Assembly: GCF_001547995.1 (NCBI RefSeq)
Contig: NZ_AP014690.1
Coordinates: 2,787,001-2,851,000 of the forward strand
Direction of reading: 5' to 3'
DNA length: 64,000 bases
Source: Asaia bogorensis NBRC 16594
GTDB taxonomy: Bacteria; Pseudomonadota; Alphaproteobacteria; Acetobacterales; Acetobacteraceae
Shown here: positions 1 to 64,000 of the stretch, piece after piece
Position numbering within the stretch: the stretch's first letter is position 1
How the letters are laid out: every line of letters begins with the position of its first letter
Made by a program: the position numbers and the translations under genes
Notes under the pieces: model-generated
Told to the model about the DNA's origin: nothing
The model's database searches: none
What the model saw: only the letters and a program-made list of their open reading frames with translations

Positions 1-2
1 AA

Positions 3-781
3 GTCATTGCCGAGGCCCTGCATCTTATGGAACCGGATCATCATACGGGCAGTTATAGTGGGTCCGGGCCGCCACGGCACGGGAAACCTCCGGTTTCTTG
101 ACGTAAATTTTCAAAGCCGACGCATCGCCCGTTGCGGTGCAGGATAACAGACCCATGTTCATCGCCTCCTACGACACCCCCGCCATTGCACGCCATGTCC
201 GTCTCATCTGGTCGTGCCTTGATATGAGCCGGGAGGCGCTTGAAAAATGCCTGACACAACTGCCCACCGGATGCAGCCTGCTCGTTCGAGATGACATGAT
301 CGACTGGATGCGTGGTCACGCCGCGCAGCATAATCTGCTGCGCCAGGGCCCTGGCGGCATTGAACGGCTGAGGCCCGATGGTAGCGTGGCTGAAACCATG
401 GCGCTCTACGAGCACTGCCTGCCATCGCAGATTGTCGACCACCCGGCCCGCTCCGTAGTAGCACTGGACATCGTGCTCAAGGACAGCACGGAAGAGGCCT
501 GGGACGAAACCGAAACCCTGATCGATCAGGGACTCCCTTCGCAGGTGGCTGCCTCGGCGCTCGTAGGTACCGCACAGGAAGTCGCGCAGCGCCTTAATGA
601 CTATCGCAAGCTTGGGCTGTTTGATGTCATCCTCACGGCGCCGCCATCCCGTGCGCCCTATCGCGAAGTGAGCGAGGCGCTGCAGCCGCTTCTGCGCCAA
701 CAGGCCATACCGGTGGACCGTCACGCCCGCATCGCCGGGATTTCCGATGGTCCGTTCGAATGGCATGGCGCAGCGCTCTGA
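3..781 (+). pseudogene. Remnant of a luciferase-like (LLM) flavin-dependent monooxygenase
   Basis: The open frame from about 104 to 781 encodes a stretch that looks like the C-terminal part of an LLM-class oxidoreductase. A GTAQEVAQRLNDY segment is followed by GLFDVILTAPP, the usual 'G-x-P-E-x-V-A-x-x-L' helix and last barrel strand. No FMN-binding N-terminal half precedes it in the same frame, because stops fall at 56-58 and 101-103. Frame 3 (3-101) reads VIAEALHLMEPDHHTG, which resembles the central LLM helix and the loop after it, so a frameshift near 60-100 is the simplest explanation. If the downstream piece is still translated, the start could be GTG 137 or ATG 155. The family call is moderate. 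The broken reading frame is directly visible, but the window edge cuts off the beginning. Confidence 0.42.
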
Positions 782-921
782 ACCCGGCCTCACATCGCCT
801 TGGCGGGAAGCGCGCGTAGAGAGACTGTCTGCCTTGACGTGTGCCTGTCATGGCGTCATCCCTGCGCGGGTCCTCGCAATGCTGCGAGCACGCCAGAGCA
901 GAGACAGGCAGGACTGGTCCG

Positions 922-1569
922 ATGACTGATACCCCGTCAGGGCTGCACCCGGCAGCCTTCACCCGCGCCAATAACGACCCCGACCGCAGTTTTTATGCTG
1001 GTCGTGGCGATTCAACGCAGATGGATGCGGGCGCCCGCACCGCGGTCACGGCCCTTTACCAAACCGCGCTTCCTGCCACGGGTGTCGTACTCGACCTCAT
1101 GGCCGGGACGATGAGCCACCTCCCTGCGGAGGCGCAGCTTGAAACCGTGCTTGGGCTGGATGTGAACGGCAAGGCCCTTGAGGCCAATATCGCCCTGACA
1201 CGACGGATCGAGCAGGATCTGAACGAAACACCGGCACTCGACCTGCCTGACGATACGCTCGATGCCGTGTGTCTGTGCGACGGGTTTGCCTATCTGACCA
1301 ATCCGCTGGCCGTGCTGGAGGAGGTCAACCGCGTGCTGCGACCCGGCGCGCCATTCATCATCACCTTCTCCGACAATTTCATCGCGCAGAAAGCCGTGGC
1401 CCTGTGGCAGGCTCTTGAGCCCGCCGACCGCACCCGTCTTGTCACGCTCTTGCTCGACAAGGCAGGTTTTGGTGATCTGGACACCGGTGAGGTCGTGCCC
1501 CCCGAGGACCTCACGGCGTGGAATGATACCGTCCATGCCGTGATTGGCCGCAAGAAACTCGCGGCCTGA
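922..1569 (+). CDS. Class I SAM-dependent methyltransferase
   Basis: This 215-residue protein has a Rossmann-type methyltransferase core. Residues about 55-64 (VVLDLMAGTM) are the SAM-binding motif I, an acidic residue follows at D80 (GLDVNG), and DAVCLCDGFAYLTNP near 114-128 corresponds to motif IV. EVNRVLRPGAPFIITFS near 134-150 is the typical post-motif segment of UbiE/type-11 methyltransferases. The frame is open upstream to 841, but ATG 922 opens the recognisable N-terminus. The substrate cannot be read from the sequence. It is probably a small-molecule methylase. It stands alone, convergent with the isomerase gene at 1632. Confidence 0.75.
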   Translation: MTDTPSGLHPAAFTRANNDPDRSFYAGRGDSTQMDAGARTAVTALYQTALPATGVVLDLMAGTMSHLPAEAQLETVLGLDVNGKALEANIALTRRIEQDLNETPALDLPDDTLDAVCLCDGFAYLTNPLAVLEEVNRVLRPGAPFIITFSDNFIAQKAVALWQALEPADRTRLVTLLLDKAGFGDLDTGEVVPPEDLTAWNDTVHAVIGRKKLAA

Positions 1570-1631
1570 TTGGCTGCGGACGACCGCATGTCCGAGGCCG
1601 GCCTTTGGGTAAAGCCCAAAAGGGTCACCGT

Positions 1632-2591
1632 TCAGATATCCATCTGATTAAAGCCGCCAAGGGCCACTGGCATGACCTCACGCAGAAGGGCGACTGATCT
1701 CTCAAGCCCTTCCACTGCATCCAGCAATGGGTCCTCATGCTCGATGGACAGCCAGCCATCATAGCCCACCATGCGCAGACGATAGCAGAATTGACGCCAC
1801 CATAGCGTGTCATGCCCATAGCCAAGCGTGAGATACGACCAGGCACGTGCCGAAGGCAGACCCAGCGGGCCGTTTTCGAGATTCGATGTCACCCCCCGCC
1901 TCGCCTCATTGAAACCGGCATCCTTGGCGTGGACATGGAAAATGGCGTCACCCAGCGCATCGATAGCGGCGATCGGGTCAGCCCCCATCCAGAACATGTG
2001 CGACGGGTCGAGATTGGCCCCGATCATGGGGTCGAGCGCTTCGCGCAGGCGCAGGAAATTGGGAACGTTATAGGCCCATTGTCCGCCATGCAGTTCGAGC
2101 GCGATGCGCGTGATACCGTGATCAGGCGCCATACGCAGGATACGTTCCCAATAGGGCAGCAAACGCTCGCGCAGTTGCCATTCCTTGGCAACCTGACCTT
2201 CGGGCGGCCATGAACTCACCACCCAGTTGGGCAAACGGTCCCCCTCCTGCCCTTCCGGCAGGCCTGACATGGTACAGATCGTGCCGATACCAAGATCACC
2301 CGCCAGCCGGATCGTCTCCTCAAGATCCTGACCCTGACGCGTATCCACCGGGTGGAGAGGGTTGCCGTTGACGTTCAGGGCGATAATTTCGAGATCGCGC
2401 TGCTCGAAAGCACGCACAAAACGCCGACGCGCTTCGGCGCTTTGCCTGAGTTCCATGAGATCGACATGCGGCGCCGGTGACCACCCGCCCGTATTGACCT
2501 CCACGCCCGACACGCCGAGCGCAACGGCCTGATCCAGCATGGCTTCGAAAGAAAGTTTGCCGAGACTGTCGGAAACGAAACCGATCTTCAT
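1632..2591 (-). CDS. Sugar phosphate isomerase/epimerase, xylose-isomerase-like TIM barrel
   Basis: A 319-residue protein of the AP-endonuclease-2/xylose-isomerase-like superfamily (IolE/IolI type). The candidate metal ligands sit at the ends of barrel strands: E166 (ALELHGG), D195 and H198 (LDPSH), H219/H221 (FHVHAKD) and E284 (SIEHED). This is the order expected for a divalent-metal isomerase or epimerase. Length is normal for the family. The start ATG at 2591 gives the conserved MKIGFVSDSL opening. An inverted repeat lies about 50 bp upstream (2641-2658). No sugar-catabolic neighbour identifies the substrate. Confidence 0.8.
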   Translation of the reverse strand: MKIGFVSDSLGKLSFEAMLDQAVALGVSGVEVNTGGWSPAPHVDLMELRQSAEARRRFVRAFEQRDLEIIALNVNGNPLHPVDTRQGQDLEETIRLAGDLGIGTICTMSGLPEGQEGDRLPNWVVSSWPPEGQVAKEWQLRERLLPYWERILRMAPDHGITRIALELHGGQWAYNVPNFLRLREALDPMIGANLDPSHMFWMGADPIAAIDALGDAIFHVHAKDAGFNEARRGVTSNLENGPLGLPSARAWSYLTLGYGHDTLWWRQFCYRLRMVGYDGWLSIEHEDPLLDAVEGLERSVALLREVMPVALGGFNQMDI

Positions 2592-2640
2592 GGCGTGACG
2601 ACCCTTTCAGTGTGACGGGACTGGTGGAATGGCCCGCATG

Positions 2641-2658
2641 AGAGAATTTATATTCTCT
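2641..2658. promoter_or_regulatory. Inverted repeat upstream of the isomerase gene, candidate operator
   Basis: The 18 bases read AGAGAAT-TTAT-ATTCTCT, a perfect 7-bp inverted repeat with a 4-base spacer. It lies 50-67 bases upstream of the minus-strand start codon at 2591. A second looser repeat (CATAA-N5-TTATG on the minus strand) lies further upstream near 2678-2692. The position and symmetry suggest a repressor or activator site for the isomerase gene. The regulator is unknown. Confidence 0.4.
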
Positions 2659-2765
2659 TCTCACACCCGAATCGGAACATAAATTCGTTATGAAACGATC
2701 ATTTGGCTGTGATCGACTAACATTCCATCTGATGCCCTCCGGGCAATCCGGTCCTGTGGCGCAGA

Positions 2766-4991
2766 TTACTGCCCGGTCGCACGGGCCAGTTGCAGGCAGC
2801 GCCTGAAGTGCCGGTCATTCAGCCAGTCCTGATTGCCCTGCCATTCGTGCCGCACCACGAGCAGGCTCCCGAGCACCTCGGCATAAGCCGGACATTCCGT
2901 GTCGTCCGCCGATGCCGCATGCTGGTGAATGGCGCTGATGGCGCTTTCTATCCGCGACGTGAACACGGCCGCCTCGACACCGGGGCCACGAAGCCAATGG
3001 GGACCGAGCCCAGTAAAGAACTGCGTAAGAATGTCGCGCAGTGCCGCAGGAAGTGCAGGCCGTGCCGCGACACCACGCAGAAAAAGCAGGTTACGCCCGA
3101 GGGTCATGGTGGAGAGCAGACCATGCAGGTTGAGTTCCATGAACGGGGTGAGCGAGGCGCCTGCATAACGGATGACACGTTCCATGCCTTGGGTGATGAG
3201 CCCGATCCAGCGATTCTCGGCCGGCAGAAACCGCGGCGTCGCACAGATACGCTGCAATCCATGCAGGGCACGTCGTCGCAACAGGGCACATACCTGATAG
3301 ATATTGAATGGCAGGATACAACGGAACACAAGCACCCCTGCCCCAAGCCCGAGCAGCAGGGCGATCGTGGCATTGAACCAGGTCAGTTCGTTCATGCGCA
3401 TATGGTTATCGAGACCGATAAGCGCGGGCAGGAAGGTATTATATGACCCCGCTGCGGTGGCAGTGGCAGGGTTGCGTGCGGCAAGGCCACCAATGAACAT
3501 CAAAGGGGCCAGAGCCACGATAAGGGCCTCGAACCCCGTCCCGGTTGGGATAAGAAAGAATACCGGCAGGATGGAAGCCAGAGCGGCGAGACAGGCACCG
3601 TAGAAGAAGCGGTTGCTGACGAGCACGGTATTATCGGTGGTGGCAAACCGCCCCACCACCACAGCGATGAACGAGATAAACGCTGCCCCCTGTGGCCAGG
3701 CCGTGACCTCCCATACCAGTCCGGCCAGACAGATGGCAGCGGCAGACCGCATGGCGTTATGGAATGCCGCATGAAAATGCAGCACGCGTCGCAGCCGATA
3801 CCGCGCGGGAGTCGTGGCTTCGGTCGGGCGAGCCTCGAAATAGATCAGCAGCGTGCGATATTCCTCCAGAATCAGGCGCATACCCTGAAGGATGATCGCG
3901 TCATCGGGGTTGAACCCTTCCCCCGGATGATCGGTCGCGCCAGCTTCGTCATGCAGGATGTCGCAGCGTGCAGCGAGCGCCTCGAGATCCCGACGCTGCG
4001 CCAAAAGCGTGTCAGCATCGTCCAGCCTTGCCGGTACGTTGCGGACAAAACGCGCCACCTCGGCTAGCCCCACTCTGGCGCGTTCGGAAAGGACAAGCTG
4101 TGTGGACAGTCGCGCCTGCATCCCCAACGCACGCGAGACGAGTCGCGACAGGATGCCGATTGTGGCATAGGCGCAGGCGATTGCATGGTCACTGCGCCCG
4201 ACCTCAACCACGGTAAATTCGAGTTGCTCGTTAAGACTGAGCGTTCGGCTGAACACGGCACGTATCGCCGCCTCGGGCGGCGGGGCGCCATCAAGCACAT
4301 CACCGATGACCTTTGAGGCGGCCCCTATGGCCTCGATCAGCCAGCCGCGCATGGTACGTCTGGCCTTGACCGCCAGAGAAGCCGAAAAGACCAGCCCCGC
4401 CACCATCTCGCACACGACACCCAGAAAAATATATGTGCCGCGCGCCATGGCGATTTCAAACACATGATCGGGCGCGTTCAGGGCGCCGGTTGCGATAATG
4501 GCGCAGGTATAGGCCGCCAGCACAAAGGCATAGGCGCGGAAATTCTGGCACAGCGTCGCCAGCCCCGTACAGAGCCCGGCCCAGAGCGCCAGCGCAGGAA
4601 TGAACAGCCACGGAGCCTGGGGAAACGCCGAAACCAGCCCCACCGCGCCTGCCATGCCCAGCACGGTGCCGACCAGACGCCACCGACCCTTGGAGAGGCT
4701 CTCGCCACGTGAGCCCTGCGCCGTGATCCATACGGTCATGGCGGCCCATTGCGGTTCGCCCAGTTCCATCCAGAACGCGATTCCGAGCGCGACGAGCGAG
4801 GCGATGGTATTGCGCAAGGCGAATTCGAACGCATTGCCGCTGGGGGCAAAAAGCCATTTCAAAGGCCATTGCTGCGCATGCAGGCGCAGAAACGCACCCT
4901 TTTGACGAGAGAAGAACGCGGCGATCATGCGTGGCGTCTTACCCGAATTTAACGGTTTGTGTGGCAGCAATCGCTTCAATTTGGCGCGCAT
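2766..4991 (-). CDS. FUSC-family inner-membrane protein (aromatic acid efflux AaeB-like)
   Basis: A 741-residue protein with two similar membrane halves, each followed by a cytoplasmic region, as in FUSC/AaeB/YccS proteins. The first hydrophobic block spans about residues 60-210 and contains the family-typical 'GEPQWAAMTVWI' and 'GRWRLVGTVLGM' segments. The second lies about 410-570 (GAAFISFIAVVVGRFAT, LLLGLGAGVLVFRCILPFN). AaeB-type proteins export aromatic carboxylic acids, usually with an AaeA membrane-fusion partner. No such partner is next to it, so the substrate is open. It is divergent from the helicase gene at 5182. Confidence 0.82.
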   Translation of the reverse strand: MRAKLKRLLPHKPLNSGKTPRMIAAFFSRQKGAFLRLHAQQWPLKWLFAPSGNAFEFALRNTIASLVALGIAFWMELGEPQWAAMTVWITAQGSRGESLSKGRWRLVGTVLGMAGAVGLVSAFPQAPWLFIPALALWAGLCTGLATLCQNFRAYAFVLAAYTCAIIATGALNAPDHVFEIAMARGTYIFLGVVCEMVAGLVFSASLAVKARRTMRGWLIEAIGAASKVIGDVLDGAPPPEAAIRAVFSRTLSLNEQLEFTVVEVGRSDHAIACAYATIGILSRLVSRALGMQARLSTQLVLSERARVGLAEVARFVRNVPARLDDADTLLAQRRDLEALAARCDILHDEAGATDHPGEGFNPDDAIILQGMRLILEEYRTLLIYFEARPTEATTPARYRLRRVLHFHAAFHNAMRSAAAICLAGLVWEVTAWPQGAAFISFIAVVVGRFATTDNTVLVSNRFFYGACLAALASILPVFFLIPTGTGFEALIVALAPLMFIGGLAARNPATATAAGSYNTFLPALIGLDNHMRMNELTWFNATIALLLGLGAGVLVFRCILPFNIYQVCALLRRRALHGLQRICATPRFLPAENRWIGLITQGMERVIRYAGASLTPFMELNLHGLLSTMTLGRNLLFLRGVAARPALPAALRDILTQFFTGLGPHWLRGPGVEAAVFTSRIESAISAIHQHAASADDTECPAYAEVLGSLLVVRHEWQGNQDWLNDRHFRRCLQLARATGQ

Positions 4992-5181
4992 GTCCCATAT
5001 ATTGGGAGTGTGCCGAGTCAGGTTCCCGCAGAAGCGTTTTCAGCACGGGTGCCGTTTAATCCTAGATTTCAGCTCGCATATTCTTTATTGACCGCCTTCC
5101 TTACGCCGCGAGCCATGCTCGAACAGCGCATTCCTGTCTCGGCGTTCTCTCTTCGCACGATCCTGATTGAGTCCGAACCGC

Positions 5182-7020
5182 ATGCCCTTTCCCGATACCG
5201 TACCGTCTCTAAGCCGCGCTCTGGCGGCACGCGGTTATGAAACACCGACCGCCGTGCAGGAAGCCGTTCTGCAGCCAGGCCTTGAGACACGGGATCTCCT
5301 CGTTTCCGCACAGACAGGATCGGGCAAGACGGTTGCTTTCGGTCTCGCCTTTGCCCCGACCCTCATTCCCGAGGGCAGTGAGCGTCTTCCGCCTGCCAAC
5401 AGCCCGCTCGCTCTGGTGGTTGCCCCAACGCGCGAACTGGCCCTGCAGGTGCAGACCGAACTTCAGTGGCTTTATGCCGAGACCGGTGCGCGTATCGTCA
5501 GCTGCATTGGCGGCACGGATGCCCGTCGCGAAGCCCGCAACCTGTCGAACGGTGCCCATATCGTTGTGGGGACGCCGGGCCGCCTGTGCGATCATCTGTC
5601 GCGCGGTGCCCTGAACTTGTCCGATCTGCGCGTGGTCGTGCTGGACGAAGCCGACGAGATGCTCGATCTGGGCTTTCGCGACGAGCTGGAACAGCTTCTG
5701 GATGCCGCGCCTGTCGAACGCCGCACGCTGCTTTTCTCGGCGACCATCGCCAAGGAAATCGCCAATCTGGCGCGCCGCTTCCAGAAGAACGCCGAGCGCA
5801 TCAACACGGTCTCCACGTCCAAGCAGCATGATGACATCACGTATAAATGCGTGCTGACAGCGCCGAATGACATTGGTCGCGGTGTCGTCAACGTGCTGCG
5901 TTATTACGAGAGCCCGACCGCCATGCTGTTCTGCAACACCCGCGCCATGGTCGCGCAGGTGCAGGCAGCGCTGGTCGAGCGTGGTTTTGCCTCGGTCGCC
6001 ATCTCCGGCGAAATGGGCCAGAACGAGCGTTCACGCGCCATCGAAGCCGTGCGTTCGGGTGTGGCACGCGTTTGCGTGGCAACCGACGTGGCCGCACGTG
6101 GCATCGACATTCCGGCACTTTCACTCGTGATCCATGCCAATATGCCGAGCGAAGCAGCAACATTGCTGCACCGTTCGGGCCGTACGGGCCGTGCAGGCCG
6201 CAAGGGCACCTGCGTGGTCATGGTGCCTGTCAGCCAGCGTCGCAAGGCTGAGCGCCTGCTCTCCTTTGCCAAGATCAGCAATGCCGAGTGGGAAAGCGTC
6301 CCTTCGGCGGATGCCATCCTTGAGCAGGACGCCAAGCGCCTGATGGAAGACGAGACGCTTTTCGCGCCGTCGCAGGCCAATGAAGATGCCCTGGCATCGC
6401 AGCTGGCAAATGCGCATGACGCGCATCAGCTCGCAACGGCCCTCGTGCGCCTCTACAAGAGCCGCCTGCCGAGCGTCGAGTCGATCCGTACGGTCAGCGT
6501 TGACGCCCCTGCCCGTGGCATGCGCGACGATCGTGCACCCCGCGAATTCACAGGCCGGGTGGACCGTATGGGCGGTGAGTGGTTCAGCCTCGCCATTGGT
6601 CGCACCGAACGTGCCGACCCGAAATGGCTTGTCCCCCTCATCTGCCGCCTGGGTGGTGTGACCAAGAGCGAGATCGGTGCGATCCATATCGACACGGATC
6701 ACACACTCTTCGAGATTGCCCCTGACAGCGCCGAGCGTTTCCGCTCCTGCGTTGCCGGTGCCGATGCGGATGAAGCCAAGATCGAGCCGGCTTCCGCCCC
6801 GACTGGCCCCTCTGCCCCACCGCGCGGCCCGCGCCGCCCGCGTGAGGGTGGCTTTGCTCCTCGCGGCAAGGGCGGCTTCCGCGGTGGTGACCGTGGCGGC
6901 GATCGCGGTGGCGACAGAGGTGAGCGTGGTGGTGACAGGGGTGATCGCGGCGACCGCCCTTCATTCCGCAAGGGCAACTCGGTCGGCAACGGCAAGGGCT
7001 CGTCGCGCAAGCGCTATTGA
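5182..7020 (+). CDS. deaD: DEAD-box ATP-dependent RNA helicase with DbpA-like domain and RGG tail
   Basis: A 612-residue DEAD-box helicase. It shows AQTGSGKT (43-50), PTREL (82-86), TPGR (131-134), DEAD (155-158) and SAT (186-188), then ARGIDIP and HRSGRTGRAGRKG in the second RecA-like domain. Residues about 454-515 resemble the DbpA-type RNA-binding domain (PF03880). From about 558 there is an arginine/glycine/aspartate-rich tail. Proteins of this layout (DeaD/CsdA) remodel RNA during ribosome assembly and mRNA turnover, especially in the cold. ATG 5182 is preferred over an in-frame TTG at 5167 because it starts the conserved region. Two hairpins follow the stop codon. Confidence 0.92.
   Translation: MPFPDTVPSLSRALAARGYETPTAVQEAVLQPGLETRDLLVSAQTGSGKTVAFGLAFAPTLIPEGSERLPPANSPLALVVAPTRELALQVQTELQWLYAETGARIVSCIGGTDARREARNLSNGAHIVVGTPGRLCDHLSRGALNLSDLRVVVLDEADEMLDLGFRDELEQLLDAAPVERRTLLFSATIAKEIANLARRFQKNAERINTVSTSKQHDDITYKCVLTAPNDIGRGVVNVLRYYESPTAMLFCNTRAMVAQVQAALVERGFASVAISGEMGQNERSRAIEAVRSGVARVCVATDVAARGIDIPALSLVIHANMPSEAATLLHRSGRTGRAGRKGTCVVMVPVSQRRKAERLLSFAKISNAEWESVPSADAILEQDAKRLMEDETLFAPSQANEDALASQLANAHDAHQLATALVRLYKSRLPSVESIRTVSVDAPARGMRDDRAPREFTGRVDRMGGEWFSLAIGRTERADPKWLVPLICRLGGVTKSEIGAIHIDTDHTLFEIAPDSAERFRSCVAGADADEAKIEPASAPTGPSAPPRGPRRPREGGFAPRGKGGFRGGDRGGDRGGDRGERGGDRGDRGDRPSFRKGNSVGNGKGSSRKRY
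6880..6957 (+). repeat. Low-complexity RGG/DRGG coding repeat
   Basis: Imperfect tandem copies of a 9-12 base unit (GGTGGTGACCGT and variants) encode R-G-G-D steps in the C-terminal tail of the helicase. Such tails bind RNA non-specifically. The repeats are prone to length variation by slippage. Confidence 0.7.
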
Positions 7021-7036
7021 TCGGATAAAAAGTGTT

Positions 7037-7062
7037 CGCCCGGGCGGTTGTGCCCCCGGGCG
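7037..7062 (+). terminator. GC-rich hairpin after the helicase gene
   Basis: CGCCCGGG (7037-7044) can pair with CCCGGGCG (7055-7062) around a 10-base loop, 16 bases after the helicase stop codon. No T-run follows, so it is more likely an mRNA 3'-end protecting hairpin than a complete terminator. Confidence 0.5.
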
Positions 7063-7098
7063 ACGGCTCTCGCGATCTGATGGGATTCTGTCCCGCTG

Positions 7099-7124
7099 CA
7101 CCCCGCCTTGTGCGGGGTGTTTTG
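7099..7124 (+). terminator. Rho-independent terminator downstream of the helicase gene
   Basis: The 8-bp stem CACCCCGC (7099-7106) / GCGGGGTG (7112-7119) has a 5-base loop and is followed at once by TTTTG. It is the second hairpin after the helicase stop codon and separates that gene from the iron-storage locus. Confidence 0.7.
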
Positions 7125-7167
7125 CGTTCAGGGGCCTGATTTTGCACCCATGATTTGAGGTGACTTC

Positions 7168-7192
7168 GTTGTTGCAATTAAATTGCAACAAC
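7168..7192. promoter_or_regulatory. 25-bp perfect palindrome upstream of bfr
   Basis: Positions 7168-7179 (GTTGTTGCAATT) are the exact reverse complement of 7181-7192, with a single central A. The element lies between the helicase terminator and the bacterioferritin gene, about 170 bases before the bfr start. A perfect AT-rich palindrome of this size without a T-tail is typical of a dimeric-regulator operator. It does not match the Fur-type boxes nearby, so a second regulator may act here. Confidence 0.5.
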
Positions 7193-7214
7193 ATTTACTG
7201 ACTCCGCACCAATA

Positions 7215-7231
7215 GAGAGAGTCATTCTCAA
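7215..7231. promoter_or_regulatory. Imperfect Fur-type box upstream of bfr
   Basis: GAGAGAGTCATTCTCAA matches 14 of 17 positions of the palindrome TTGAGAATNATTCTCAA, which is found intact upstream of bfd at 8309-8325. The right half (ATTCTCAA) is perfect. It lies 134-150 bases before the bfr start codon, plausibly in the promoter area. Confidence 0.45.
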
Positions 7232-7364
7232 CTTCGATACTTCAATACTGAACAACGTTATTTCTATTGCACCCGCTTCTTTTCCATGCTTGAACAGCGT
7301 CACACAGCCTGCGGGGAGTGGCCATGCGCCCCTTCTGCGTGCAGGACAGAAAAAGGAGCCAACC

Positions 7365-7856
7365 ATGCTTAAAGATCCGAAGGTTATCGAGCATCTGAAC
7401 ATCCAGCTCACCAATGAGCTGACGGCCATCAACCAGTATTTTCTTCATGCCCGCACCCTGAATCACTGGGGCGTCACCAAGCTGGGCAAGAAGGAATATG
7501 ACGAATCCATCGAAGAGATGCGTCATGCCGACTGGCTGATCGAGCGCATCCTGTATCTGGGTGGCCTGCCGAACGTGCAGCGTCTGAACCAGATCCTGGT
7601 GGGTGAAAGCGTTGAGGAAATCCTAGCCTGCGATCTCAAGCTGGAAGAGAAGGCGCTGGCCGATCTGCGCGAAGGTATCGCCTATTGCGAAAGCGTGCGC
7701 GATTACGTGTCACGTGATCTGCTGATCCGTATCCTCGCCAACGAAGAAGAGCATGAGGATTTCATCGACCGTCAGTTCGATCTGATCAAGCAGGTCGGTA
7801 TCCAGCGCTACATCACGCTGAACTCCTCGCCGGCTCCCGACCAGACCGCCGAGTAA
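7365..7856 (+). CDS. bfr: Bacterioferritin
   Basis: A 163-residue bacterioferritin, the haem-containing 24-mer that oxidises Fe(II) and stores it as ferric mineral in the cytoplasm. All expected functional residues are present at the same numbers as in the E. coli protein: ferroxidase ligands E18, E51, H54, E94, E127 and H130, and the haem ligand M52 (EEMRHAD). The start is fixed by an AAGGAG ribosome-binding site at 7353-7358, eight bases before ATG 7365. The open frame extends upstream to 7290 but is not needed. It is convergent with bfd, whose product helps release the stored iron. Confidence 0.96.
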   Translation: MLKDPKVIEHLNIQLTNELTAINQYFLHARTLNHWGVTKLGKKEYDESIEEMRHADWLIERILYLGGLPNVQRLNQILVGESVEEILACDLKLEEKALADLREGIAYCESVRDYVSRDLLIRILANEEEHEDFIDRQFDLIKQVGIQRYITLNSSPAPDQTAE

Positions 7857-7910
7857 GACAGAACCGGACACACCTGCCCCGGGCTTGCCCGCACAGGACC
7901 CCGGAAACAG

Positions 7911-7944
7911 AAAAACCCGTCAGCGCAGGCTGGCGGGTTTTTTT
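7911..7944. terminator. Shared terminator between convergent bfr and bfd
   Basis: AAAAACCCGTCAGC (7911-7924) pairs with GCTGGCGGGTTTTT (7929-7942) around a GCAG loop, with one G-T wobble. It has a T-run on the plus strand and an A-run on the left, so it can act for both bfr (plus) and bfd (minus). Confidence 0.85.
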
Positions 7945-8038
7945 ATGGCCGGTCGGGTGTGTCCGGCCCCCTATAGGCAGATCGACAAGCCTGCCGATAT
8001 GACGGCCCATCAGCGCAGCCCGGTGCGGGCGCCCTCAC

Positions 8039-8269
8039 TCAGGCGTAAGCGGCGTTGCCAGCACCCTGATCGACCGTGTTGAAGGCCATCGCGGCCTCCT
8101 TTCTCTCGCGCAGCAGGCTACGTAGGGCGCACACCACGCCGGGCACGCAATTGCCGCACTGGGCCTTGCACCCCTTGGAGGCATAGACCTCCCGCGCGCG
8201 CGAGGCCCCTCTGCTTACGGCATCAGCGATATCATGATTGGTCAGGGCGTTACACGAACAGACGATCAT
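8039..8269 (-). CDS. bfd: Bacterioferritin-associated ferredoxin
   Basis: A 76-residue [2Fe-2S] protein with the Bfd pattern C4-x-C6 near the N-terminus and C38-x2-C41 later (QCGNC). An additional cysteine, C34, lies just before the second pair. Bfd docks on bacterioferritin and passes electrons to the haem so that stored iron is reduced and released. The upstream frame continues to 8356, but ATG 8269 gives the standard length and opening (MIVCSCNALT). Fur-type boxes at 8309-8325 and 8333-8349 lie 40-80 bases upstream, fitting induction under iron limitation. Confidence 0.93.
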   Translation of the reverse strand: MIVCSCNALTNHDIADAVSRGASRAREVYASKGCKAQCGNCVPGVVCALRSLLRERKEAAMAFNTVDQGAGNAAYA

Positions 8270-8308
8270 CAGCCATTCCACTTCAGAACGGCGCGACCCT
8301 AACAGCGT

Positions 8309-8325
8309 TTGAGAATAATTCTCAA
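8309..8325. promoter_or_regulatory. Perfect Fur-type box upstream of bfd
   Basis: TTGAGAATAATTCTCAA is a perfect 17-base palindrome (8-1-8). It matches the form of Fur/Irr-family operators (inverted GAGAAT halves around one base). It sits 40 bases upstream of the bfd start codon, where it would cover the promoter and block transcription when iron is plentiful. Which metalloregulator uses it in this organism is inference. Confidence 0.75.
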
Positions 8326-8332
8326 TGATAAA

Positions 8333-8349
8333 TTGCGAGTGATTCTTAA
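8333..8349. promoter_or_regulatory. Second, degenerate Fur-type box upstream of bfd
   Basis: TTGCGAGTGATTCTTAA differs from TTGAGAATGATTCTCAA at three positions. It starts 24 bases after the perfect box, so two dimers could bind side by side. Confidence 0.45.
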
Positions 8350-8383
8350 AAAACATGTCACAGCAGTGTTAGACCTTGCCAGC

Positions 8384-9430
8384 TCAGCTCAGGAGGCGAC
8401 CGATCACACGGGCCGTGTAATCCACCACAGGCACGATCCGCCCATAGTTGAGCCGTGTCGGGCCAATCACCCCGATGGCGCCGACAATGCGATTCGTTTC
8501 GTTGCGCGCCGGTGCCACGACCATCGATACGCCCGACATGCCAAAAAACCCGCTCTCGGCACCGATATAGATCCGTACACCATCCGATTCCTGCGCCAGC
8601 TGAAGCAGGCGCAGCATCGTTTCCTGCGCTTCCAGACGCTCAAAGAGCATCTGGATGGTCGTGAGTTTCTCGATTTCGGTGATGTCGGTCAGCAGATTGC
8701 CCTGCCCGCGCAGATAGAGCGTGCCATGCTGCTCATCCCACATCGCAAGACCACTCTCGATCACGCTGGTCGCCAGCACATCCAGATCAGAGCGGTTCTG
8801 CTGTAAATTCTCCGAGACGCGCTGGCGCAAGGCACTCAGTGTTACATCGCCAAGCAGGGAGTTGAGATAATTGCCCGCCTCGACAAGGGCTGACGGCGGC
8901 AGACCCGGTGGCGTTTCAATCACGCGGTTCTCGACCTGACCATCGGCGGCCACAAGGATCACCAGAGCCTTGCCCGGCCCGAGCGCGACAAATTCGATAT
9001 GCTTGAGGGCGCCATCGCCCTTGGGAGCCAGAACCAGACCGGCTGCGGCCGAAAGCCCTGAAAGCATGGAGGAGGCCTCAGCCAGTGTCTCCTGCATGGA
9101 TCGCCCCTTGAGCGCCAGACGCCCGGCAATCTGGGCGCGCTCCAGTTCATCGAGCGCACCGAACTGCAACAGGCCGTCCACGAACAGTCGCACGCCTTTC
9201 TCGGTGGGCAGGCGACCCGCCGAGACATGGGGGCTGAACAGCAATCCGGCCTGGGTCAGTTCCGCCATGACATTGCGTATTGTCGCGGGAGAGAGCGAGG
9301 GCGTCAGGCGCTGGGCAAGCGTCTTGCTGGCCACGGGATCACCCGTCTCCATGTATTGCTCGACAATCTCGCGCAGCACATTCGCCGACCGGGCATCCAT
9401 GCCACCCGGCAGGTTTGAAAGATCGATCAT
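8384..9430 (-). CDS. hrcA: Heat-inducible transcription repressor HrcA
   Basis: HrcA, 348 residues from ATG 9430. It has an N-terminal winged-helix DNA-binding region (TLAQRLTPSLSPATIRNVMAEL), a GRLPTEKG segment, then the GAF-like domain and C-terminal YGRIVPVVDYTARVIGRLL. HrcA with GroEL represses heat-shock operons through CIRCE operators. ATG 9430 is preceded by AAGGGG at suitable spacing, so it is preferred over a GTG 14 codons upstream. No CIRCE element (TTAGCACTC-N9-GAGTGCTAA) is visible next to the gene, and grpE, often adjacent, is not in the window. Confidence 0.93.
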   Translation of the reverse strand: MIDLSNLPGGMDARSANVLREIVEQYMETGDPVASKTLAQRLTPSLSPATIRNVMAELTQAGLLFSPHVSAGRLPTEKGVRLFVDGLLQFGALDELERAQIAGRLALKGRSMQETLAEASSMLSGLSAAAGLVLAPKGDGALKHIEFVALGPGKALVILVAADGQVENRVIETPPGLPPSALVEAGNYLNSLLGDVTLSALRQRVSENLQQNRSDLDVLATSVIESGLAMWDEQHGTLYLRGQGNLLTDITEIEKLTTIQMLFERLEAQETMLRLLQLAQESDGVRIYIGAESGFFGMSGVSMVVAPARNETNRIVGAIGVIGPTRLNYGRIVPVVDYTARVIGRLLS

Positions 9431-9532
9431 GCCCTGCCCCTTTTCCCGACGCGCCCGCTGGCTTCCTGTCACTGTCCCGAGCGACTAGACCTGTCACGAC
9501 GTGTCCTGTCCATCCGCTTCGGAGTCGTGCCG

Positions 9533-10321
9533 ATGACCCGCCTTGCAGCCTTATATATCCATCCTGTCAAAAGCCTGCACCGGGTTGATATGACGGCACT
9601 CGAACTCGACCCCTGGGGGCCGCGTGGCGACCGACGCTGGCTCGTGATCGCGCCAGACGGCCGCTTCATGACGCAGCGTCAGCATCCGGCCATGGCACGT
9701 ATCCTGACGGCGCTGAACGGTGAGACACTTCACCTCACTGGTAGCGACGGCTCGGCGCTGAGGATCGATCCGCCTGCCCCTCAGGCACCCGCAATCACAG
9801 TAAGCGTCTGGAAGGACCATGCCATTGCGGCACGGGATGCAGGAGACGAGGCAGCGGCATGGCTGAGCGCTATTCTCGGCACAGCGTGCAGGCTCGTGCA
9901 TATGGCCGACCCGGCCCATGCCAGACCGACCGATTTCGGCAGTGTGAGCTTTGCAGACGGGTTTCCCCTGCTCGTCACCAACACAGCGTCACTCGAGGAC
10001 CTCAACGCCCGTCTAGATCAGCCCGTACCGATGGAGCGTTTCAGGCCCAATATCGTCATCGAGACCGATCAGCCCTGGGCGGAGGATGAATGGCGCTCCA
10101 TCCGGATCGGTACAGTTGAACTCGACCTGGTCAAACCCTGCAGCCGCTGCATCGTCACCACCATCGACCAGGAGAGCGGGACGATTCCTGTTCCGCGCGA
10201 GCCTCTCAAGACCATGACCGGGTTTCGCCACCGTCCCGGTGGGGTCATGTTCGGCCAGAATGCGGTCATCCGCCACGCAGGGACCATCCGACTTGGGGAT
10301 GCGGTTGAACTGATCGACTGA
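9533..10321 (+). CDS. MOSC-domain protein (YcbX/mARC-like)
   Basis: A 262-residue protein with an N-terminal MOSC_N beta-barrel (LAALYIHPVKSLHRV, DRRWLVIAPDG) and a C-terminal MOSC domain (RFRPNIVIET, LVKPCSRC). The C203/C206 pair lies in the segment that contacts the sulfurated molybdenum cofactor in YcbX and mARC proteins. Those enzymes reduce N-hydroxylated compounds. This protein has no ferredoxin domain, so it would need a separate electron donor. GGAG at 9521-9524 favours ATG 9533 over the GTG six bases earlier. It lies between hrcA and rph. Confidence 0.85.
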   Translation: MTRLAALYIHPVKSLHRVDMTALELDPWGPRGDRRWLVIAPDGRFMTQRQHPAMARILTALNGETLHLTGSDGSALRIDPPAPQAPAITVSVWKDHAIAARDAGDEAAAWLSAILGTACRLVHMADPAHARPTDFGSVSFADGFPLLVTNTASLEDLNARLDQPVPMERFRPNIVIETDQPWAEDEWRSIRIGTVELDLVKPCSRCIVTTIDQESGTIPVPREPLKTMTGFRHRPGGVMFGQNAVIRHAGTIRLGDAVELID

Positions 10322-10332
10322 GCGGGTCGGCT

Positions 10333-10350
10333 GGGCACGACGCCGTGCCC
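10333..10350 (+). terminator. Hairpin after the MOSC gene
   Basis: GGGCACG (10333-10339) and CGTGCCC (10344-10350) form a 7-bp stem with a 4-base loop, just after the MOSC stop codon. No T-run follows, so termination would be weak or Rho-assisted. The rest of the gap up to rph at 10547 holds nothing I recognise. Confidence 0.4.
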
Positions 10351-10546
10351 GGTTATCCTGACAATCTGCCCCTGGTCGGAGGACGCGTGCCTTACCCGTT
10401 GCCTTCGGTGATGGCGGTAACGGCAGGGTCCCGGACGGACCTGACCCGCATGGTTCTGCCTTGTCATTCGGCTTTGTCATTCAGGGCCCCAGGCGCTAAA
10501 GCTGCACCCGACCGCATCTCTGCGCTTGAAACGAGGAAAACGCTCC

Positions 10547-11308
10547 ATGTCCAGCACCCGCCCTTCAGGCCGCAAGGCCGACGAGAACCGCGTCGTTTCC
10601 ATCGAGCCGGGCTTTGCCCGCCATGCCGAGGGCTCCGTGCTGATCCGCGTGGGTGGCACCGAGGTTCTTTGTGCAGCCTCGATCGAAAATCGCGTGCCGC
10701 CTTTCCTGCGTGGTCAGGGCCAGGGCTGGATTACCGCGGAATACGGCATGCTGCCGCGCGCGACGCATACCCGTGGCAACCGTGAAGCAGCCAAGGGCAA
10801 GCAGTCGGGCCGTACGCAGGAAATCCAGCGCCTTATCGGCCGCGCCCTGCGCGCCTGTGTGGACCTGCGTGCCCTGGGCGAGATGACCATCACGCTCGAT
10901 TGCGACGTGCTCAATGCCGATGGTGGCACGCGCTGCGCCGCCATTACAGGGGCCTGGGTGGCCCTTGCCATTGCTCTCGACAAGCAGATCAAGGCTGGCG
11001 TGCTCAAGCGCTCGCCCCTGCGTGCGCAGGTGGCTGCGGTCTCCTGCGGTCTGACCGATGCCGGCGCTGTGCTCGATCTCGATTACATTGAAGACAGCTC
11101 AGCTCAGGCCGATACGAATTTCGTTCTGACCAGCGAAGGCGGCATTGTCGAAATTCAGGGCACCGCAGAAGACGCACCGTTCAGCGAGAGCGAATTCGCC
11201 TCGCTGATGGCGCTTGCGAAGCTGGGCACGTCGCGCCTGTTCGATGCCCAGCGCGAGGCGCTTGAGAGCGTGACAAACAGCAGCGCTGCAAACGGAAAAA
11301 CAGCGTGA
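10547..11308 (+). CDS. rph: Ribonuclease PH
   Basis: A 253-residue RNase PH, the phosphate-dependent 3'-5' exonuclease that trims tRNA 3' ends. Recognised segments are the N-terminal [11 protein letters not shown], the phosphate-site [17 protein letters not shown] and [22 protein letters not shown] 10547 follows an AGGA motif by ten bases. An in-frame TTG at 10526 is less likely. The stop codon overlaps the rdgB start by four bases (GTGA), so the two are translationally coupled, as in many alphaproteobacteria. Confidence 0.95.
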
Positions 11309-11952
11309 GCAGCGCGGCGCCTGCCGACATGACCGAGCCCGGCCAACGGGTTCTCAGGCGAGGCGAGCGCGTTGTGCTCGCCAGCCACAACAAGGGCAAG
11401 CTGGCTGAATTCCGGGTTCTGCTGGCCGATAGCGGCATCGAGATCGTCTCGGCAGCCGAACTCTCTTTGCCCGAGCCGGAAGAGACGGCTGACAGTTTTG
11501 AGGGCAATGCCGCCATCAAGGCACTCGCTGCAGCGCGCGCGACGGGGCTGCCTGCCCTGTCTGATGACTCCGGATTCTGCGTCAGCGCCCTTGAAGGGCG
11601 TCCCGGCGTCTATTCAGCCCGCTGGGCCGGCCCGGGCGGTGACATGCAGGTGGCCATGCAGCGCGTTCATGACGAAATGAACGACGCGGCCGATCGCTCG
11701 GCCTCCTTCGTGGCTGTGCTCTGCGTTGCATGGCCGGATGGTGTGACACGCTACGCCGAAGGCCGTTGCGAAGGGGCGGTCTGCTGGCCGCCACGCGGCG
11801 CGCACGGCCATGGTTACGACCCGATTTTCATTCCCGAAGGTGATTGCCGCAGTTTTGCCGAACTCTCGGCGGAAGAAAAGAACGCGACCAGCCATAGAGG
11901 TCGTGCGTTGGCCCGGTTTCTGGAGACCTGCGTCGCACCCGATGGCGACTGA
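11305..11952 (+). CDS. rdgB: XTP/dITP diphosphatase (non-canonical purine NTP pyrophosphatase)
   Basis: A 215-residue HAM1/RdgB-family protein that hydrolyses dITP, XTP and ITP to monophosphates to keep deaminated purines out of nucleic acids. Visible motifs are the substrate-site [11 protein letters not shown], the metal-site [27 protein letters not shown] with the acidic pair, GHGYDPIF and the C-terminal SHRGRAL. GTG 11305 overlaps the rph stop codon. An internal ATG at 11329 is a less likely start. Confidence 0.95.
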
Positions 11953-11973
11953 ATTCCAACAGGAGTACCCGTC

Positions 11974-12690
11974 ATGAAGAAAGGCTTGTTCCTTTTTCCG
12001 GCCTGCGCCCTTGCCTCCTTTGTGGCGGCAGCCCATGCGGCGCCCGTTTTTGATCCGACCGGCTTTGACCTGCGTGAAACAAAGGCCTTCAGCATGTCGG
12101 TCCTGCCCGCCACTGCATTAGGGCAGCCCAAGGCCGATGCCCCGTATCGTCTGACGCCGGGCGGCATTGCCCTGAGCAGTGAAGCGCGCAAGCCAACAGC
12201 CTATCACGCACGCCAGCCCCGGACAGAGTTTTCCGAATCCCGTCCCTGGCGTGTGGCTGACGCCGAAGCCATGCTTGATGCGACGATTCATATCGATCGT
12301 TTCCCCAAAAGCGGGAATGTCGTGTTGGCCGAACTGACCGCCGATGAGGATGCGACCCCGATCCTGCGCATTCTGGTTGATGGCGACCGTCTGGTGCTGC
12401 ATGGCCAGGTCGACAATGCGCCAGAGAATGGCGTTGTGCTCGGCACGCTGGACGACACCCACACCGCCCATATCATGCTTCACACACGCCCTGACGGCAT
12501 GATGACAGTAGCGGCCAACGGAACGCCCAGCACATTCCGCCTGTCACCTCAGGCGATGGCAATCCCAGTGATGTTCCGCACCGGCGCCCACGCCATCAAT
12601 GATATTGGCACGACGCCAGACCAGATTGCGGTGACGCTGACAGGGCTGAGCGTTCATCATGGTGCCGCGCAATCAGGCCTTCGCTCGTAG
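11974..12690 (+). CDS. Secreted alginate-lyase-like (PL7 fold) protein, catalytic residues apparently lost
   Basis: A 238-residue protein with a clear signal peptide ending AAHA at residues 19-22. The mature part resembles the concanavalin-like jelly roll of polysaccharide lyase family 7. RTEFSE stands where PL7 has R-(S/T)-E-(L/V)-R, a TPILRILVDGDRLVLHG strand follows, and MFRTGAHAIND aligns in place with the Y-F-K-A-G-x-Y-x-Q motif. The catalytic Q-I-H motif appears as AEL (VVLAELTADED), and the tyrosine of the last motif is absent. I infer a non-catalytic, carbohydrate-binding or cell-surface role. AGGAG at 11961-11965 sets the start. The last 18 bases overlap the convergent LysE gene. Confidence 0.55.
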   Translation: MKKGLFLFPACALASFVAAAHAAPVFDPTGFDLRETKAFSMSVLPATALGQPKADAPYRLTPGGIALSSEARKPTAYHARQPRTEFSESRPWRVADAEAMLDATIHIDRFPKSGNVVLAELTADEDATPILRILVDGDRLVLHGQVDNAPENGVVLGTLDDTHTAHIMLHTRPDGMMTVAANGTPSTFRLSPQAMAIPVMFRTGAHAINDIGTTPDQIAVTLTGLSVHHGAAQSGLRS

Positions 12691-13302
12691 GATCACGATC
12701 CCGAAGGCGACAAACACGATGGCGGTCAGACGATTGAAAGCCCGTCTGACCGGCCGGCGTGACAGAAAACGCGAGAGCGACTGGCCGCCCAGTCCGTAAA
12801 GGGTGAGCCACAACCCGTCCGAAAAAAGATAGGTCACAACCAGTATGCCGAATTGCGGCAGAACAGGCTGATGATGATCAATGAATTGCGGGAAGAAAGC
12901 AGCCGCAAAAAGCAGTAATTTGGGATTGCTGATACCGACCAGAAACCCGGTGCGGTACAGAACCCAGCGGCTCACGGGCGCGGCTTTTCCTGTTTCCGTA
13001 TCTGGCACCTCCGGCGTATCACTCGCACGCCAGGCCTTGATCCCCAGATAGACCAGATAGGCGGCGCCAGCATAACGGATGATGTTGAACAGCCGAGGCA
13101 TGGCCACAAGAACGGCGCCGATACCAATCACTGACAGAACGAGCGCGAGAAGCAACGCGGTAATACAGCCCGCCATGGCGGCAATACTGCGATTGAAGCC
13201 GACCTGAACACTGCGACTGAGCGCATGCATCATATTCGGGCCAGGTGTCGCTGAAATGAAAAATACCGTGACAACGAATAGCCACCAGGTTTGCAGGGTC
13301 AT
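12673..13302 (-). CDS. LysE/RhtB-family amino-acid exporter
   Basis: A 209-residue inner-membrane protein with the LysE-superfamily opening ISATPGPNMMHALSRSVQVG and about six hydrophobic segments. A conserved GISNPKLLLFAAAFFPQF lies in the middle. Proteins of this size export amino acids such as homoserine, threonine or lysine. The frame is open to 13476, but ATG 13302 gives the family length and the first membrane helix. Its 3' end overlaps the secreted-protein gene by 18 bases, tail to tail. Confidence 0.85.
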   Translation of the reverse strand: MTLQTWWLFVVTVFFISATPGPNMMHALSRSVQVGFNRSIAAMAGCITALLLALVLSVIGIGAVLVAMPRLFNIIRYAGAAYLVYLGIKAWRASDTPEVPDTETGKAAPVSRWVLYRTGFLVGISNPKLLLFAAAFFPQFIDHHQPVLPQFGILVVTYLFSDGLWLTLYGLGGQSLSRFLSRRPVRRAFNRLTAIVFVAFGIVILRAKA

Positions 13303-13663
13303 ATGAGGCACCGCGAGGAAAGGGTCACGAATTCCTTTGAAGGATAGCGGATTATATCCTCTCGCAAAGGAGAAAGATGTGCCTGCACAGAGCACTGCTT
13401 TCGCCCTCGATCTCATGAAAAAAATAGCAATTTTTTCGTAGTAACGACGGAAAGCGCATGACCTGAAAAGCATCACTATGCGGCGTAAGTGTTGATATCT
13501 ATATGTAATCTCTCACGATATATCCGCATTGATTACTGGATTTGTCACGATGGATCGCGCTTAGTTCATCGGACTGACAATTGTCGCGCCCATCGATACG
13601 CGCCAATATTGAGTTGGGCTTCATTCAACGGCCTTCACGGCAAACAACAAGAGAGCCAAAATC
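13303..13663. other. AT-rich intergenic region upstream of the bacteriocin-like gene
   Basis: This 361-base gap separates the LysE gene from the double-glycine peptide gene and is less GC-rich than its surroundings. It contains an A/T inverted repeat (GAAAAAA at 13417-13423 against TTTTTTC at 13431-13437) and a 10-bp palindrome GACAATTGTC (13576-13585). Both are candidate regulator or bent-DNA sites. No promoter with good -35 and -10 elements stands out. Small frames here lack ribosome-binding sites. Confidence 0.5.
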
Positions 13664-13975
13664 ATGCGCGAACTGAACTCAACTGAAATTGAAACTGTCA
13701 GCGGAGCCGGTTTCTTCAGCAATTTCGGATTCCAGCTTGGCAGCGCCATCGGCAACATTGTCGATTGGTCCACAAAGGCGATCAGTGGCAAGGCGCCCGT
13801 AGCCAGCGCTGTCGCAGGTGCTTCCAACCTCGGCACGGGCATCGGTGAAATTGTCGACTCGATCGCCTCCAACAGCCTCACCGGCGTGCCGCAGGCTGTC
13901 CAGACAACCGGTCTCGGGATCACCCAGATCGTTGCTACGGCCGTAGCTAACGCACCGGCCAGCAAGCCTGCCTAA
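13664..13975 (+). CDS. Putative double-glycine-leader peptide (bacteriocin/microcin-type precursor)
   Basis: A 103-residue precursor. Residues 1-15 fit a double-glycine leader cut by C39 peptidases: counted back from the expected cut after A15, L4 is -12, E8 is -8, I9 is -7, V12 is -4, G14 is -2 and A15 is -1. The mature part (about 88 residues) lacks cysteine, is nearly uncharged and is rich in Gly, Ala, Ile and Val. It holds an internal repeat, LGSAIGNIVD (25-34) and LGTGIGEIVD (56-65), with a weaker third copy GLGITQIVA (83-91). The repeats carry G-x3-G motifs, as in pore-forming class IIb bacteriocins. The adaptor and C39 transporter genes follow directly. No ORF next to it looks like an immunity protein. 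Confidence 0.75.
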   Translation: MRELNSTEIETVSGAGFFSNFGFQLGSAIGNIVDWSTKAISGKAPVASAVAGASNLGTGIGEIVDSIASNSLTGVPQAVQTTGLGITQIVATAVANAPASKPA

Positions 13976-13984
13976 AGTCTGAGC

Positions 13985-14028
13985 GTTCACTCCCTGCCAG
14001 TCTGAAATGCTGGCAGGGATGAACCTTT
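13985..14028 (+). terminator. Hairpin between the precursor and its export genes (partial terminator)
   Basis: GTTCACTCCCTGCCAG (13985-14000) pairs with CTGGCAGGGATGAAC (14010-14024), leaving one bulged C and a 9-base loop. CTTTTC follows. The stem is strong and the T-run short. It would favour abundant precursor mRNA with reduced read-through into the adaptor and transporter genes, a common arrangement in peptide-export operons. Confidence 0.65.
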
Positions 14029-14075
14029 TCTGAGCCCTCCCGTGTTCCCGATTTTTCTTCCGATTGTCGTCTTTT

Positions 14076-15416
14076 ATGACTTCTGACCTCTTCAGGCGCG
14101 AAGTTCTTGAAGCCCGGCGACAATCCTGGCTCGGGCGGGTTCAGCTTCTCCAACCCCTCTCCTTCCGACTTGTCGCTCTGGCGACAGTCGCCCTGTGCAT
14201 CGCGGCAACGCTCTATGCAGCTTTTGGTGTCTATACACGACGCGTGCATGCGACAGGCTATATGGCCCCACCTACCGGGCTGATCACCATTGCAGTCAAC
14301 ACGACGGGGGTTATCTCGGCACAAAAAGCCAGCGAGGGCCAACATGTTCACAAGGGCGACGTGCTCTATGTGATCAATATTGAAGCGACATCGAGTTCAG
14401 GCCCGACCCAGGCCCGTGTGCTCGATCATCTGCGCGAGCAGGCCGACATCCTGAAAAAACAGAAAGCCCTGAGGCTACAGGACGCACCCATCGAGAAAAC
14501 CTCGATTGCAACGCAGATCCGTTACCTCACGCAGCAGCACGATGAAATCCGGCGTCAGATCGAGAGCGATAACCACGTCTTGCCGATTGTCGAATCGGCG
14601 ATGAAGCGGATGCAGGCTGCCAAGTCACAGCACATCGTAACCGAAACGCAGTTCCAGAATCAGCTCTACACCTACGCACAGCTACTCAGCAGCCATGCCC
14701 AATTTCTGCAGAATATGAGCGGAATCGAGGGGCAGATTGCTGATCTGACCTCAAAGCTGGTGCGCTACGACACCCAGCAGGCGCGTGACCTCAACGACCT
14801 CGACAAGGAGATCGCGCGTATCCAGCAGCAGATCGTCGAGAGCGAAGCCCAGAAATCGAGCGTAGTCATTGCACCCGATGACGGCATCCTGACGGCCATA
14901 CGCAGTAATCTGGGTCAACATGTGCAGGCAGGGCAGACACTGGCCACTCTTCTGCCCACAGGGCACACGCTGGAGGCGATGCTCTTTGTCAACAGTGCCT
15001 CGATCGGGTTCCTGCATGAGGGTGAGCCGGTCCTGCTGCGTTACGATGCCTTCCCCTATCAGCGCTTCGGGCTTTATCGCGGCAAGGTTCTCGAAGTGAC
15101 CCGCGCCCCTGTCTCGATCACTGAAGCCAGTCCTGCCCCCACCGCCGCAGGCAAAGGCACCGGGACTGAACGCGGCTCGGACCCGTCTCTCTATCGCATA
15201 CGGATCCTGCCCGATCAGGATTACGTCAACGCCTATGGAAAACAGATGCCGCTCCAGGCCGGAATGGCCGTGCAGGCCGATATCGCCATCGATACCCGCA
15301 GACTCTATCAGTGGATTTTCGACCCGCTGATCAGTGTCCGTGATGACATCTATATGGTGAGCGGCGGCATGGTGAGTGGCAACGAGGCGACCGGCAACAG
15401 GGTGACGGGGCGATGA
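14076..15416 (+). CDS. HlyD/CvaA-family membrane-fusion (adaptor) protein
   Basis: A 446-residue periplasmic adaptor. One hydrophobic segment near residues 30-52 anchors it in the inner membrane. A lipoyl-like half motif near 75-100 (VISAQKASEGQHVHKGDVLY) and its partner near 270-300 (SVVIAPDDGILTAIRSNLGQ, VQAGQTL) flank a long helical coiled-coil stretch rich in Gln and Glu. It should link the inner-membrane ABC exporter to an outer-membrane TolC-type channel, which is not in the window. ATG 14076 is chosen over TTG 14064. Its stop overlaps the transporter start by four bases (ATGA), so the two are co-translated. Confidence 0.9.
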   Translation: MTSDLFRREVLEARRQSWLGRVQLLQPLSFRLVALATVALCIAATLYAAFGVYTRRVHATGYMAPPTGLITIAVNTTGVISAQKASEGQHVHKGDVLYVINIEATSSSGPTQARVLDHLREQADILKKQKALRLQDAPIEKTSIATQIRYLTQQHDEIRRQIESDNHVLPIVESAMKRMQAAKSQHIVTETQFQNQLYTYAQLLSSHAQFLQNMSGIEGQIADLTSKLVRYDTQQARDLNDLDKEIARIQQQIVESEAQKSSVVIAPDDGILTAIRSNLGQHVQAGQTLATLLPTGHTLEAMLFVNSASIGFLHEGEPVLLRYDAFPYQRFGLYRGKVLEVTRAPVSITEASPAPTAAGKGTGTERGSDPSLYRIRILPDQDYVNAYGKQMPLQAGMAVQADIAIDTRRLYQWIFDPLISVRDDIYMVSGGMVSGNEATGNRVTGR

Positions 15417-17560
15417 AGGCCCTCAAATCCCTCGCCTATGGTTTCCAGCCCCGTACGCCGGTCATTCTGCAGGTTGAGGCCGCCGAGTGCGGCATGGCCT
15501 GTCTGGCCATGATCCTTGGGCATTATGGCAACCGCATCGATTTGCCGACGCTCAGGCGACGGTTTGCCCTCTCGATCAAGGGCAGCACGCTGCGCGACCT
15601 GATGGCCACGGCCGAGCGTGTGGGCCTGACAACGCGTGCCGTGCGTCTGGAACTGGACGAATTATCGGGGCTCCGCCTGCCCTGCATCCTGCACTGGAAC
15701 ATGAACCACTTCGTGGTTCTTACTGCCGTCAACGGCAAACGGGTCACGATCCATGATCCCGCTTTCGGGCGGCGCAGCCTGCCCATCGAGACGGTCTCGC
15801 GCGAGTTCACGGGTATCGCGCTTGAGGCGTTCCCCAATGAGAATTTCCGAAAGGAGGATGCCCGGGAGACCCTGCGCCTGCGGGATCTGTTCAGGCATGT
15901 CGCCGGACTGCGCTCATCCCTGCTGATGCTGGGAGCATTGTCGCTCGGGCTCGAAGTCATTGCGATCATCATGCCGATGGTATCGCAGGTGATTATCGAC
16001 GAGGTTGTTGTCACCTCGGATCGCGAGTTGCTGAGCACGATCGCCGCTGGCGTGGCGCTCTTGCTGCTCCTGCAACTCCTCATTGCCTGCGTGCGGCAAT
16101 GGTCCGTGCTTATCATGGGCACCCGGGTAGGGCTCCAGTGGAATACCGGGCTCTTCAACCACCTTTCCCGCCTGCCGCTCGATTATTTCGCCAAACGCCA
16201 TGTGGGCGATATCCTGTCGCGCTTCAACGCCATCGCCTCGATCCAGAAGACCATGACCACCGATATGGTTCAAACGGTCATGGACGGCCTCATGGCCGTG
16301 GGCATGGGCGTGATGTTGTTCATCTATGGCGGGTGGCTGGCTGTCGTGGCGCTGATCGCCGTGACACTGGATGTGACGCTGAGGCTCTTTACCTACCGTC
16401 TCTATCGCGAAGCGAATGAAGAGCAGATCGTTTTTGATGCCCGCCAGCAAAGTCATTTCATCGAAACGCTACGCGGCATGGCCAGCGTAAAGCTGCTGGG
16501 CCTGCGCGAGAGCCGTCGCATCTCATGGCTCAATCTGGTGATCGACAGTATCAATGTCCGGCTTCGCATCCAGCGCTACGACCTTATTTATGGCAGGCTG
16601 GCTGAGCTGATTTTCGGGGCAGACAGGCTCATCATGATGGTGCTCGGCGCGATGGCCGTCATGAAAGGGGCCATGACTGTTGGCATGCTCGTCGCATTCC
16701 TGTCCTACAAAGACCAGTTTGCAGGGCGTATCGGCAGCCTGATCAGCAGCGGCTTCCAGATCCGCATGCTCAGCGTGCAGACAGAACGCCTGTCAGATAT
16801 CGTCATGACCCCAACGGAGCCGTCCGAGCCTACGACCAGCCTTGTCCCCCGGCCCGACGGGGGCGGCCAGGGAGCTCTTGCCTGCCAGGGCCTCTCCGCC
16901 CGCTATGGCGCGCATGATGCCTGGGTCTTTCGCGACATTTCCCTCGATGTCCCTGCCGGACAGATTATTGCGGTCGTGGGGCCTTCGGGCTGCGGCAAGA
17001 CGACTTTTCTCAAGACGCTCATGGGGCTGATGGAGCCGTCATCAGGCAAGATCACGCTTGATGGCGAGTCGATCGAGGCCCTGACGCTGGAGGGGTATCG
17101 TAGCCGCATCGCCGGCGTCCTTCAGGATGACGGCCTCTTTTCGGGGTCGATCGCCGATAATATCAGCGGCTTCAATGAGGAAATCGATCAGGCATGGCTC
17201 AGGGAATGTGCCAGCAGAGCCGCCATATTGCAGGATATCGAGCATATGCCGATGGGGTTCGATACCCTGATTGGCGATATGGGCGCAGGACTTTCCGGTG
17301 GACAGAAACAACGCATCATTCTGGCGCGCGCACTCTATCGCAAACCCGATATCCTGTTTCTGGACGAGGCCACCAGCCATCTGGATGAAATGACCGAGGC
17401 CCATGTCGCCGCTGCATTGCGCGCCATGAATGTCACCCAGATCATCGTGGCCCATCGACCGGCGACCATTGCCCATGCCGATCGGATCTATGTTTTCCAG
17501 CCAGGTGGCGTGCTGCAGGAATATCTCCCCCAAGGCCACGATGCCTCGGCACCTGCTTAA
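15413..17560 (+). CDS. Peptidase-containing ABC transporter (C39 bacteriocin processing/export)
   Basis: A 715-residue CvaB-type transporter that should cleave the leader and export the peptide. The N-terminal C39 peptidase has Q20, C26 (EAAECGMACLAMI), H99 (MNHFVVL) and D115 (TIHDPAFGR), the complete catalytic set. A six-helix membrane domain follows (about 165-440). The ATPase domain carries Walker A GPSGCGKTT (523-531), signature LSGGQKQR (about 626), Walker B DILFLDEATSHLD and H-loop AHR. It directly follows the double-glycine peptide and the adaptor. All active residues are intact, so the system looks functional. Confidence 0.95.
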   Translation: MKALKSLAYGFQPRTPVILQVEAAECGMACLAMILGHYGNRIDLPTLRRRFALSIKGSTLRDLMATAERVGLTTRAVRLELDELSGLRLPCILHWNMNHFVVLTAVNGKRVTIHDPAFGRRSLPIETVSREFTGIALEAFPNENFRKEDARETLRLRDLFRHVAGLRSSLLMLGALSLGLEVIAIIMPMVSQVIIDEVVVTSDRELLSTIAAGVALLLLLQLLIACVRQWSVLIMGTRVGLQWNTGLFNHLSRLPLDYFAKRHVGDILSRFNAIASIQKTMTTDMVQTVMDGLMAVGMGVMLFIYGGWLAVVALIAVTLDVTLRLFTYRLYREANEEQIVFDARQQSHFIETLRGMASVKLLGLRESRRISWLNLVIDSINVRLRIQRYDLIYGRLAELIFGADRLIMMVLGAMAVMKGAMTVGMLVAFLSYKDQFAGRIGSLISSGFQIRMLSVQTERLSDIVMTPTEPSEPTTSLVPRPDGGGQGALACQGLSARYGAHDAWVFRDISLDVPAGQIIAVVGPSGCGKTTFLKTLMGLMEPSSGKITLDGESIEALTLEGYRSRIAGVLQDDGLFSGSIADNISGFNEEIDQAWLRECASRAAILQDIEHMPMGFDTLIGDMGAGLSGGQKQRIILARALYRKPDILFLDEATSHLDEMTEAHVAAALRAMNVTQIIVAHRPATIAHADRIYVFQPGGVLQEYLPQGHDASAPA

Positions 17561-17585
17561 AGTTCGATCCCATCCCCCAAGTTAT

Positions 17586-17602
17586 TCTGCCTTGAGGGCA
17601 GA
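17586..17602. terminator. Small hairpin between convergent ABC transporter genes
   Basis: TCTGCC (17586-17591) pairs with GGCAGA (17597-17602) around a 5-base loop in the 51-base gap between the two convergent transporter genes. There is no T-run, so it would be a weak terminator. Confidence 0.35.
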
Positions 17603-17611
17603 GATGACGCC

Positions 17612-19426
17612 TCAGCCCTCGAGCGACTGCAACTCGAACAGGCGGCGATAGATCCCCCCTTCACGCCGCACCAGCTCGGCATGCGAGCCATCCTCCTTCA
17701 GCGCGCCCTTGCTGAACACGAGGATACGGTCCAGCTCCATCACCGTGGACAACCGGTGCGCCACCACAATCACTGTGCGACCGGCCATCAGGCGATGCAT
17801 GGCGTCCTGCACCAGAACTTCGGACTCGGAATCGAGGCTGGACGTTGCCTCATCGAAAATCAGCAGGGGGGCGTCGGCCAGAAACGCACGGGCAATCGCC
17901 ACGCGCTGACGCTCACCGCCCGACAGCTTGACCCCACGCTCACCAACGAGCGTAGCGTAGCCTTCCGGCAGACGTTCGATAAACGCACTCGCATTGGCCA
18001 GCTGCGCGGCACGCTCGATTTCGGCCTGCGTTGCCCCCGGTCGGGCATAAGCGATATTTTCCGCAAGGGAACGATGGAACAGCATCGGCTCCTGCGGAAC
18101 GATGGCGATGTGGGCCCGCAATGAGTCCTGTGTGACATCGCGCACATCCACGCCATCGATCAGCACCCTGCCCCCAGTTGTGTCATAGAGACGCTGGATG
18201 AGCTTGGTGAAGGTCGTCTTGCCCGAACCGCTTGGCCCGACGAGAGCAACACGCGAACCGGGGGTGATCGAGACATCCAGATCACGATAAAGCGGCGTAT
18301 CCTGACCGGGATACTGGAACGTCACATTATCGAAACGAACGTCACCTTGCGTAAAGGCGGCCTTGCCCGCGCCCTTGTAGTCCTGAACGCCGGGCGCCTG
18401 ATCAAAAATGGCAACAAGCTCTTCCATCTCGTTGACAGAACGCTGGACCTGGCTGACCTGCTGGCCCAGGTCACGCAGATAGCCCTGAACAAGAAACACC
18501 ATCGTCAGCACATAGGCCACATCGCCGGGTCCGGCCTTGCCCTGCCACCATTGCCAGACGATCAGCGCCACCAGAAGCATACGCATGACCAGCGAGGCAA
18601 AGCCCTGCAGGTTGGCGCTGTTGGTCCCCCTGATCCAGGTGCGCGCCGTGCGCCCGCTCCAGGCGCGCAACACGCGGTCCAGCCGGCGTTCCTCGCGATG
18701 TTCGGCACCGAAAGCCTTGACCACGGCGTTGCAGGTCACGGCATCCGCAATGGCCGCGCCCACTTTCGTATCCCAGCGATTGGCCGCGCGGGCCGAAGGC
18801 GCCACGTAACGCAGTGTCAGCACGACGGAGAGCCAGGTGAACAGCACAACAGAAAGTGCCAGCACGGCCCCCATAAACGGAGAGTGCCATGCCAGAACAA
18901 GCGTGGTGCCGGTCAGGACCAGCACCTCCGGGGCAATCAGCAGCAGCAACGTGTCGTCAAGCGTGTCGATGGCCCACATGCCACGGGTCAGTTTGCGTAC
19001 GGTCGACCCTGCGAAATTATTGGCGTGCCAGTCGGTCGAAAAGCGCTGCACACGCGCAAAGCCCTGAGACAGGGCGCGCTGCATGATGGCAAGGCTGAGA
19101 TGCGTAATGCCAAGATAGGAGGAACGCCGCCCCAGAAGCCCCACCAGCCCAAGCGCGATCAGCCCACCCACCATGAACAGCGCATCATTGCGCAGGGCCA
19201 TTTGTGCGGCATCATGAGGGGCACCGCCAGTATGGCTGGAGATATCGGTTACCAGTCGACCCGACAGGACCGGCGTTGCCACGTCGGCAATGGTGGCGAG
19301 CGCAATACCGAGCACGGTGCGTGTCAGAAAGGCCGGATGCTCGAGCCATCGGCGCATCACGAAGCGCACGATATCGACAAAGGCGATATCGTGCGGCCGG
19401 GTCGGGGTGTTGTCGGTATTGGACAC
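17612..19426 (-). CDS. ABC exporter, MsbA/multidrug half-transporter type
   Basis: A 604-residue half-transporter with an N-terminal membrane domain (about residues 30-330) fused to an ATPase domain. The ATPase domain shows GPSGSGKTT (Walker A), a Q-loop in IAIVPQEP, signature KLSGGERQR, Walker B LLIFDEATSSLD and VAHRLST. It probably works as a homodimer exporting lipids or hydrophobic compounds. It is convergent with the bacteriocin-type transporter and has no peptidase domain. A role in self-protection is possible but not shown by anything in the sequence. Confidence 0.88.
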   Translation of the reverse strand: MSNTDNTPTRPHDIAFVDIVRFVMRRWLEHPAFLTRTVLGIALATIADVATPVLSGRLVTDISSHTGGAPHDAAQMALRNDALFMVGGLIALGLVGLLGRRSSYLGITHLSLAIMQRALSQGFARVQRFSTDWHANNFAGSTVRKLTRGMWAIDTLDDTLLLLIAPEVLVLTGTTLVLAWHSPFMGAVLALSVVLFTWLSVVLTLRYVAPSARAANRWDTKVGAAIADAVTCNAVVKAFGAEHREERRLDRVLRAWSGRTARTWIRGTNSANLQGFASLVMRMLLVALIVWQWWQGKAGPGDVAYVLTMVFLVQGYLRDLGQQVSQVQRSVNEMEELVAIFDQAPGVQDYKGAGKAAFTQGDVRFDNVTFQYPGQDTPLYRDLDVSITPGSRVALVGPSGSGKTTFTKLIQRLYDTTGGRVLIDGVDVRDVTQDSLRAHIAIVPQEPMLFHRSLAENIAYARPGATQAEIERAAQLANASAFIERLPEGYATLVGERGVKLSGGERQRVAIARAFLADAPLLIFDEATSSLDSESEVLVQDAMHRLMAGRTVIVVAHRLSTVMELDRILVFSKGALKEDGSHAELVRREGGIYRRLFELQSLEG

Positions 19427-19517
19427 GAGAGAAAGCTCCTCCGCCAGACGTTTGGCTGGGCGGGCATACTGGTAGTCTGGGGCGGGAAGCGCTTATTGTG
19501 GGGCTTCAAACGCCCTT

Positions 19518-20231
19518 ATGCAACATGATGAAATGGTTCTGATGTCTCTCCCCTCGGCCAAAAGACCCATGACACGTGCTCAGACCTGTCAGTTCATCAC
19601 GGCACTGGCCGAGTCCATGCCCGATGCCGAGAGCGAACTGGACTATACAGACGCTTTTTCCCTTCTCGTGGCCGTCGTGCTCTCGGCGCAGGCCACGGAT
19701 AAATCGGTCAACAAGGTCACGATCGGCCTGTTCCGTGACGCGCCGGATGCGCGTGCCATGGTAGCACTGGGCGAGGAGGGCATTGCCGCACATATCCGCA
19801 CCATCGGGCTGTGGCGCGCGAAGGCGAAGAACGTGCTCAGGCTCTCCGAGCAACTTCTCGCCCTGCATGGCGGGCAAGTGCCCTCGGATCGGGCTGCACT
19901 GGAGGCTCTGGCCGGGGTCGGGCGCAAAACGGCGAGCGTCGTGCTGAACGTCATGTTCGGTGAAAGCGCGATGGCTGTGGATACACATATCTTCAGGCTT
20001 GGAAACCGTACCGGTCTGGCCCCGGGCAAGACGACACGCGCCGTGGAAGAGGGGCTGATCAAGCGGATTCCCCCTGAAATGCTCCGCCCCTCACATCACT
20101 GGCTGATCCTGCATGGTCGTTATGTGTGCAAAGCCCGCAGCCCCGAATGTGGACGCTGCGTGGCCTTCACGCCTTGCCTTTTCCCGCTCAAGACCCAGAT
20201 CAAAAACGGCAACAAAGGAGAAAATACTTGA
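19518..20231 (+). CDS. nth: Endonuclease III (DNA glycosylase/AP lyase)
   Basis: A 237-residue Nth enzyme that removes oxidised pyrimidines and nicks the resulting abasic site. It has the helix-hairpin-helix with the catalytic lysine (LAGVGRKTASVVLN), the catalytic aspartate in AVDTHIFRL, and the C-terminal [4Fe-4S] site C-x6-C-x2-C-x5-C (CKARSPECGRCVAFTPC). ATG 19518 is the longest start. ATG 19533, ATG 19542 and ATG 19569 are alternatives. The stop codon overlaps the TTG start of the next gene. Confidence 0.95.
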   Translation: MQHDEMVLMSLPSAKRPMTRAQTCQFITALAESMPDAESELDYTDAFSLLVAVVLSAQATDKSVNKVTIGLFRDAPDARAMVALGEEGIAAHIRTIGLWRAKAKNVLRLSEQLLALHGGQVPSDRAALEALAGVGRKTASVVLNVMFGESAMAVDTHIFRLGNRTGLAPGKTTRAVEEGLIKRIPPEMLRPSHHWLILHGRYVCKARSPECGRCVAFTPCLFPLKTQIKNGNKGENT

Positions 20232-20515
20232 GCAGCTATATCGTATTCACCCGCGAAGAGACGCTCGACCAGAGTGAACTCGACACCTATTTCTCGCTCG
20301 TTGCCGAGACGTTTGAGGGCCATCCCTTAAAACCTGTGGTTGCCTATGGAGCGCAGAAATCATTGGAAGGCAGCGAGCCGGAAGGGATCGTCATTGTCGA
20401 ATTTCCCGACAAGGTCTCGGCGCTGGCCTGGTACGATGGCGACGCCTATCGCAAGGTGCGCGAACACCGCTTTGCTGGAGCAAGGTACCGCGCCACGCTC
20501 GTCGAAGGGGTGTGA
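20228..20515 (+). CDS. DUF1330 family protein
   Basis: A 95-residue protein of the DUF1330 family (dimeric alpha/beta-barrel fold), function unknown. Typical segments are the first strand SSYIVFTREE, GHPLKPVVAYG, EGIVIVEFPD and ALAWYDGDAYRKVREHR. The start is TTG 20228, which overlaps the nth stop (TTGA) and is preceded by AAAGGAG at 20214-20220. The strong ribosome-binding site decides for this unusual start codon over the longer frame. It is translationally coupled to nth. Confidence 0.8.
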   Translation: MSSYIVFTREETLDQSELDTYFSLVAETFEGHPLKPVVAYGAQKSLEGSEPEGIVIVEFPDKVSALAWYDGDAYRKVREHRFAGARYRATLVEGV

Positions 20516-20563
20516 CAAGACCCTGACCGGAATTCGGGCCGCTTACAGTCGGCCCGAAAACCC

Positions 20564-21277
20564 CTAGTTTCCACTTAGCGCCGGCACCGCTCCCATGGCG
20601 GCGAGGTCCCACCGTATCTGGAAGGCTTCCGTGCCCTTATAGGCACCGACATGAACATGCGGGTTGCGCGCAAAACCGTTATTGCTGTCTAGCGCCACGA
20701 CATCACCCGCTTTTACGTGATCCCCTTTCCTGACCCGGATATTGGCAATATGGGCATAGATTACATTCATGCCGTCAGTTCTGGTGAACATGATGGCGCT
20801 GGCCGGGGGTTTGCCCATATTTCCCGGGCTGTTGGTGACGGGATTCACATGCACATAGGTCACGACTGAATCAAACGGCGCATGCACGGTCTTGTGCCAG
20901 CCGTACCAGTCCGCGTTCTTTTCTCCGAGGCCGCGATAAAGCTTGTTGTAGCCGTGCGTAGCATCAGCGGCACCGCCTATGATCATACAATCAGTACCAA
21001 GCGCATCACCTGTACCCAGAAGCTGTCCTACCGGATGCTCCGCGCAGGCAAATGGCTCGTGAAAGAGTGGCGCAAGCGTCACCTGCTGAATCGGACCGAC
21101 GCGTGATGCCTTCTCTCCTACCCCGGGGGGTAAGCCCATCGCCTGCAACTGCTGATGCCAGGCATCGGCACCCGTTTCAGCAGTTGGCACGGCAAAGCAT
21201 TCTGGTGGGGCGATCAGCAGCCCTGTCGCCATAATGCCGAAACGACTGAGGGCAGTGATGATCCCTATCTTACCCAT
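20564..21277 (-). CDS. Exported M23-like (LytM) metallopeptidase-fold protein
   Basis: A 237-residue protein with a hydrophobic N-terminus that may be a signal peptide cut near ECFA (residues 26-29). The C-terminal half has the M23 barrel: VIYAHIANIRVRKGDHVKAG and the H-x-H motif NPHVHVGAY. The first metal site, usually H-x-G-x-D, is less standard. H in ATHGYNK and D in KNADWYGW are the likely ligands. M23 enzymes cut peptidoglycan cross-bridges or activate amidases. Whether this one is catalytic is uncertain. It is convergent with the nth-DUF1330 pair. Confidence 0.65.
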   Translation of the reverse strand: MGKIGIITALSRFGIMATGLLIAPPECFAVPTAETGADAWHQQLQAMGLPPGVGEKASRVGPIQQVTLAPLFHEPFACAEHPVGQLLGTGDALGTDCMIIGGAADATHGYNKLYRGLGEKNADWYGWHKTVHAPFDSVVTYVHVNPVTNSPGNMGKPPASAIMFTRTDGMNVIYAHIANIRVRKGDHVKAGDVVALDSNNGFARNPHVHVGAYKGTEAFQIRWDLAAMGAVPALSGN

Positions 21278-21404
21278 AAAAGCCTCCCTCCCTGTCCGGC
21301 CAGAGGCAAACCCTCACTCCTGAACCGGGAGAGAAGCTATCTTCATATGATACGACATCGCAATAGATGGCGATGGATATGGCCTCTAAGGGTCAGGCAT
21401 TGTG

Positions 21405-21434
21405 TTTACGGCGTGAAAATGAGGATGACATAAT
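21405..21434 (+). promoter_or_regulatory. Candidate promoter of the CPA1 antiporter gene
   Basis: TTTACG (21405-21410) and CATAAT (21429-21434) are separated by 18 bases, upstream of the antiporter start at 21517. Both hexamers are close to the sigma-70 consensus. This is the only good pair in the 239-base divergent gap. Activity is inferred. Confidence 0.3.
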
Positions 21435-21516
21435 GTGAGAAGCTGGACGAAGGACGTGCGTTCACGTTCTCATGCGGTAAAACGGCTCATCCCGGCATCA
21501 TCGGCAAAGAGATTTC

Positions 21517-22767
21517 ATGTCCTCCCTCAGCCTCTTCGCGATTCTTCTTACACTCTGCACGGCCTGCGGCATTCTCAATTACAAGCTGCTGCGCCTGCCC
21601 ATGACGATTGGCATCCTGCTGATTGCCTTGATCGTGTCGCTTGTGGTCAAGGGGCTGGACATGGCCCTGCCCAGTGTCGATCTGCACACTCTGCCCATGA
21701 CGCTTCTGGCCTCGGCTGACCTGCCTGGCAATTTGCTGGACGGTGCCTTGTCTTTCCTGCTTTTCGCCGGTGCCCTGCAGGTTGATACACGCCATCTGAT
21801 GGAGCGGAAATTCTCGGTATTTTTCCTCGCCATCGTGGGGACGATACTGGCGGTGTTCATGCTGGGCGGGGCCATGTACTGGGTCATGGCGCAGGTGGGA
21901 CTGCCCGTGCCATTCCTCTGGTGCGTGGTGCTAGGGGCCATTCTCGCGCCAACCGACCCCGTTTCGGTGGTGGGCATGTTGCGCCGGCTGGGTCTGCCAG
22001 GACCCATTCAGGCCATTTTTGCCGGAGAAAGCCTGTTCAATGACGGGGTGAGCATCGTGATTTTCGGCCTTGCCATGACACTGGTCACGGGCGAGGCGCA
22101 TCACCTGACCCTGATGGATGCCGCCGAAGCTTTTGGGATCGAGGCTGTAGGAGGTGCGGGTCTTGGTTTTGTGGCCGGTCTGATTGCTCTGCTCTGCTTT
22201 CGGGCTGCACGCGACAGCCACTTGCAGCTTCTGGTGTCGCTCAGCCTGGCGGCAGGCACATTCAGCCTTGCCCATGCGCTTGGCATGTCAGGCCCGATCG
22301 CCGTGGTCGTGGCAGGCCTCTGCCTGGGGAGCGAACGCGCCAAGAGCAGTATGGACGACCATGCGCGTGAGGAACTCAACAGCTTCTGGACACTCGTTGA
22401 CGAGATTCTGAACGCGCTCCTCTTCCTGATGATCGGCTTTGAGGTGCTGGCCGCCATTCCCAGCCAGCGTGCGCTCGTGGCCCTGCTTCTGGGTATCCCG
22501 CTTTCAATTGCAGCGAGGGCGCTCAGCGTGTTTCTCGCCATCCTGCCGATCCATCTTTATGGAGAAGATCGCGGGCGCATGCTGGCCGTGCTGACCTGGG
22601 GCGGATTGCGCGGTGGCATTTCTCTGTCGCTCGCGCTCACTTTGCCTGCCGGACCGATGAAGGAGGTTCTTGCCCCGATCTGCTACGGCATCGTGGTCTT
22701 TACCATTCTGGTGCAGGGATTGAGCATGGAGCGTGTCGCTCTTCATTTCTATCCAAAGAAGGGCTGA
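21517..22767 (+). CDS. CPA1-family Na+/H+ antiporter (NhaP type)
   Basis: A 416-residue membrane protein with about twelve hydrophobic segments. Diagnostic CPA1 motifs are GAILAPTDPVSVVGML, FAGESLFNDGVSIVIF with the acidic ND pair, and WGGLRGGISLSLALTLP. It should exchange cytoplasmic Na+ or K+ for protons and help in pH and salt tolerance. The C-terminus ends soon after the last helix, so there is no cytoplasmic regulatory tail. It faces comEC tail to tail with a 3-base gap. Confidence 0.9.
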   Translation: MSSLSLFAILLTLCTACGILNYKLLRLPMTIGILLIALIVSLVVKGLDMALPSVDLHTLPMTLLASADLPGNLLDGALSFLLFAGALQVDTRHLMERKFSVFFLAIVGTILAVFMLGGAMYWVMAQVGLPVPFLWCVVLGAILAPTDPVSVVGMLRRLGLPGPIQAIFAGESLFNDGVSIVIFGLAMTLVTGEAHHLTLMDAAEAFGIEAVGGAGLGFVAGLIALLCFRAARDSHLQLLVSLSLAAGTFSLAHALGMSGPIAVVVAGLCLGSERAKSSMDDHAREELNSFWTLVDEILNALLFLMIGFEVLAAIPSQRALVALLLGIPLSIAARALSVFLAILPIHLYGEDRGRMLAVLTWGGLRGGISLSLALTLPAGPMKEVLAPICYGIVVFTILVQGLSMERVALHFYPKKG

Positions 22768-22770
22768 GGG

Positions 22771-24939
22771 CTACTCAGCCTTTGCCAGAGGCAGATTGGG
22801 TACGCCCCTGAAACCAGGGCGCGGTACCCATAGCCGCGCACCGCGCCATGAGCGGTCTGATATGATCTGCAAGGCTTCCCCCCTGCTTTGACTCGCGCCA
22901 TCGCGCACCATGACCGCGCCATCGCGCCAGACCGTGAAGCGATCGACATAGATGCCCCTTTTGCACGCCGATGGAAGGGGAGCAGCGCTGACCACGAGCG
23001 CGTTGCCCGTACACTCGAGAGGTGGGTCTGCTGAACGGAGGCGGGAGAACAGGATGGCGATTTTCTGGCCTCCCCGCTCGATATGGCACCGCTGAGCATC
23101 GCAATCCGGCAGCTGTGCCGATGATATGACAGACCGGGGCCAGGCCTGAACCCAGGCAGAAAGCGTATGGGCTGAAAGGCTGCCATGCGGCCCCGCGACC
23201 CAGGAACCCCCCTGTCGGAAAGCGATGAGACCGGCATCGGGTGAGACGAGCAGCACAGGCGCTGACAGACAGAGCGGTGACGCAACCCCCGTCAGCATGA
23301 GAGACAGCGCCATGAAACGGGCCTTGCCACGCCAGAGGCACAGGATTACCAGCCCGGCCATATACAGGACCAAGGCCCAGCAAGGCATATGGGGCACAGC
23401 GATATGGGCCATTGGCCATGCCGCAACATGGGCTGCCAACGACGAAACCAGCCCGATCCCCTGCCCCATGACCCAGAGAGGCGCACCAGCGGCCCCCAAT
23501 GGCATGAGCAGCAACGCGCATAGCCCTGCGGGCATGATGCAGAATGCCGCTATCGGCACAGCGACAAGATTGGCCATGATGAACCAGGGCTGAAAACTGC
23601 CAAAGCCCGCCATGACGAGTGGCAGGGTTGCCCCGCCCGCCAGCGCACTGGTGAGAGAAAGCAACACGAGATGATGGCCGATGCCGCCCTGATGCCCCTG
23701 TTCGGCTCGCCGGACAAACCAAGGCCGCATGGCCTCGTAGCCCGCAATCAGGGCCATGACGGCTGCAAACGACATCTGGAATGAAAGATCGAGCACCAGC
23801 ACCGGAGACGCCATGAGCAGGACCAGCGCCACCAGAGCCAGCGAGCGCATGGAGAGCACGCGACGCCCGCTCAGAAGGGCAAGGGTTGCCAGACCCGCCA
23901 TGCCCAGACTGCGCAAGGCTGGCAGATGGAACCCAGTGAGCGCCACATAGATCACCCCCCCTGCCAGCGCCGCGAAAGCAGCGATTTCCCGACAGGGCAG
24001 ACGCAGGCCGAGCCACGGCCAGAGGACGAGTCCCATCCGCACAGCCGCAAAAAGGGCGCCCATGACCAGACCCAGATGCAGCCCCGCGACGGCAAGGATA
24101 TGGGCCAGCCCCGATGCCGCATAGGCCTGTCTGGTCTGCTGGCTTATCCCCTCGCCATGCCCGGCCAGCAGGGTGGCGGCAATGGCGGCGCGCTGCCCTT
24201 GGAGATGGTGCATGATTTCTGCCGTGATCGCGGCGCGCCAGCGCCCCAGCCTGTAGCCCTGCGGTGCCGCGAGGATCTCTGGCGCGCCCAGCACTCGTCC
24301 GGACCCGGCGAGGGCATCGAACCACGCCTCTCTTTGCCGATCGCGCGCACCGGGGAAATCCGGCCAGTCGGGCGGACGCAATACAGCCCGCAGGCGCAGC
24401 ACCATGCCCGGAACATAGGTCTGGCCCTCGTGAGTAAAGAGCAGCAAATCACGCTGAAGCGGGGCCATGCCGATATCGACCCCGCTCTCGAACACGGCAT
24501 CCCTGAGGCGCAAACGCTGAAGGATCTGGCCCGGCTCTGTGGTCGTAGCGACATCGATCACCCGGCCATGCAACACGACCGCCAGTGAGGGAAGTGCAGG
24601 CATGGGAGGCTGCCGCCCTGCCTGCGCCCGCGCCAGCAGAAACCCCGCGCCAGCCATCACCATGACGAAGCCCAGGCCTCTGGCACTGATACGGGACCAC
24701 CCTGACAGCACTATGCCCAGCCCCGCGAGGACGCAGGCACTGGCGCACCAGAAACCGGGCTCGTAACGGGGCAGGAAATAGATCAGGCATCCTGCGGCCC
24801 ATGCTACGGCAAGCCAGGCTGCAAGCCCGCGCCCCTGCGAGAGCAGAATGGTCTCAAGAGACCCGGCAAGGCGGGAGAGCGTCACCTCTCCCTGCCCCGA
24901 CAGGGCCACATCCCTCCGCCCCGACAGGGCAAGGCGCAC
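22771..24939 (-). CDS. comEC: ComEC/Rec2-family DNA-uptake channel
   Basis: A polytopic membrane protein of up to 722 residues with the N-terminal DUF4131 region and the competence domain (GLAHILAVAGLHLGLV, LTGFHLPALRSLGMAG, LDLSFQMSFAAVMALI). ComEC carries transforming DNA across the inner membrane. After the last helix only about 150 residues remain, with no complete metallo-beta-lactamase motif, as in many alphaproteobacterial versions. The GTG start at 24939 begins a repetitive opening (ALSG twice, from two copies of GCCCCGACAGGGC). An in-frame GTG at 24885 may be the true start. Confidence 0.88.
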   Translation of the reverse strand: MRLALSGRRDVALSGQGEVTLSRLAGSLETILLSQGRGLAAWLAVAWAAGCLIYFLPRYEPGFWCASACVLAGLGIVLSGWSRISARGLGFVMVMAGAGFLLARAQAGRQPPMPALPSLAVVLHGRVIDVATTTEPGQILQRLRLRDAVFESGVDIGMAPLQRDLLLFTHEGQTYVPGMVLRLRAVLRPPDWPDFPGARDRQREAWFDALAGSGRVLGAPEILAAPQGYRLGRWRAAITAEIMHHLQGQRAAIAATLLAGHGEGISQQTRQAYAASGLAHILAVAGLHLGLVMGALFAAVRMGLVLWPWLGLRLPCREIAAFAALAGGVIYVALTGFHLPALRSLGMAGLATLALLSGRRVLSMRSLALVALVLLMASPVLVLDLSFQMSFAAVMALIAGYEAMRPWFVRRAEQGHQGGIGHHLVLLSLTSALAGGATLPLVMAGFGSFQPWFIMANLVAVPIAAFCIMPAGLCALLLMPLGAAGAPLWVMGQGIGLVSSLAAHVAAWPMAHIAVPHMPCWALVLYMAGLVILCLWRGKARFMALSLMLTGVASPLCLSAPVLLVSPDAGLIAFRQGGSWVAGPHGSLSAHTLSAWVQAWPRSVISSAQLPDCDAQRCHIERGGQKIAILFSRLRSADPPLECTGNALVVSAAPLPSACKRGIYVDRFTVWRDGAVMVRDGASQSRGEALQIISDRSWRGARLWVPRPGFRGVPNLPLAKAE
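24894..24930. repeat. Two direct copies of GCCCCGACAGGGC at the comEC 5' end
   Basis: The 13-base unit occurs at 24894-24906 and 24918-24930, 11 bases apart. On the minus strand both lie in the first codons of the longest comEC frame and give the repeated peptide ALSG. They may instead belong to the untranslated leader if translation starts at 24885. Confidence 0.55.
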
Positions 24940-24966
24940 CTGTCAGAGGCACCGTGTCCAGCGCCT

Positions 24967-26037
24967 TCAGGGGGCGGAGGGAACATGGTCACGATAGTGG
25001 TCCCAATGACGGACCAACTCCGCCACGACCGGGGCCCCGACGCGCTCATTATTGTCGAAAGCAATATTCTGGCCGGGTCCCTCATCGCCCATCGACTGGG
25101 TCAGGGAAACATGTGGGGGCGGCATGGAAGGGTTGGAGCCCGAACGCAGCACCATCACCCGGTCCGGATCGACATAGCCCCATTTCGCCAGCAGGCGCAT
25201 CTGCTTCTGGTTGGTCTGGCTTTCCTCGTTGGTCATGACGAAAACGCCCTGGTTTTTCGTCCAGAGTTTCACCCAGTCCTGCGCCCAGTCATTGCGTGCC
25301 TCGCCATGCCAGTAGCGCAAGGCCCCCAAGGTCTCGCCCATCAGGATCATCGGGGGCTTGCTGGCCGGAAGGCTCGCAGGCCAGACTGCGCGTCGGCGGG
25401 CAATTTCCGGGTCGTCGGCCAATTTGACATCCTTGCTTAAACCATAGGCCCACCGCGCCAGACCCTGATTGAGCGCATAGGCCTTGGTCAACTGCGCGAC
25501 ATCCGTCACCGAGCCATAGTGATTGGGATCTTTCGGCAGGGTGTTCGGGCGGTCTGCCCCAATGGCGTAAAGCCCATAGGGCCAGTCCTTGGGAATGGTG
25601 CGGTCATCGAGTTCGCGCAGGGCATCGCCATCCACCACCCAGCGCGCCCAGGCCACGCTTCCGACCGAGGCCACATTGGGGTTCACGCCGGAAATGCCGG
25701 TGAAGATCCAGTAGGTCCTTTTCAGGTCAAATGCCGGGTCGAGCGCCAGAGCCATGAGTTCCGACGGGCCGGAACGCAGCACAATGCCGTACACTCCGTC
25801 GTTATTGCGTCGCAGGATGGGCTCCTTCACGCCACGCACTGGCACTGTCTCGCTCAGATGCTCGCGCTCGACCCAGTCCTGATATTCGCCCGGTGCATCG
25901 CCTGTATCTGCGCCGTTTTCCCAGCCTGCGACAACAATGACGCGCGGTGCGACGGGTGCAGCGTGGGCAGACGCCACCCCCAGATCGAGAACGCAGGCGA
26001 GAGATGCGAGGCAGGCGGGAAGCAATCGTTTTTTCAT
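24967..26037 (-). CDS. Exported purine-nucleoside-permease (NUP) family protein
   Basis: A 356-residue protein with a signal peptide ending SAHA near residue 26 and the NUP fold (PF06516). Recognised segments are VIVVAGWENGADTGDAPGEY, GVYGIVLRSGPSELMALALD, WIFTGISGVNPNVASVGSVA and VFVMTNEESQTN. In fungi the family is linked to purine nucleoside uptake. The fold resembles nucleoside phosphorylases, and in bacteria it is secreted and has no membrane helices. A periplasmic nucleoside hydrolase or phosphorylase-like role is therefore more likely than permease. Confidence 0.8.
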   Translation of the reverse strand: MKKRLLPACLASLACVLDLGVASAHAAPVAPRVIVVAGWENGADTGDAPGEYQDWVEREHLSETVPVRGVKEPILRRNNDGVYGIVLRSGPSELMALALDPAFDLKRTYWIFTGISGVNPNVASVGSVAWARWVVDGDALRELDDRTIPKDWPYGLYAIGADRPNTLPKDPNHYGSVTDVAQLTKAYALNQGLARWAYGLSKDVKLADDPEIARRRAVWPASLPASKPPMILMGETLGALRYWHGEARNDWAQDWVKLWTKNQGVFVMTNEESQTNQKQMRLLAKWGYVDPDRVMVLRSGSNPSMPPPHVSLTQSMGDEGPGQNIAFDNNERVGAPVVAELVRHWDHYRDHVPSAP

Positions 26038-26366
26038 ATCGGGATCGTTACATCGAATACAGGTTTCTGCAAATACTGTTCGTAGGATACTGCTTCGATC
26101 TGGAGCCTGACCCGGCAGACATCTGGCCGATAGGCCCCTTGCAAGGCAACCGGCAATCCGCAGCTTCTACGGGGCTTGGCCCGCTGCCCGGAAGGGGCGT
26201 GCTCCCCCCGTGCCAGATTTTCACCAGACAGGATTCCATGAGGGTGAGTGTCCTTTGTCGGGGCATGGGGCAGCGCACTCGCGAGGCATGACTTGCCTCT
26301 CATGATACCCGGACAACAAATCGCCATCCGGTAGTGTGGCGCACGCAATCATGCTATGGGAGCACC
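26038..26366. other. Divergent intergenic region between the NUP gene and gltX
   Basis: This 329-base stretch holds both 5' regions. A small hairpin GAGGCA-TGACT-TGCCTC lies at 26283-26299, about 70 bases before gltX. On the minus strand TTGCAG and TAACGA with a 16-base spacer are a weak candidate promoter close to the NUP start. I see no convincing coding frame or T-box-like leader. Confidence 0.4.
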
Positions 26367-27773
26367 ATGACCGTTCGCACACGCTTTGCCCCTTCTCCCA
26401 CCGGCTTGCTGCATATCGGCAATGCCCGTGCGGCCCTCTTCAATTTCCTTTTTGCCCGCCATCACGGTGGGCAATTCCTGCTCAGAATCGAGGACACGGA
26501 CCGCGAGCGCTCGACGCAGCGCGCGGTGGATGTGATTTTCGAAGGGCTGGCCTGGATGGGCATCACGGCGGATGAGGAGCCTGTATTCCAGTCCACGCGT
26601 CAGGGCCGCCATACGGAAGTGGCACAGGAACTACTCGAAAAAGGTCTGGCCTATCGCTGCTACTGCACGGCAGACGAGCTGAAGCAGATGCGCGAGGACG
26701 CCATCGCGAATGGCCAGCCGCCGCGCTATAATGGCATGTGGCGTGACCGTGATCCCTCTGAAGCTCCCGAGGGAGCGCCTTTCGCCGTGCGCCTCAAGGC
26801 ACCGCGCGAGGGTGAGACAATTATCAACGATCTGGTCCAGGGCGAGGTCCGCGTCGCCAATGCCGAAATGGATGATCTGATCATCCTCCGTTCGGATGGC
26901 ACACCCACCTATCTGCATGCCGTGGTGTGTGATGACCATGACATGGCAATCACCCATGTGATCCGTGGTGACGATCATCTGACCAACACGTTTCGTCAGG
27001 CGATGATCTATCGCGCCATGGGCTGGGATCTGCCGCATTTCGCCCATCTGCCGCTCATTCACGGACCGGACGGCGCGAAGCTGTCCAAGCGTCATGGTGC
27101 GCAGTCAGTGGTCGAATTCCGCGATGAAGGCTTTCTGCCGGAAGCGCTCTGCAATTACCTGCTGCGTCTGGGCTGGGGTCATGGCGATGCCGAGATCCTC
27201 AACCGTGAGGAGCAGATCCGCCTGTTCGATCTGGATGGCGTTGGCCGCTCGCCGTCACGCATGGATTACGTCAAGCTGACGCATCTGAACGGTGTCTATA
27301 TGCGTGAGGCTGATGATACCCGTCTGACCGACGATGTGATCGAACGCCTGAAGGAGCGCGAGGACGTGACAGTGGATGATGCGCTGCACGCCCGTGTGCT
27401 GACGCTAATGCCGGGCCTCAAGGAGCGCGCCAAGCTTCTGACAGACCTCGCCGATAGCGCCGCGTTTCTGGGTCGCTCCCTGCCCTTTACCTATGACGCC
27501 AAGGCACAGAAGCAGCTTTCGGAAGAAGGCAAGGATGTGCTGCGCGGTGTGGCGCAGGCCCTCGCTCTGGTGGAGCCATTCGAGGCATCGGCCATCGATG
27601 CCGCACTTCGCGAATTCGCCGAGGCGAAAGCCATCAAGCTGGGTCAGGTCGCCCAGCCCCTGCGTGCGGCCATGACCGGCAGCACGGTATCGCCCGGTAT
27701 CGACCTGACCCTGCAAGCCCTTGGCCGGGACGAGGTTCTGGCCCGTATAGGAGCCGCGATCGCGCATGGCTGA
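26367..27773 (+). CDS. gltX: Glutamate--tRNA ligase
   Basis: A 468-residue class I synthetase charging tRNA-Glu. In organisms without glutaminyl-tRNA synthetase it also charges tRNA-Gln for later amidation. HIGN at 16-19 is the HIGH motif, and AKLSKRHG is the KMSKS-type loop. Also visible are [10 protein letters not shown] and [23 protein letters not shown] at 26358-26362 supports ATG 26367. Its last eight bases overlap pyrB, so gltX probably heads or joins the pyrB-pyrC'-plsY-dprA run. Confidence 0.95.
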
Positions 27774-28707
27774 CATGCTCACCCGACGGCATCATCTGCT
27801 CGGCCTTGAGGGCATGAGCGCCGAAGAGATCACCCCCTATCTCGATCTCGCGGCCAATTATGCCCTGCTGAGCCGTTCGCGCACCGCCCCGCGTGATGCG
27901 CTGCGCGGCCGGACGGTGATCAACATGTTCTTCGAGGACAGCACCCGCACACGCACGAGTTTCGAGCTGGCGGGCAAGCGTCTGGGGGCGGATGTCATCA
28001 ACATGACGGTCGCCACCTCCTCGGTGAACAAGGGTGAGACGCTGCTCGACACGGCAGCCACGCTCAACGCCATGCGCTGCGACCTGCTGGTGGTCCGTCA
28101 CGCAGCCTCGGGTGCGCCAGCCCTGCTGGCCCAGAAGGTCGAGGCCAGTGTGGTCAATGCCGGTGACGGCATGCATGAGCACCCGACACAGGCCCTGCTC
28201 GATGCCCTGACCATCAAGCGCCATCTTGGCACGCTCAGCGGGCTGACTGTCGCGATCTGTGGTGATGTCGGCCATAGCCGTGTCGCGCGCTCGAACATCC
28301 ATCTGCTGACCGCGATGGGCAGCAAGGTGCGTCTGGTGGGACCGCCCACCCTCGTTCCTGCTGCAATGGCGTCGCTGGGTTCGGTCTCGATCCATCATGA
28401 TATGGAAAGCGGCCTGCGTGATGCCGATGTGGTCATGACGCTGCGCCTGCAACGCGAGCGCATGGGCGCCGGGCTGGTGCCGAGTGCTCGCGAGTTCTTC
28501 CGTTTCTATGGCGTCGACAGCCGCCGCCTCGCCCTGGCGAAACCCGGCGCACTGGTCATGCATCCGGGTCCAATGAATCGTGGTGTCGAAATTGCCTCGG
28601 ACGTAGCGGACTCAGCGCAGAGCGTCATTCAGGAACAGGTCGAAATGGGCGTGGCCGTGCGTATGGCCGTGCTCGACCGACTCTCACGTATGCGGACAGC
28701 GTCATGA
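27766..28707 (+). CDS. pyrB: Aspartate carbamoyltransferase catalytic subunit
   Basis: A 313-residue ATCase that joins carbamoyl phosphate and aspartate in pyrimidine synthesis. It has the carbamoyl-phosphate motif [11 protein letters not shown], the loop with [22 protein letters not shown], and the C-terminal [18 protein letters not shown]. No regulatory pyrI is present. The next gene instead encodes a dihydroorotase-like protein with a degraded active site, as in ATCases that form a dodecamer with a PyrC' partner. The start overlaps gltX by eight bases. Confidence 0.95.
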
Positions 28708-29996
28708 CCGATCTCATTTTCGAAAATGTCCGGCTGATCGATCCGGTAACGGGTCAGGAGGCGCTTTCGCGCCTGCGTGTTTCGGATGGTCGCATCGCGG
28801 GGCGTGACAAGGCTGGTGCCGAAGGTGCGCCGGAAGGTGCCCAGAGCATTGATGGTCAGGGCGCGGTTCTCTGCCCTGGTCTCGTCGATATGCGTGTCGC
28901 GATTGGCGAGCCGGGTTTTGAATATCGCGAAACCATCGCCTCCTGCGCCCGCGCCGCGGTTGCCGGTGGCGTGACAACGCTGGCGGCCCTGCCCAACTCC
29001 AAACCTGCCATCGACGAACCCGCTCTGGTGCGCCTGCTGCGTGGCCGTGGCGAGGAAACAGGCCTCGTCACCATCCTGCCCTACGGCGCGCTCACCAAGG
29101 GCTGCAAGGGTGAGGAAATGGCCGAGCTTGGCATGTTGCGCGAGGCCGGGGCCGTTGCCTTTACCGATGGTATTCATGCCATTGCCGACACTAAGCGCAT
29201 GCGCCAGCTTCTGGCCTATGCCAAGGGGATTGGCGCTCTGGTGGTGCAGCACCCGGAAGACCCGTCTCTGGCAAAAGGGGGGGCCGCCACGGCGGGAGCG
29301 CTCGCAACCCGCATGGGCTTGCCCCAGATACCCGCCGCTGCTGAGGCCATTCTGATTGCCCGCGATATCCGTCTTGCGGAAATGACCGGCGCCCCCTTGC
29401 ATTTCGGCCATGTCTCGACCGGCGAAGGGCTCGATCTGATCCGTCAGGCCAAGGCCCGGGGTCTGGCCATTACCTGTGACACGGCGCCCCCCTATTTTGC
29501 GCTGAATGAAGAGGCGATTGGCGAATTTCGTACCTACGCCAAGCTTTCGCCTCCGTTACGTGCGGAAGAGGACCGTCTTGCGGTCTGTGCGGCGCTCGCG
29601 GATGGGACAATTGACGCCATTGCCTCGGACCATGCGCCGTGGGACGCCGATGACAAGCGCCTGCCTTTCGCTCAGGCCTGCGCCGGCGGGACAGGCCTGA
29701 CCACGCTGCTTGGTGTCGGTCTGTCTCTGGTGCATGACGGCGTGCTTACCCTGACGCAACTCATTGCGCTGCTCACCCGCCGTCCTGCCCGGTTGCTGGG
29801 CAGCGAGGCCGGAACCCTGGACGACGGCGCCAGCGCCGATCTGTGCCTGTTCGACCCCGCAGCTGAATGGGTGGTTGAAGCAGGCGAACAGCCCGGACGC
29901 GCGCAGAACACACCCTTCGACGGCAAGCGCCTCAAGGGACGCGTTCTGGGAACGTGGAAGAACGGACAGCGCGTTTTCGATGGTGCCGCATCATGA
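28704..29996 (+). CDS. Dihydroorotase-like protein, probably non-catalytic PyrC' partner of ATCase
   Basis: A 430-residue amidohydrolase-fold protein of the class I dihydroorotase family. The metal-binding H-x-H at the end of the first barrel strand is replaced. Where active enzymes read D-M-H-V-H-L-R-E-P-G, this reads [10 protein letters not shown], so both first-site histidines are lost and the substrate-binding R before E-P-G is G. Later positions are kept: FTDG, QHPED, HFGHVST and IASDHAPW. Such pyrB-linked homologues (pyrC') serve as structural partners of ATCase in other proteobacteria, with an active pyrC elsewhere. It overlaps pyrB by four bases (ATGA) and plsY by four. Confidence 0.85.
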
Positions 29997-30643
29997 TCCA
30001 TCATCTGCTCACGCCCCCTTTTCTGCTTTGTGCCGGTATCGCCTATCTGCTGGGCAGTATCCCTTTTGGATTGCTGATCAGCCATGTCGGCGGGGCGGGT
30101 GACATACGCAAGATAGGCTCGGGCAATATTGGCGCGACGAACGTCCTGCGCACAGGTCGGAAAGGACTGGCTGCGGCAACCCTGCTGCTCGACGGGCTGA
30201 AGGGCGCACTGGCTGTGCTGGTTGTGCACCTTCTTCTCGATGGCAGCATCCAGACAGGGATGGCTGTCGCCGCAGTCTGTGTCGTGATCGGTCATTGCTT
30301 TCCGGTCTGGCTCGGCTTTCGCGGAGGCAAAGGCGTTGCGACCGGGCTGGGGGCGCTGTTTGCCCTGTGCTGGCCCGTGGGCATTGCCTGCTGTCTGGTC
30401 TGGCTGGCGGTTGCCAAACTCTCCCATATCTCGTCAGCAGGGGCGCTGGCCGCTTTTGCCGTGGCACCGTTCATCATGGCGCCGCTGAGCGAACAGCCCG
30501 TGCACAGCCCGCTTTCCATCGCGACACTCATCCTGACACTCATCATTCTCCTGCGTCACACGAGCAATATCCGGCGTCTGCTCACGGGACGGGAATCGCG
30601 AATCAATATCGACCCGCCGCCCCAGACCAAGCAGGAAATCTGA
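29993..30643 (+). CDS. plsY: Glycerol-3-phosphate acyltransferase PlsY
   Basis: A 216-residue inner-membrane enzyme that acylates glycerol-3-phosphate using acyl-phosphate, the first step of phospholipid synthesis. The three conserved loops are visible: GSIPFGLLIS and KIGSGNIGATNVLRTGRKG, then HCFPVWLGFRGGKGVATG. About five hydrophobic segments fit the family topology. ATG 29993 overlaps the pyrC' stop codon (ATGA). The upstream in-frame extension to 29954 is not needed. Confidence 0.93.
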   Translation: MIHHLLTPPFLLCAGIAYLLGSIPFGLLISHVGGAGDIRKIGSGNIGATNVLRTGRKGLAAATLLLDGLKGALAVLVVHLLLDGSIQTGMAVAAVCVVIGHCFPVWLGFRGGKGVATGLGALFALCWPVGIACCLVWLAVAKLSHISSAGALAAFAVAPFIMAPLSEQPVHSPLSIATLILTLIILLRHTSNIRRLLTGRESRINIDPPPQTKQEI

Positions 30644-30649
30644 CCCATC

Positions 30650-31777
30650 ATGTCGGCCGTATCCCAGGGAAATGAACGGCTCGACATTGTACGCCTGGCC
30701 CGCACGGACGGCATCGGCCCCGTCAATTTCCGACGCTTGATGACCGAACACGGGACAGCCGGCGCCGCCATCGAGGCATTGCCCGAGCGCGTGCGCAAGG
30801 CGGGACGGCGCGCCACCATTGCCATCCCGTCGAGAGACAGTGTCGAAGCCGAGCAGGAGGCTCTGACACGACTCGGTGGCCGCATGCTGCTCCTTGGCGA
30901 CCCGGACTACCCCGCCCTTCTCTCGCGCATTACCGATGCGCCCCCCGTTCTAAGCCTATGGGGCCAGGCTGAAAAGCTTTCACAGCGGGCCATCGGAATT
31001 GTCGGCGCACGCAATGCCTCAGCCGGAGGATTGCGCATTGCTGAGAGCCTGAGCGGCGCTCTTGCTCATGAGGGCTGTGTGATCGTGTCGGGCCTGGCCC
31101 GCGGGATCGATACTGTCGCGCATCGTGCCGCCCTGCATCAGGGCATGACGGTTGGTGCCGCAGCGGGCGGCCTTGACTGTTTCTATCCCCCCGAAAACGA
31201 GGGGCTCTATCGCGCCATTGCTGAACGGGGCTGCGTTGTGACCGAGGCCCCTCTCGGCACGATTCCCCAGGCCAGTCATTTCCCGCGGCGTAACCGTCTG
31301 ATTGCCGGCCTTTCTTTAGGTGTCATCCTGATCGAGGCCGCGATGCGCTCTGGCACGCTCATCACCGCGCGCCTTGCCCTCGATTACGGACGGGACGTGT
31401 TTGCCGTTCCCGGCTCGCCACTCGACCCGCGCTCACGCGGTGGCAACGACCTGTTGCGACAGGGCGCGATTCTGACCGAGACGGCGCAGGATGTCCTGAA
31501 CCAGATCGAGAGCGGCGCCAGCACCCGTATCGAACCCCGATGGACAGGCCTGCCGGGCTTTTCAGAGCCCGAAAGCGCAGGGTTTTTACCGCCTCCGGAC
31601 CCCGAGAACGTCAAAAAAAGAATATGTGAGCTTCTCTCTCCGACGCCTGTGGCAGTTGACGATATCGTGGCGCACTGCCAGTTCTCGGTTTCCACGGTGC
31701 TGTCCGCCCTGTCAGAACTCGAACTTGGCGGCACAGCGACCTTCCTTCCCGGGGGGCAGGTTGTCCTGACAGCCTGA
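30650..31777 (+). CDS. dprA: DNA-processing protein DprA
   Basis: A 375-residue DprA that protects incoming single-stranded DNA and loads RecA during transformation. The Rossmann-like core has AIGIVGARNASAGGLRIAE, VIVSGLARGIDTVAHRAAL, PQASHFPRRNRLIAGLSLG and EAAMRSGTLITARLALDYGR. The C-terminal 60 residues form a winged-helix-like region (VDDIVAHCQFSVSTVLSALSEL). It lies six bases after plsY, with topA 41 bases downstream. Confidence 0.93.
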   Translation: MSAVSQGNERLDIVRLARTDGIGPVNFRRLMTEHGTAGAAIEALPERVRKAGRRATIAIPSRDSVEAEQEALTRLGGRMLLLGDPDYPALLSRITDAPPVLSLWGQAEKLSQRAIGIVGARNASAGGLRIAESLSGALAHEGCVIVSGLARGIDTVAHRAALHQGMTVGAAAGGLDCFYPPENEGLYRAIAERGCVVTEAPLGTIPQASHFPRRNRLIAGLSLGVILIEAAMRSGTLITARLALDYGRDVFAVPGSPLDPRSRGGNDLLRQGAILTETAQDVLNQIESGASTRIEPRWTGLPGFSEPESAGFLPPPDPENVKKRICELLSPTPVAVDDIVAHCQFSVSTVLSALSELELGGTATFLPGGQVVLTA

Positions 31778-31818
31778 TCCACCGGTTACGAACAGGCCGG
31801 AGCGGTTCTGGAGTAGAG

Positions 31819-34548
31819 ATGACTGATGTCGTAGTGGTCGAAAGCCCGGCGAAGGCAAAGACCATCAACAAATATCTGGGCGATAACTTTATCGTTCTGG
31901 CATCCTTCGGCCATGTCCGCGATCTGCCGCCCAAAGACGGCAGTGTGCGACCTGACGAGAATTTCGCCATGGACTGGCAGACCGACGAGCGTGGGGCGAA
32001 ACAGATCGCTACTATCGCGAAAGCGGTCAAGAACGCCGACACACTCTATCTCGCCACTGACCCGGATCGCGAAGGCGAGGCCATTTCCTGGCATGTACGT
32101 GCCGCACTGGAAGAGAAGAACCTGCTGCGCGGCAAGAACGTGCAGCGCGTCACCTTCAATGAAATCACCAAATCAGCCGTGCAGACGGCCATGGCGAATC
32201 CGCGTGCGCTCGATCAGCCTCTGATCGATGCCTATATGGCCCGCCGTGCGCTCGATTATCTGGTCGGGTTTACCCTCTCGCCCGTCTTGTGGCGCAAACT
32301 GCCCGGCAGCCGCAGCGCCGGTCGCGTGCAGTCCGTCGCGCTGCGTCTGATCTGCGAGCGTGAGGCCGAGATCGAGGTTTTCAAAAGCCGCGAATACTGG
32401 TCGGTCACGGGGTCTTTCGCGACACCGCGCAATGCTGCCTTTTCGGCAAGATTAACGCATCTTGACGGCCGCAAGCTCGATCAGTTCGATCTGGACAATG
32501 CCGAGAAAGCCCATGCGGCGCGCGATCTCGTCGCCTCAACAGGTTTCAAGGTCCGCTCCGTCGAGCGCAAGAAGGCCAGACGCAACCCGCCTGCGCCGTT
32601 CACCACCTCGACGCTGCAGCAGGAAGCCTCGCGCAAGATCGGCATGAGCGCGCAATCGACAATGCGTGCTGCCCAGCAGCTCTATGAAGGTGTCGATCTG
32701 GGCGGCGAGACGGTCGGTCTGATCACCTATATGCGTACCGATGGTGTGACGATGGCGGCCGAAGCCGTTCACGCCATCCGCGACATGATCGGGAGCAGTT
32801 ACGGAGCGCCCTATCTGCCGGAGAAGCCGCGCGTCTATACCAGCAAGGCCAAGAATGCGCAGGAAGCGCATGAGGCTATTCGCCCCACCGATGTCACGCG
32901 CACGCCTGAATCGATGGCCCGGCATCTCTCGGGTGAGCAGATGCGTCTGTACGAGCTGATCTGGAAACGCGCTGTCGCGTCACAGATGCAGTCGGCGGAG
33001 CTCGATCAGGTTGTGGTCGATCTGTCCGATGCCGCGCAGCGCACCATTCTGCGCGCCAATGGCTCGATCATCGCGTTTGACGGTTATCTCAAGCTCTATA
33101 GCGAGGGGCGTGACGATACCAAATCGGATGAGGATGAAGGCCGCGTCCTGCCAGCCATGAGCGAGGGCGATGCGCTCTCGACCCGTGGTGTCGAGGCTGA
33201 CCAGCATTTCACCCAGCCGCCGCCACGCTTCTCCGAAGCCAGCCTGGTCAAGCGTATGGAAGAGATCGGCATTGGCCGTCCCTCGACCTATGCCTCGATC
33301 CTGACCGTACTGCGCGACCGCAATTATGTGCGTCTGGATGCGCGGCGCTTCATTCCCGAGGATCGCGGCCGTCTGGTCACGGCATTCCTGACCTCTTTCT
33401 TTGAACGCTACGTGGACACCGATTTCACGGCGACGCTCGAAGAGCAGCTCGATGACATTTCCGATGGTCGTGCCGACTGGCACGACATCATGGCTGCGTT
33501 CTGGCGCGATTTTTCGGCGGCCGTAGCACAGACCAAGGACCTCAAGATCTCGGATGTCATCGATGCGCTCGATGAGGATCTGGGCTCGCATTTCTTCCCT
33601 GCGCGTGAAGATGGCGGTGACCCAAGGCAGTGCACGGCCTGTGGTACGGGGCGCCTGGGGCTGCGTCTTGGCAAATTCGGGGCCTTTATCGGCTGCTCGA
33701 ACTACCCGACCTGCCAGTTCACCCGTCGCCTCGTGGCCGAGGATGGCGGCGAGGGCGAGACGCTCAAGGAAGGGATGAAAAGCCTCGGTCAGGATCCGGA
33801 AACGGGTGAGGAAGTGACCGTGCGTCGCGGGCCTTACGGTCTTTATATCCAGCGCGGCGAGGCCGACCCCGGGAACAAGAAGATCAAACCCAAGCGCACC
33901 ACCATTCCCAAGGGGCTGGAGGGCGACAAGCTGACGCTGGACAAGGCGATCGGCCTTCTCTCCCTGCCACGCAAGCTGGGCCCTCACCCTGAAACCGGCG
34001 AGATGATCGAGGCCGGGCTGGGGCGTTTTGGCCCCTATGTGAAGATGGGGTCCATTTTCGGTACGCTTGATGCCGACGATGACGTGCTGACGGTTGGGCT
34101 CAATCGCGCCATCGACTCGCTGGCCAAGAAACTGGCATCGATTCGCAATCTTGGCGCTCATCCCAAGGATGGCGAGGCCGTGATGGTCCGCAAGGGACGA
34201 TTTGGCCCTTACGTGCAGCATGGGCAGGTCGTGGCCAATCTGGCCAAGGGCCAGATGATGGATGACGTGACCCTTGATGAGGCGCTGGCGCTTCTGGCTG
34301 AAAAGGGGAAACCCCTGAAGGCCAAGGGCAAGACCACGCGCAAGACCACGACAAAGGCTGCGTCGGCCGACGCCGCGCCCGAAAAGGCCGCGCCACGCAA
34401 GAAGGCCGCCCCCAAAGCCGCTGCCAAGAAACCGGCAGCCAAAAAGGCGACGTCAGCCGGGAAAAAAGCCCCTGAAAAAGAGGGGGTTAAGAAACCGGCA
34501 AGGAAATCGCGCGCTTCAGGGACAACAGATGGTGATGACGCCGCGTAA
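31819..34548 (+). CDS. topA: DNA topoisomerase I
   Basis: A 909-residue type IA topoisomerase that relaxes negative supercoils. The TOPRIM domain opens with DVVVVESPAKAKTINKYLG and contains DPDREGEAISWH. The active-site tyrosine is in GLITYMRTDGV. A four-cysteine zinc motif CTACGTG...GCSNYPTC (about residues 605-634) is followed by repeats of the 'GRFGPYV' type. The last 80 residues are lysine/alanine/proline-rich and probably bind DNA without sequence preference. The protein is complete. Confidence 0.96.
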   Translation: MTDVVVVESPAKAKTINKYLGDNFIVLASFGHVRDLPPKDGSVRPDENFAMDWQTDERGAKQIATIAKAVKNADTLYLATDPDREGEAISWHVRAALEEKNLLRGKNVQRVTFNEITKSAVQTAMANPRALDQPLIDAYMARRALDYLVGFTLSPVLWRKLPGSRSAGRVQSVALRLICEREAEIEVFKSREYWSVTGSFATPRNAAFSARLTHLDGRKLDQFDLDNAEKAHAARDLVASTGFKVRSVERKKARRNPPAPFTTSTLQQEASRKIGMSAQSTMRAAQQLYEGVDLGGETVGLITYMRTDGVTMAAEAVHAIRDMIGSSYGAPYLPEKPRVYTSKAKNAQEAHEAIRPTDVTRTPESMARHLSGEQMRLYELIWKRAVASQMQSAELDQVVVDLSDAAQRTILRANGSIIAFDGYLKLYSEGRDDTKSDEDEGRVLPAMSEGDALSTRGVEADQHFTQPPPRFSEASLVKRMEEIGIGRPSTYASILTVLRDRNYVRLDARRFIPEDRGRLVTAFLTSFFERYVDTDFTATLEEQLDDISDGRADWHDIMAAFWRDFSAAVAQTKDLKISDVIDALDEDLGSHFFPAREDGGDPRQCTACGTGRLGLRLGKFGAFIGCSNYPTCQFTRRLVAEDGGEGETLKEGMKSLGQDPETGEEVTVRRGPYGLYIQRGEADPGNKKIKPKRTTIPKGLEGDKLTLDKAIGLLSLPRKLGPHPETGEMIEAGLGRFGPYVKMGSIFGTLDADDDVLTVGLNRAIDSLAKKLASIRNLGAHPKDGEAVMVRKGRFGPYVQHGQVVANLAKGQMMDDVTLDEALALLAEKGKPLKAKGKTTRKTTTKAASADAAPEKAAPRKKAAPKAAAKKPAAKKATSAGKKAPEKEGVKKPARKSRASGTTDGDDAA

Positions 34549-34552
34549 TTTG

Positions 34553-34584
34553 CGTTTTTGATGCCACAGACCGTGGCAAAAACG
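34553..34584 (+). terminator. Hairpin after topA
   Basis: CGTTTTT (34553-34559) and GCCAC (34563-34567) pair with GTGGC (34573-34577) and AAAAACG (34578-34584), with a 3-base bulge and a 5-base loop. It begins four bases after the topA stop codon. There is no T-run after the stem. Confidence 0.45.
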
Positions 34585-34728
34585 TCGCTCCCCCTGTTAG
34601 GCTCCCTATCGCGGTCCAGGCAGGACCGTTAAAGCGGCACTCGATGGGGAAAGCCATCGCCCTGATGGTCAAGGTCACCGGCTCTGAACAACGTTCCTTT
34701 CCTGACTGGCGCGCCCCCGCGAGGGCTT

Positions 34729-36399
34729 ATGGGCGCAATGGGGCTGGCCGTTGCCGTGGCCACGCTGTCCGGAGCCATGCTGGCCGGTATCACGCCGGCC
34801 CAGGCCGCACGTTCGGGTGCCAGACGGCCTCAGCCGGCAGAGCTGGCGCAGGCCGGTCCGCCTGCGGCCGTCACGCCAACCCGCGCGACGCAGCAGCCAG
34901 AAGGCGGACAGGGGGGCGCAACGCTCGATACCGGGCTCCTGTCTTCGGTATTATCCAGCGCGTTCCGTTTCCTCACGCCCAGGACACTCGATGCTCACTC
35001 AAGCCGTACCTATAGTCTGTGGGGGCTGGATGGGCTGACGGCAATCGACCCGTCGATCACGATCGAGGAACCGACCCACGGCCCGAAGGAAGCTGCTTCG
35101 CTTCGCCTGAGCTTGAGCCAGAAGACCGTTGCGGAATTCCGCGAGCCCGGAGAGAACGAGACTGGCGAATGGGTCCGCGTTCTTGTGTCGATCATGGATG
35201 CAGCGTGGCGTGCCTCGCCGGCACTGAGAAGTGCTGGCCGCGATGCGTTGCTCCAGAGCTTTTTCGACGAGCTGTTCAATCACCTCGACCCCTATTCGCG
35301 CTATGTTGCACCTGCGCCCGCGGGCAATGACCGGGCCAATCGTACGGGCGATGTGGCCGGGGTGGGTCTCTCTCTCCAGCGCGATGGAACGGGGCTGGTT
35401 ATCGGTGCAATCAATGCCAATGGCCCCGCCTGGGCAGCTGGCGCCAATATCGGGCAGAAACTTCTGGCGGTTGATGGCCATTCAACGCGCAATCAGGACG
35501 CGGCCACGGTTGAAGGCTGGCTGAACGGCGCACCGGGCAGCAAGGTCAGGCTTCTTCTTGCCGATCCAGGGCATCACGGCGCCATCATGCGTCTGGAACG
35601 CCAGATCGTGCCCCCTCAGACCGTTTTCGCCAGCGGGCATGACCATATTGCCGTCATGCGGATCGCCTCGTTCTCATCCGATACCGCTGAGGAGCTGAGC
35701 CAGAATATCGACCAGGCCCTTCAGGACAAGAAACTTGTAGGGCTGATCATTGACCTGCGCGGCGATCGCGGGGGCGTGCTGCAGCAGGCCGTCACCGCGA
35801 CGGCTCTGGTGCTCGATCAGGGCATTGCGGTGGTAACAAAAGGCCGGGACCCGAAATCGAACCACATATGGGCGGTTCAGGGTGGCGATATGACCCATGG
35901 TCTGCCGATCACGGTGCTGGTGGACGGGCGAACGGCCAGCGCCGCCGAAATCATGGCGGCGGCCCTATCCGATCATCGACGGGCTGTGGTGATTGGCAGC
36001 GCGACACTGGGCAAGGGGCTGGTGCAGGCCATTGGCCAGATGCCCGACGGGGGTGAGCTGTTTGTTACCTGGAGCCGCGTGATTGCGCCTTTGGGGTGGC
36101 CGCTTCAGGGTCTGGGTGTCACACCACAAATCTGCACCTCACGCGGGGCCCTTTCGCTCGAACAGCAATTGAGTGCTCTGGGGCAAGGCAAATTGCTGGA
36201 TGCCGAGACGGTGCGCGCCAGCCGCGAGATCCGTTTCCCGGTCAGCGTCTCGCGCATTCTCGATATACGCCGCCATTGCCCCGCTGCCCTGGGCACGGAT
36301 GCCGATCTCGACACGGCCGCTATGCTCCTGCACCGCCCGGACAGCTATCGCGCTGCCCTCGCCGCCATGCCGGATGATATGGACGACGCCTCGCCATGA
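34729..36399 (+). CDS. Exported S41 (C-terminal processing) peptidase
   Basis: A 556-residue protein with a signal peptide ending TPAQA (about residues 22-26). It is followed by a proline/glutamine-rich linker, a PDZ-like region (VAGVGLSLQRDGTGLVIGA, GQKLLAVDGHST) and an S41 catalytic domain. The nucleophile serine is in VLVDGRTASAAEIMAAAL and the general-base lysine in GSATLGKGLVQ, so the Ser-Lys dyad is present. CtpA/Prc-type enzymes trim or degrade periplasmic proteins and control cell-wall hydrolases. ATG 34729 begins the signal peptide. The stop overlaps the next gene by four bases. Confidence 0.88.
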   Translation: MGAMGLAVAVATLSGAMLAGITPAQAARSGARRPQPAELAQAGPPAAVTPTRATQQPEGGQGGATLDTGLLSSVLSSAFRFLTPRTLDAHSSRTYSLWGLDGLTAIDPSITIEEPTHGPKEAASLRLSLSQKTVAEFREPGENETGEWVRVLVSIMDAAWRASPALRSAGRDALLQSFFDELFNHLDPYSRYVAPAPAGNDRANRTGDVAGVGLSLQRDGTGLVIGAINANGPAWAAGANIGQKLLAVDGHSTRNQDAATVEGWLNGAPGSKVRLLLADPGHHGAIMRLERQIVPPQTVFASGHDHIAVMRIASFSSDTAEELSQNIDQALQDKKLVGLIIDLRGDRGGVLQQAVTATALVLDQGIAVVTKGRDPKSNHIWAVQGGDMTHGLPITVLVDGRTASAAEIMAAALSDHRRAVVIGSATLGKGLVQAIGQMPDGGELFVTWSRVIAPLGWPLQGLGVTPQICTSRGALSLEQQLSALGQGKLLDAETVRASREIRFPVSVSRILDIRRHCPAALGTDADLDTAAMLLHRPDSYRAALAAMPDDMDDASP

Positions 36400-36728
36400 C
36401 GGAAGCTCGCCTGAAAACAGGATTATGGGCACGTGCGCTCATGCGTCTGGTGCAAGGGCAGGGCCACGGGGCCATGCTGCTCAAGAAGGGCGACGAGGAC
36501 GCCGGCGCCCTGCTGATCGTCCTGACAGACAGGCAAAACCAGCTTGTTGTTCTACGCGTCGCGGCCCTCGGGCAAGGCTGGGAACGCCTTCCCATGGATG
36601 ATGCCGGCGCCCTCGATGCGTATCTCGAGCGCCAGAGACGCTACGATCCTGATCTATGGATTCTCGAATTTACGGTGCACGATGTGGCCGAGCCCATCGA
36701 GACCACCCTGCCCGGCAGGATGGCCTGA
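36396..36728 (+). CDS. DUF1491 family protein
   Basis: A 110-residue protein of the alphaproteobacterial DUF1491 family, function unknown. Family marks are RLKTGLWARALMRLVQ at the N-terminus, KKGDEDAGALLIVL and the C-terminal DPDLWILEFTV. It is translationally coupled to the S41 peptidase by an ATGA overlap, so the two are co-expressed. Confidence 0.8.
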   Translation: MTEARLKTGLWARALMRLVQGQGHGAMLLKKGDEDAGALLIVLTDRQNQLVVLRVAALGQGWERLPMDDAGALDAYLERQRRYDPDLWILEFTVHDVAEPIETTLPGRMA

Positions 36729-36961
36729 ACCCGCACCATCAGGCACCTGAACACCCTCAGCACAATACAGGGGAGTGTTGCAGCCATCCCACACTCGGTG
36801 CAGGAAGAAGGAAGCGCCTCACATGGTGAACGCACCGGGACAGGAAACATGCGTTGCACAGGGATGACAGTTCAGCGAAAAGACGGCATTCAGATCGCTG
36901 CGGACGGCCAGGAGACTGGCCTTCTCTCAGTCTGCCGCGTGAAAAGGATGGAGAAGACGAT

Positions 36962-38188
36962 ATGACGCTGGAACACCGAACGCGCGGTGAGACCGTTTGC
37001 CGCCCGTTTTACGATGTCCGGCAGGTGGTCGGATCCTTCTCCCGCCTCATGCGCCGACAGGGATTGAACCTGACCGCGCTTGCCGGCTTCGGATTTGTCG
37101 GTTTCGGCCTCGCTGCAGCACCAGCCCAGGCACAGGTTGTGAAGGGTCTGTATGTGGCGGGCTCCGGTGGCGCGAGCTTCAATCAGGATCAGACCGTGCG
37201 CCTGTCACCCGTTCTGCCGAGCGGTCGTGACCATTATGATGCTGGCGTGACGGGTCTGGGCTCGGTCGGCTGGGGGCTTGGCAACGGCTTCCGCGTCGAA
37301 GTCGAAGGCAATTACCGCAACAATCGCCTGCAGCAGTTCAAGTCCAGCTACTTCCCTTCAGCGGCGGGTGGTCGTCAGCAGGGTTATGGCGTGATGGCCA
37401 ATGCCCTGTTTGACATGGATATCGGTGCCAACTGGGTCTATCCCTATTTCGGCGCTGGTATCGGCTATGGCTGGCAGGCCATGAACGCATCTGTACGCGC
37501 ACCGAACAACTATCTCAGCCAGAAAATTGGCGGGACGACGAGCAATTTTGCCTATCAGGGCATCTTCGGCCTGTCCTTCCCGGTGCCTTTTGCCGTCGGT
37601 TTATCTTTCACCACCGAGTATCGCTTCTATTCGCTGCTTGGCCCCAACGGCCATCACGCAACGGGATATGGCAGCATCGGCGGTTACGACACGCCGCGCC
37701 CTGCAGGGGCGATGGATGGCAATCGTGTCACCCGCAACGATTTCAGCCACTCCCTGCTGCTGGGTCTGCGCTACGAGTTCAATCCTGCCCCGCCGCCGCC
37801 GCGCAGCGTTCCGGTCATGACCGCCCCTGCCCCTGCACCAGCGCGCAGCTATCTGATCTTTTTTGACTGGGATCGTGCCGAGCTGACCGAAAGGGCACGC
37901 TCGATTGTCGGTACGGCCGCGCAGAACTCGACCCACACGCAGCTGACCCGCATCGAAGTGAATGGCTACACGGATAACAGCGCCGCTCATCCGGGCGCCC
38001 GTGGCGCCAGCTACAACCTGAAGCTTTCACAGCGTCGTGCCGATGCCGTGCGTGCCGAGCTGATCCGTGACGGCGTTGCCGGTGGGCTGATTGCCGTCAA
38101 GGGCTATGGCGAGAGCAACCCGCTTGTCCAGACCGGCCCCAACACGCGTGAACCACAGAACCGCCGTGTGGAGATCATCCTGCACTGA
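36962..38188 (+). CDS. OmpA-family outer-membrane protein with beta-barrel and peptidoglycan-binding domain
   Basis: A 408-residue protein. After a long N-terminal extension, residues about 45-60 are hydrophobic and end at a likely cleavage site APAQAQ. The middle (about 65-275) is an outer-membrane beta-barrel of the OmpA/Omp25 type, rich in aromatic and Gly strands. A Pro-rich hinge (APPPPRSVPV) leads to an OmpA-like domain (IFFDWDRAELTERARSI, RIEVNGYTDNS, LSQRRADAVRAEL, NRRVEIIL) that binds peptidoglycan. GGAG at 36950-36953 supports ATG 36962. A strong terminator follows. Confidence 0.88.
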   Translation: MTLEHRTRGETVCRPFYDVRQVVGSFSRLMRRQGLNLTALAGFGFVGFGLAAAPAQAQVVKGLYVAGSGGASFNQDQTVRLSPVLPSGRDHYDAGVTGLGSVGWGLGNGFRVEVEGNYRNNRLQQFKSSYFPSAAGGRQQGYGVMANALFDMDIGANWVYPYFGAGIGYGWQAMNASVRAPNNYLSQKIGGTTSNFAYQGIFGLSFPVPFAVGLSFTTEYRFYSLLGPNGHHATGYGSIGGYDTPRPAGAMDGNRVTRNDFSHSLLLGLRYEFNPAPPPPRSVPVMTAPAPAPARSYLIFFDWDRAELTERARSIVGTAAQNSTHTQLTRIEVNGYTDNSAAHPGARGASYNLKLSQRRADAVRAELIRDGVAGGLIAVKGYGESNPLVQTGPNTREPQNRRVEIILH

Positions 38189-38265
38189 TCAGGGCCATCA
38201 CGCTGCCTGATGGGCCGCGTGATGGATCGACGTGCTACGGACATGGTCGGATGACAATGAAACAG

Positions 38266-38298
38266 GCCCTGAGCCGCTTGGCGGCTTCAGGGCTTTTT
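38266..38298 (+). terminator. Rho-independent terminator after the OmpA-family gene
   Basis: GCCCTGAGCCGC (38266-38277) pairs with GCGGCTTCAGGGC (38281-38293), with one bulged base and a 3-base loop, followed by TTTTT. It lies 77 bases after the stop codon and also separates the convergent cysK gene. Confidence 0.85.
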
Positions 38299-38310
38299 CA
38301 TGCCCGGTGA

Positions 38311-39312
38311 TCAGACCAGCCCGTTGAAGAGTGACGTCGAGAGGTAGCGCTCCGCAAAGGACGGCACGATGGAGACGATCGTCTTGCCGGCGTTTTCCTC
38401 GCGCTGCGCCAGCGCCAGAGCGGCATGGAGCGAGGCCCCGGAAGAAATACCGATGGGGATACCCTCAATGCGGGCACAGCGCCGGGCCGCAGCCATCGCA
38501 TCGCGCTCGGACACCGCCAGCACGCCGTCGAGCAGTGAGGAGTCGAGCGTGTTCGGACAGAATCCGGGGCCGATACCCTGGATACCGTGCGGACCGGGAT
38601 CATCGCCATTCAGCACCGCACTTTCGGCGGGCTCGACGCCCCAGAACTGCATCTCGGGCTTTCGGGGACGCAGGGTGCGGGCGATCCCTGTCAGCGTGCC
38701 TCCTGTGCCGACACCTGCCACCACCAGATCGACCTTGCCCTGCGTATCCTCCCAAATCTCCTCGGCGGTGGTCAGGGCATGGATTTCCGGATTCGCGGGA
38801 TTATCGAACTGGCTCGGCATCCAGGCATCGGGCAGCGAGGCGACGAGTTCCTCTGCGCGAAGAATGGCCCCGGCCATGCCGCGGGCTGCGGGCGTCAGTT
38901 CAAGCTGGGCATCCATCATGCGCAGCATCTTGCGTCGCTCGATCGAGGCACTCTCGGGCATGGTCACAATCAGCCTGTAGCCCAGAGCCGCCGAGGCAAA
39001 AGCCAGAGAGATACCCGTGTTGCCTGAGGTCGGTTCCACCAGAACGGTACGCCCCGGTGTGATGTCGCCCCTGGCCTCGGCCTGCTGGATCAGGGCGAGG
39101 CCGATACGATCCTTTACCGAGCCGAGCGGGTTGAAGAATTCCAGTTTAAGCAGCAACCGGGCATGGAGCTTGTCAGCCTCGGTCAGGCGCGGCACGGCCA
39201 CGAGCGGGGTACCGCCTACCGTTTCGAGAATCGACTCATAGACACGGCCCCTCGGTGCGGCATAGCGCGACGCCAAACCACGCGCCTCGTCCTTTTCGTG
39301 TCGAATGGTCAT
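38311..39312 (-). CDS. cysK: Cysteine synthase (O-acetylserine sulfhydrylase)
   Basis: A 333-residue PLP enzyme making cysteine from O-acetylserine and sulfide. The PLP lysine is in FNPLGSVKDRIGLALI. The substrate loop is EPTSGNTGISLAFA, the phosphate-binding turn is GVGTGGTLTGIAR and the C-terminal SSGAS is present. The N-terminus is about 25 residues longer than the minimal family, with a charged opening (TIRHEKDEARG). It is divergent from an Rrf2-type regulator that probably controls it. Confidence 0.92.
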   Translation of the reverse strand: MTIRHEKDEARGLASRYAAPRGRVYESILETVGGTPLVAVPRLTEADKLHARLLLKLEFFNPLGSVKDRIGLALIQQAEARGDITPGRTVLVEPTSGNTGISLAFASAALGYRLIVTMPESASIERRKMLRMMDAQLELTPAARGMAGAILRAEELVASLPDAWMPSQFDNPANPEIHALTTAEEIWEDTQGKVDLVVAGVGTGGTLTGIARTLRPRKPEMQFWGVEPAESAVLNGDDPGPHGIQGIGPGFCPNTLDSSLLDGVLAVSERDAMAAARRCARIEGIPIGISSGASLHAALALAQREENAGKTIVSIVPSFAERYLSTSLFNGLV

Positions 39313-39407
39313 AGATGGGTCCCTCGTATCAGATGGCAGGACGATGATTCCTGCAATGTCGGCTTTCCTGCGATGCCGGTCTGTGATTTGCAGGCAATAA
39401 CTGCTAC

Positions 39408-39419
39408 ATTACGCGTAAT
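39408..39419. promoter_or_regulatory. Palindrome between cysK and the Rrf2 regulator, candidate operator
   Basis: ATTACGCGTAAT is a perfect 12-bp palindrome, 96 bases from the cysK start and 23 bases before the rrf2 ATG. Rrf2 proteins bind short dyads in the promoters they control. The site is well placed for autoregulation and for control of cysK. Confidence 0.5.
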
Positions 39420-39441
39420 TTGTCATTGAGGAAAAATCTGC

Positions 39442-39891
39442 ATGTATCTCCGCAGGGACAGGGCGATGGTTGCCGTGATCATCATGGTCGATGTGGCCTT
39501 CCATGCAGGGCGCTCAAGCCTGGTGAGCGGTGGGGATATCGCCGAGCGCGCGGGACTGGCCCGCCGTGGGATCGAGCCCCTGCTCCAGGCTCTGTCGCGC
39601 TCGGGATTGCTGGAGAGCGTGCGTGGGCCCCGTGGCGGCTATCGCCTCGGGCGGCCGCAACGCGATATCGGCCTCGATGAGATCGTTCGAGTGGTCGTGT
39701 CAGACGATGCGGGGACCGAGGAGACAGCTCAGGGAGCGCTCTTCCGCAGCGTTATCGAGCCTTGCTGGCAGGTTCTGGATGAGACGGTTCGCAGTGAAAT
39801 GGCCGCCCTGACCCTTGAGGAAATGGTGCGCCGCGCCGAGGGTGCAGGCCTCCGACGGCCCGTCCACGAGCCGATTTCGTTTTCGATCTGA
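39442..39891 (+). CDS. Rrf2-family transcriptional regulator
   Basis: A 149-residue winged-helix regulator. Residues about 28-70 contain the Rrf2 helix-turn-helix and wing: SGGDIAERAGLARRGIEPLLQALSRSG and RGPRGGYRLGRP. Iron-sulfur members carry three cysteines near residues 90-110. Here I see only one, in EPCWQVL, so it is probably not an IscR-type Fe-S sensor. Divergence from cysK suggests a CymR-like role in cysteine supply, as inference from context. Confidence 0.85.
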   Translation: MYLRRDRAMVAVIIMVDVAFHAGRSSLVSGGDIAERAGLARRGIEPLLQALSRSGLLESVRGPRGGYRLGRPQRDIGLDEIVRVVVSDDAGTEETAQGALFRSVIEPCWQVLDETVRSEMAALTLEEMVRRAEGAGLRRPVHEPISFSI

Positions 39892-39988
39892 AGAAAACGC
39901 AGGGTCGGGCAGATAATACGTGCGGGGGAGACAATCCCGCCGCACTCAGGCCCAAGGGCTGGCACCGCCCCTGGAAGGGTCGACCGGT

Positions 39989-40008
39989 GGGGCTCCCGAA
40001 AAAGCCCC
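39989..40008. terminator. Hairpin between the convergent Rrf2 and lipoprotein genes
   Basis: GGGGCT (39989-39994) can pair with AGCCCC (40003-40008) around CCCGAAAA. It lies in the 131-base convergent gap. No long T-run is present on either side, so it is a weak candidate terminator. Confidence 0.35.
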
Positions 40009-40022
40009 CCCGGCTGTGACCC

Positions 40023-40559
40023 TTACTTCTTGCTGGTCTTGCGACGTGTAGCCGTACGCTTGGCAACCGGCTTCTTGGCAGCAGGGGCCAGAACAGGCGC
40101 TGGCGGGGCAGCAACGGTCACGCCGGTCGCATCGACCATGGCATTGACGGTCAGCTTCGTACGCGGCTCGGTACCGCCAGGGATCAGGATCGCCGTGAAG
40201 CTGTCCTTGCCTGCATAAGCCGTGCTGGGCGTGTAGGTGATGTAGGTGTGGTCGTCGAAATTATACATGAATGCCTTGCCGTGCTCTGGAGCAGGCGAGA
40301 CACCGAACGAACGGTAATTGGTGTTGCCCGGCTTTTGCACGGACAGGGCACACAGACCGTCATCGCTACGCACGGTCATGTCGACCGTCATGCTGCCATC
40401 GGCCGCCGTCTTGACCGGTGTCGTCTTACAGACAGCAGAGACCTTCTGGTAGCCGAAGGGATTGGGGGGCACGACGCGCTGCACGACAGGCTTTGTTGCG
40501 CAGGCCGCCAGGGTCAGGGCCGAAACGAGAGTAATTGCAGAACCACGCAGTCGCACCAT
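40023..40559 (-). CDS. Putative lipoprotein of unknown function
   Basis: A 178-residue protein with a lipoprotein signal (SALTLAAC, cysteine about residue 22), so it should be lipidated and anchored in the envelope. The central region has beta-rich segments with two further cysteines (AVCKTTP, GLCALSV). YITYTPSTAYAGKDSFTAI resembles Ig-like or cadherin-type modules. The C-terminus is Lys/Arg/Ala-rich (KKPVAKRTATRRKTSKK), which may contact peptidoglycan or nucleic acid. ATG 40559 is preferred over the GTG three codons earlier. I do not recognise the family. Confidence 0.7.
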   Translation of the reverse strand: MVRLRGSAITLVSALTLAACATKPVVQRVVPPNPFGYQKVSAVCKTTPVKTAADGSMTVDMTVRSDDGLCALSVQKPGNTNYRSFGVSPAPEHGKAFMYNFDDHTYITYTPSTAYAGKDSFTAILIPGGTEPRTKLTVNAMVDATGVTVAAPPAPVLAPAAKKPVAKRTATRRKTSKK

Positions 40560-40920
40560 CAACTCCACTGATCACATGTCATCGAAAATCGATTCTGCCT
40601 TCTTTGTACCAGCAGGCCCGACACAAGATGTTCAGACGCGCGCCGTGCGCACCTGAAAACAAATTCATCAATGGCCCTAGCGCAAGCCGCGCCCCGCAGG
40701 AAGGGGGAAGCGGGGGCTGAAACAAAAGAAAAGGGCGCTCAGGTTTTTTTTTACAAAATCGGCCTATACCCTTGCCTACGGGCATTTTCTCGCCGCAATT
40801 GCTGCGACATAATCGAATAAAGTTCCGTATTGCAGCGCACCGCGTGATCCGGTGCGCTGCCCGCCTGCCCTGCCCGGAGCATTTCCGGCTTTCCAGTTTG
40901 TGCCCTTGTGGAGTCCCTTG
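40560..40920. other. Intergenic region with T-run and structured leader
   Basis: This 361-base divergent gap has a nine-base T-run near 40745, AT-rich sequence around 40750-40830 that probably holds the promoter of the downstream gene, and an 11-bp hairpin close to the gene. The segment 40690-40740 is GC-rich and purine-skewed. No coding frame with a ribosome-binding site is seen. Confidence 0.45.
40832..40860 (+). promoter_or_regulatory. 11-bp perfect hairpin in the leader of the secreted protein gene
   Basis: GCAGCGCACCG (40832-40842) is the exact reverse complement of 40850-40860, with a 7-base loop. It ends 60 bases before the ATG at 40921. It has no T-tail and lies on the upstream side of the gene, so an mRNA-stability or regulatory leader element fits better than a terminator. 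Confidence 0.45.
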
Positions 40921-41478
40921 ATGTCGTTTTCAGCCCGGCAACGTCTCCTGCGCCCGTTTGCGCGTCTCACCGCCTGCGCCTTTGTCGCTGGCAGCTTTTT
41001 CGCCTCCGGTGCCGCTTACGCCGCCGGGTGCAGCGAATCACCCGCCCATGAAGCCTTCAATGTGCAGGGTCTCAAGAGCGAACTGATGGTCACGGCGCTC
41101 TCGTGCAGCGCGCAGGACCGCTACAATGCGTTCGTAGCGAAGTTCCGCCCCAAGCTGGCTGCCGAGGAAGAACGCCTCAACACCTATTTCAAGTCAGCCT
41201 ATGGCCGTAACGCCATGAAGGCGCATGACGACTACATCACGCAGCTTGCCAATGTGCAGTCGGAAGGCGGCCTCAAGGCCGGTACGATCTTCTGTCAGCA
41301 GCGGGTCGCGATGTTCGACGAGGTCGATGCCCTCGATGATGGTGCCGATCTTGCGCATTACGCTGATGCGAAGGACGTGGTTCAGCCGGCCTCGTTCGAA
41401 ACCTGCTCGGCCCCCGAAGCTGTCTCCCATAGCCGCAGCACGACCACACGGCGCACCCATCGCAAGACACGCGCCTAA
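40921..41478 (+). CDS. Secreted protein of unknown function
   Basis: A 185-residue protein with a signal peptide (hydrophobic core about residues 16-33, cut near GAAYA). The mature part has four cysteines, likely forming disulfides: C37 and C62 early (AGCSESP, LSCSAQD) and IFCQQ and ETCSAPE later. A helical, charged middle includes AAEEERLNTYFKSAYGR. The C-terminus is basic (TTTRRTHRKTRA). I do not recognise a family. It precedes parE by 64 bases and may share its transcript. Confidence 0.75.
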   Translation: MSFSARQRLLRPFARLTACAFVAGSFFASGAAYAAGCSESPAHEAFNVQGLKSELMVTALSCSAQDRYNAFVAKFRPKLAAEEERLNTYFKSAYGRNAMKAHDDYITQLANVQSEGGLKAGTIFCQQRVAMFDEVDALDDGADLAHYADAKDVVQPASFETCSAPEAVSHSRSTTTRRTHRKTRA

Positions 41479-41542
41479 AATCTGATCCTCTTCCTGCACG
41501 GGGCGCTTGACGACGCCCCGGCGAGGCCGTCAAGAACGCAAT

Positions 41543-43561
41543 ATGAACGACGACCTCTTCAAGAGCGATGAAAAGCCCGTGCGTCGGCCTAGAAAGGCCG
41601 CGCAGGCCCCCGTGCCGGAAAATTATGGCGCTGACCAGATTGAAGTCCTTGAAGGGCTCGAACCGGTCAGACGGCGTCCGGGCATGTATATCGGTGGAAC
41701 CGACGATACAGCCTATCATCATCTCGCGTCTGAAATTCTCGACAATGCGATGGATGAGGCCGTGGCAGGCCATGCCAGCGTCATCGACCTCGCCCTTGAG
41801 GGCCCCCGCCTTTTGATGGTGCGCGACAATGGTCGTGGTATCCCGGTCGATCCCCATCCCAAATTTCGCGACCGCTCAGCCCTGGAGGTGATTTTCACCA
41901 CACTCCATGCTGGCGGCAAGTTTTCAGGCAAGGCCTATGACACGTCAGGCGGTCTGCATGGCGTTGGCTCATCGGTGGTCAATGCCCTTTCGGACCGGCT
42001 CGAAGTCGAGGTTGCCCGCGAAAAGCTGCTATGGCGTCAGGATTACGCCCGCGGCAAGCCGGTGACGCCCCTGCAGCAGGTTGGCAATGCGCCCAACCGC
42101 CGGGGGACCACCATACGCTTCTCTCCCGATCCCGAAATCTTCGGCGGGCTCAGCTTCTCCCCGCTGCGGCTCTATCGCCTTTGCTGCTCCAAGGCGGCGC
42201 TGTTTCGCGGTGTCACGATCCGGTGGAGTGTCGATCCCTCTCTGCTGAAGGCAGGGGACGAGATACCCTCCGAGGCGACCATTCACTTTCCCAATGGTCT
42301 GGCAGACAGCCTAAATGCAGAGCTGGGTGCCAGCCCCGCCCTGCTGGCACCGGTCTGGGCGGGTGAGGCAGAGTTGCCCCAGGCCGCTGATGGCCGGACC
42401 GGGGGCAAGCTGGAATGGGCCGTGGCGTTTCTGGAGCAGGGAGCGTCGAGCATGACCTCCTATTGCAATACCATTCCGACCCCTCAGGGCGGTACGCATG
42501 AGGCCGGCTTCAGATCGGCCCTCGTCAAGGGGCTGCGCGCCTGGGGTGAGAGCCGCAACATGAAGCGTGCGGCGGCAGTAACGGCGGAAGATGCGCTCGG
42601 TGCGCTGGCGGTCAAGCTCTCGGTCTTTATTCGCGACCCGCATTTTCAAGGTCAGACCAAGGAGAAGCTGACGACGCAGGAGGCCAGCCGCCTTATTGAG
42701 GGCGCCTTACGCGACCGGCTCGATCACTGGCTGGGCGGCAACCCGGCTCAGGCGGATAACCTTCTGGCTTTCATCATCGAGCGCGCCGAAGAGCGTCTGC
42801 GCCGACGCGAAACCAAGGACACGCCGCGCAAGAGCGCCACGCGTCGCCTGCGCCTGCCCGGCAAGCTGACAGACTGCACGCGCGAAAATGCCGCCGACAC
42901 CGAAATCTTTCTGGTCGAGGGCGACTCGGCTGGTGGTTCAGCCCGTCAGGCCCGCGATCGTGAAACGCAGGCGGTGCTGCCGCTGCGTGGCAAGATCCTC
43001 AATGTGGCTTCGGCCACGGCGGACAAGCTCAAGGCCAATCAGGAACTGCGCGATCTGGTCGAGGCGCTTGGCTGCGGATCGGGCTCAAGCTTCGATGTCA
43101 CCCGACTGCGCTATGGACGCGTGATCATCATGACCGATGCTGACGTGGATGGGGCGCATATCGCTTCTCTGCTCATGACCTTCTTCTACCGCGAAATGCC
43201 CGATCTGGTGCGCAAGGGCCATCTCTACCTCGCCCAGCCGCCGCTCTATCGCCTGACGCATGGGGCCAAGACCATCTATGCGATGGATGATGATGACCGC
43301 GTGCGCCGTCTCAAGCGCGACTTCAAGCAAGGCGCAAAGGTCGAGATCTCGCGATTCAAGGGGCTTGGCGAAATGCCCGTGAAGGATCTGAAGCAGACCA
43401 CCATGGACCCGGCCAAGCGCACGCTGCTGCGGGTTGTCACCCCGCCGGAGGACAGGGCACTCACGAGCGATCGCGTAGAGAGCCTGATGGGACGTAAGCC
43501 TGAACTGCGCTTTCGCTTCATTCAGGAGCACGCCCGCACGGCGGAATTGCTCGACGTCTGA
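41543..43561 (+). CDS. parE: DNA topoisomerase IV subunit B
   Basis: A 672-residue type IIA subunit that decatenates chromosomes together with ParC. The GHKL ATPase has EILDNAMDEAVAG, DNGRGIPVDPHP and GGLHGVGSSVVNALS. The TOPRIM part has EGDSAGGSARQARDRETQ and MTDADVDGAHI. The charged QTKEKLTTQE loop is typical. Length and lack of the GyrB insert point to ParE rather than GyrB. ATG 41543 follows a weak ribosome-binding site. The stop shares one base with the next start (TGATG). Confidence 0.93.
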   Translation: MNDDLFKSDEKPVRRPRKAAQAPVPENYGADQIEVLEGLEPVRRRPGMYIGGTDDTAYHHLASEILDNAMDEAVAGHASVIDLALEGPRLLMVRDNGRGIPVDPHPKFRDRSALEVIFTTLHAGGKFSGKAYDTSGGLHGVGSSVVNALSDRLEVEVAREKLLWRQDYARGKPVTPLQQVGNAPNRRGTTIRFSPDPEIFGGLSFSPLRLYRLCCSKAALFRGVTIRWSVDPSLLKAGDEIPSEATIHFPNGLADSLNAELGASPALLAPVWAGEAELPQAADGRTGGKLEWAVAFLEQGASSMTSYCNTIPTPQGGTHEAGFRSALVKGLRAWGESRNMKRAAAVTAEDALGALAVKLSVFIRDPHFQGQTKEKLTTQEASRLIEGALRDRLDHWLGGNPAQADNLLAFIIERAEERLRRRETKDTPRKSATRRLRLPGKLTDCTRENAADTEIFLVEGDSAGGSARQARDRETQAVLPLRGKILNVASATADKLKANQELRDLVEALGCGSGSSFDVTRLRYGRVIIMTDADVDGAHIASLLMTFFYREMPDLVRKGHLYLAQPPLYRLTHGAKTIYAMDDDDRVRRLKRDFKQGAKVEISRFKGLGEMPVKDLKQTTMDPAKRTLLRVVTPPEDRALTSDRVESLMGRKPELRFRFIQEHARTAELLDV

Positions 43562-44466
43562 TGGCTGCTTTCGATCACCCCACTTCGACCCGTCTCGACA
43601 AACTTGGTGGCCTTGCCCTTCTGATTGGTGGAATTTCCTCCTTTCAGGTTGGCGCGGCGCTCGCCAAGAGCCTGTTTCCGCTCTTCGGTGCGGAAGGTAT
43701 GGTGGGGTTACGCGTCTGTCTGGCCGCCGTCATTCTGCTCACCGTCATGCGACCCGGCCCGTCCGTGCTCAAACCGGGCATGTGGAAGCTGCTGCTGCCT
43801 TATGGCGCCTCGATGGCTGTCATGAATTTTGCGTTCTATATCGCTCTGGTGCGACTGCCGCTTGGTCTCGTCGTTGCCTTCGAGTTCATGGGACCGCTTT
43901 CGCTTGCGCTTATCGGCTCACGTCGCCTGCTCGATCTGCTGTGGGCGGGTATGGTTCTGGGTGGCCTCTATCTGCTGCTGCGCCCCGACCATGTGGAAGG
44001 CCATCTGGACCCGATTGGCGTGATCGCAGCGCTCACCAGCGCCGTTGGTTGGGTCGTCTATATCCTGACAGGAACACGTATCGGACGTGTCATGCCCGCG
44101 GCACAGGCCACGACACTGGGAATGACCACAGCGGGCATCCTGCTGCTGCCCTGGCTGATACCGGCCATCTCTCCTGCCATCACGCATCCGCATCAGGGGA
44201 TGCAGGCCGTGGGTGTGGCGGTTCTCTCCTCCGCCGTGCCGTATATTCTCGATATGATGGCCATGCGGCGCCTCGGGCCGCGCGATCTGGGTATTCTCCT
44301 CAGCCTGGAGCCCGTACTGGGCTCCATTTCCGGCCTCCTGCTGCTGGGTGAATCACTCTCTATTGCGCGCTGGATGGGCGTGCTGTGCATTGCGGGAGCT
44401 TCGGCAGGCAATGTTCTGACCTCGCGCAAGCCCCCTCCAGATGGCGAAACCGTTCCTCCCACCTGA
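43561..44466 (+). CDS. EamA/DMT-family exporter, RhtA-like
   Basis: A 301-residue inner-membrane protein with ten hydrophobic segments in two EamA repeats. It resembles RhtA, the threonine/homoserine exporter (ISSFQVGAALAKSLFPLFG, GLVVAFEFMGPLSLAL, RLGPRDLGILLSLEPVLGS). The start ATG overlaps the parE stop by one base, so it is translated by re-initiation. The substrate is inferred from the family. Confidence 0.83.
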   Translation: MAAFDHPTSTRLDKLGGLALLIGGISSFQVGAALAKSLFPLFGAEGMVGLRVCLAAVILLTVMRPGPSVLKPGMWKLLLPYGASMAVMNFAFYIALVRLPLGLVVAFEFMGPLSLALIGSRRLLDLLWAGMVLGGLYLLLRPDHVEGHLDPIGVIAALTSAVGWVVYILTGTRIGRVMPAAQATTLGMTTAGILLLPWLIPAISPAITHPHQGMQAVGVAVLSSAVPYILDMMAMRRLGPRDLGILLSLEPVLGSISGLLLLGESLSIARWMGVLCIAGASAGNVLTSRKPPPDGETVPPT

Positions 44467-44591
44467 AGAAATACAGACATCCGGGTTATGATGGTGTCGT
44501 GTTAACAGCCTTGTCATGCAACAAGCCGGTCGAGACATCGTTCTGATCCTCGAAATGCCGCTTTGCGGGATATGTATTGAGGAGATTACTG

Positions 44592-45326
44592 ATGCATCGA
44601 CTGATGAGTGCAGGTGCTGCCCTTGTTGCACTGTCCGCCGGGTTTGCTGTTACGCCGGCTTCTGCTGCCGCCCCCGGTGATGATAGCGCTGCTCGCAGCG
44701 TTGCCCTGATGAAGGCAGATCAGGTGAATGCCACCCGTGACTTTGGCCGTCTATCCAAGGACGGGCAGAAGGCATTTGCCAACATCCTTCTGGCGCAACA
44801 GGCCCTGACAAACAACCAGAACGGACAGGCACAAAGCCTGATCAACGACGCCGAGACCCGCCTGGAAAAGGCCGCGAAGGATAGCAAGGCCTTCATCAAG
44901 GCCGAGGATGCCATGCAACCTGTCCCGAGCCATGGCATGCCCAAGCGCGTTGCCGCCAGTGGCGTGCCCCTGCACTGGCTGCCCGTTGGTGGCGAATATG
45001 CGGTGACCGATACGCTGGCTCCGGCGCAGCAGACTGCTCTTGCCAGTGCGAACCAGCATCTCAAGGCGGGTGACACGAAGCTGGTCAATCAGGATCTTCA
45101 TGTCGTAGGCACGAGCGTGCAATACGTCGTGGCTCTGGCACCGCTGGAAATGATCTCGGGTGACGTGCATCGCGCTTCCGTATTCATGGATGGCGGCGAT
45201 ACGAAATCGGCTGCCGATGCGCTGCAGAACGCTGTCGACTCAATCCTCTTCGTTTCCGGTGATGTCGTAGCAGTCACGCATCCGTCTGCCGCCAAGCGTC
45301 ACAAGATGGCTCATAGCCCCTCCTGA
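44592..45326 (+). CDS. YfdX-family periplasmic protein
   Basis: A 244-residue protein with a signal peptide ending TPASA and the YfdX domain (PF10938). Family segments are NILLAQQALTNNQNGQAQSL, the D-A-E-T-R-L-E-K helix, LHWLPVGGEYAVTD, SANQHLKAGDTKLVNQ and VQYVVALAPLEMISGDVHRA. In enterobacteria yfdX belongs to an acid-induced oxalate locus, and the protein is thought to stabilise periplasmic proteins. AGGAG at 44580-44584 fixes ATG 44592. A role in acid tolerance would suit an acetic acid bacterium but is inference. Confidence 0.85.
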   Translation: MHRLMSAGAALVALSAGFAVTPASAAAPGDDSAARSVALMKADQVNATRDFGRLSKDGQKAFANILLAQQALTNNQNGQAQSLINDAETRLEKAAKDSKAFIKAEDAMQPVPSHGMPKRVAASGVPLHWLPVGGEYAVTDTLAPAQQTALASANQHLKAGDTKLVNQDLHVVGTSVQYVVALAPLEMISGDVHRASVFMDGGDTKSAADALQNAVDSILFVSGDVVAVTHPSAAKRHKMAHSPS

Positions 45327-45352
45327 TCTCCTGCCCCTCCCCTCTGGCTCTG

Positions 45353-45378
45353 TGCACCCCGCTACGGCAGGGCGTGCA
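45353..45378. terminator. Hairpin between convergent yfdX-family gene and mutL
   Basis: TGCACCCC (45353-45360) can pair with GGG-C-GTGCA (45370-45378), with one bulged base and a 9-base loop, in the 81-base convergent gap. There is no clear T-run. Confidence 0.35.
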
Positions 45379-45407
45379 GGGTCGGGTTTCAAGGGATAGA
45401 AATCAGC

Positions 45408-47288
45408 CTAGCGTATCCGGCCGAAAAGCTTTTCCAGCTCGTCCCGTCCAAGGCGCAACCATGTTGGCCGACCATGCGAGCATGTGCCTGCGCGCGGCGT
45501 CTGCTCCATCTGTCGCAGGAGCGCCGCCATCTCGTCCTGCTGTAGCCGTCGTCCGGCACGGATACTGCCGTGGCACGCCATGCGAGCAATCACGGCATCG
45601 ATACGACGCTCCAGGGCTGCGCTGTCACCCGGTGTCAGGTCGGGATCTGCCACCAGTTCTTCCGAGAGATCGCGCAGCAAGGCGCTCCCGTCACCGCCCT
45701 GAAGCAGTACGGGCATAGTGCGCAGCAGCACACTGCCCCCCCCGAAAGATTCGATCTCTAGTCCCAGCGCCTCGAGCGCCTCTTTCCACTCCATAAGTCG
45801 GCCCGCCTGACCGGGCGGCAGGTCAATGACCTCGGGAAGCAGGAGGCGCTGCGCCTTGAGCGACCCACTCGTGTACTGAGCCAGCAGTTTCTCATGGGTC
45901 AGACGTTCATGGGCGGCGTGCTGATCGACAAGGATCAGATCACCATCCTGACCAACAGCGAGGATATAGGTATCGAAAACCTGTGCGACCGGCGCACCGA
46001 GCGGAAAGCGCGCCATTTGAGCGGCATCTGGCTGAACCAGCGGGCGGGATGAGGGCTCGAATGCAGCCAGCGACGCGACAGGTGAGCGGTCATCGCGAGG
46101 ATTGTCCGGCTCTTGAAAGCCATCATACGGGCTGACAGACCCCGTTGCCATGGGAGCGCCATTCCCGATGAGCGCGGCATGGCTCGCCAGAAAACCCGGC
46201 GTTACGCGCATTGGGTCTGGCGGTGGATAGTGGATGGCCTGACGCGACGGGGCGGCAAAACGTATCCTCACGCCGCCCTCACCCGCGCCATGCCCCAGAG
46301 CGCGTTGCATGGCGCCGATCATCAGACCGCGCACATCCGCCTCATCGGCAAAACGCAGTTCGGTCTTGGACGGGTGCACGTTCACATCGACGCGGTCATG
46401 AGGCAGTTGCAGGTGGAGCGCCAGAACAGGATGACGTCCCGGTTCGATGACAGGACGATAGGCGACACGTATGGCCGTCTTCATCAGCGGATCAGCAACG
46501 GGGCGGTTATTCACGACCAGAAACTGGGCGGCTGCCGTGGCCCGCGTGGCCGCAGGCCCACAGATGAAACCGCTCAGATGCAGGCCATTGCGCTCCTCAT
46601 CCAGTGCGATCAGGGAGTCGCTTTCACCCAGAACCGCCTGAACGCGGGCGATGGTCGAATGGGCAGGGAAGTCGAAAACCAGACGCTCATCCAGCGTGAA
46701 ACGCATGGCACAATGCGGAGCAGACAGTGCCAGTCGGCGCATGACCGCCTCGGCATGGCTGCCCTCCACACGGGCAGATTTGAGGAACTTGCGTCTTGCG
46801 GGTGTGGCAAAGAACAGATCGGCCACCACCACGCGCGTTCCGGGCGCGCCGGGCGCGGGGGATGGGGGGGTCAAGACACCTCCCTCAAGGCGCAATTGCC
46901 ACGCGGTATCGGCATCATGCGGGCGTGAGGTCAGGCTCAGTCTGGCTGTGGCACCGATGGAGGGCAAGGCTTCACCACGGAAGCCCAGCGTGACGATACG
47001 GGTCAGTGTCTCATCGGATAATTTGGAGGTGCAGTGTCGCTCGACAGCCATGAGCATGTCATCGGGCGACATGCCACAGCCGTTATCGAGAACCTCGATG
47101 CGGTCGCATCCGCCGCTGACCAAAGCCACCTCGATACGGGTCGCGCCAGCATCGAGCGCATTCTCGACCAGTTCCTTCAATGCAGCAGCCGGGCGCTCCA
47201 CCACCTCGCCTGCCGCGATCAGATCGATCACATGGCTGGAAAGGCGGCGTAATCTGGGCTGAAGCTGGGGGCGCTCAGACGGCGTCAT
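45408..47288 (-). CDS. mutL: DNA mismatch repair protein MutL with endonuclease motif
   Basis: A 626-residue MutL. The N-terminal GHKL ATPase has ALKELVENALDAGATRIEV, VLDNGCGM and TLGFRGEALPSIG. The C-terminal domain carries the metal-binding endonuclease motif DQHA-x2-E-x4-E (DQHAAHERLTHE), with the supporting MACHGSIRAG and CSHGRP motifs. This MutL should therefore nick DNA itself, as expected in bacteria lacking MutH. It lies nine bases after the DUF3035 lipoprotein gene in the ileS-lspA-DUF3035-mutL run. Confidence 0.95.
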   Translation of the reverse strand: MTPSERPQLQPRLRRLSSHVIDLIAAGEVVERPAAALKELVENALDAGATRIEVALVSGGCDRIEVLDNGCGMSPDDMLMAVERHCTSKLSDETLTRIVTLGFRGEALPSIGATARLSLTSRPHDADTAWQLRLEGGVLTPPSPAPGAPGTRVVVADLFFATPARRKFLKSARVEGSHAEAVMRRLALSAPHCAMRFTLDERLVFDFPAHSTIARVQAVLGESDSLIALDEERNGLHLSGFICGPAATRATAAAQFLVVNNRPVADPLMKTAIRVAYRPVIEPGRHPVLALHLQLPHDRVDVNVHPSKTELRFADEADVRGLMIGAMQRALGHGAGEGGVRIRFAAPSRQAIHYPPPDPMRVTPGFLASHAALIGNGAPMATGSVSPYDGFQEPDNPRDDRSPVASLAAFEPSSRPLVQPDAAQMARFPLGAPVAQVFDTYILAVGQDGDLILVDQHAAHERLTHEKLLAQYTSGSLKAQRLLLPEVIDLPPGQAGRLMEWKEALEALGLEIESFGGGSVLLRTMPVLLQGGDGSALLRDLSEELVADPDLTPGDSAALERRIDAVIARMACHGSIRAGRRLQQDEMAALLRQMEQTPRAGTCSHGRPTWLRLGRDELEKLFGRIR

Positions 47289-47297
47289 GACCAGGCA

Positions 47298-47834
47298 TCA
47301 GAAGACGCCGAGGAATGCGCTCTTCGACTTCTTGGTAGGCGTGGCACCGGTGGAGGGGTTCTGACCCAAGGCAGAAGCACGCTGGATGCGACGATTTTCT
47401 GCCTCGCTATCGACAACGCTGCCCGCATTGCCACCACGCCAGAACATGAGCTCGTCGGTCAGACCCGCACCGGCAGAGCCGAGCTCGGCATTGTTGGGGG
47501 CCTTCGATGCCTGATCCACCTGCCCGACCAGAGCCTGCTGACCGGCGCTGTTGCTGCCGGTAGTGGGGTGCAGGGCCGCATTGGGCGAAAGCGTTTCAAG
47601 CGCTTGGATACGGGGGTTTTCCTCCGCCGTATGGTCACCCTGCCCCGGCAGGCTCAGCTGCTCTGACGGCGGCATGGAGAGGGGCGCACGGGTCGTGACC
47701 GTATACTCATCCGGCATCGAGCGTTCGAGACCGAACGCGCGTGAGACGTCAGAGCCGGAGCAGGCCGGAAGGAGCGCTGTCAGGCCGAGAACCGGCAGGA
47801 CGCGGAGGACGGACGGAAGGGAGAGCTGAGCCAT
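47298..47834 (-). CDS. DUF3035 outer-membrane lipoprotein (BamF-like)
   Basis: A 178-residue lipoprotein. The lipobox is LLPAC, with the cysteine near residue 25. The family signature R-x3-PDEYTVTTRAPLSMPP follows, and a polar, low-complexity C-terminal part ends KKSKSAFLGVF. DUF3035 proteins sit next to lspA in many alphaproteobacteria and have been linked to the outer-membrane BAM complex (BamF). That assignment is from memory of the family, not from a catalytic feature. ATG 47834 is preferred over upstream TTG 47873 because it opens the signal peptide. Confidence 0.75.
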   Translation of the reverse strand: MAQLSLPSVLRVLPVLGLTALLPACSGSDVSRAFGLERSMPDEYTVTTRAPLSMPPSEQLSLPGQGDHTAEENPRIQALETLSPNAALHPTTGSNSAGQQALVGQVDQASKAPNNAELGSAGAGLTDELMFWRGGNAGSVVDSEAENRRIQRASALGQNPSTGATPTKKSKSAFLGVF

Positions 47835-47877
47835 ATCGGACCCGATCCTAAATGAGCGTTTCGGCATCGACAAGAGA

Positions 47878-48459
47878 TCAATGCTCGCGATGTACCGAAC
47901 CGTGATCGGAGGCGCTACCCGAAACAGGTGAGGGCTTTCCGCTGGACGCTGATTGGCGACGATCTGCCAGAATGGAGTCGATCACCCAGGCAACCACACC
48001 ACAATCAATGGCCGAATCGGCAATGTTGAAAACATACCAGCTCCAGCCATAGGCATGGACATGAATGAAATCGACCACAGCGCCAAAGCGCATACGGTCG
48101 ATGACATTCCCGACCGCGCCGCCGGCAATGGCAGCCGAGGCAATAGCCACGACCATGCGCGACGTACGCAATGTCTGCCATAGCAGGGCCAGCACGGCGA
48201 CGAGGGCCACTGTGCAAAACAGCAACGGCCCGTAACGGCCGACACCGCCGAGCATCCCAAACGTCACGGCGTGGTTCCACACCATCGTGAAATTTAGCCC
48301 CGGCGCAATGACCACGCTCCCTTTTGCGGGAAGGTCAAAGACGTTCAGGATCCACCATTTGCTGCCCTGATCGGCGCAAAGCACGATGATGAACGCTGCC
48401 AGACCAGCCAGCAAGGTTGCCGGCCGACCGAAGGAGAGCGTGACTTTGGCTGATTTCAC
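47878..48459 (-). CDS. lspA: Lipoprotein signal peptidase
   Basis: A 193-residue aspartic peptidase in the inner membrane that removes signal peptides from prolipoproteins after lipidation. It has four hydrophobic segments. The two catalytic aspartates lie in GNVIDRMRFGAVVDFIHV and FNIADSAIDCGV. The upstream NFTMVWNHAVTFGML matches the conserved N-x3-N-x-G-x2-F region with a slight change. A hydrophilic C-terminal tail of about 30 residues is extra. It overlaps ileS by four bases, the classic ileS-lspA coupling. Confidence 0.93.
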   Translation of the reverse strand: MKSAKVTLSFGRPATLLAGLAAFIIVLCADQGSKWWILNVFDLPAKGSVVIAPGLNFTMVWNHAVTFGMLGGVGRYGPLLFCTVALVAVLALLWQTLRTSRMVVAIASAAIAGGAVGNVIDRMRFGAVVDFIHVHAYGWSWYVFNIADSAIDCGVVAWVIDSILADRRQSASSGKPSPVSGSASDHGSVHREH

Positions 48460-51344
48460 GCTGTCACCACATCGCTACAGCGCAGGCAAAGACCCGGATG
48501 AGCCGTCTGGCTCCCGACTTCGGGCAGGACACGCCAGCAGCGCAGGCACTTGCTGCCCTCTGCCTCGCCCACACCCGGTCCCGGATGAGCGCTGACAACG
48601 CCCTCGTGCTCGGTGGTGGCGCTGTCATCGATATAAAGCGACGGCACATTGGTCAGGAGCTGGATATCGGCCTGCGAGACAATGGCGAGTTCAGCCCAGT
48701 CGACGTCCCCAAACACGGCCTGTTCCTGTTCGGTCAGGGGCAGGCTGAGACGGGCTTCGAGAGACGAGCCGATCACGCCACCCCGACGCGCTCCCTCAAG
48801 CTCGGTCGTGATGACGCGGCGCAGAGCACGGATACGGTTCCAGCGCTCGCCCAGCGCCGTGTCATGCCATGCAGGATCGGGCTCGAGGAATGTCTGCAGA
48901 TGCACCGAGCTCTCTTCGCCAAAGCGCGATGTCCATGCTTCTTCAGCCGTGAAGACCAGAACCGGCGCAAGCCAGGTCGCGAGGGCACGATGCAGGATAT
49001 CGAGCACGGTGCGGGCAGCACGACGACGCAGTGAGGACGGCGCATCGCAATAGAGCGCATCCTTGCGCACGTCGAAATAGAAGGCCGAAAGATCGGTCGT
49101 GCAGAACCCGTGCAGCATCGGATATACGCCCACCCATTGATGGGTCTGGACCGCCTGCTTGAGAAGACCGCCCAGATCGCTCAGGCGATGCAGGATATAG
49201 CGCTCCAGCTCGGGAAGCTGCTCGAAAGGTACCGCCTCCTCAGGGGTAAACCCGTCGAGCGCGCCCAGCAGCCAGCGCAGCGTGTTGCGCAGGCGACGAT
49301 AAAGCTCACCCTGCTGCTTGAGGATCTCGTTGCCGATACGCAGGTCTTCGTTGCTGTCGGAATTGACAACCCAAAGGCGAAGGATATCCGCGCCCAGCTT
49401 GTCGGTCACTTCCTTGGGGGCAATCACATTACCCAGCGACTTCGACATCTTGCGGCCCTGCTCATCAAGCACGAAGCCATTGGTGACGATGGCCTTCATG
49501 GGGGCCACGCCACGTGTGCCGACGCTCTCGAGCAGCGAGGACTGGAACCAGCCGCGATGCTGATCGGAGCCCTCAAGGTAGAGATCGGCCGGGAAGTTCA
49601 GGCCATCCTGACCCAGCACGAAGCTGTGGGTCGAGCCGCTTTCAAACCAGACATCGACAATATCGAACACCTGTTCGTACTGCGCAGGGTCACGTCCCTC
49701 ACCCAGGAAGGTGGCAGGGTCAGCGCTGTACCAGATATCGGCACCATGCTCGGCCATGGCATCCACGATACGCTGCATGACCGCCGGATCACGCAGCACC
49801 TCGCCCGTGCTCTTTTCCACGAAAACGGCAATCGGCACGCCCCAGGCGCGCTGTCGACTGATGCACCAGTCAGGGCGCTGTTCGATCATGGAGGTGAGGC
49901 GGTTGCGAGCGGCCTCCGGGACGAAGGTGACATCTGCCAGCGCATCCAGCGCCTTGCGACGCAGGGCCTGATCACCATCCATGCGGATGAACCACTGCGG
50001 GGTGGCGCGGAAAATGATCGGCTTACGCGAGCGCCATGAATGCGGATAGGAGTGCACGATGCTCGACCGGGCCACGAGGCCCGCAGCGGCATTGCCATTG
50101 GCAGCCCAGCGCTGCGCCGCCTCGGTCAGGGCATTGCAGACCGGGTCAGCCGCCTTGAACACGTGGATACCGGCAAAATGGGGAACCCACGGCGCGTAGG
50201 TGCCGTCATCCTGCACGAGTTCGGGCACTTCAATGCCGTATTGCCGTGTCAGCAGGAAGTCGTCCTGACCATGAGCCGGGGCCATGTGCACAAGGCCCGT
50301 ACCGGCATCGGTCGTCACGAACTCGCCGGGCAGCATTGGCACGTCGAATTCATAGCCACAGCCACGCAGCGGGTGGGCACAGATCGTGCCCTCGAGCGCC
50401 TCGCCGGGCAGGGTGTAGAGAATGTGATGGTCCTGGATACCGGCCTGCTTGCAGAAATCGCTTACGCGCTCTTCGGCGACCAGAAAACGTGAGCCGGGAG
50501 CAACGAGGCTGTTCTCTTCCATAATGTCGGCACGCAGCACGACATAGGCAATTTCAGGCCCATAGGCGATGGCGCGATTGGCCGGAATCGTCCAGGGCGT
50601 AGTGGTCCAGATAACCGCAGAAGTCCCCTGAAGAGCCTGACCGGGCGTCGGATCTGCCTCAATGGGGAAGGCCACATGGATCGTGGTGGAGGTGATGTCG
50701 TGATATTCGATCTCGGCTTCAGCGAGCGCTGTCTTCTCGACCGGGCTCCACATGACCGGGCGCAGGCCGCGATACAGTCCGCCATTCAGCAGGAACTTGC
50801 CGATCTCGCCCACGATGGCAGATTCGGATGAAAAATCCATGGTGGCGTAGCGGTTCTTCCACTCGCCCTGCACGCCCAGACGCTTGAATTCTTCGGCCTG
50901 GATGTCGAGCCAGCGACGCGCGTATTCGCGACATTCGGCGCGGAACTGCAGAACAGGCACATCGTCCTTGTTCTTGCCTGCCTTGCGGTATTCTTCCTCG
51001 ACACGCCATTCGATCGGCAGGCCGTGACAATCCCAGCCAGGCACATAGCGCACACGAGCGCCATTCATGCGCTGGGCACGGTTGATCACGTCCTTGTTGA
51101 TCTTGTTCAGGGCGTGACCGATATGCAGGTGACCGTTTGCATAGGGCGGGCCATCATGCAGGGTGAAAACCGGCTTGCCCTTGTCTGCCTCGATAATGCT
51201 CTCATCCAGCCCCATCGACTCCCAGCGCGCCAGAATTTCCGGCTCACGCGTCGGCAGATTGCCACGCATCGGGAAGCTGGTACGGGGCAGAAAGACCGTG
51301 TCGCGATAACGGTCCTGAGGATCTTGGCTTTTGGAATCAGGCAT
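48456..51344 (-). CDS. ileS: Isoleucine--tRNA ligase
   Basis: A 962-residue class I synthetase. GHLHIGHALNK is the HIGH motif and GRKMSKSLGN the KMSKS motif. The editing (CP1) domain includes TTTPWTIPANRAIAYGP and DAGTGLVHMAPAHGQDD. The C-terminus has a zinc site CLRCWRV...CLRCSDVV, typical of bacterial-type mupirocin-sensitive enzymes. It heads the ileS-lspA-DUF3035-mutL group on the minus strand. Confidence 0.96.
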   Translation of the reverse strand: MPDSKSQDPQDRYRDTVFLPRTSFPMRGNLPTREPEILARWESMGLDESIIEADKGKPVFTLHDGPPYANGHLHIGHALNKINKDVINRAQRMNGARVRYVPGWDCHGLPIEWRVEEEYRKAGKNKDDVPVLQFRAECREYARRWLDIQAEEFKRLGVQGEWKNRYATMDFSSESAIVGEIGKFLLNGGLYRGLRPVMWSPVEKTALAEAEIEYHDITSTTIHVAFPIEADPTPGQALQGTSAVIWTTTPWTIPANRAIAYGPEIAYVVLRADIMEENSLVAPGSRFLVAEERVSDFCKQAGIQDHHILYTLPGEALEGTICAHPLRGCGYEFDVPMLPGEFVTTDAGTGLVHMAPAHGQDDFLLTRQYGIEVPELVQDDGTYAPWVPHFAGIHVFKAADPVCNALTEAAQRWAANGNAAAGLVARSSIVHSYPHSWRSRKPIIFRATPQWFIRMDGDQALRRKALDALADVTFVPEAARNRLTSMIEQRPDWCISRQRAWGVPIAVFVEKSTGEVLRDPAVMQRIVDAMAEHGADIWYSADPATFLGEGRDPAQYEQVFDIVDVWFESGSTHSFVLGQDGLNFPADLYLEGSDQHRGWFQSSLLESVGTRGVAPMKAIVTNGFVLDEQGRKMSKSLGNVIAPKEVTDKLGADILRLWVVNSDSNEDLRIGNEILKQQGELYRRLRNTLRWLLGALDGFTPEEAVPFEQLPELERYILHRLSDLGGLLKQAVQTHQWVGVYPMLHGFCTTDLSAFYFDVRKDALYCDAPSSLRRRAARTVLDILHRALATWLAPVLVFTAEEAWTSRFGEESSVHLQTFLEPDPAWHDTALGERWNRIRALRRVITTELEGARRGGVIGSSLEARLSLPLTEQEQAVFGDVDWAELAIVSQADIQLLTNVPSLYIDDSATTEHEGVVSAHPGPGVGEAEGSKCLRCWRVLPEVGSQTAHPGLCLRCSDVVTA

Positions 51345-51523
51345 TTTCGATCAATCGACGGAGTCAGGGAACCGGGAGTTATGCGAATAGGGAGGCTCGC
51401 GGGTCAAGTGCCGAGGTGCAATGCGGCGATGATCGGGGCTGGATAACGGTCAGCCAAGGAATGGATCTGGCGACGATATACGCTGCCTTCACTGTCAGGA
51501 GGCATGTTATCAATCTGTATTTG

Positions 51524-51982
51524 ATGTTACCATTACTGAAAATACGGGAAAATCCGATAAAGAACCTTATCCTGCTCGCTCTTTCGATCGTGTCATGCCT
51601 GGCATGTACAGAGTCTCGTGCTGGATAGTTCAAATTCGATACTGAAATCACGATTGCACAGATCGACAGGGTGGTTGCCGTTCTCAACAAAAAAGCACCC
51701 GATTATGAAAATGAGATGGAAACGATCACGGCGGCCAGTCGCGATGGGCGGATTCTCGTTGAGGAAATCGAACTGACCCGGGAGGCTGACAACTGTATCC
51801 AGGCGTTCTCCAGAGACAAGCTCAAACAGCTTCTCTATGACGCGACAGCCAATCGTTACTGCAACACCAATCTGAAGTTTCTGATGGATGGAAATATGTC
51901 GCTAAGACTGATTTTTTTCCTGCATGGCAAGGAGTTCTATCGCGTTCTCCAGACCCCGTTTTCATGCACGATCGTCAACTGA
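51524..51982 (+). pseudogene. Small lipoprotein-like gene interrupted by an in-frame TAG
   Basis: From ATG 51524 the frame gives a basic start (MLPLLKIRENPIKN), a hydrophobic stretch and a lipobox-like IVSC (LLALSIVSCLACTES), as in a lipoprotein. At codon 35 a TAG (51626-51628) interrupts it. The same frame then runs open for another 117 codons, with a soluble-looking sequence (ITIAQIDRVVAVLNKKAPDYE, two later cysteines, C-terminal PFSCTIVN). Signal peptide before the stop and mature-like domain after it suggest one ancestral gene with a nonsense mutation. An internal ATG at 51716 could give a leaderless product. Base composition is lower in GC than the neighbours. I do not recognise the family. 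Confidence 0.6.
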
Positions 51983-52026
51983 CCAGGCGCACCCCGATCA
52001 CAACCCCAGCCCGCTCTCTATCGGCC

Positions 52027-52239
52027 TTACGAGCGGCGAATTCTCGTCGTCGGAAGACCAGGCCCGGAACAGACGGCATCGAGTGTCGTGTCGATCTGCT
52101 CACCAAGTGAAGCCAAGTCCTGCCGCAGGAAATCGCGCAGGCGCATCAAGCGTGAAACGCTCTCACGGCGGCGGTTCTCTTTTTGGGCAATATGCTGTTC
52201 CATTGCCTGCATCTGATACATTTGCATCGCACCGAACAT
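52027..52239 (-). CDS. Small hypothetical protein, helical and charged
   Basis: A 70-residue frame with a strong GGAGG ribosome-binding site five bases before ATG 52239. The product begins with a Met/Gln-rich segment (MFGAMQMYQMQAMEQHI), continues with a charged amphipathic helix (RRRESVSRLMRLRDFLRQDL) and ends in a short basic tail. It could form a coiled coil. It lies alone in the lower-GC patch between the interrupted gene and fosA. No family is recognised. The ribosome-binding site is the main support. Confidence 0.5.
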   Translation of the reverse strand: MFGAMQMYQMQAMEQHIAQKENRRRESVSRLMRLRDFLRQDLASLGEQIDTTLDAVCSGPGLPTTRIRRS

Positions 52240-52361
52240 GACAGCCTCCCACGCCTCATTAACCGTGGGTAATCTATAACATCAAGTCATGTGAGATAAA
52301 ACATATAAAACTTCACAAAAAAGGCAAGTCCTCCTCAGGCCTTTCCTGTCGGGGTCATCGT

Positions 52362-52772
52362 TCAATGATCCCCGCCTGATGCGGCCTGGAGCGATCGCAA
52401 ACGGGTCGAAAGCGATCCCACATGGATTTCGAGCTTGTGACCATCAGGATCGAGAAAATAGAGCGAATCGCCTTCGCTTCTGTTCTGCTTCCAGAGCGTT
52501 ACTTTGCCGAGGAGCCTTTCACACATCGGGGCAAATCCTGCGGGCTCGACAGTGAAAGCCAGATGGGAGTCATCACGCCGGGAAATGGCTTGCGAGTCAG
52601 GCAGCAACTCAAGACAAAGCCAAAGGGAGCCAGCCTCGAGATACGCTCCCTTCTCCCATCTCTCACGAAGGGCGCAGCCAAGAAGATCGCGATAAAACGG
52701 AATTGACCGATCAAGATCGCGAACACAGAGCGTGACGTGATTGATGCCCCTGATCAGACTTCTGTCAGACAA
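52362..52772 (-). CDS. fosA: FosA-type fosfomycin glutathione transferase
   Basis: A 136-residue vicinal-oxygen-chelate protein closely resembling FosA, which adds glutathione to fosfomycin. Metal ligands map to H12 (INHVTL), H70 (DSHLAF) and E115 (HKLEIHVG). The potassium and phosphonate loop WKQNRSEGDSLYFLDPDGH matches FosA almost residue for residue, and R124 (LSTRL) corresponds to the conserved arginine. The frame has no ATG or GTG near its beginning. TTG 52772 is the only usual start, 22 bases after the ribF stop, with a weak ribosome-binding site. It is the last gene of the recX-to-ribF run. Confidence 0.88.
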   Translation of the reverse strand: MSDRSLIRGINHVTLCVRDLDRSIPFYRDLLGCALRERWEKGAYLEAGSLWLCLELLPDSQAISRRDDSHLAFTVEPAGFAPMCERLLGKVTLWKQNRSEGDSLYFLDPDGHKLEIHVGSLSTRLRSLQAASGGDH

Positions 52773-52794
52773 AACCAGGGTCTCGCGTGTTCAA

Positions 52795-53724
52795 TCAAGG
52801 AAGAGCGGAAAGCACGAGACGTGCGCTTGCAGCATCCTCGGCAATCTGTGCCTTCAGTTCGTCAAGGCCGTTGAACCGACGCTCATCACGCAGAAGCTTG
52901 TGCAGGCTGACCTCAAGCGTCTGACCGTAAAGATCTTCATTCAGGTCGAAAAGATGCGCCTCGAGCCGACTTTCCTGCCCGTCATTGATTGTCGGACGGC
53001 GGCCAATATTTGCGACACCCGGGCTGATCCTTCCGTCAGGGTGGCGCACTGTCACGGCATAAACACCACGTGCGGGTTCAATATGTCGTCCGAGGGGAAT
53101 ATTGGCCGTAGGAAAACCGAGAAGGCGCCCGCGTTTATCGCCATGGGCGACCTCGCCCCGGATGAACCATGACCGGCCGAGTTCCTCAGCGGCGCGCTCG
53201 GGGTAACCTTCCTGTAGCAGACGCCGGATTCGTGAGGACGAAAAAGGACCGCTGATATCGGTCAGGGGCGGCACCACAGTCAGCCCGATACCGAGCGTCT
53301 CGAGCTTGCGCGCGAGGTAGTCGATATTGCCCGCTCTGCGATGGCCAAAAGCGAAATCAGGCCCGCAAGCCACATGCTGAACGCCCAGCGCGCTGTGAAG
53401 CACATCCTCGACAAACTGGTCCGGGCTCAGATGACTGAAATCGGCATCGAACGGCAGCTGGAAGATGGAGCGTACGCCCTGCTCATGCAGAAAGAAGGCT
53501 CTTGTCTCGGGCAGCATGAGACGCAGGGGGGGGTCCTGAGGACGAAAATACTCGCGCGGATGCGGCTCGAAGGTGACTGCCCCAAGCGCCAGGTCGGGCC
53601 GCGCACCGTGAAGGGATCTGAGAAGATGGACATGCCCGAGATGCACACCATCGAAATTACCGAGAGCTACGGCGGCACCACGGGCTTTTGCGGGTATCGC
53701 CGTCCAGTTCTCGTACAGGGTCAT
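52795..53724 (-). CDS. ribF: Bifunctional riboflavin kinase/FAD synthetase
   Basis: A 309-residue enzyme making FMN and then FAD. The N-terminal adenylyltransferase has VALGNFDGVHLGHVHLL and CGPDFAFGHRRAGNI. The C-terminal kinase has GDKRGRLLGFPTANIPLG and GVANIGRRPTINDG, with the catalytic glutamate region SRLEAHLFD. ATG 53724 overlaps the mtnC stop codon (ATGA). A long upstream extension to 53826 lies inside mtnC and is rejected. Coupling of ribF to methionine-salvage genes is unusual. Confidence 0.94.
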   Translation of the reverse strand: MTLYENWTAIPAKARGAAVALGNFDGVHLGHVHLLRSLHGARPDLALGAVTFEPHPREYFRPQDPPLRLMLPETRAFFLHEQGVRSIFQLPFDADFSHLSPDQFVEDVLHSALGVQHVACGPDFAFGHRRAGNIDYLARKLETLGIGLTVVPPLTDISGPFSSSRIRRLLQEGYPERAAEELGRSWFIRGEVAHGDKRGRLLGFPTANIPLGRHIEPARGVYAVTVRHPDGRISPGVANIGRRPTINDGQESRLEAHLFDLNEDLYGQTLEVSLHKLLRDERRFNGLDELKAQIAEDAASARLVLSALP

Positions 53725-54413
53725 GAAACCGGCAGCTCGAACTGTCGGCTGACACCTGCCAGGTCGATAGCCTGACGAACACCTGCATGAGGCTGGGTGC
53801 CATCCTCGGCACGAACAAGCTGGCAAACCTTGAGCCCGGCCTCAAGAGCGGCGTCGAGTTCGGCCCCCACATCGGAAAGGAACAGGATCTCTTCGGGGGC
53901 AACACCTGCCCGAGCAGCAATCTCGCGATAGCTTTCGGCAATCTTCTTGCCGCCAATATCGAGGTCGTAAAATGCCTCAAACAGATCTGTCAGATCACCC
54001 GCATCAGAATAGCCATAGAGCAGGCGCTGTGCGCTGGCAGAGCCCGAAGAGTACACCGCAAGGCGCAACCCTGCCTTGTGCCACGCCCTCAGGGCAGAGG
54101 GTACGTCTGGGTAGAGACGGGCCTTGAGTTCACCGCTTTCGAAACCCGTTTTCCAGGCAAGGCCTTGCAGGGACTTCAGAGGGGCCACCTTCTCGTCGCG
54201 TACCGTCCAGTCATGGAGCTGCGCCACAGGATCACATCCTGGATTGGCCGCCTCGATATCGGCCAGCGCGACCTTGACCAGCGGATCGCTGGCCTTTTCG
54301 CGCAGCAGATCGGGCATGACCTTGTCCGAATACGGAAACAGCACATCCTTGACGAAGGAAATCGGCAGGGTTGTTCCCTCGATATCGAGCAGAATCAGAC
54401 GAATAGCGCTCAT
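53721..54413 (-). CDS. mtnC: Acireductone synthase (enolase-phosphatase E1)
   Basis: A 230-residue HAD-superfamily enzyme of the methionine salvage pathway. It enolises and dephosphorylates 2,3-diketo-5-methylthiopentyl-1-phosphate to acireductone. Motif I is LLDIEGTTLPISFVKDVLFP, motif II VYSSGSASAQ, the lysine lies in DIGGKKIAESY and the final acidic motif in FLSDVGAELDAA. It overlaps mtnD by four bases and ribF by four. Confidence 0.95.
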   Translation of the reverse strand: MSAIRLILLDIEGTTLPISFVKDVLFPYSDKVMPDLLREKASDPLVKVALADIEAANPGCDPVAQLHDWTVRDEKVAPLKSLQGLAWKTGFESGELKARLYPDVPSALRAWHKAGLRLAVYSSGSASAQRLLYGYSDAGDLTDLFEAFYDLDIGGKKIAESYREIAARAGVAPEEILFLSDVGAELDAALEAGLKVCQLVRAEDGTQPHAGVRQAIDLAGVSRQFELPVS

Positions 54414-54967
54414 GCGGCAATATCCGGAATCGTGACGGGAAAACGACGGGCAATCTCGTCACCGGTATAATCGGCAACCCAGCCTGTCGTGTCTGTGAAG
54501 ACGCGCAGCGCAACGACGTCGGGCGACAGACCAGCATCGAACCAGTGAGGCGTTCCCGCCGGGACGGAAATCAGATCACCCTGGACACAGAGCACGGAAT
54601 AGACCTTGTCGCCCACATGGAGCACGAAGGCCCCCTGCCCATGCACGAAGAAACGAACCTCATCTTCGCTATGGGTATGCTCAGACAGGTATTTCTCGCG
54701 CATGGCGGCAATCTGGGGGGTGTGGCGGTCAAACCGCACCACGTCGGCACTGCCTGCACCAGTCTCACCCATCAGCCCGTCGAGATAGGGGCGATACGCC
54801 TCCAGAATTTCCTCAGGGGGCGCGTCCTTCGCCGGCGTCACGGGGGACTGCCAGCGCTCGAAACGCACATTCAGAGGGCGCAGCGTCTCTACGATTTCAC
54901 GTCCATCCTGCGTATCGAGCAGAATGGTCTCAGGCGCGTCATCGCGATAGATCGTCAGTCGGCTCAT
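54410..54967 (-). CDS. mtnD: Acireductone dioxygenase
   Basis: A 185-residue cupin enzyme. With Fe(II) it forms the keto-acid precursor of methionine, and with Ni(II) an off-pathway product. Metal ligands are in EHTHSEDEVRFFVHG (H, H, E) and GTPHWFDAG (H). It is coupled by four-base overlaps to mtnB upstream and mtnC downstream, in pathway order B-D-C. Confidence 0.95.
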   Translation of the reverse strand: MSRLTIYRDDAPETILLDTQDGREIVETLRPLNVRFERWQSPVTPAKDAPPEEILEAYRPYLDGLMGETGAGSADVVRFDRHTPQIAAMREKYLSEHTHSEDEVRFFVHGQGAFVLHVGDKVYSVLCVQGDLISVPAGTPHWFDAGLSPDVVALRVFTDTTGWVADYTGDEIARRFPVTIPDIAA

Positions 54968-55581
54968 GCTTTCCGCCTTTCGAGTTCGCAGGCCAGCAGG
55001 AATTCCAGCCCTTCGAGACGGGCCAGCGCCATCGCCATGTCCCGCCCCCAGACATAAACACCATGTCCCCGGATGATATAGCCCGCAGGCATTTTTCCGA
55101 GTGAGGGCGCGACGACGCCTGCCAGCCTTGCGATATCCTGGTCGTTGTCGAAAACAGGCACGTCAATGGACGTCGCGTGGGTCGATTGACCCTCGAAAAC
55201 CTTCAGCAGTTCGTAACCCGCCAAAGTGAGGGACGCCCCCGGCATCACCATGGAAAGCACGGTTGCTGCAACAGAATGACCATGCAGCACTGCCCCGACC
55301 GAAGGATCGAAAGCGTAAAGCTGTGTGTGCAGCAATGTCTCGGCACTGGCCTTTTGCGTCGCATCAAGCGGGTGCCCCTGCGGGTCGATCTCGATCACAT
55401 CCTGCTCGGCCAGGAAGCCCTTGTGACCTCCGGAGCGTGTAATCGCGATGCGCCCGTCAGACAGGCGTCGGCTCAGATTGCCCGCCGTGGCAGGAACCCA
55501 GCCGCGCTGGTCCATTCGCTGTCCGGCCCGGATCACATCCTGCACAGCACCCGACCAGAGCCGGTCAGAAACCTCGGTCAT
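54964..55581 (-). CDS. mtnB: Methylthioribulose-1-phosphate dehydratase
   Basis: A 205-residue class II aldolase-fold zinc enzyme that dehydrates 5-methylthioribulose-1-phosphate in methionine salvage. The zinc histidines are in AVLHGHSVAATVL and IRGHGVYVWGRD. The substrate loop is NLSRRLSDGRIAITRSGGHKG. mtnA and the MTA/MTR enzymes are not in the window. It begins seven bases after tatA. Confidence 0.93.
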   Translation of the reverse strand: MTEVSDRLWSGAVQDVIRAGQRMDQRGWVPATAGNLSRRLSDGRIAITRSGGHKGFLAEQDVIEIDPQGHPLDATQKASAETLLHTQLYAFDPSVGAVLHGHSVAATVLSMVMPGASLTLAGYELLKVFEGQSTHATSIDVPVFDNDQDIARLAGVVAPSLGKMPAGYIIRGHGVYVWGRDMAMALARLEGLEFLLACELERRKA

Positions 55582-55588
55582 GAACAGC

Positions 55589-55891
55589 TCAGTGATTGGT
55601 GTTGTTCACACTGCCGCCGGAAACCGGAGGCGTGTACTGGGGTGCCTGAAAATTCCCGTGGGGAACACCCTGAGACGCGCCCTGGGCATTGCCATGCGGC
55701 GGGGGGGCAATCTGCCCGTTGGGCTGGGCCGGATGGGTGTCCATGGATTCGTCTTCGGCCATGTTCTTCTTGAAGGATTTGATGCCCTTCGCAAAGTCGC
55801 CCATCAGCCCGCTGATCTTGCTGCCACCACCGAACAGGATGAGCACAACGGCAAGCACTATCAGCCAGTGCAGGGGACTCATGCTACCCAT
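55589..55891 (-). CDS. tatA: Twin-arginine translocase subunit TatA
   Basis: A 100-residue TatA. One N-terminal membrane helix ([20 protein letters not shown]) is followed by an FGG hinge and an amphipathic helix ([16 protein letters not shown]). A Pro/Gln/Asn-rich tail takes up the second half ([16 protein letters not shown]). TatA forms the pore for folded proteins with TatB and TatC, which are not in this window. AAGGAG lies about seven bases before ATG 55891. Confidence 0.92.
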
Positions 55892-55942
55892 AATCTCTCT
55901 CCTTGTGTGACGGGACCATCCAGCCGTCTTTTTTCTCGCTTC

Positions 55943-56500
55943 TCACATGGCGTGATCACGCGCCACTTGCAAGCGCGCAATATCGTCCAGATCACGCGGT
56001 ACGATAAAGCCGTAAGTGGGATAGGCACGCGCACCAAGGCTCCTGATGGGGGCCCAGTAAACGCGCACGAGAGACCAGTCATTCCCGGGAGAGACATCAA
56101 TGACCGGCACGGATCGATCAATCCGGCCCGGCTCCCAATTGGCATGTTCCACGAGGATCTTGCGCGACGAGACCGTACTGCGCACCACAGAAACATGACC
56201 TGATGGCAGGCGCCCGGTCGAACGAAACACAAGGATCTCGCCCTGCGCCGGCGTCTGCGTTCGCCGGTATTTGCCTGAGGCACCACGCCACCATGATGAT
56301 GCAGCCCCATAAAGTGCCACGCCTGTCTTGGCTCGTGCATAAGGTGCGCACTGGAGCGGGCCATTGAAACTGGCGCGGCTATATTCCCGCGGGCCACCCC
56401 CACAGGCTGCGAGCCCCAGACACAGGCCCAGCCCAAACCCACGCCCCAGAAACGGGCTCAATTTGCGCAAGGTCTTTCTTTCCAACCCAGTGTCTCTCAT
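55943..56500 (-). CDS. CHAP-domain lipoprotein (putative peptidoglycan amidase/endopeptidase)
   Basis: A 185-residue protein with a lipoprotein signal (GLCLGLAAC, cysteine about residue 33) and a CHAP domain. The nucleophile cysteine is in LQCAPYARAKTG, the histidine in LPSGHVSVVR and a third polar residue in VEHANWEPG. CHAP enzymes cut peptidoglycan cross-links or the amide to muramic acid. It overlaps the recX stop by four bases, so both are made together. Function on this organism's own wall is inferred. Confidence 0.82.
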   Translation of the reverse strand: MRDTGLERKTLRKLSPFLGRGFGLGLCLGLAACGGGPREYSRASFNGPLQCAPYARAKTGVALYGAASSWWRGASGKYRRTQTPAQGEILVFRSTGRLPSGHVSVVRSTVSSRKILVEHANWEPGRIDRSVPVIDVSPGNDWSLVRVYWAPIRSLGARAYPTYGFIVPRDLDDIARLQVARDHAM

Positions 56501-57129
56501 GACGATTTGAGCGCCATGACGCGATCCTCCGCTTCTGTCAGATCCAGAGCCAGCGCCTGTTCGGCCACATCTCGGCCAAATCCGGCGCGGGCAAAAATCG
56601 CCAGGGCCCGCTGATGAACCTCCCCTGCGTCACTGCGGGCCATCTCGCCCTCATCCCGGCTGAAGGGGCCAAGCCGACGCTTGCGGGCCAGAACAAGGGC
56701 TGCCGCCAGCTCACGCTCCTTTGCTTCGTCGTCATGCCGATGGCCGAGAGCCTCTTCCATCGCTTCGCCCAACGTCTCGGCCCCGATCCCTTTCTGGGTG
56801 AGGCTGGCCGCCACGGCACGGCGGGACCGCCCGGACCGGGTCAGGCTGAGTGAGCGGGAACGCGCGAAGGCGGCATCATCCAGTGCGCCGATACGACGCA
56901 TATCGCTCACGATTGCGGCAATAACGGCGCGGCTTTTCTCGCGCTCTGAGTCGATCTGGTCTGTCTCGCCTCCCTGTGTGGCGAATTTACGCGCCCAGCG
57001 CATCACGGCGCGGTCGAGCACCTGCGCAAGCCCCTGTTCGGTCGCGGCAAAGCGCGCCAGATGACGCAGGGCCGCCTCACGCAGGGTTTCCGCTGTCGGC
57101 GGGGGAGTCTGATCCGGAATCGCTGACAT
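56497..57129 (-). CDS. recX: Regulatory protein RecX
   Basis: A 210-residue RecX-like protein, an inhibitor of RecA filaments. It shows the three-helix repeats: LRHLARFAATEQGL, VSDMRRIGALDDAAFARSRSLSLTRSGRSRRAV, and FARAGFGRDVAEQALAL at the end. ATG 57129 is chosen. An upstream ATG at 57153 and a much longer frame to 57492, which runs into the divergent D-aminopeptidase gene, are less likely. It starts the minus-strand run that ends with fosA. Confidence 0.82.
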   Translation of the reverse strand: MSAIPDQTPPPTAETLREAALRHLARFAATEQGLAQVLDRAVMRWARKFATQGGETDQIDSEREKSRAVIAAIVSDMRRIGALDDAAFARSRSLSLTRSGRSRRAVAASLTQKGIGAETLGEAMEEALGHRHDDEAKERELAAALVLARKRRLGPFSRDEGEMARSDAGEVHQRALAIFARAGFGRDVAEQALALDLTEAEDRVMALKSS

Positions 57130-57189
57130 GAAAGGATTGTGCCATAATTTCATGGCAGCAACATGGTAAAAACCCACCGGAGATTCCCC

Positions 57190-58776
57190 ATGCCTCACGC
57201 TCTGCTCGATCGTGTTCTCGCGACCCTGCCCTCTGCCTATCCGGGGCCCGGCGGGGCAGCAGCGGTGATCCAAAAGGGCGAGATCATTGCGCGACATAGC
57301 TGGGGCTTTGCCAACGCCGAAACCCGTACGCCATTCACGCCGCAGACACTGTTTCGCATGTGCTCGATCACGAAGCAGTTCACCTGCGCCCTGCTCGACG
57401 CCGTAACGGACAAGGCCCGGCTGGATGCCGTCATCGCCTCTCGCCTGCCCTTGCTGCAGGAGCCACCGCCGGACATTTTTCACCTCGCTCACAACCAGTC
57501 AGGTCTGCGTGATTACTGGGCGGTGGCCATGCTGCATGGCGCCCCTACGGAATCGGTTTTTGGCCTGGCAGAGGCACGACGGGTGATTGCCGGCACCAGA
57601 TCCCTGCATTTCAGGCCCGGCACCAGCTACTCCTACGTCAACCAGAACTTCCATCTCATTTCCGAAGCGCTTGAGGCCTGCACAGGACAGAGCTTTGCCG
57701 AATTGCTGCGCACACGAATTTTCGAACGCTATGGCATGAAAAGCGCCTTTCTAGCGGCAAACACGCAATCCATGCCGGACGGAACGCAAGGCTATGAGGG
57801 CAGTGAAGCCACCGGCTATCGTCAGGCGGTCAACAACATCTTCTGGACGGGCGATGCCGGGCTGGGGGCCAGCCTGGACGATATGATTGCCTGGGAATGT
57901 GCGATCGACGCCCAGCGCGATGATCCCCAAGGGTTTTATAACCGGCTCAGCGCGCCCGTGACCTTTGGCGATGGCACCCCTGCCCGCTACGGCTTCGGGT
58001 TGCAGCGCGGACGCCTGTTTGGCCACGCCATGACCGGACACGGCGGCGCCCTGCGCGGCTGGCGTAGCCACAGACTGCATCTGGCACAGGAACGGCTGTC
58101 GGTTGTGGTCATGTTCAACCACATGTCAGAGGCACATTCGGCGGCGGCAGAACTGGCTGGGGCCGCGCTCGGCATCCCCCCATCCCCGCCTGCCAGGGTG
58201 CCCGGCAACCCGGCCATAATCGGGCATTATCTTGACGCGCAGACCGGTCTTTCGGCCACGATCACGTCTTCAGATCAGAATGGCGCGTCAGGCAGCGCTC
58301 TGGCACTTCGTTATGCCTATCCGCCCGAGCGCCTGGATAACTGGACCCAGAGCGGTGCCGGTCGCGACGGCACCACCCTGACATTTCAGGATGACAGGCA
58401 CCCCGAGCACGGACTGATCATGGACCGTCCACAGGAAAATACCCGGCGTATCCTGTCGCGTCTGGCCATGACACAATCGCATCAGGATCTGGCAGGGAGG
58501 TATCTGTGTGAGGAACTCGACAGCATCCTGACCCTGTCCGATGCAGGCGGCGCGCTCTATGGCGCCTTCTCGGGCATGCTGGGGCAAGGGCGCATGGAGC
58601 GGCTTCTGCCGCTTGGGGATGATGTCTGGCTTATCCCGTGTCTGCGTGCGCTCGATCATTCGCCGCCGGGGTACTGGACGCTCTCTTTCCAGCGGGATGC
58701 GGCTCAGGCCCTGCGCGGCATACGTGTCGGATGCTGGCTGGCGCGCGACCTGTTTTATCACGCCATAACAGACTGA
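57190..58776 (+). CDS. dap: D-aminopeptidase (S12 penicillin-binding-protein-like serine peptidase)
   Basis: A 528-residue protein matching the DAP-type D-stereospecific aminopeptidase in length and motifs. The nucleophile S59 and K62 are in RMCSITKQFTCALLDAV, the Y-x-N motif in SYSYVNQNFHL and the third motif in TGHGGALRGW. Two C-terminal beta-barrel domains (about 330-528) are as in the Ochrobactrum enzyme. It should release N-terminal D-amino acids from peptides. There is no signal peptide, so it acts in the cytoplasm. GGAG at 57179-57182 fixes ATG 57190. Confidence 0.85.
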   Translation: MPHALLDRVLATLPSAYPGPGGAAAVIQKGEIIARHSWGFANAETRTPFTPQTLFRMCSITKQFTCALLDAVTDKARLDAVIASRLPLLQEPPPDIFHLAHNQSGLRDYWAVAMLHGAPTESVFGLAEARRVIAGTRSLHFRPGTSYSYVNQNFHLISEALEACTGQSFAELLRTRIFERYGMKSAFLAANTQSMPDGTQGYEGSEATGYRQAVNNIFWTGDAGLGASLDDMIAWECAIDAQRDDPQGFYNRLSAPVTFGDGTPARYGFGLQRGRLFGHAMTGHGGALRGWRSHRLHLAQERLSVVVMFNHMSEAHSAAAELAGAALGIPPSPPARVPGNPAIIGHYLDAQTGLSATITSSDQNGASGSALALRYAYPPERLDNWTQSGAGRDGTTLTFQDDRHPEHGLIMDRPQENTRRILSRLAMTQSHQDLAGRYLCEELDSILTLSDAGGALYGAFSGMLGQGRMERLLPLGDDVWLIPCLRALDHSPPGYWTLSFQRDAAQALRGIRVGCWLARDLFYHAITD

Positions 58777-58905
58777 ATTTGACGAACCGGGGGGATTAAC
58801 CCCATCATGGTAAGGCAGCAGCCCGTGCCCTGCCCTGATTGCTCAGGTGCGGGGATCTTGTTGTTGCGTCTTTCCAATCCATTTCAACCGGGCTCTCATA
58901 TCGCC

Positions 58906-60132
58906 ATGATTTCCGCTCTGATGCCAACATTCAAACGAGTCGACCTTGCTTTCGAGCATGGTCAGGGCGCTTGCTTGTACACGGCTGACGGGCGACGATT
59001 TCTCGATTTCGGGGCGGGTATTGCCGTCTCGTCGCTCGGGCATGGTCATGAGGGGCTGGTCAAGGCGATCGCCGAACAGGCCGCACGCGTCATGCACGTG
59101 TCCAACCTGTATCGCATCCCGCAGGCCGAGAAACTGGCCGACAGGCTGGTTGCTCACTCCTTTGCCGACAGCGTCTTCTTCTGCAATTCCGGCGCAGAAG
59201 CCAATGAAGGCATGGTCAAGATGATCCGTAAGACCCAGGCAGGTCGCGGTCATCCCAAGCGTACGCGCATCATCTGCTGCAACGGAGCCTTTCACGGGCG
59301 CACGCTTGCCATGATCGCCGCCACGGGCAACCCGGCCTATCTCGAAGGCTTCGGTGCCCCTGTCGAGGGCTTCGATCACGTCCCCTTCAACAACATGAAT
59401 GCGCTGCGTGCCGCCATCACGCCCGAGACAGCCGGCATCATGATCGAGCCCATCCAGGGCGAGACAGGCATCAAGCAGGCTGATCCGCAGTTCATGACCG
59501 GGCTGCGCCAGGTTTGCGACGAATTTGGCCTGATCCTTGCGCTGGACGAGGTTCAGACCGGCATGGGCCGCACCGGCAAACTCTTTGCTCATGAGTGGTA
59601 TGGCGTCACACCTGATGTCATCTCGGTGGCCAAGGGCATTGCTGGTGGTTTCCCCATGGGGGCCATTCTTGCCAGTGAGGAAGTTGCTGCATCGATGGGT
59701 GCAGGTTCGCATGGCACGACTTTTGGCGGCAATCCGCTGGCCTGTGCTGCTGGCAACGCCGTGCTGGATGTCATTCTTGCCGATGGCTTCCTCGATGAGG
59801 TCGCGCAAAAGGGCACCATGCTCGGCAATGAACTGGCGGCTCTGGTGCATGATCATCCGCGCGTATTCGAGCTTGCCCGTGGCCGCGGTCTGATGTGGGG
59901 TCTGAAATGCAGAATGCCTGTTGCCCAGGTTCAGGCTCAGGTCTTGGCTGAAGGCCTCCTCACCGTGACAGCAGGTGAGAATGTGCTGCGGCTCCTGCCG
60001 CCGCTGGTTGTGACCCAGGAAGACTGTCGCGGAGCCTGCGGCATTCTCTCACAAGCGGCCCGGGCACTGGAAGCGCAGGAAGACGCGACATCAGACAACA
60101 AGACGAACAGCCGGACGGAGAGCCAGGCATGA
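58906..60132 (+). CDS. argD: Acetylornithine aminotransferase
   Basis: A 408-residue class III PLP aminotransferase of arginine synthesis. The cofactor region has [19 protein letters not shown] and [14 protein letters not shown]. The aspartate is in [21 protein letters not shown] and the PLP lysine in [14 protein letters not shown]. The start ATG 58906 begins the conserved [17 protein letters not shown]. The longer frame to 58807 adds an unconserved piece. It overlaps argF by four bases. Confidence 0.94.
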
Positions 60133-61112
60133 CCATTCAGACGAACGCCAGCGCTCATACACCGATCCGCCACTTCCTCGACCTGCGCGACCTCGACAGC
60201 GCCACGCTGCGCGACATCATCGATGTCGGTCGTGCGGTCAAGGCGATGCAGAATAACCGCCGCGCTCCGATGCATCCCGCGCACCCGCTAGCCGGACGTA
60301 CGCTTGGGCTGATGCTGTCCAAGCCTTCCACACGTACACGCCTCTCTTTCGAGGTTGGCATGCGTCAACTGGGCGGCGATGTCTCTGTGCTGTCGCCGTC
60401 AGACATGCAGATCGGCAGAGGCGAAAGCCTCGCCGATACGGCGCGAGTTCTTTCGCGCTTTCTGGACGTTCTCGTTGTCCGCACCGGCGAGACGGATATG
60501 CTGGGCGAACTGGTGCGCTGGAGCTCCATTCCCGTCGTCAACGGGCTGACTCCGGACTCGCATCCCGTGCAGATCCTGGCGGATATCATGACCTATGAAG
60601 AGCATCGCGGTCCTGTCGCGGGCTCGCACTGGGCATGGATCGGTGATGGCAACAACGTGGCTGCATCCCTGATCGAAGGCGCCGTCCGCTTCGGGTTCTC
60701 TCTCACCCTTGCAACGCCCGAATCCATGAAGCCCCGTCAGGACGTTCTGGACTGGGCGCGCGCTGAAGGGGGGAACATCCGCCTTGTTCATGACCCCATC
60801 GAGGCCGTCAGGGAGGCGGGCTGCATCGTAACCGATACATGGACCAGCATGTCCGATGAGGAATCGGCGGTGCGTCTGAACACTCTGCGCCCTTTCCAAG
60901 TCAATACGGCCCTGATGCAGAAAGCGCCCGGAGGGGCCCTGTTCATGCACTGCCTGCCTGCCCATATCGGTGAGGAAGTGACCGAAGACGTGTTTGAAAG
61001 CCCGGCCTCCGTTGTGTTTGACGAGGCCGAAAACCGCCTCCATGCCCAGAAAGGTCTTCTGCTCTGGGTTCTTGGGGGCGAGAACTGGCGCGACTTCGGT
61101 AGCCCGGCCTGA
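60129..61112 (+). CDS. argF: Ornithine carbamoyltransferase
   Basis: A 327-residue OTCase converting ornithine and carbamoyl phosphate to citrulline. Motifs are the carbamoyl-phosphate loop KPSTRTRLSFEVGM, the D-S-H-P-x-Q segment TPDSHPVQILADIMT, the ornithine loop VTDTWTSMSDEE and the cysteine loop FMHCLPAHIGEEV. ATG 60129 overlaps the argD stop. A small hairpin without T-run follows at 61120-61136. Confidence 0.95.
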   Translation: MTIQTNASAHTPIRHFLDLRDLDSATLRDIIDVGRAVKAMQNNRRAPMHPAHPLAGRTLGLMLSKPSTRTRLSFEVGMRQLGGDVSVLSPSDMQIGRGESLADTARVLSRFLDVLVVRTGETDMLGELVRWSSIPVVNGLTPDSHPVQILADIMTYEEHRGPVAGSHWAWIGDGNNVAASLIEGAVRFGFSLTLATPESMKPRQDVLDWARAEGGNIRLVHDPIEAVREAGCIVTDTWTSMSDEESAVRLNTLRPFQVNTALMQKAPGGALFMHCLPAHIGEEVTEDVFESPASVVFDEAENRLHAQKGLLLWVLGGENWRDFGSPA

Positions 61113-61119
61113 TCCGGTC

Positions 61120-61136
61120 GGGTGATGGTTTCACCC
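61120..61136 (+). terminator. Hairpin between argF and hslO
   Basis: GGGTGA (61120-61125) pairs with TCACCC (61131-61136) around a 5-base loop, just after the argF stop codon. No T-run follows, so it is a weak candidate. Confidence 0.4.
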
Positions 61137-61164
61137 TGAGTATGAAGTAATTGTTGAAGCACAG

Positions 61165-62082
61165 ATGATCGAGACACCTGCCTTTCTTGATACGCAACGC
61201 CCGGATGAAGTGCCTGATCTCGTGATCTCGCATGGCATCACGCCATTTCATCTGGCGAAGCGACCGGTGCGTGGGCGACTGGTACGGCTTGGCAAGCTGG
61301 CTGACATCATGCTGACGCGTCACGATATTCCGGATGACGGCCGCATTCTTGCCGGCGAAGCGCTCTCGCTTGTTGCCGGCCTGAGTGCCGGTTTGAAGTT
61401 CAAGGGATCATTCTCGCTACAGATCAAGGGCGATGGTCCGGTCTCCATGCTGGTGACCGATTGCACCGACGCCGGTGAATTGCGGTTTTATCTGCGGTCG
61501 CCCGACACGCTCGAAACCGGGTCGGCCCGCTCGCTTCTCGGCGAGGGATATTTCGCGTTCACGATTGATCAGGGGGCTCACACCGAGCGCCATCAGGGCA
61601 TTGTAGCGCTCGAGGGCGAAACCCTTGCCGATATGGCCATGCATTATTTCGCCACCAGTGAGCAGCATCAGTGCTGGATGCGCCTTTATTGCGAAAAGAC
61701 CCCGGATGGCTGGCAGGCCGGGGCTCTGCTTCTGGAAAAGATTGCCGAAGAGGGCGGAATTTCATCAGGGGCCGATAGCGATGAGGATGCTTGGGAGACG
61801 GCGAGCGTTCTGGGCAATACCCTGACCTCCGCCGAGCTTTTCGACCCCAAGCTGAGTGCCACTACCCTTATCGAACGCCTGTTCGGCTCACAGGATGTCA
61901 TCGTGGATCGTCCGCGAGCGGTCAGTCTCGGCTGCCGGTGCAACCGTGCGCGTCTGGCAAGTGTGCTCTCTACTTTCCCGGAAGATGATCTCGACCATAT
62001 GGCTGAAGAGGGTCAGATCACGATGAACTGCGAGTTCTGCAATGTCGGATTTCGTTTCGACCGCACCGAGATCGCACGATGA
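61165..62082 (+). CDS. hslO: Redox-regulated chaperone Hsp33
   Basis: A 305-residue Hsp33. The N-terminal domain shows AGEALSLVAGLSAGLKFKGSF and GPVSMLVTDC. The C-terminal zinc redox switch has the four cysteines in the form GCRCNRARL and NCEFCNVGF (C-x-C and C-x2-C). Oxidation releases zinc and turns on holdase activity, which protects proteins during oxidative stress. The stop overlaps the next gene by four bases. Confidence 0.95.
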   Translation: MIETPAFLDTQRPDEVPDLVISHGITPFHLAKRPVRGRLVRLGKLADIMLTRHDIPDDGRILAGEALSLVAGLSAGLKFKGSFSLQIKGDGPVSMLVTDCTDAGELRFYLRSPDTLETGSARSLLGEGYFAFTIDQGAHTERHQGIVALEGETLADMAMHYFATSEQHQCWMRLYCEKTPDGWQAGALLLEKIAEEGGISSGADSDEDAWETASVLGNTLTSAELFDPKLSATTLIERLFGSQDVIVDRPRAVSLGCRCNRARLASVLSTFPEDDLDHMAEEGQITMNCEFCNVGFRFDRTEIAR

Positions 62083-63089
62083 CGAACGCCGAGGCTTTTC
62101 TCAAAACGGCCCAGATCGACGGTGAGACCATAGGCTCGCTTTATGATCAGTGGCTCCCGCAGGAGCTGATCTCCCTTGCAGACGATATTACCTGCGTCAC
62201 CTTCAGCGACGCCCTGAGCGACCGCAAGGCAGTATGGTATTTTAATGAGAGCCGTGAGTATTGCGGCTCTCATGTCGAAGTTGTCCAGAGGCTGCAACCC
62301 TCAGATATTCTCTCCAGCGTCTCACCCTGGTTCGACGCCTTGTTCAGAAATGCGCTGAGCGCAACCCCTTCCGCTTTGGGTGGCGCCCGCCCCTTGCCGC
62401 TCTTTCTCGCGACGCAGCTTGCCGCCGCCTGGTCGGTGCGCATGATGGCAGACCTCAGACAGGTACAGACCGCGCTCATCGAGCAGGATCGCGAAATCGC
62501 CCGCGTCGATGACAAGCCTCTTTCCGCGCGTGACGTCAGACGACTGCTTGGCGCGCGCATAGGGCCGGAAACCCTGGTCGTTCTTTCGCCGTTTTCCGGG
62601 GCGCCTCTGCGTTCCCAGATCTCGTTCGTCGTTGATCATCAGCTGATCCATCGGTTTTACGACCCGGAACTGGATTGCGCTTTTTATCTGGCATGGTGGG
62701 AAAGGCAGCTCGATGCACCGCCGTCTTTCTACTGCCCCAAGGCCAATGTCGTTGTCAGCGACGAGACTTTGGCCGGTATGTTGCCCTCTCTTATTCTGGG
62801 CTGGTATCTCGGCACGCCCGAGCACGCCGAGATGATCGCCCAGGCGCAGGCTTTCGAGGCACGCGACTACGGCCTCGGCAAGGCCTCCTCGCTCATGAGC
62901 GAGGTCAACGCACCTTCAGCTCCCCTGCCCGCCGTTCCCGATGCCGCATCTGCCGACATGATTTCCGAATCCTGGGCGTTTCTGCACCAGCATCAACCGG
63001 CGGGGCATAGCCCAGCTGACACGAGCAAGGATCCCAAGCCATCGGGTAAACTGATCGATCGGCTGCGTTCTCTCGTCAAAAAGAAATAA
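62079..63089 (+). CDS. Conserved-looking cytoplasmic protein of unknown function, coupled to hslO
   Basis: A 336-residue protein without signal peptide or membrane segment. It has an Asp/Glu-rich N-terminal half and a middle helix-rich region (QLAAAWSVRMMADLRQVQTAL). The later segment FYDPELDCAFYLAWWERQL holds the third of four cysteines. A proline/serine-rich linker (SAPLPAVPDAAS) leads to a basic C-terminal helix KLIDRLRSLVKKK, which could bind nucleic acid or membrane. It overlaps hslO by four bases, so it is co-translated with the chaperone. I recognise no domain. Confidence 0.75.
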   Translation: MTNAEAFLKTAQIDGETIGSLYDQWLPQELISLADDITCVTFSDALSDRKAVWYFNESREYCGSHVEVVQRLQPSDILSSVSPWFDALFRNALSATPSALGGARPLPLFLATQLAAAWSVRMMADLRQVQTALIEQDREIARVDDKPLSARDVRRLLGARIGPETLVVLSPFSGAPLRSQISFVVDHQLIHRFYDPELDCAFYLAWWERQLDAPPSFYCPKANVVVSDETLAGMLPSLILGWYLGTPEHAEMIAQAQAFEARDYGLGKASSLMSEVNAPSAPLPAVPDAASADMISESWAFLHQHQPAGHSPADTSKDPKPSGKLIDRLRSLVKKK

Positions 63090-63116
63090 CAACCGCCCTA
63101 TCCTCAGGAGCAGATC

Positions 63117-63974
63117 ATGTCGCGCAGCCGGTCCCGCATTCAGTCTTTCCTTCGTTTTGGTTCAGTCTGTCTCTTGCTGGGCAGTGTCTCGCCCCTGCTC
63201 ACAGCCTGCGGCGACAGCGAGCCCCAAAGCTTCGCGCCGCTCGACTATAGCTATCTGAGCAAGATGCATCTCAACGTGGCGCATATTGAAGTCGTGGATT
63301 CTGCGCCTCCCGGCAGCACACCCGGCGACATCTCCGCCAAGGCGCCCACGCCCCCTCAGCAGGCGCTCGAGCAGATGGCGCGTGACCGCCTTATTGCAAG
63401 CGGTTCGGAAGGCAATGGCACATTCACGATTACCAAAGCCAGCATCCTTCATGCACCCGGGGGAACGCTACTCGGTGAGCTCGAAGCTCATGTCGATCTT
63501 TCCGCCCCCTCCGGCGGTCGCGCTGGCTACGCCCTGGCCCATATCACCCGCAGCCTCAATCCTGGCGACAAGGATCCGGAATCCCGCGCGGTCCTGTACG
63601 ATCTGACCACCCAGATGATGCAGGATATGAATGTGGAACTTGAATTCCAGATCAAGAAATCGCTGCATGACTGGCTGGTCGACGCGAGCGGCGCCCCGCT
63701 TCCGGGAGCTATCACACAACAGGACATCGGGCCGGGCACCGCACTGCCTGCCCCGGCTGCCATCAGCGCCGTCACGAACGCCAATGCGCCAGTGGCTGCA
63801 CCGGCCACCACCAGCGCGACGCCGGCTGCATCTGTCAAATCTGCTGCACCTCAGGAGCCAGACGCCATCTTCCCTCTGGGAGATGACGCTTCTTCAGCAA
63901 GTGCGCCTGCGGCAACACCTGCTGTCAAATCCCCCAAGCCCGGCACGCTCTCCCTGCCCTCCAAACATTCCTGA
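63117..63974 (+). CDS. Putative lipoprotein of unknown function
   Basis: A 285-residue protein with a lipoprotein signal (SVSPLLTAC, cysteine about residue 31) and a mature domain of about 150 residues. That domain contains YLSKMHLNVAHIEVVDS, QQALEQMARDRLIASGSEG and a C-terminal helix DMNVELEFQIKKSLHDWL. The last 100 residues are Ala/Pro/Ser-rich and disordered-looking. CAGGAG precedes ATG 63117. It follows the hslO-coupled unknown by 27 bases and is probably in the same operon. The 26 bases after its stop hold nothing recognisable. Confidence 0.75.
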   Translation: MSRSRSRIQSFLRFGSVCLLLGSVSPLLTACGDSEPQSFAPLDYSYLSKMHLNVAHIEVVDSAPPGSTPGDISAKAPTPPQQALEQMARDRLIASGSEGNGTFTITKASILHAPGGTLLGELEAHVDLSAPSGGRAGYALAHITRSLNPGDKDPESRAVLYDLTTQMMQDMNVELEFQIKKSLHDWLVDASGAPLPGAITQQDIGPGTALPAPAAISAVTNANAPVAAPATTSATPAASVKSAAPQEPDAIFPLGDDASSASAPAATPAVKSPKPGTLSLPSKHS

Positions 63975-64000
63975 GCCAGCGCTATCAGGCCAACCGGTGT

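Follow-up and report, generated by a model that had tools for sequence, protein, structure and literature searches.

The window analyzed here, 64,000 nucleotides of the Asaia bogorensis NBRC 16594 genome, contains a compact cassette at 13664-17560 that encodes a precursor peptide with a double-glycine-type leader, an HlyD-type adaptor and a C39-peptidase ABC exporter. The order of the three genes, and the ATGA overlap that couples the last two, are as given in a preliminary description of this DNA. That description missed the twin glycine-zipper motifs of the mature peptide, which tie it to a wider family. We favor, with moderate confidence, the reading that its product is a small, unmodified bacteriocin with glycine zippers, belonging with the class II microcins or Cdz-like peptides.

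Cassette layout, predicted processing and export

The features of the cassette are as follows (window coordinates, strand, description).
13664 to 13975, +, precursor gene (ATG 13664 to TAA 13975); intact ORF of 103 aa, a 15-aa leader and an 88-aa mature peptide; kept in two other Asaia species with low dN/dS
13664..13708, +, double-glycine-type leader MRELNSTEIETVSGA; cleavage predicted after A15
13727..13765, +, first glycine zipper and motif GFQLGSAIGNIVD, residues 22-34
13820..13858, +, second glycine zipper and motif ASNLGTGIGEIVD, residues 53-65
13981..14027, +, RNA hairpin directly 3' of the precursor stop, z -4.1
14076..15416, +, HlyD-type membrane-fusion adaptor, 446 aa; Pfam HlyD_3, 53.4 bits
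15413..17560, +, C39-peptidase ABC exporter, 715 aa; ATGA overlap with the adaptor gene
15455..15841, +, C39 peptidase domain with Q20, C26, H99 and D115
13303..17615, no strand, stretch without counterpart at the empty site of G002, a close Asaia relative in which 234 bases separate the two flanking blocks

The adaptor most likely starts at ATG 14076, rather than at TTG 14064, the start of the mechanically called ORF. The leader residues fall exactly at the spacing reported before (L-12, E-8, I-7, V-4, G-2, A-1). This motif is not a chance occurrence: of 16307 shuffled ORFs, 7 show its strict form somewhere in residues 1-45, and a single further ORF in the 64-kb window (ORFs of at least 30 aa) carries it, antisense to the exporter. 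The exporter scored above the Pfam cut-offs for Peptidase_C39 (126.7 bits), ABC_membrane (112.9 bits) and ABC_tran (113.1 bits), as did the adaptor for HlyD_3. The Q, C, H and D residues attributed to the peptidase are all in place, and the C39 domain aligns with the solved C39 domain 6mpz (E 2.2e-27). The ATPase carries its Walker A, signature and Walker B motifs. Compared with the NHLP-type NCBIfam model TIGR03796, the exporter scored below the cut-off (514.4 bits versus 853.3). Judged from the sequence, processing and export of the precursor by the cassette are well supported.

The cassette had been called self-contained, a label that does not hold, as it includes no TolC-type gene (none of the 26 OEP domain matches of the genome, all of which lie elsewhere) and no dedicated immunity gene was recognized in it. 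It does combine several features of class II microcin systems, namely a double-glycine (GA) leader, a C39 ABC exporter with catalytic Cys/His/Asp, a membrane-fusion protein and a TolC-type protein encoded in the genome. A GA as well as a GG leader ending is allowed for this class in the available text of PMC9746304. The hairpin behind the precursor gene, which is matched at the same place by hairpins of different sequence at loci L002 (z -4.6) and L003 (z -2.5), is possibly a 3'-end stabilizer or a partial terminator. None of the three terminator-like sites returned by a scan that wants a T run coincides with it, and a sigma-70 scan found no promoter-like site.

The mature peptide and its relatives

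The mature peptide is cysteine-free, has a pI of 6.1 and ends in VANAPASKPA, with one N, one S and one K among A, P and V. Its zippers, G22-G26-G30 and A53-G57-G61 (the second starting with Ala, not Gly), sit within a twin [LIVM]GxxIGxxxD motif that recurs in peptides encoded next to this exporter type in other acetic acid bacteria. A shuffle test of this motif was stronger than a self-alignment test of the internal repeat, although its numbers are optimistic because the motif was written after inspecting these very peptides. The self-alignment signal was weak, the score of the window peptide being reached in 9 of 300 shuffles and those of other members in 0 to 121 of 300. The peptide is predicted to form three helices in a low-confidence model (mean pLDDT 63.6), and a search of solved structures with the peptide profile gave three matches, all at E 1.9 or worse.

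Searched against the general models of Pfam and NCBIfam, the window peptide reached no cut-off. Its sole Pfam match was to MccV (PF17508; E 0.09, residues 1-55 including the leader), at 13.8 bits against a gathering score of 27. Across 13 family members, MccV matched eight at E up to 1 (best 3e-4), a glycine-zipper lipoprotein model four (best 0.003) and Gly-zipper_Omp three (best 1.4e-3). The MccV matches may depend on the leader, and in single members similar E-values were obtained with unrelated families (DUF6426, 2.7e-4; YitT, 2.7e-3).

Within the genus, A. siamensis and A. prunellae keep the cassette at the corresponding site, and their precursors are 69-70% identical to that of the window. 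Six other Asaia genomes are without it at that site, where LysE- and MsbA-like genes are adjacent. For the mature part, dN/dS was ~0.12 between the window and A. siamensis and 0.06 between A. siamensis and A. prunellae, with dS near saturation in both cases; the window and A. prunellae yield no ratio because dS is beyond saturation. The HlyD gene of the A. prunellae draft, which is split between two frames, was left out of the dN/dS table. The mature peptide looks constrained within Asaia and is not visibly diversifying.

Homologous precursors do adjoin this exporter in related genomes, where the preliminary description had proposed to look for them, and the objection that their absence would have raised therefore falls. 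A strong family peptide (E below 1e-10) is present in 11 of 397 genomes, all of which carry the exporter type, without correction for kinship among genomes; the exporter type itself (E 1e-40 or better) is present in 94 of the 397. Weak profile matches (E 1e-4 to 1e-2), three weak matches outside the family and a match in G003 (E 0.08) were left out of the counts. In two of the 11 genomes (G038 and G219), the exporter locus yielded no family peptide. One genome encodes five family peptides in tandem together with scattered stand-alone copies, and G250 combines 11 profile matches, of which ten fall below 1e-10, with a single exporter match. In genus g31, the exporter is conserved and the cargo differs. 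One relative also occurs next to HlyD and a C39 exporter on a Klebsiella plasmid that came from a fruit fly. Among the 20 listed of 329 E. coli matches to this Klebsiella stretch, the alignment is confined to the downstream flank (query 373-496, with IS5 transposase or flippase annotations) and does not reach the peptide gene. A g31 relative, used as query without its first residue, matched no plasmid.

The search for an immunity gene

Class II microcins are described, in the available portions of PMC13101503 and PMC9746304, as being encoded next to an immunity gene. We recognized no dedicated immunity gene by eye among ORFs of at least 40 aa on both strands of the window between 9000 and 22000, nor beside the scattered stand-alone relatives. 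Around 22 of the retrieved loci, no small membrane ORF was shared on the exporter's strand (ORFs of at least 40 aa, by eye). A simple hydropathy cut-off served to call membrane helices. Judged by its ORFs, the cassette has no small membrane ORF of the CdzI kind. Several candidates were rejected. Those proposed by size only (a LysE-like gene of 209 aa, a 238-aa ORF and rdgB) are all found in each of the six Asaia genomes without the cassette at the site; a 114-aa antisense ORF at 13621-13965 is cut to 64 aa in A. siamensis; and a lipoprotein near the precursors of L239 and L249 had no match in nine Asaia genomes, an empty result that in itself shows nothing without a positive control.

Known systems and competing interpretations

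Close likenesses are found in the Cdz system of the alphaproteobacterium Caulobacter crescentus and in the Cdz-like systems, cited here from the accessible part of PMC5380434. They share with the Asaia cassette a small glycine-zipper peptide, a leader ending in G[G/A/S] and an adjoining type I secretion system; they are patchily distributed, with variable cargo behind a conserved exporter, and the majority of Cdz-like systems encode just one peptide. The printed criteria are 60-151 residues, for which the Asaia precursor has 103 and a GA ending; one or two glycine zippers with proline or charge at their flanks but not inside, as seen here; a type I secretion system within 10 kb, likewise present; and a short charged or polar C-terminus, compared with the VANAPASKPA end. 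Cdz proper differs in having two peptides and the three-TM immunity protein CdzI, whereas the Asaia cassette has one peptide and no such gene was recognized. The G/A/V/I share is quoted as 75% for CdzC/CdzD and is 49% for the Asaia mature peptide, in which the zippers also contain polar residues and a third helix is predicted; this comparison with CdzC and CdzD rests on their published description. Microcin V-type class II microcins (PF17508) likewise have a GG/GA leader, a C39 ABC exporter with HlyD and an unlinked TolC-type protein; the model has 104 positions, near the length of the Asaia precursor, and the similarity of eight of the 13 family members to it is weak. They differ in that the Asaia peptide lies under the family cut-off, has the twin zipper motif and has no recognized immunity gene. 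The GGDGGG-core GG peptides of Serratia and some acetic acid bacteria (L005, L006, L172, L182, L184, L185) have a related exporter and leader, but by eye their mature sequence looks unrelated, making them another cargo family.

If the peptide is a bacteriocin, the C39 domain would cut the precursor after A15, and the ABC exporter, the HlyD adaptor and an outer-membrane factor from another locus would together release an 88-aa helix-forming peptide. Its two GxxxG-type helices, as placed by the low-confidence model, might then pack within or onto the membranes of rival bacteria and kill them. Self-protection would have to be supplied from outside the cassette, unless the producer lacks the target. 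In favor of this reading we count the leader, C39 exporter and HlyD in one tight unit, the exporter type in every strong-family genome, the MccV, Gly-zipper_Omp and lipoprotein-model matches, the Klebsiella plasmid relative, presence or absence at one Asaia site, the changing cargo of g31 and the agreement with the printed Cdz-like length, leader, zipper and secretion system. Against it stand the lack of a recognized immunity gene, the score under the MccV cut-off, the MccV-level E-values of unrelated families, the lower G/A/V/I share, the constrained mature part and the model pLDDT.

The same processing and export could serve a secreted glycine-zipper peptide with a non-toxic role: a surface or biofilm component that self-assembles, a signal, or a factor that acts on the insect or plant host. 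We regard this as the main rival, less likely than the bacteriocin reading. The low dN/dS of the mature part, the surplus of peptides over exporters in G250 and the failure to recognize an immunity gene in the cassette or beside stand-alone relatives point this way, as do the surface aggregates formed by CdzC itself and the occurrence of glycine zippers in amyloids (PMC5380434, in the part available). However, the same source describes one-site presence or absence and cargo replacement at a conserved exporter for antagonistic Cdz-like systems, whose immunity genes are likewise hard to find, and family members show weak MccV similarity. Bacteriocin-like GG peptides that lyse the producer's own population and do not kill competitors are described for the Gram-negative Neisseria in the available part of PMC11798529. 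An autolysis system of this Nap kind is very unlikely here, as Nap peptides have 16-36 aa, are cationic and come with a putative immunity protein, NapI, compared with 88 aa and pI 6.1 for the Asaia peptide. Even more improbable is a decaying or inactive remnant: the split A. prunellae HlyD and the six cassette-free Asaia sites would fit, but all three window genes are intact, with catalytic and ATPase motifs, and dN/dS is low where measurable.

Looking beyond the bacteriocin reading of this one cassette, we raise, as less likely than not, a new family of twin-glycine-zipper exported peptides in acetic acid bacteria, with stand-alone genes dispersed through the genome in one genus, export in trans by one C39 exporter and no cognate immunity genes; its members would be non-toxic surface- or host-directed peptides, or bacteriocins with shared self-protection encoded elsewhere. 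Such a family would be a natural test of the assumption that a microcin needs its own immunity gene. An exported peptide that shapes gut co-residents or touches the host would, if real, bear on the symbiont life of Asaia. Standard mining may overlook such peptides; a BAGEL4 screen of 22 Bombella genomes reported no bacteriocins, according to the accessible part of PMC9147383. The cassette-free sister genomes, with their clean site, allow a straightforward comparison.

The exporter cassette and its site in Asaia

The cassette lies in the window, which covers positions 2,787,001-2,851,000 of a single-contig genome of 3,198,265 bases. Inspection of open reading frames and sequence bore out the gene order, coordinates, leader spacing and ATGA coupling given in the preliminary description, and the likely start of the adaptor is the ATG at 14076.

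13664-13975, + strand: precursor peptide, 103 aa
14076-15416, + strand: HlyD-type adaptor
15413-17560, + strand: C39-peptidase ABC exporter
17612-19426, - strand: MsbA-like ABC transporter, convergent with the cassette

The adaptor and exporter contain domains above the Pfam cut-offs, and the exporter is the sole match to PF03412 genome-wide. Its claimed C39 peptidase residues are all in place (Q20, C26, H99 and D115), and structure-sequence comparison showed that the peptidase can be aligned to solved C39 domains. Against the NCBIfam NHLP exporter models, the exporter scores far under the cut-offs. The MsbA-like transporter is outside the system; its gene is kept in all nine genomes of the Asaia set, with or without the cassette.

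A. siamensis and A. prunellae have the cassette with gene order and location unchanged, and their precursors share 69-70% identity with that of the window. The adaptor gene of the A. prunellae draft genome (locus L003, 3689-5004) is divided over two reading frames, by sequencing error or a real break. The family profile matches three of the nine Asaia-set genomes (E up to 1); a fourth match, to genome G003 at E 0.08 in another listing, was discounted. In the remaining six, the LysE-like and MsbA-like genes adjoin, and the site itself is visible even in the two of these that are only 85-88% complete. The closest cassette-free genome, G002, has flank nucleotide identities of ~90% and 88%; its alignment to the window ends at 13302 and restarts at 17616, with 234 bases in between. 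G002 carries an exporter (54%) at another place in the genome, and a leader scan found no leader peptide beside it. Since an exporter with different cargo in genome G254 (genus g55, locus L172) is likewise located between rdgB and an MsbA-like gene, there ~10 kb apart with further genes in between, this region may be a long-established or preferred site.

A family of twin-glycine-zipper peptides

The mature window peptide has 88 residues, a mass of 8,488 Da and a pI of 6.1, and is cysteine-free. An AlphaFold model, of low confidence and with three sequences as input, places helices at residues 6-12, 17-41, 47-68 and 75-95. In a 13-row alignment, 12 peptides contain two copies of the motif [LIVM]Gxx[ILVM]GxxxD, and that from locus L169 has one in this strict form. 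A looser scan of a later alignment (A3) found GxxxG-type zippers in 17 of 17 members. Among 16,307 ORFs, 14 contain two motif copies, every one a family member (duplicates included, as L156 and L157 repeat L003 and L002), and 13 contain one. When each peptide was shuffled, two copies arose in 0 of 5000 trials, or 1 of 5000 for L177.

A profile built from the mature parts of the three Asaia precursors, without their leaders, was searched against these ORFs, drawn from 128 loci. It recovered exporter-adjacent precursors in genus g41, with a best E of 2.5e-7, four rows at 1.2e-5 to 1.3e-5 and one at 4e-5, followed by paralogs at 0.014 to 0.38; the shuffled-ORF control gave one match, at E 0.85. 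In a sample of 397 genomes from the window's family, 25 match at E <=0.01 and 11 at E <1e-10 (three Asaia, seven g41, one g31). Comparison of two lists placed all 11 strong-peptide genomes among the 94 that have the exporter. A phylum-wide sample of 398 genomes contained 6 with a match at E 0.001; the strong matches were in the window's genome and two g41 genomes.

The g41 genome G250 has 11 profile matches (ten <1e-10), of which five are in tandem upstream of adaptor and exporter and the others scattered. Locus L173 (8220-10463) has five tandem precursors upstream of HlyD and exporter, with gaps of 275, 92, 79 and 175 bases. Family peptide and exporter are on different contigs in G038 and ~160 kb apart in G219. 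Scattered copies are stand-alone genes in ten fetched loci (L236-L245, 11 copies). Four of these copies (L238, L241, L242, L243) are flanked by mnmE-like and ogt-like genes, named by eye. The L240 copy has downstream of it an ORF of 153 aa that contains two hydrophobic segments, and the L239 copy has nearby, on the opposite strand, an 85-aa lipoprotein-like ORF; these small membrane-type neighbours are dissimilar to each other. In three g41 genomes (L169, L170, L174), the precursor region is preceded by a repressor-like gene of ~250 aa, also named by eye. Genomes of g41 measure 1.9-2.6 Mb, with a GC of 0.31-0.35 in four loci. For Commensalibacter, the available text of PMC10149009 gives 1.99-2.51 Mb and 36.7-37.7% GC, and reports a bacteriocin exporter gene in every genome studied.

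Other cargo and a plasmid relative

In genus g31 (L158-L164), exporters 67-77% identical to that of the window occur with at least three GG peptides, unrelated by eye; such differing peptides point to replacement of the cargo. L161 and L164 yielded no leader peptide, and L164 starts just 391 bases before HlyD. Acetic acid bacteria and Serratia also have a second GG-leader family, with a core like GGxHGGDGGGxLGIGSIGQ, encoded close to related exporters. A plasmid of Klebsiella michiganensis from the fruit fly Bactrocera dorsalis encodes a relative of 72 aa that shares 49% identity across 65 residues. Transposase genes are located upstream of it, and transposase-like ORFs separate the peptide from HlyD.

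L172, 7372-7764: second GG-leader family (also L182, L184, L185, L005, L006)
L251 (NZ_CP048111.1), 7001-12989: plasmid relative of the cassette, with HlyD gene and C39 exporter (43%) on the peptide's strand

Microcin-like and Cdz-like features

As described in the available part of PMC9746304, the class II microcin set comprises precursor, immunity protein, C39 exporter, adaptor and TolC. Four of the five parts are present if unlinked outer-membrane factors are counted, and no immunity component was found at the window cassette. The size rule in the same text looks among the six nearest genes for products of 30-250 aa and would admit the LysE-like gene, rdgB and a 238-aa ORF, but all three are shared by the six Asaia genomes that lack the cassette at this site. 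The criteria for systems like Cdz, the glycine-zipper bacteriocin system of Caulobacter crescentus, fit more of the observed features, as far as the available text of PMC5380434 sets them out, and there too immunity genes are described as hard to identify. The supplementary list of Cdz-like proteins of that paper may already include the Asaia peptide; the main text does not name Asaia, Commensalibacter, Gluconobacter, Acetobacter, Gluconacetobacter or Komagataeibacter. We therefore describe the peptide as one that, judged from its sequence, would function much as microcins or Cdz-like peptides do, and do not count it as an established member of one group or the other.

Among the matches listed for bacteriocin and microcin literature on Asaia, Commensalibacter and Acetobacteraceae and for broader queries, a scope that mostly excludes subscription papers, no title or abstract start concerned this peptide, and a search for double-glycine and bacteriocin in acetic acid bacteria gave no match. 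The available parts of two microcin surveys (PMC13174018, PMC11494933) do not name Asaia, Acetobacter or Gluconobacter. Gluconacin is a published bacteriocin of another acetic acid bacterium (PMC10535834, available text).

Five of six tested precursors are followed by an RNA hairpin 3' of the stop codon (z -4.1 in the window, -4.6 in L002 from A. siamensis, -2.5 in L003, -7.2 in L170 and -3.3 in L169), the sixth, L177, having none (z 0.4). The stems of the three Asaia hairpins differ in sequence. The hairpin may protect the precursor message, or may terminate part of the transcripts ahead of the exporter genes.
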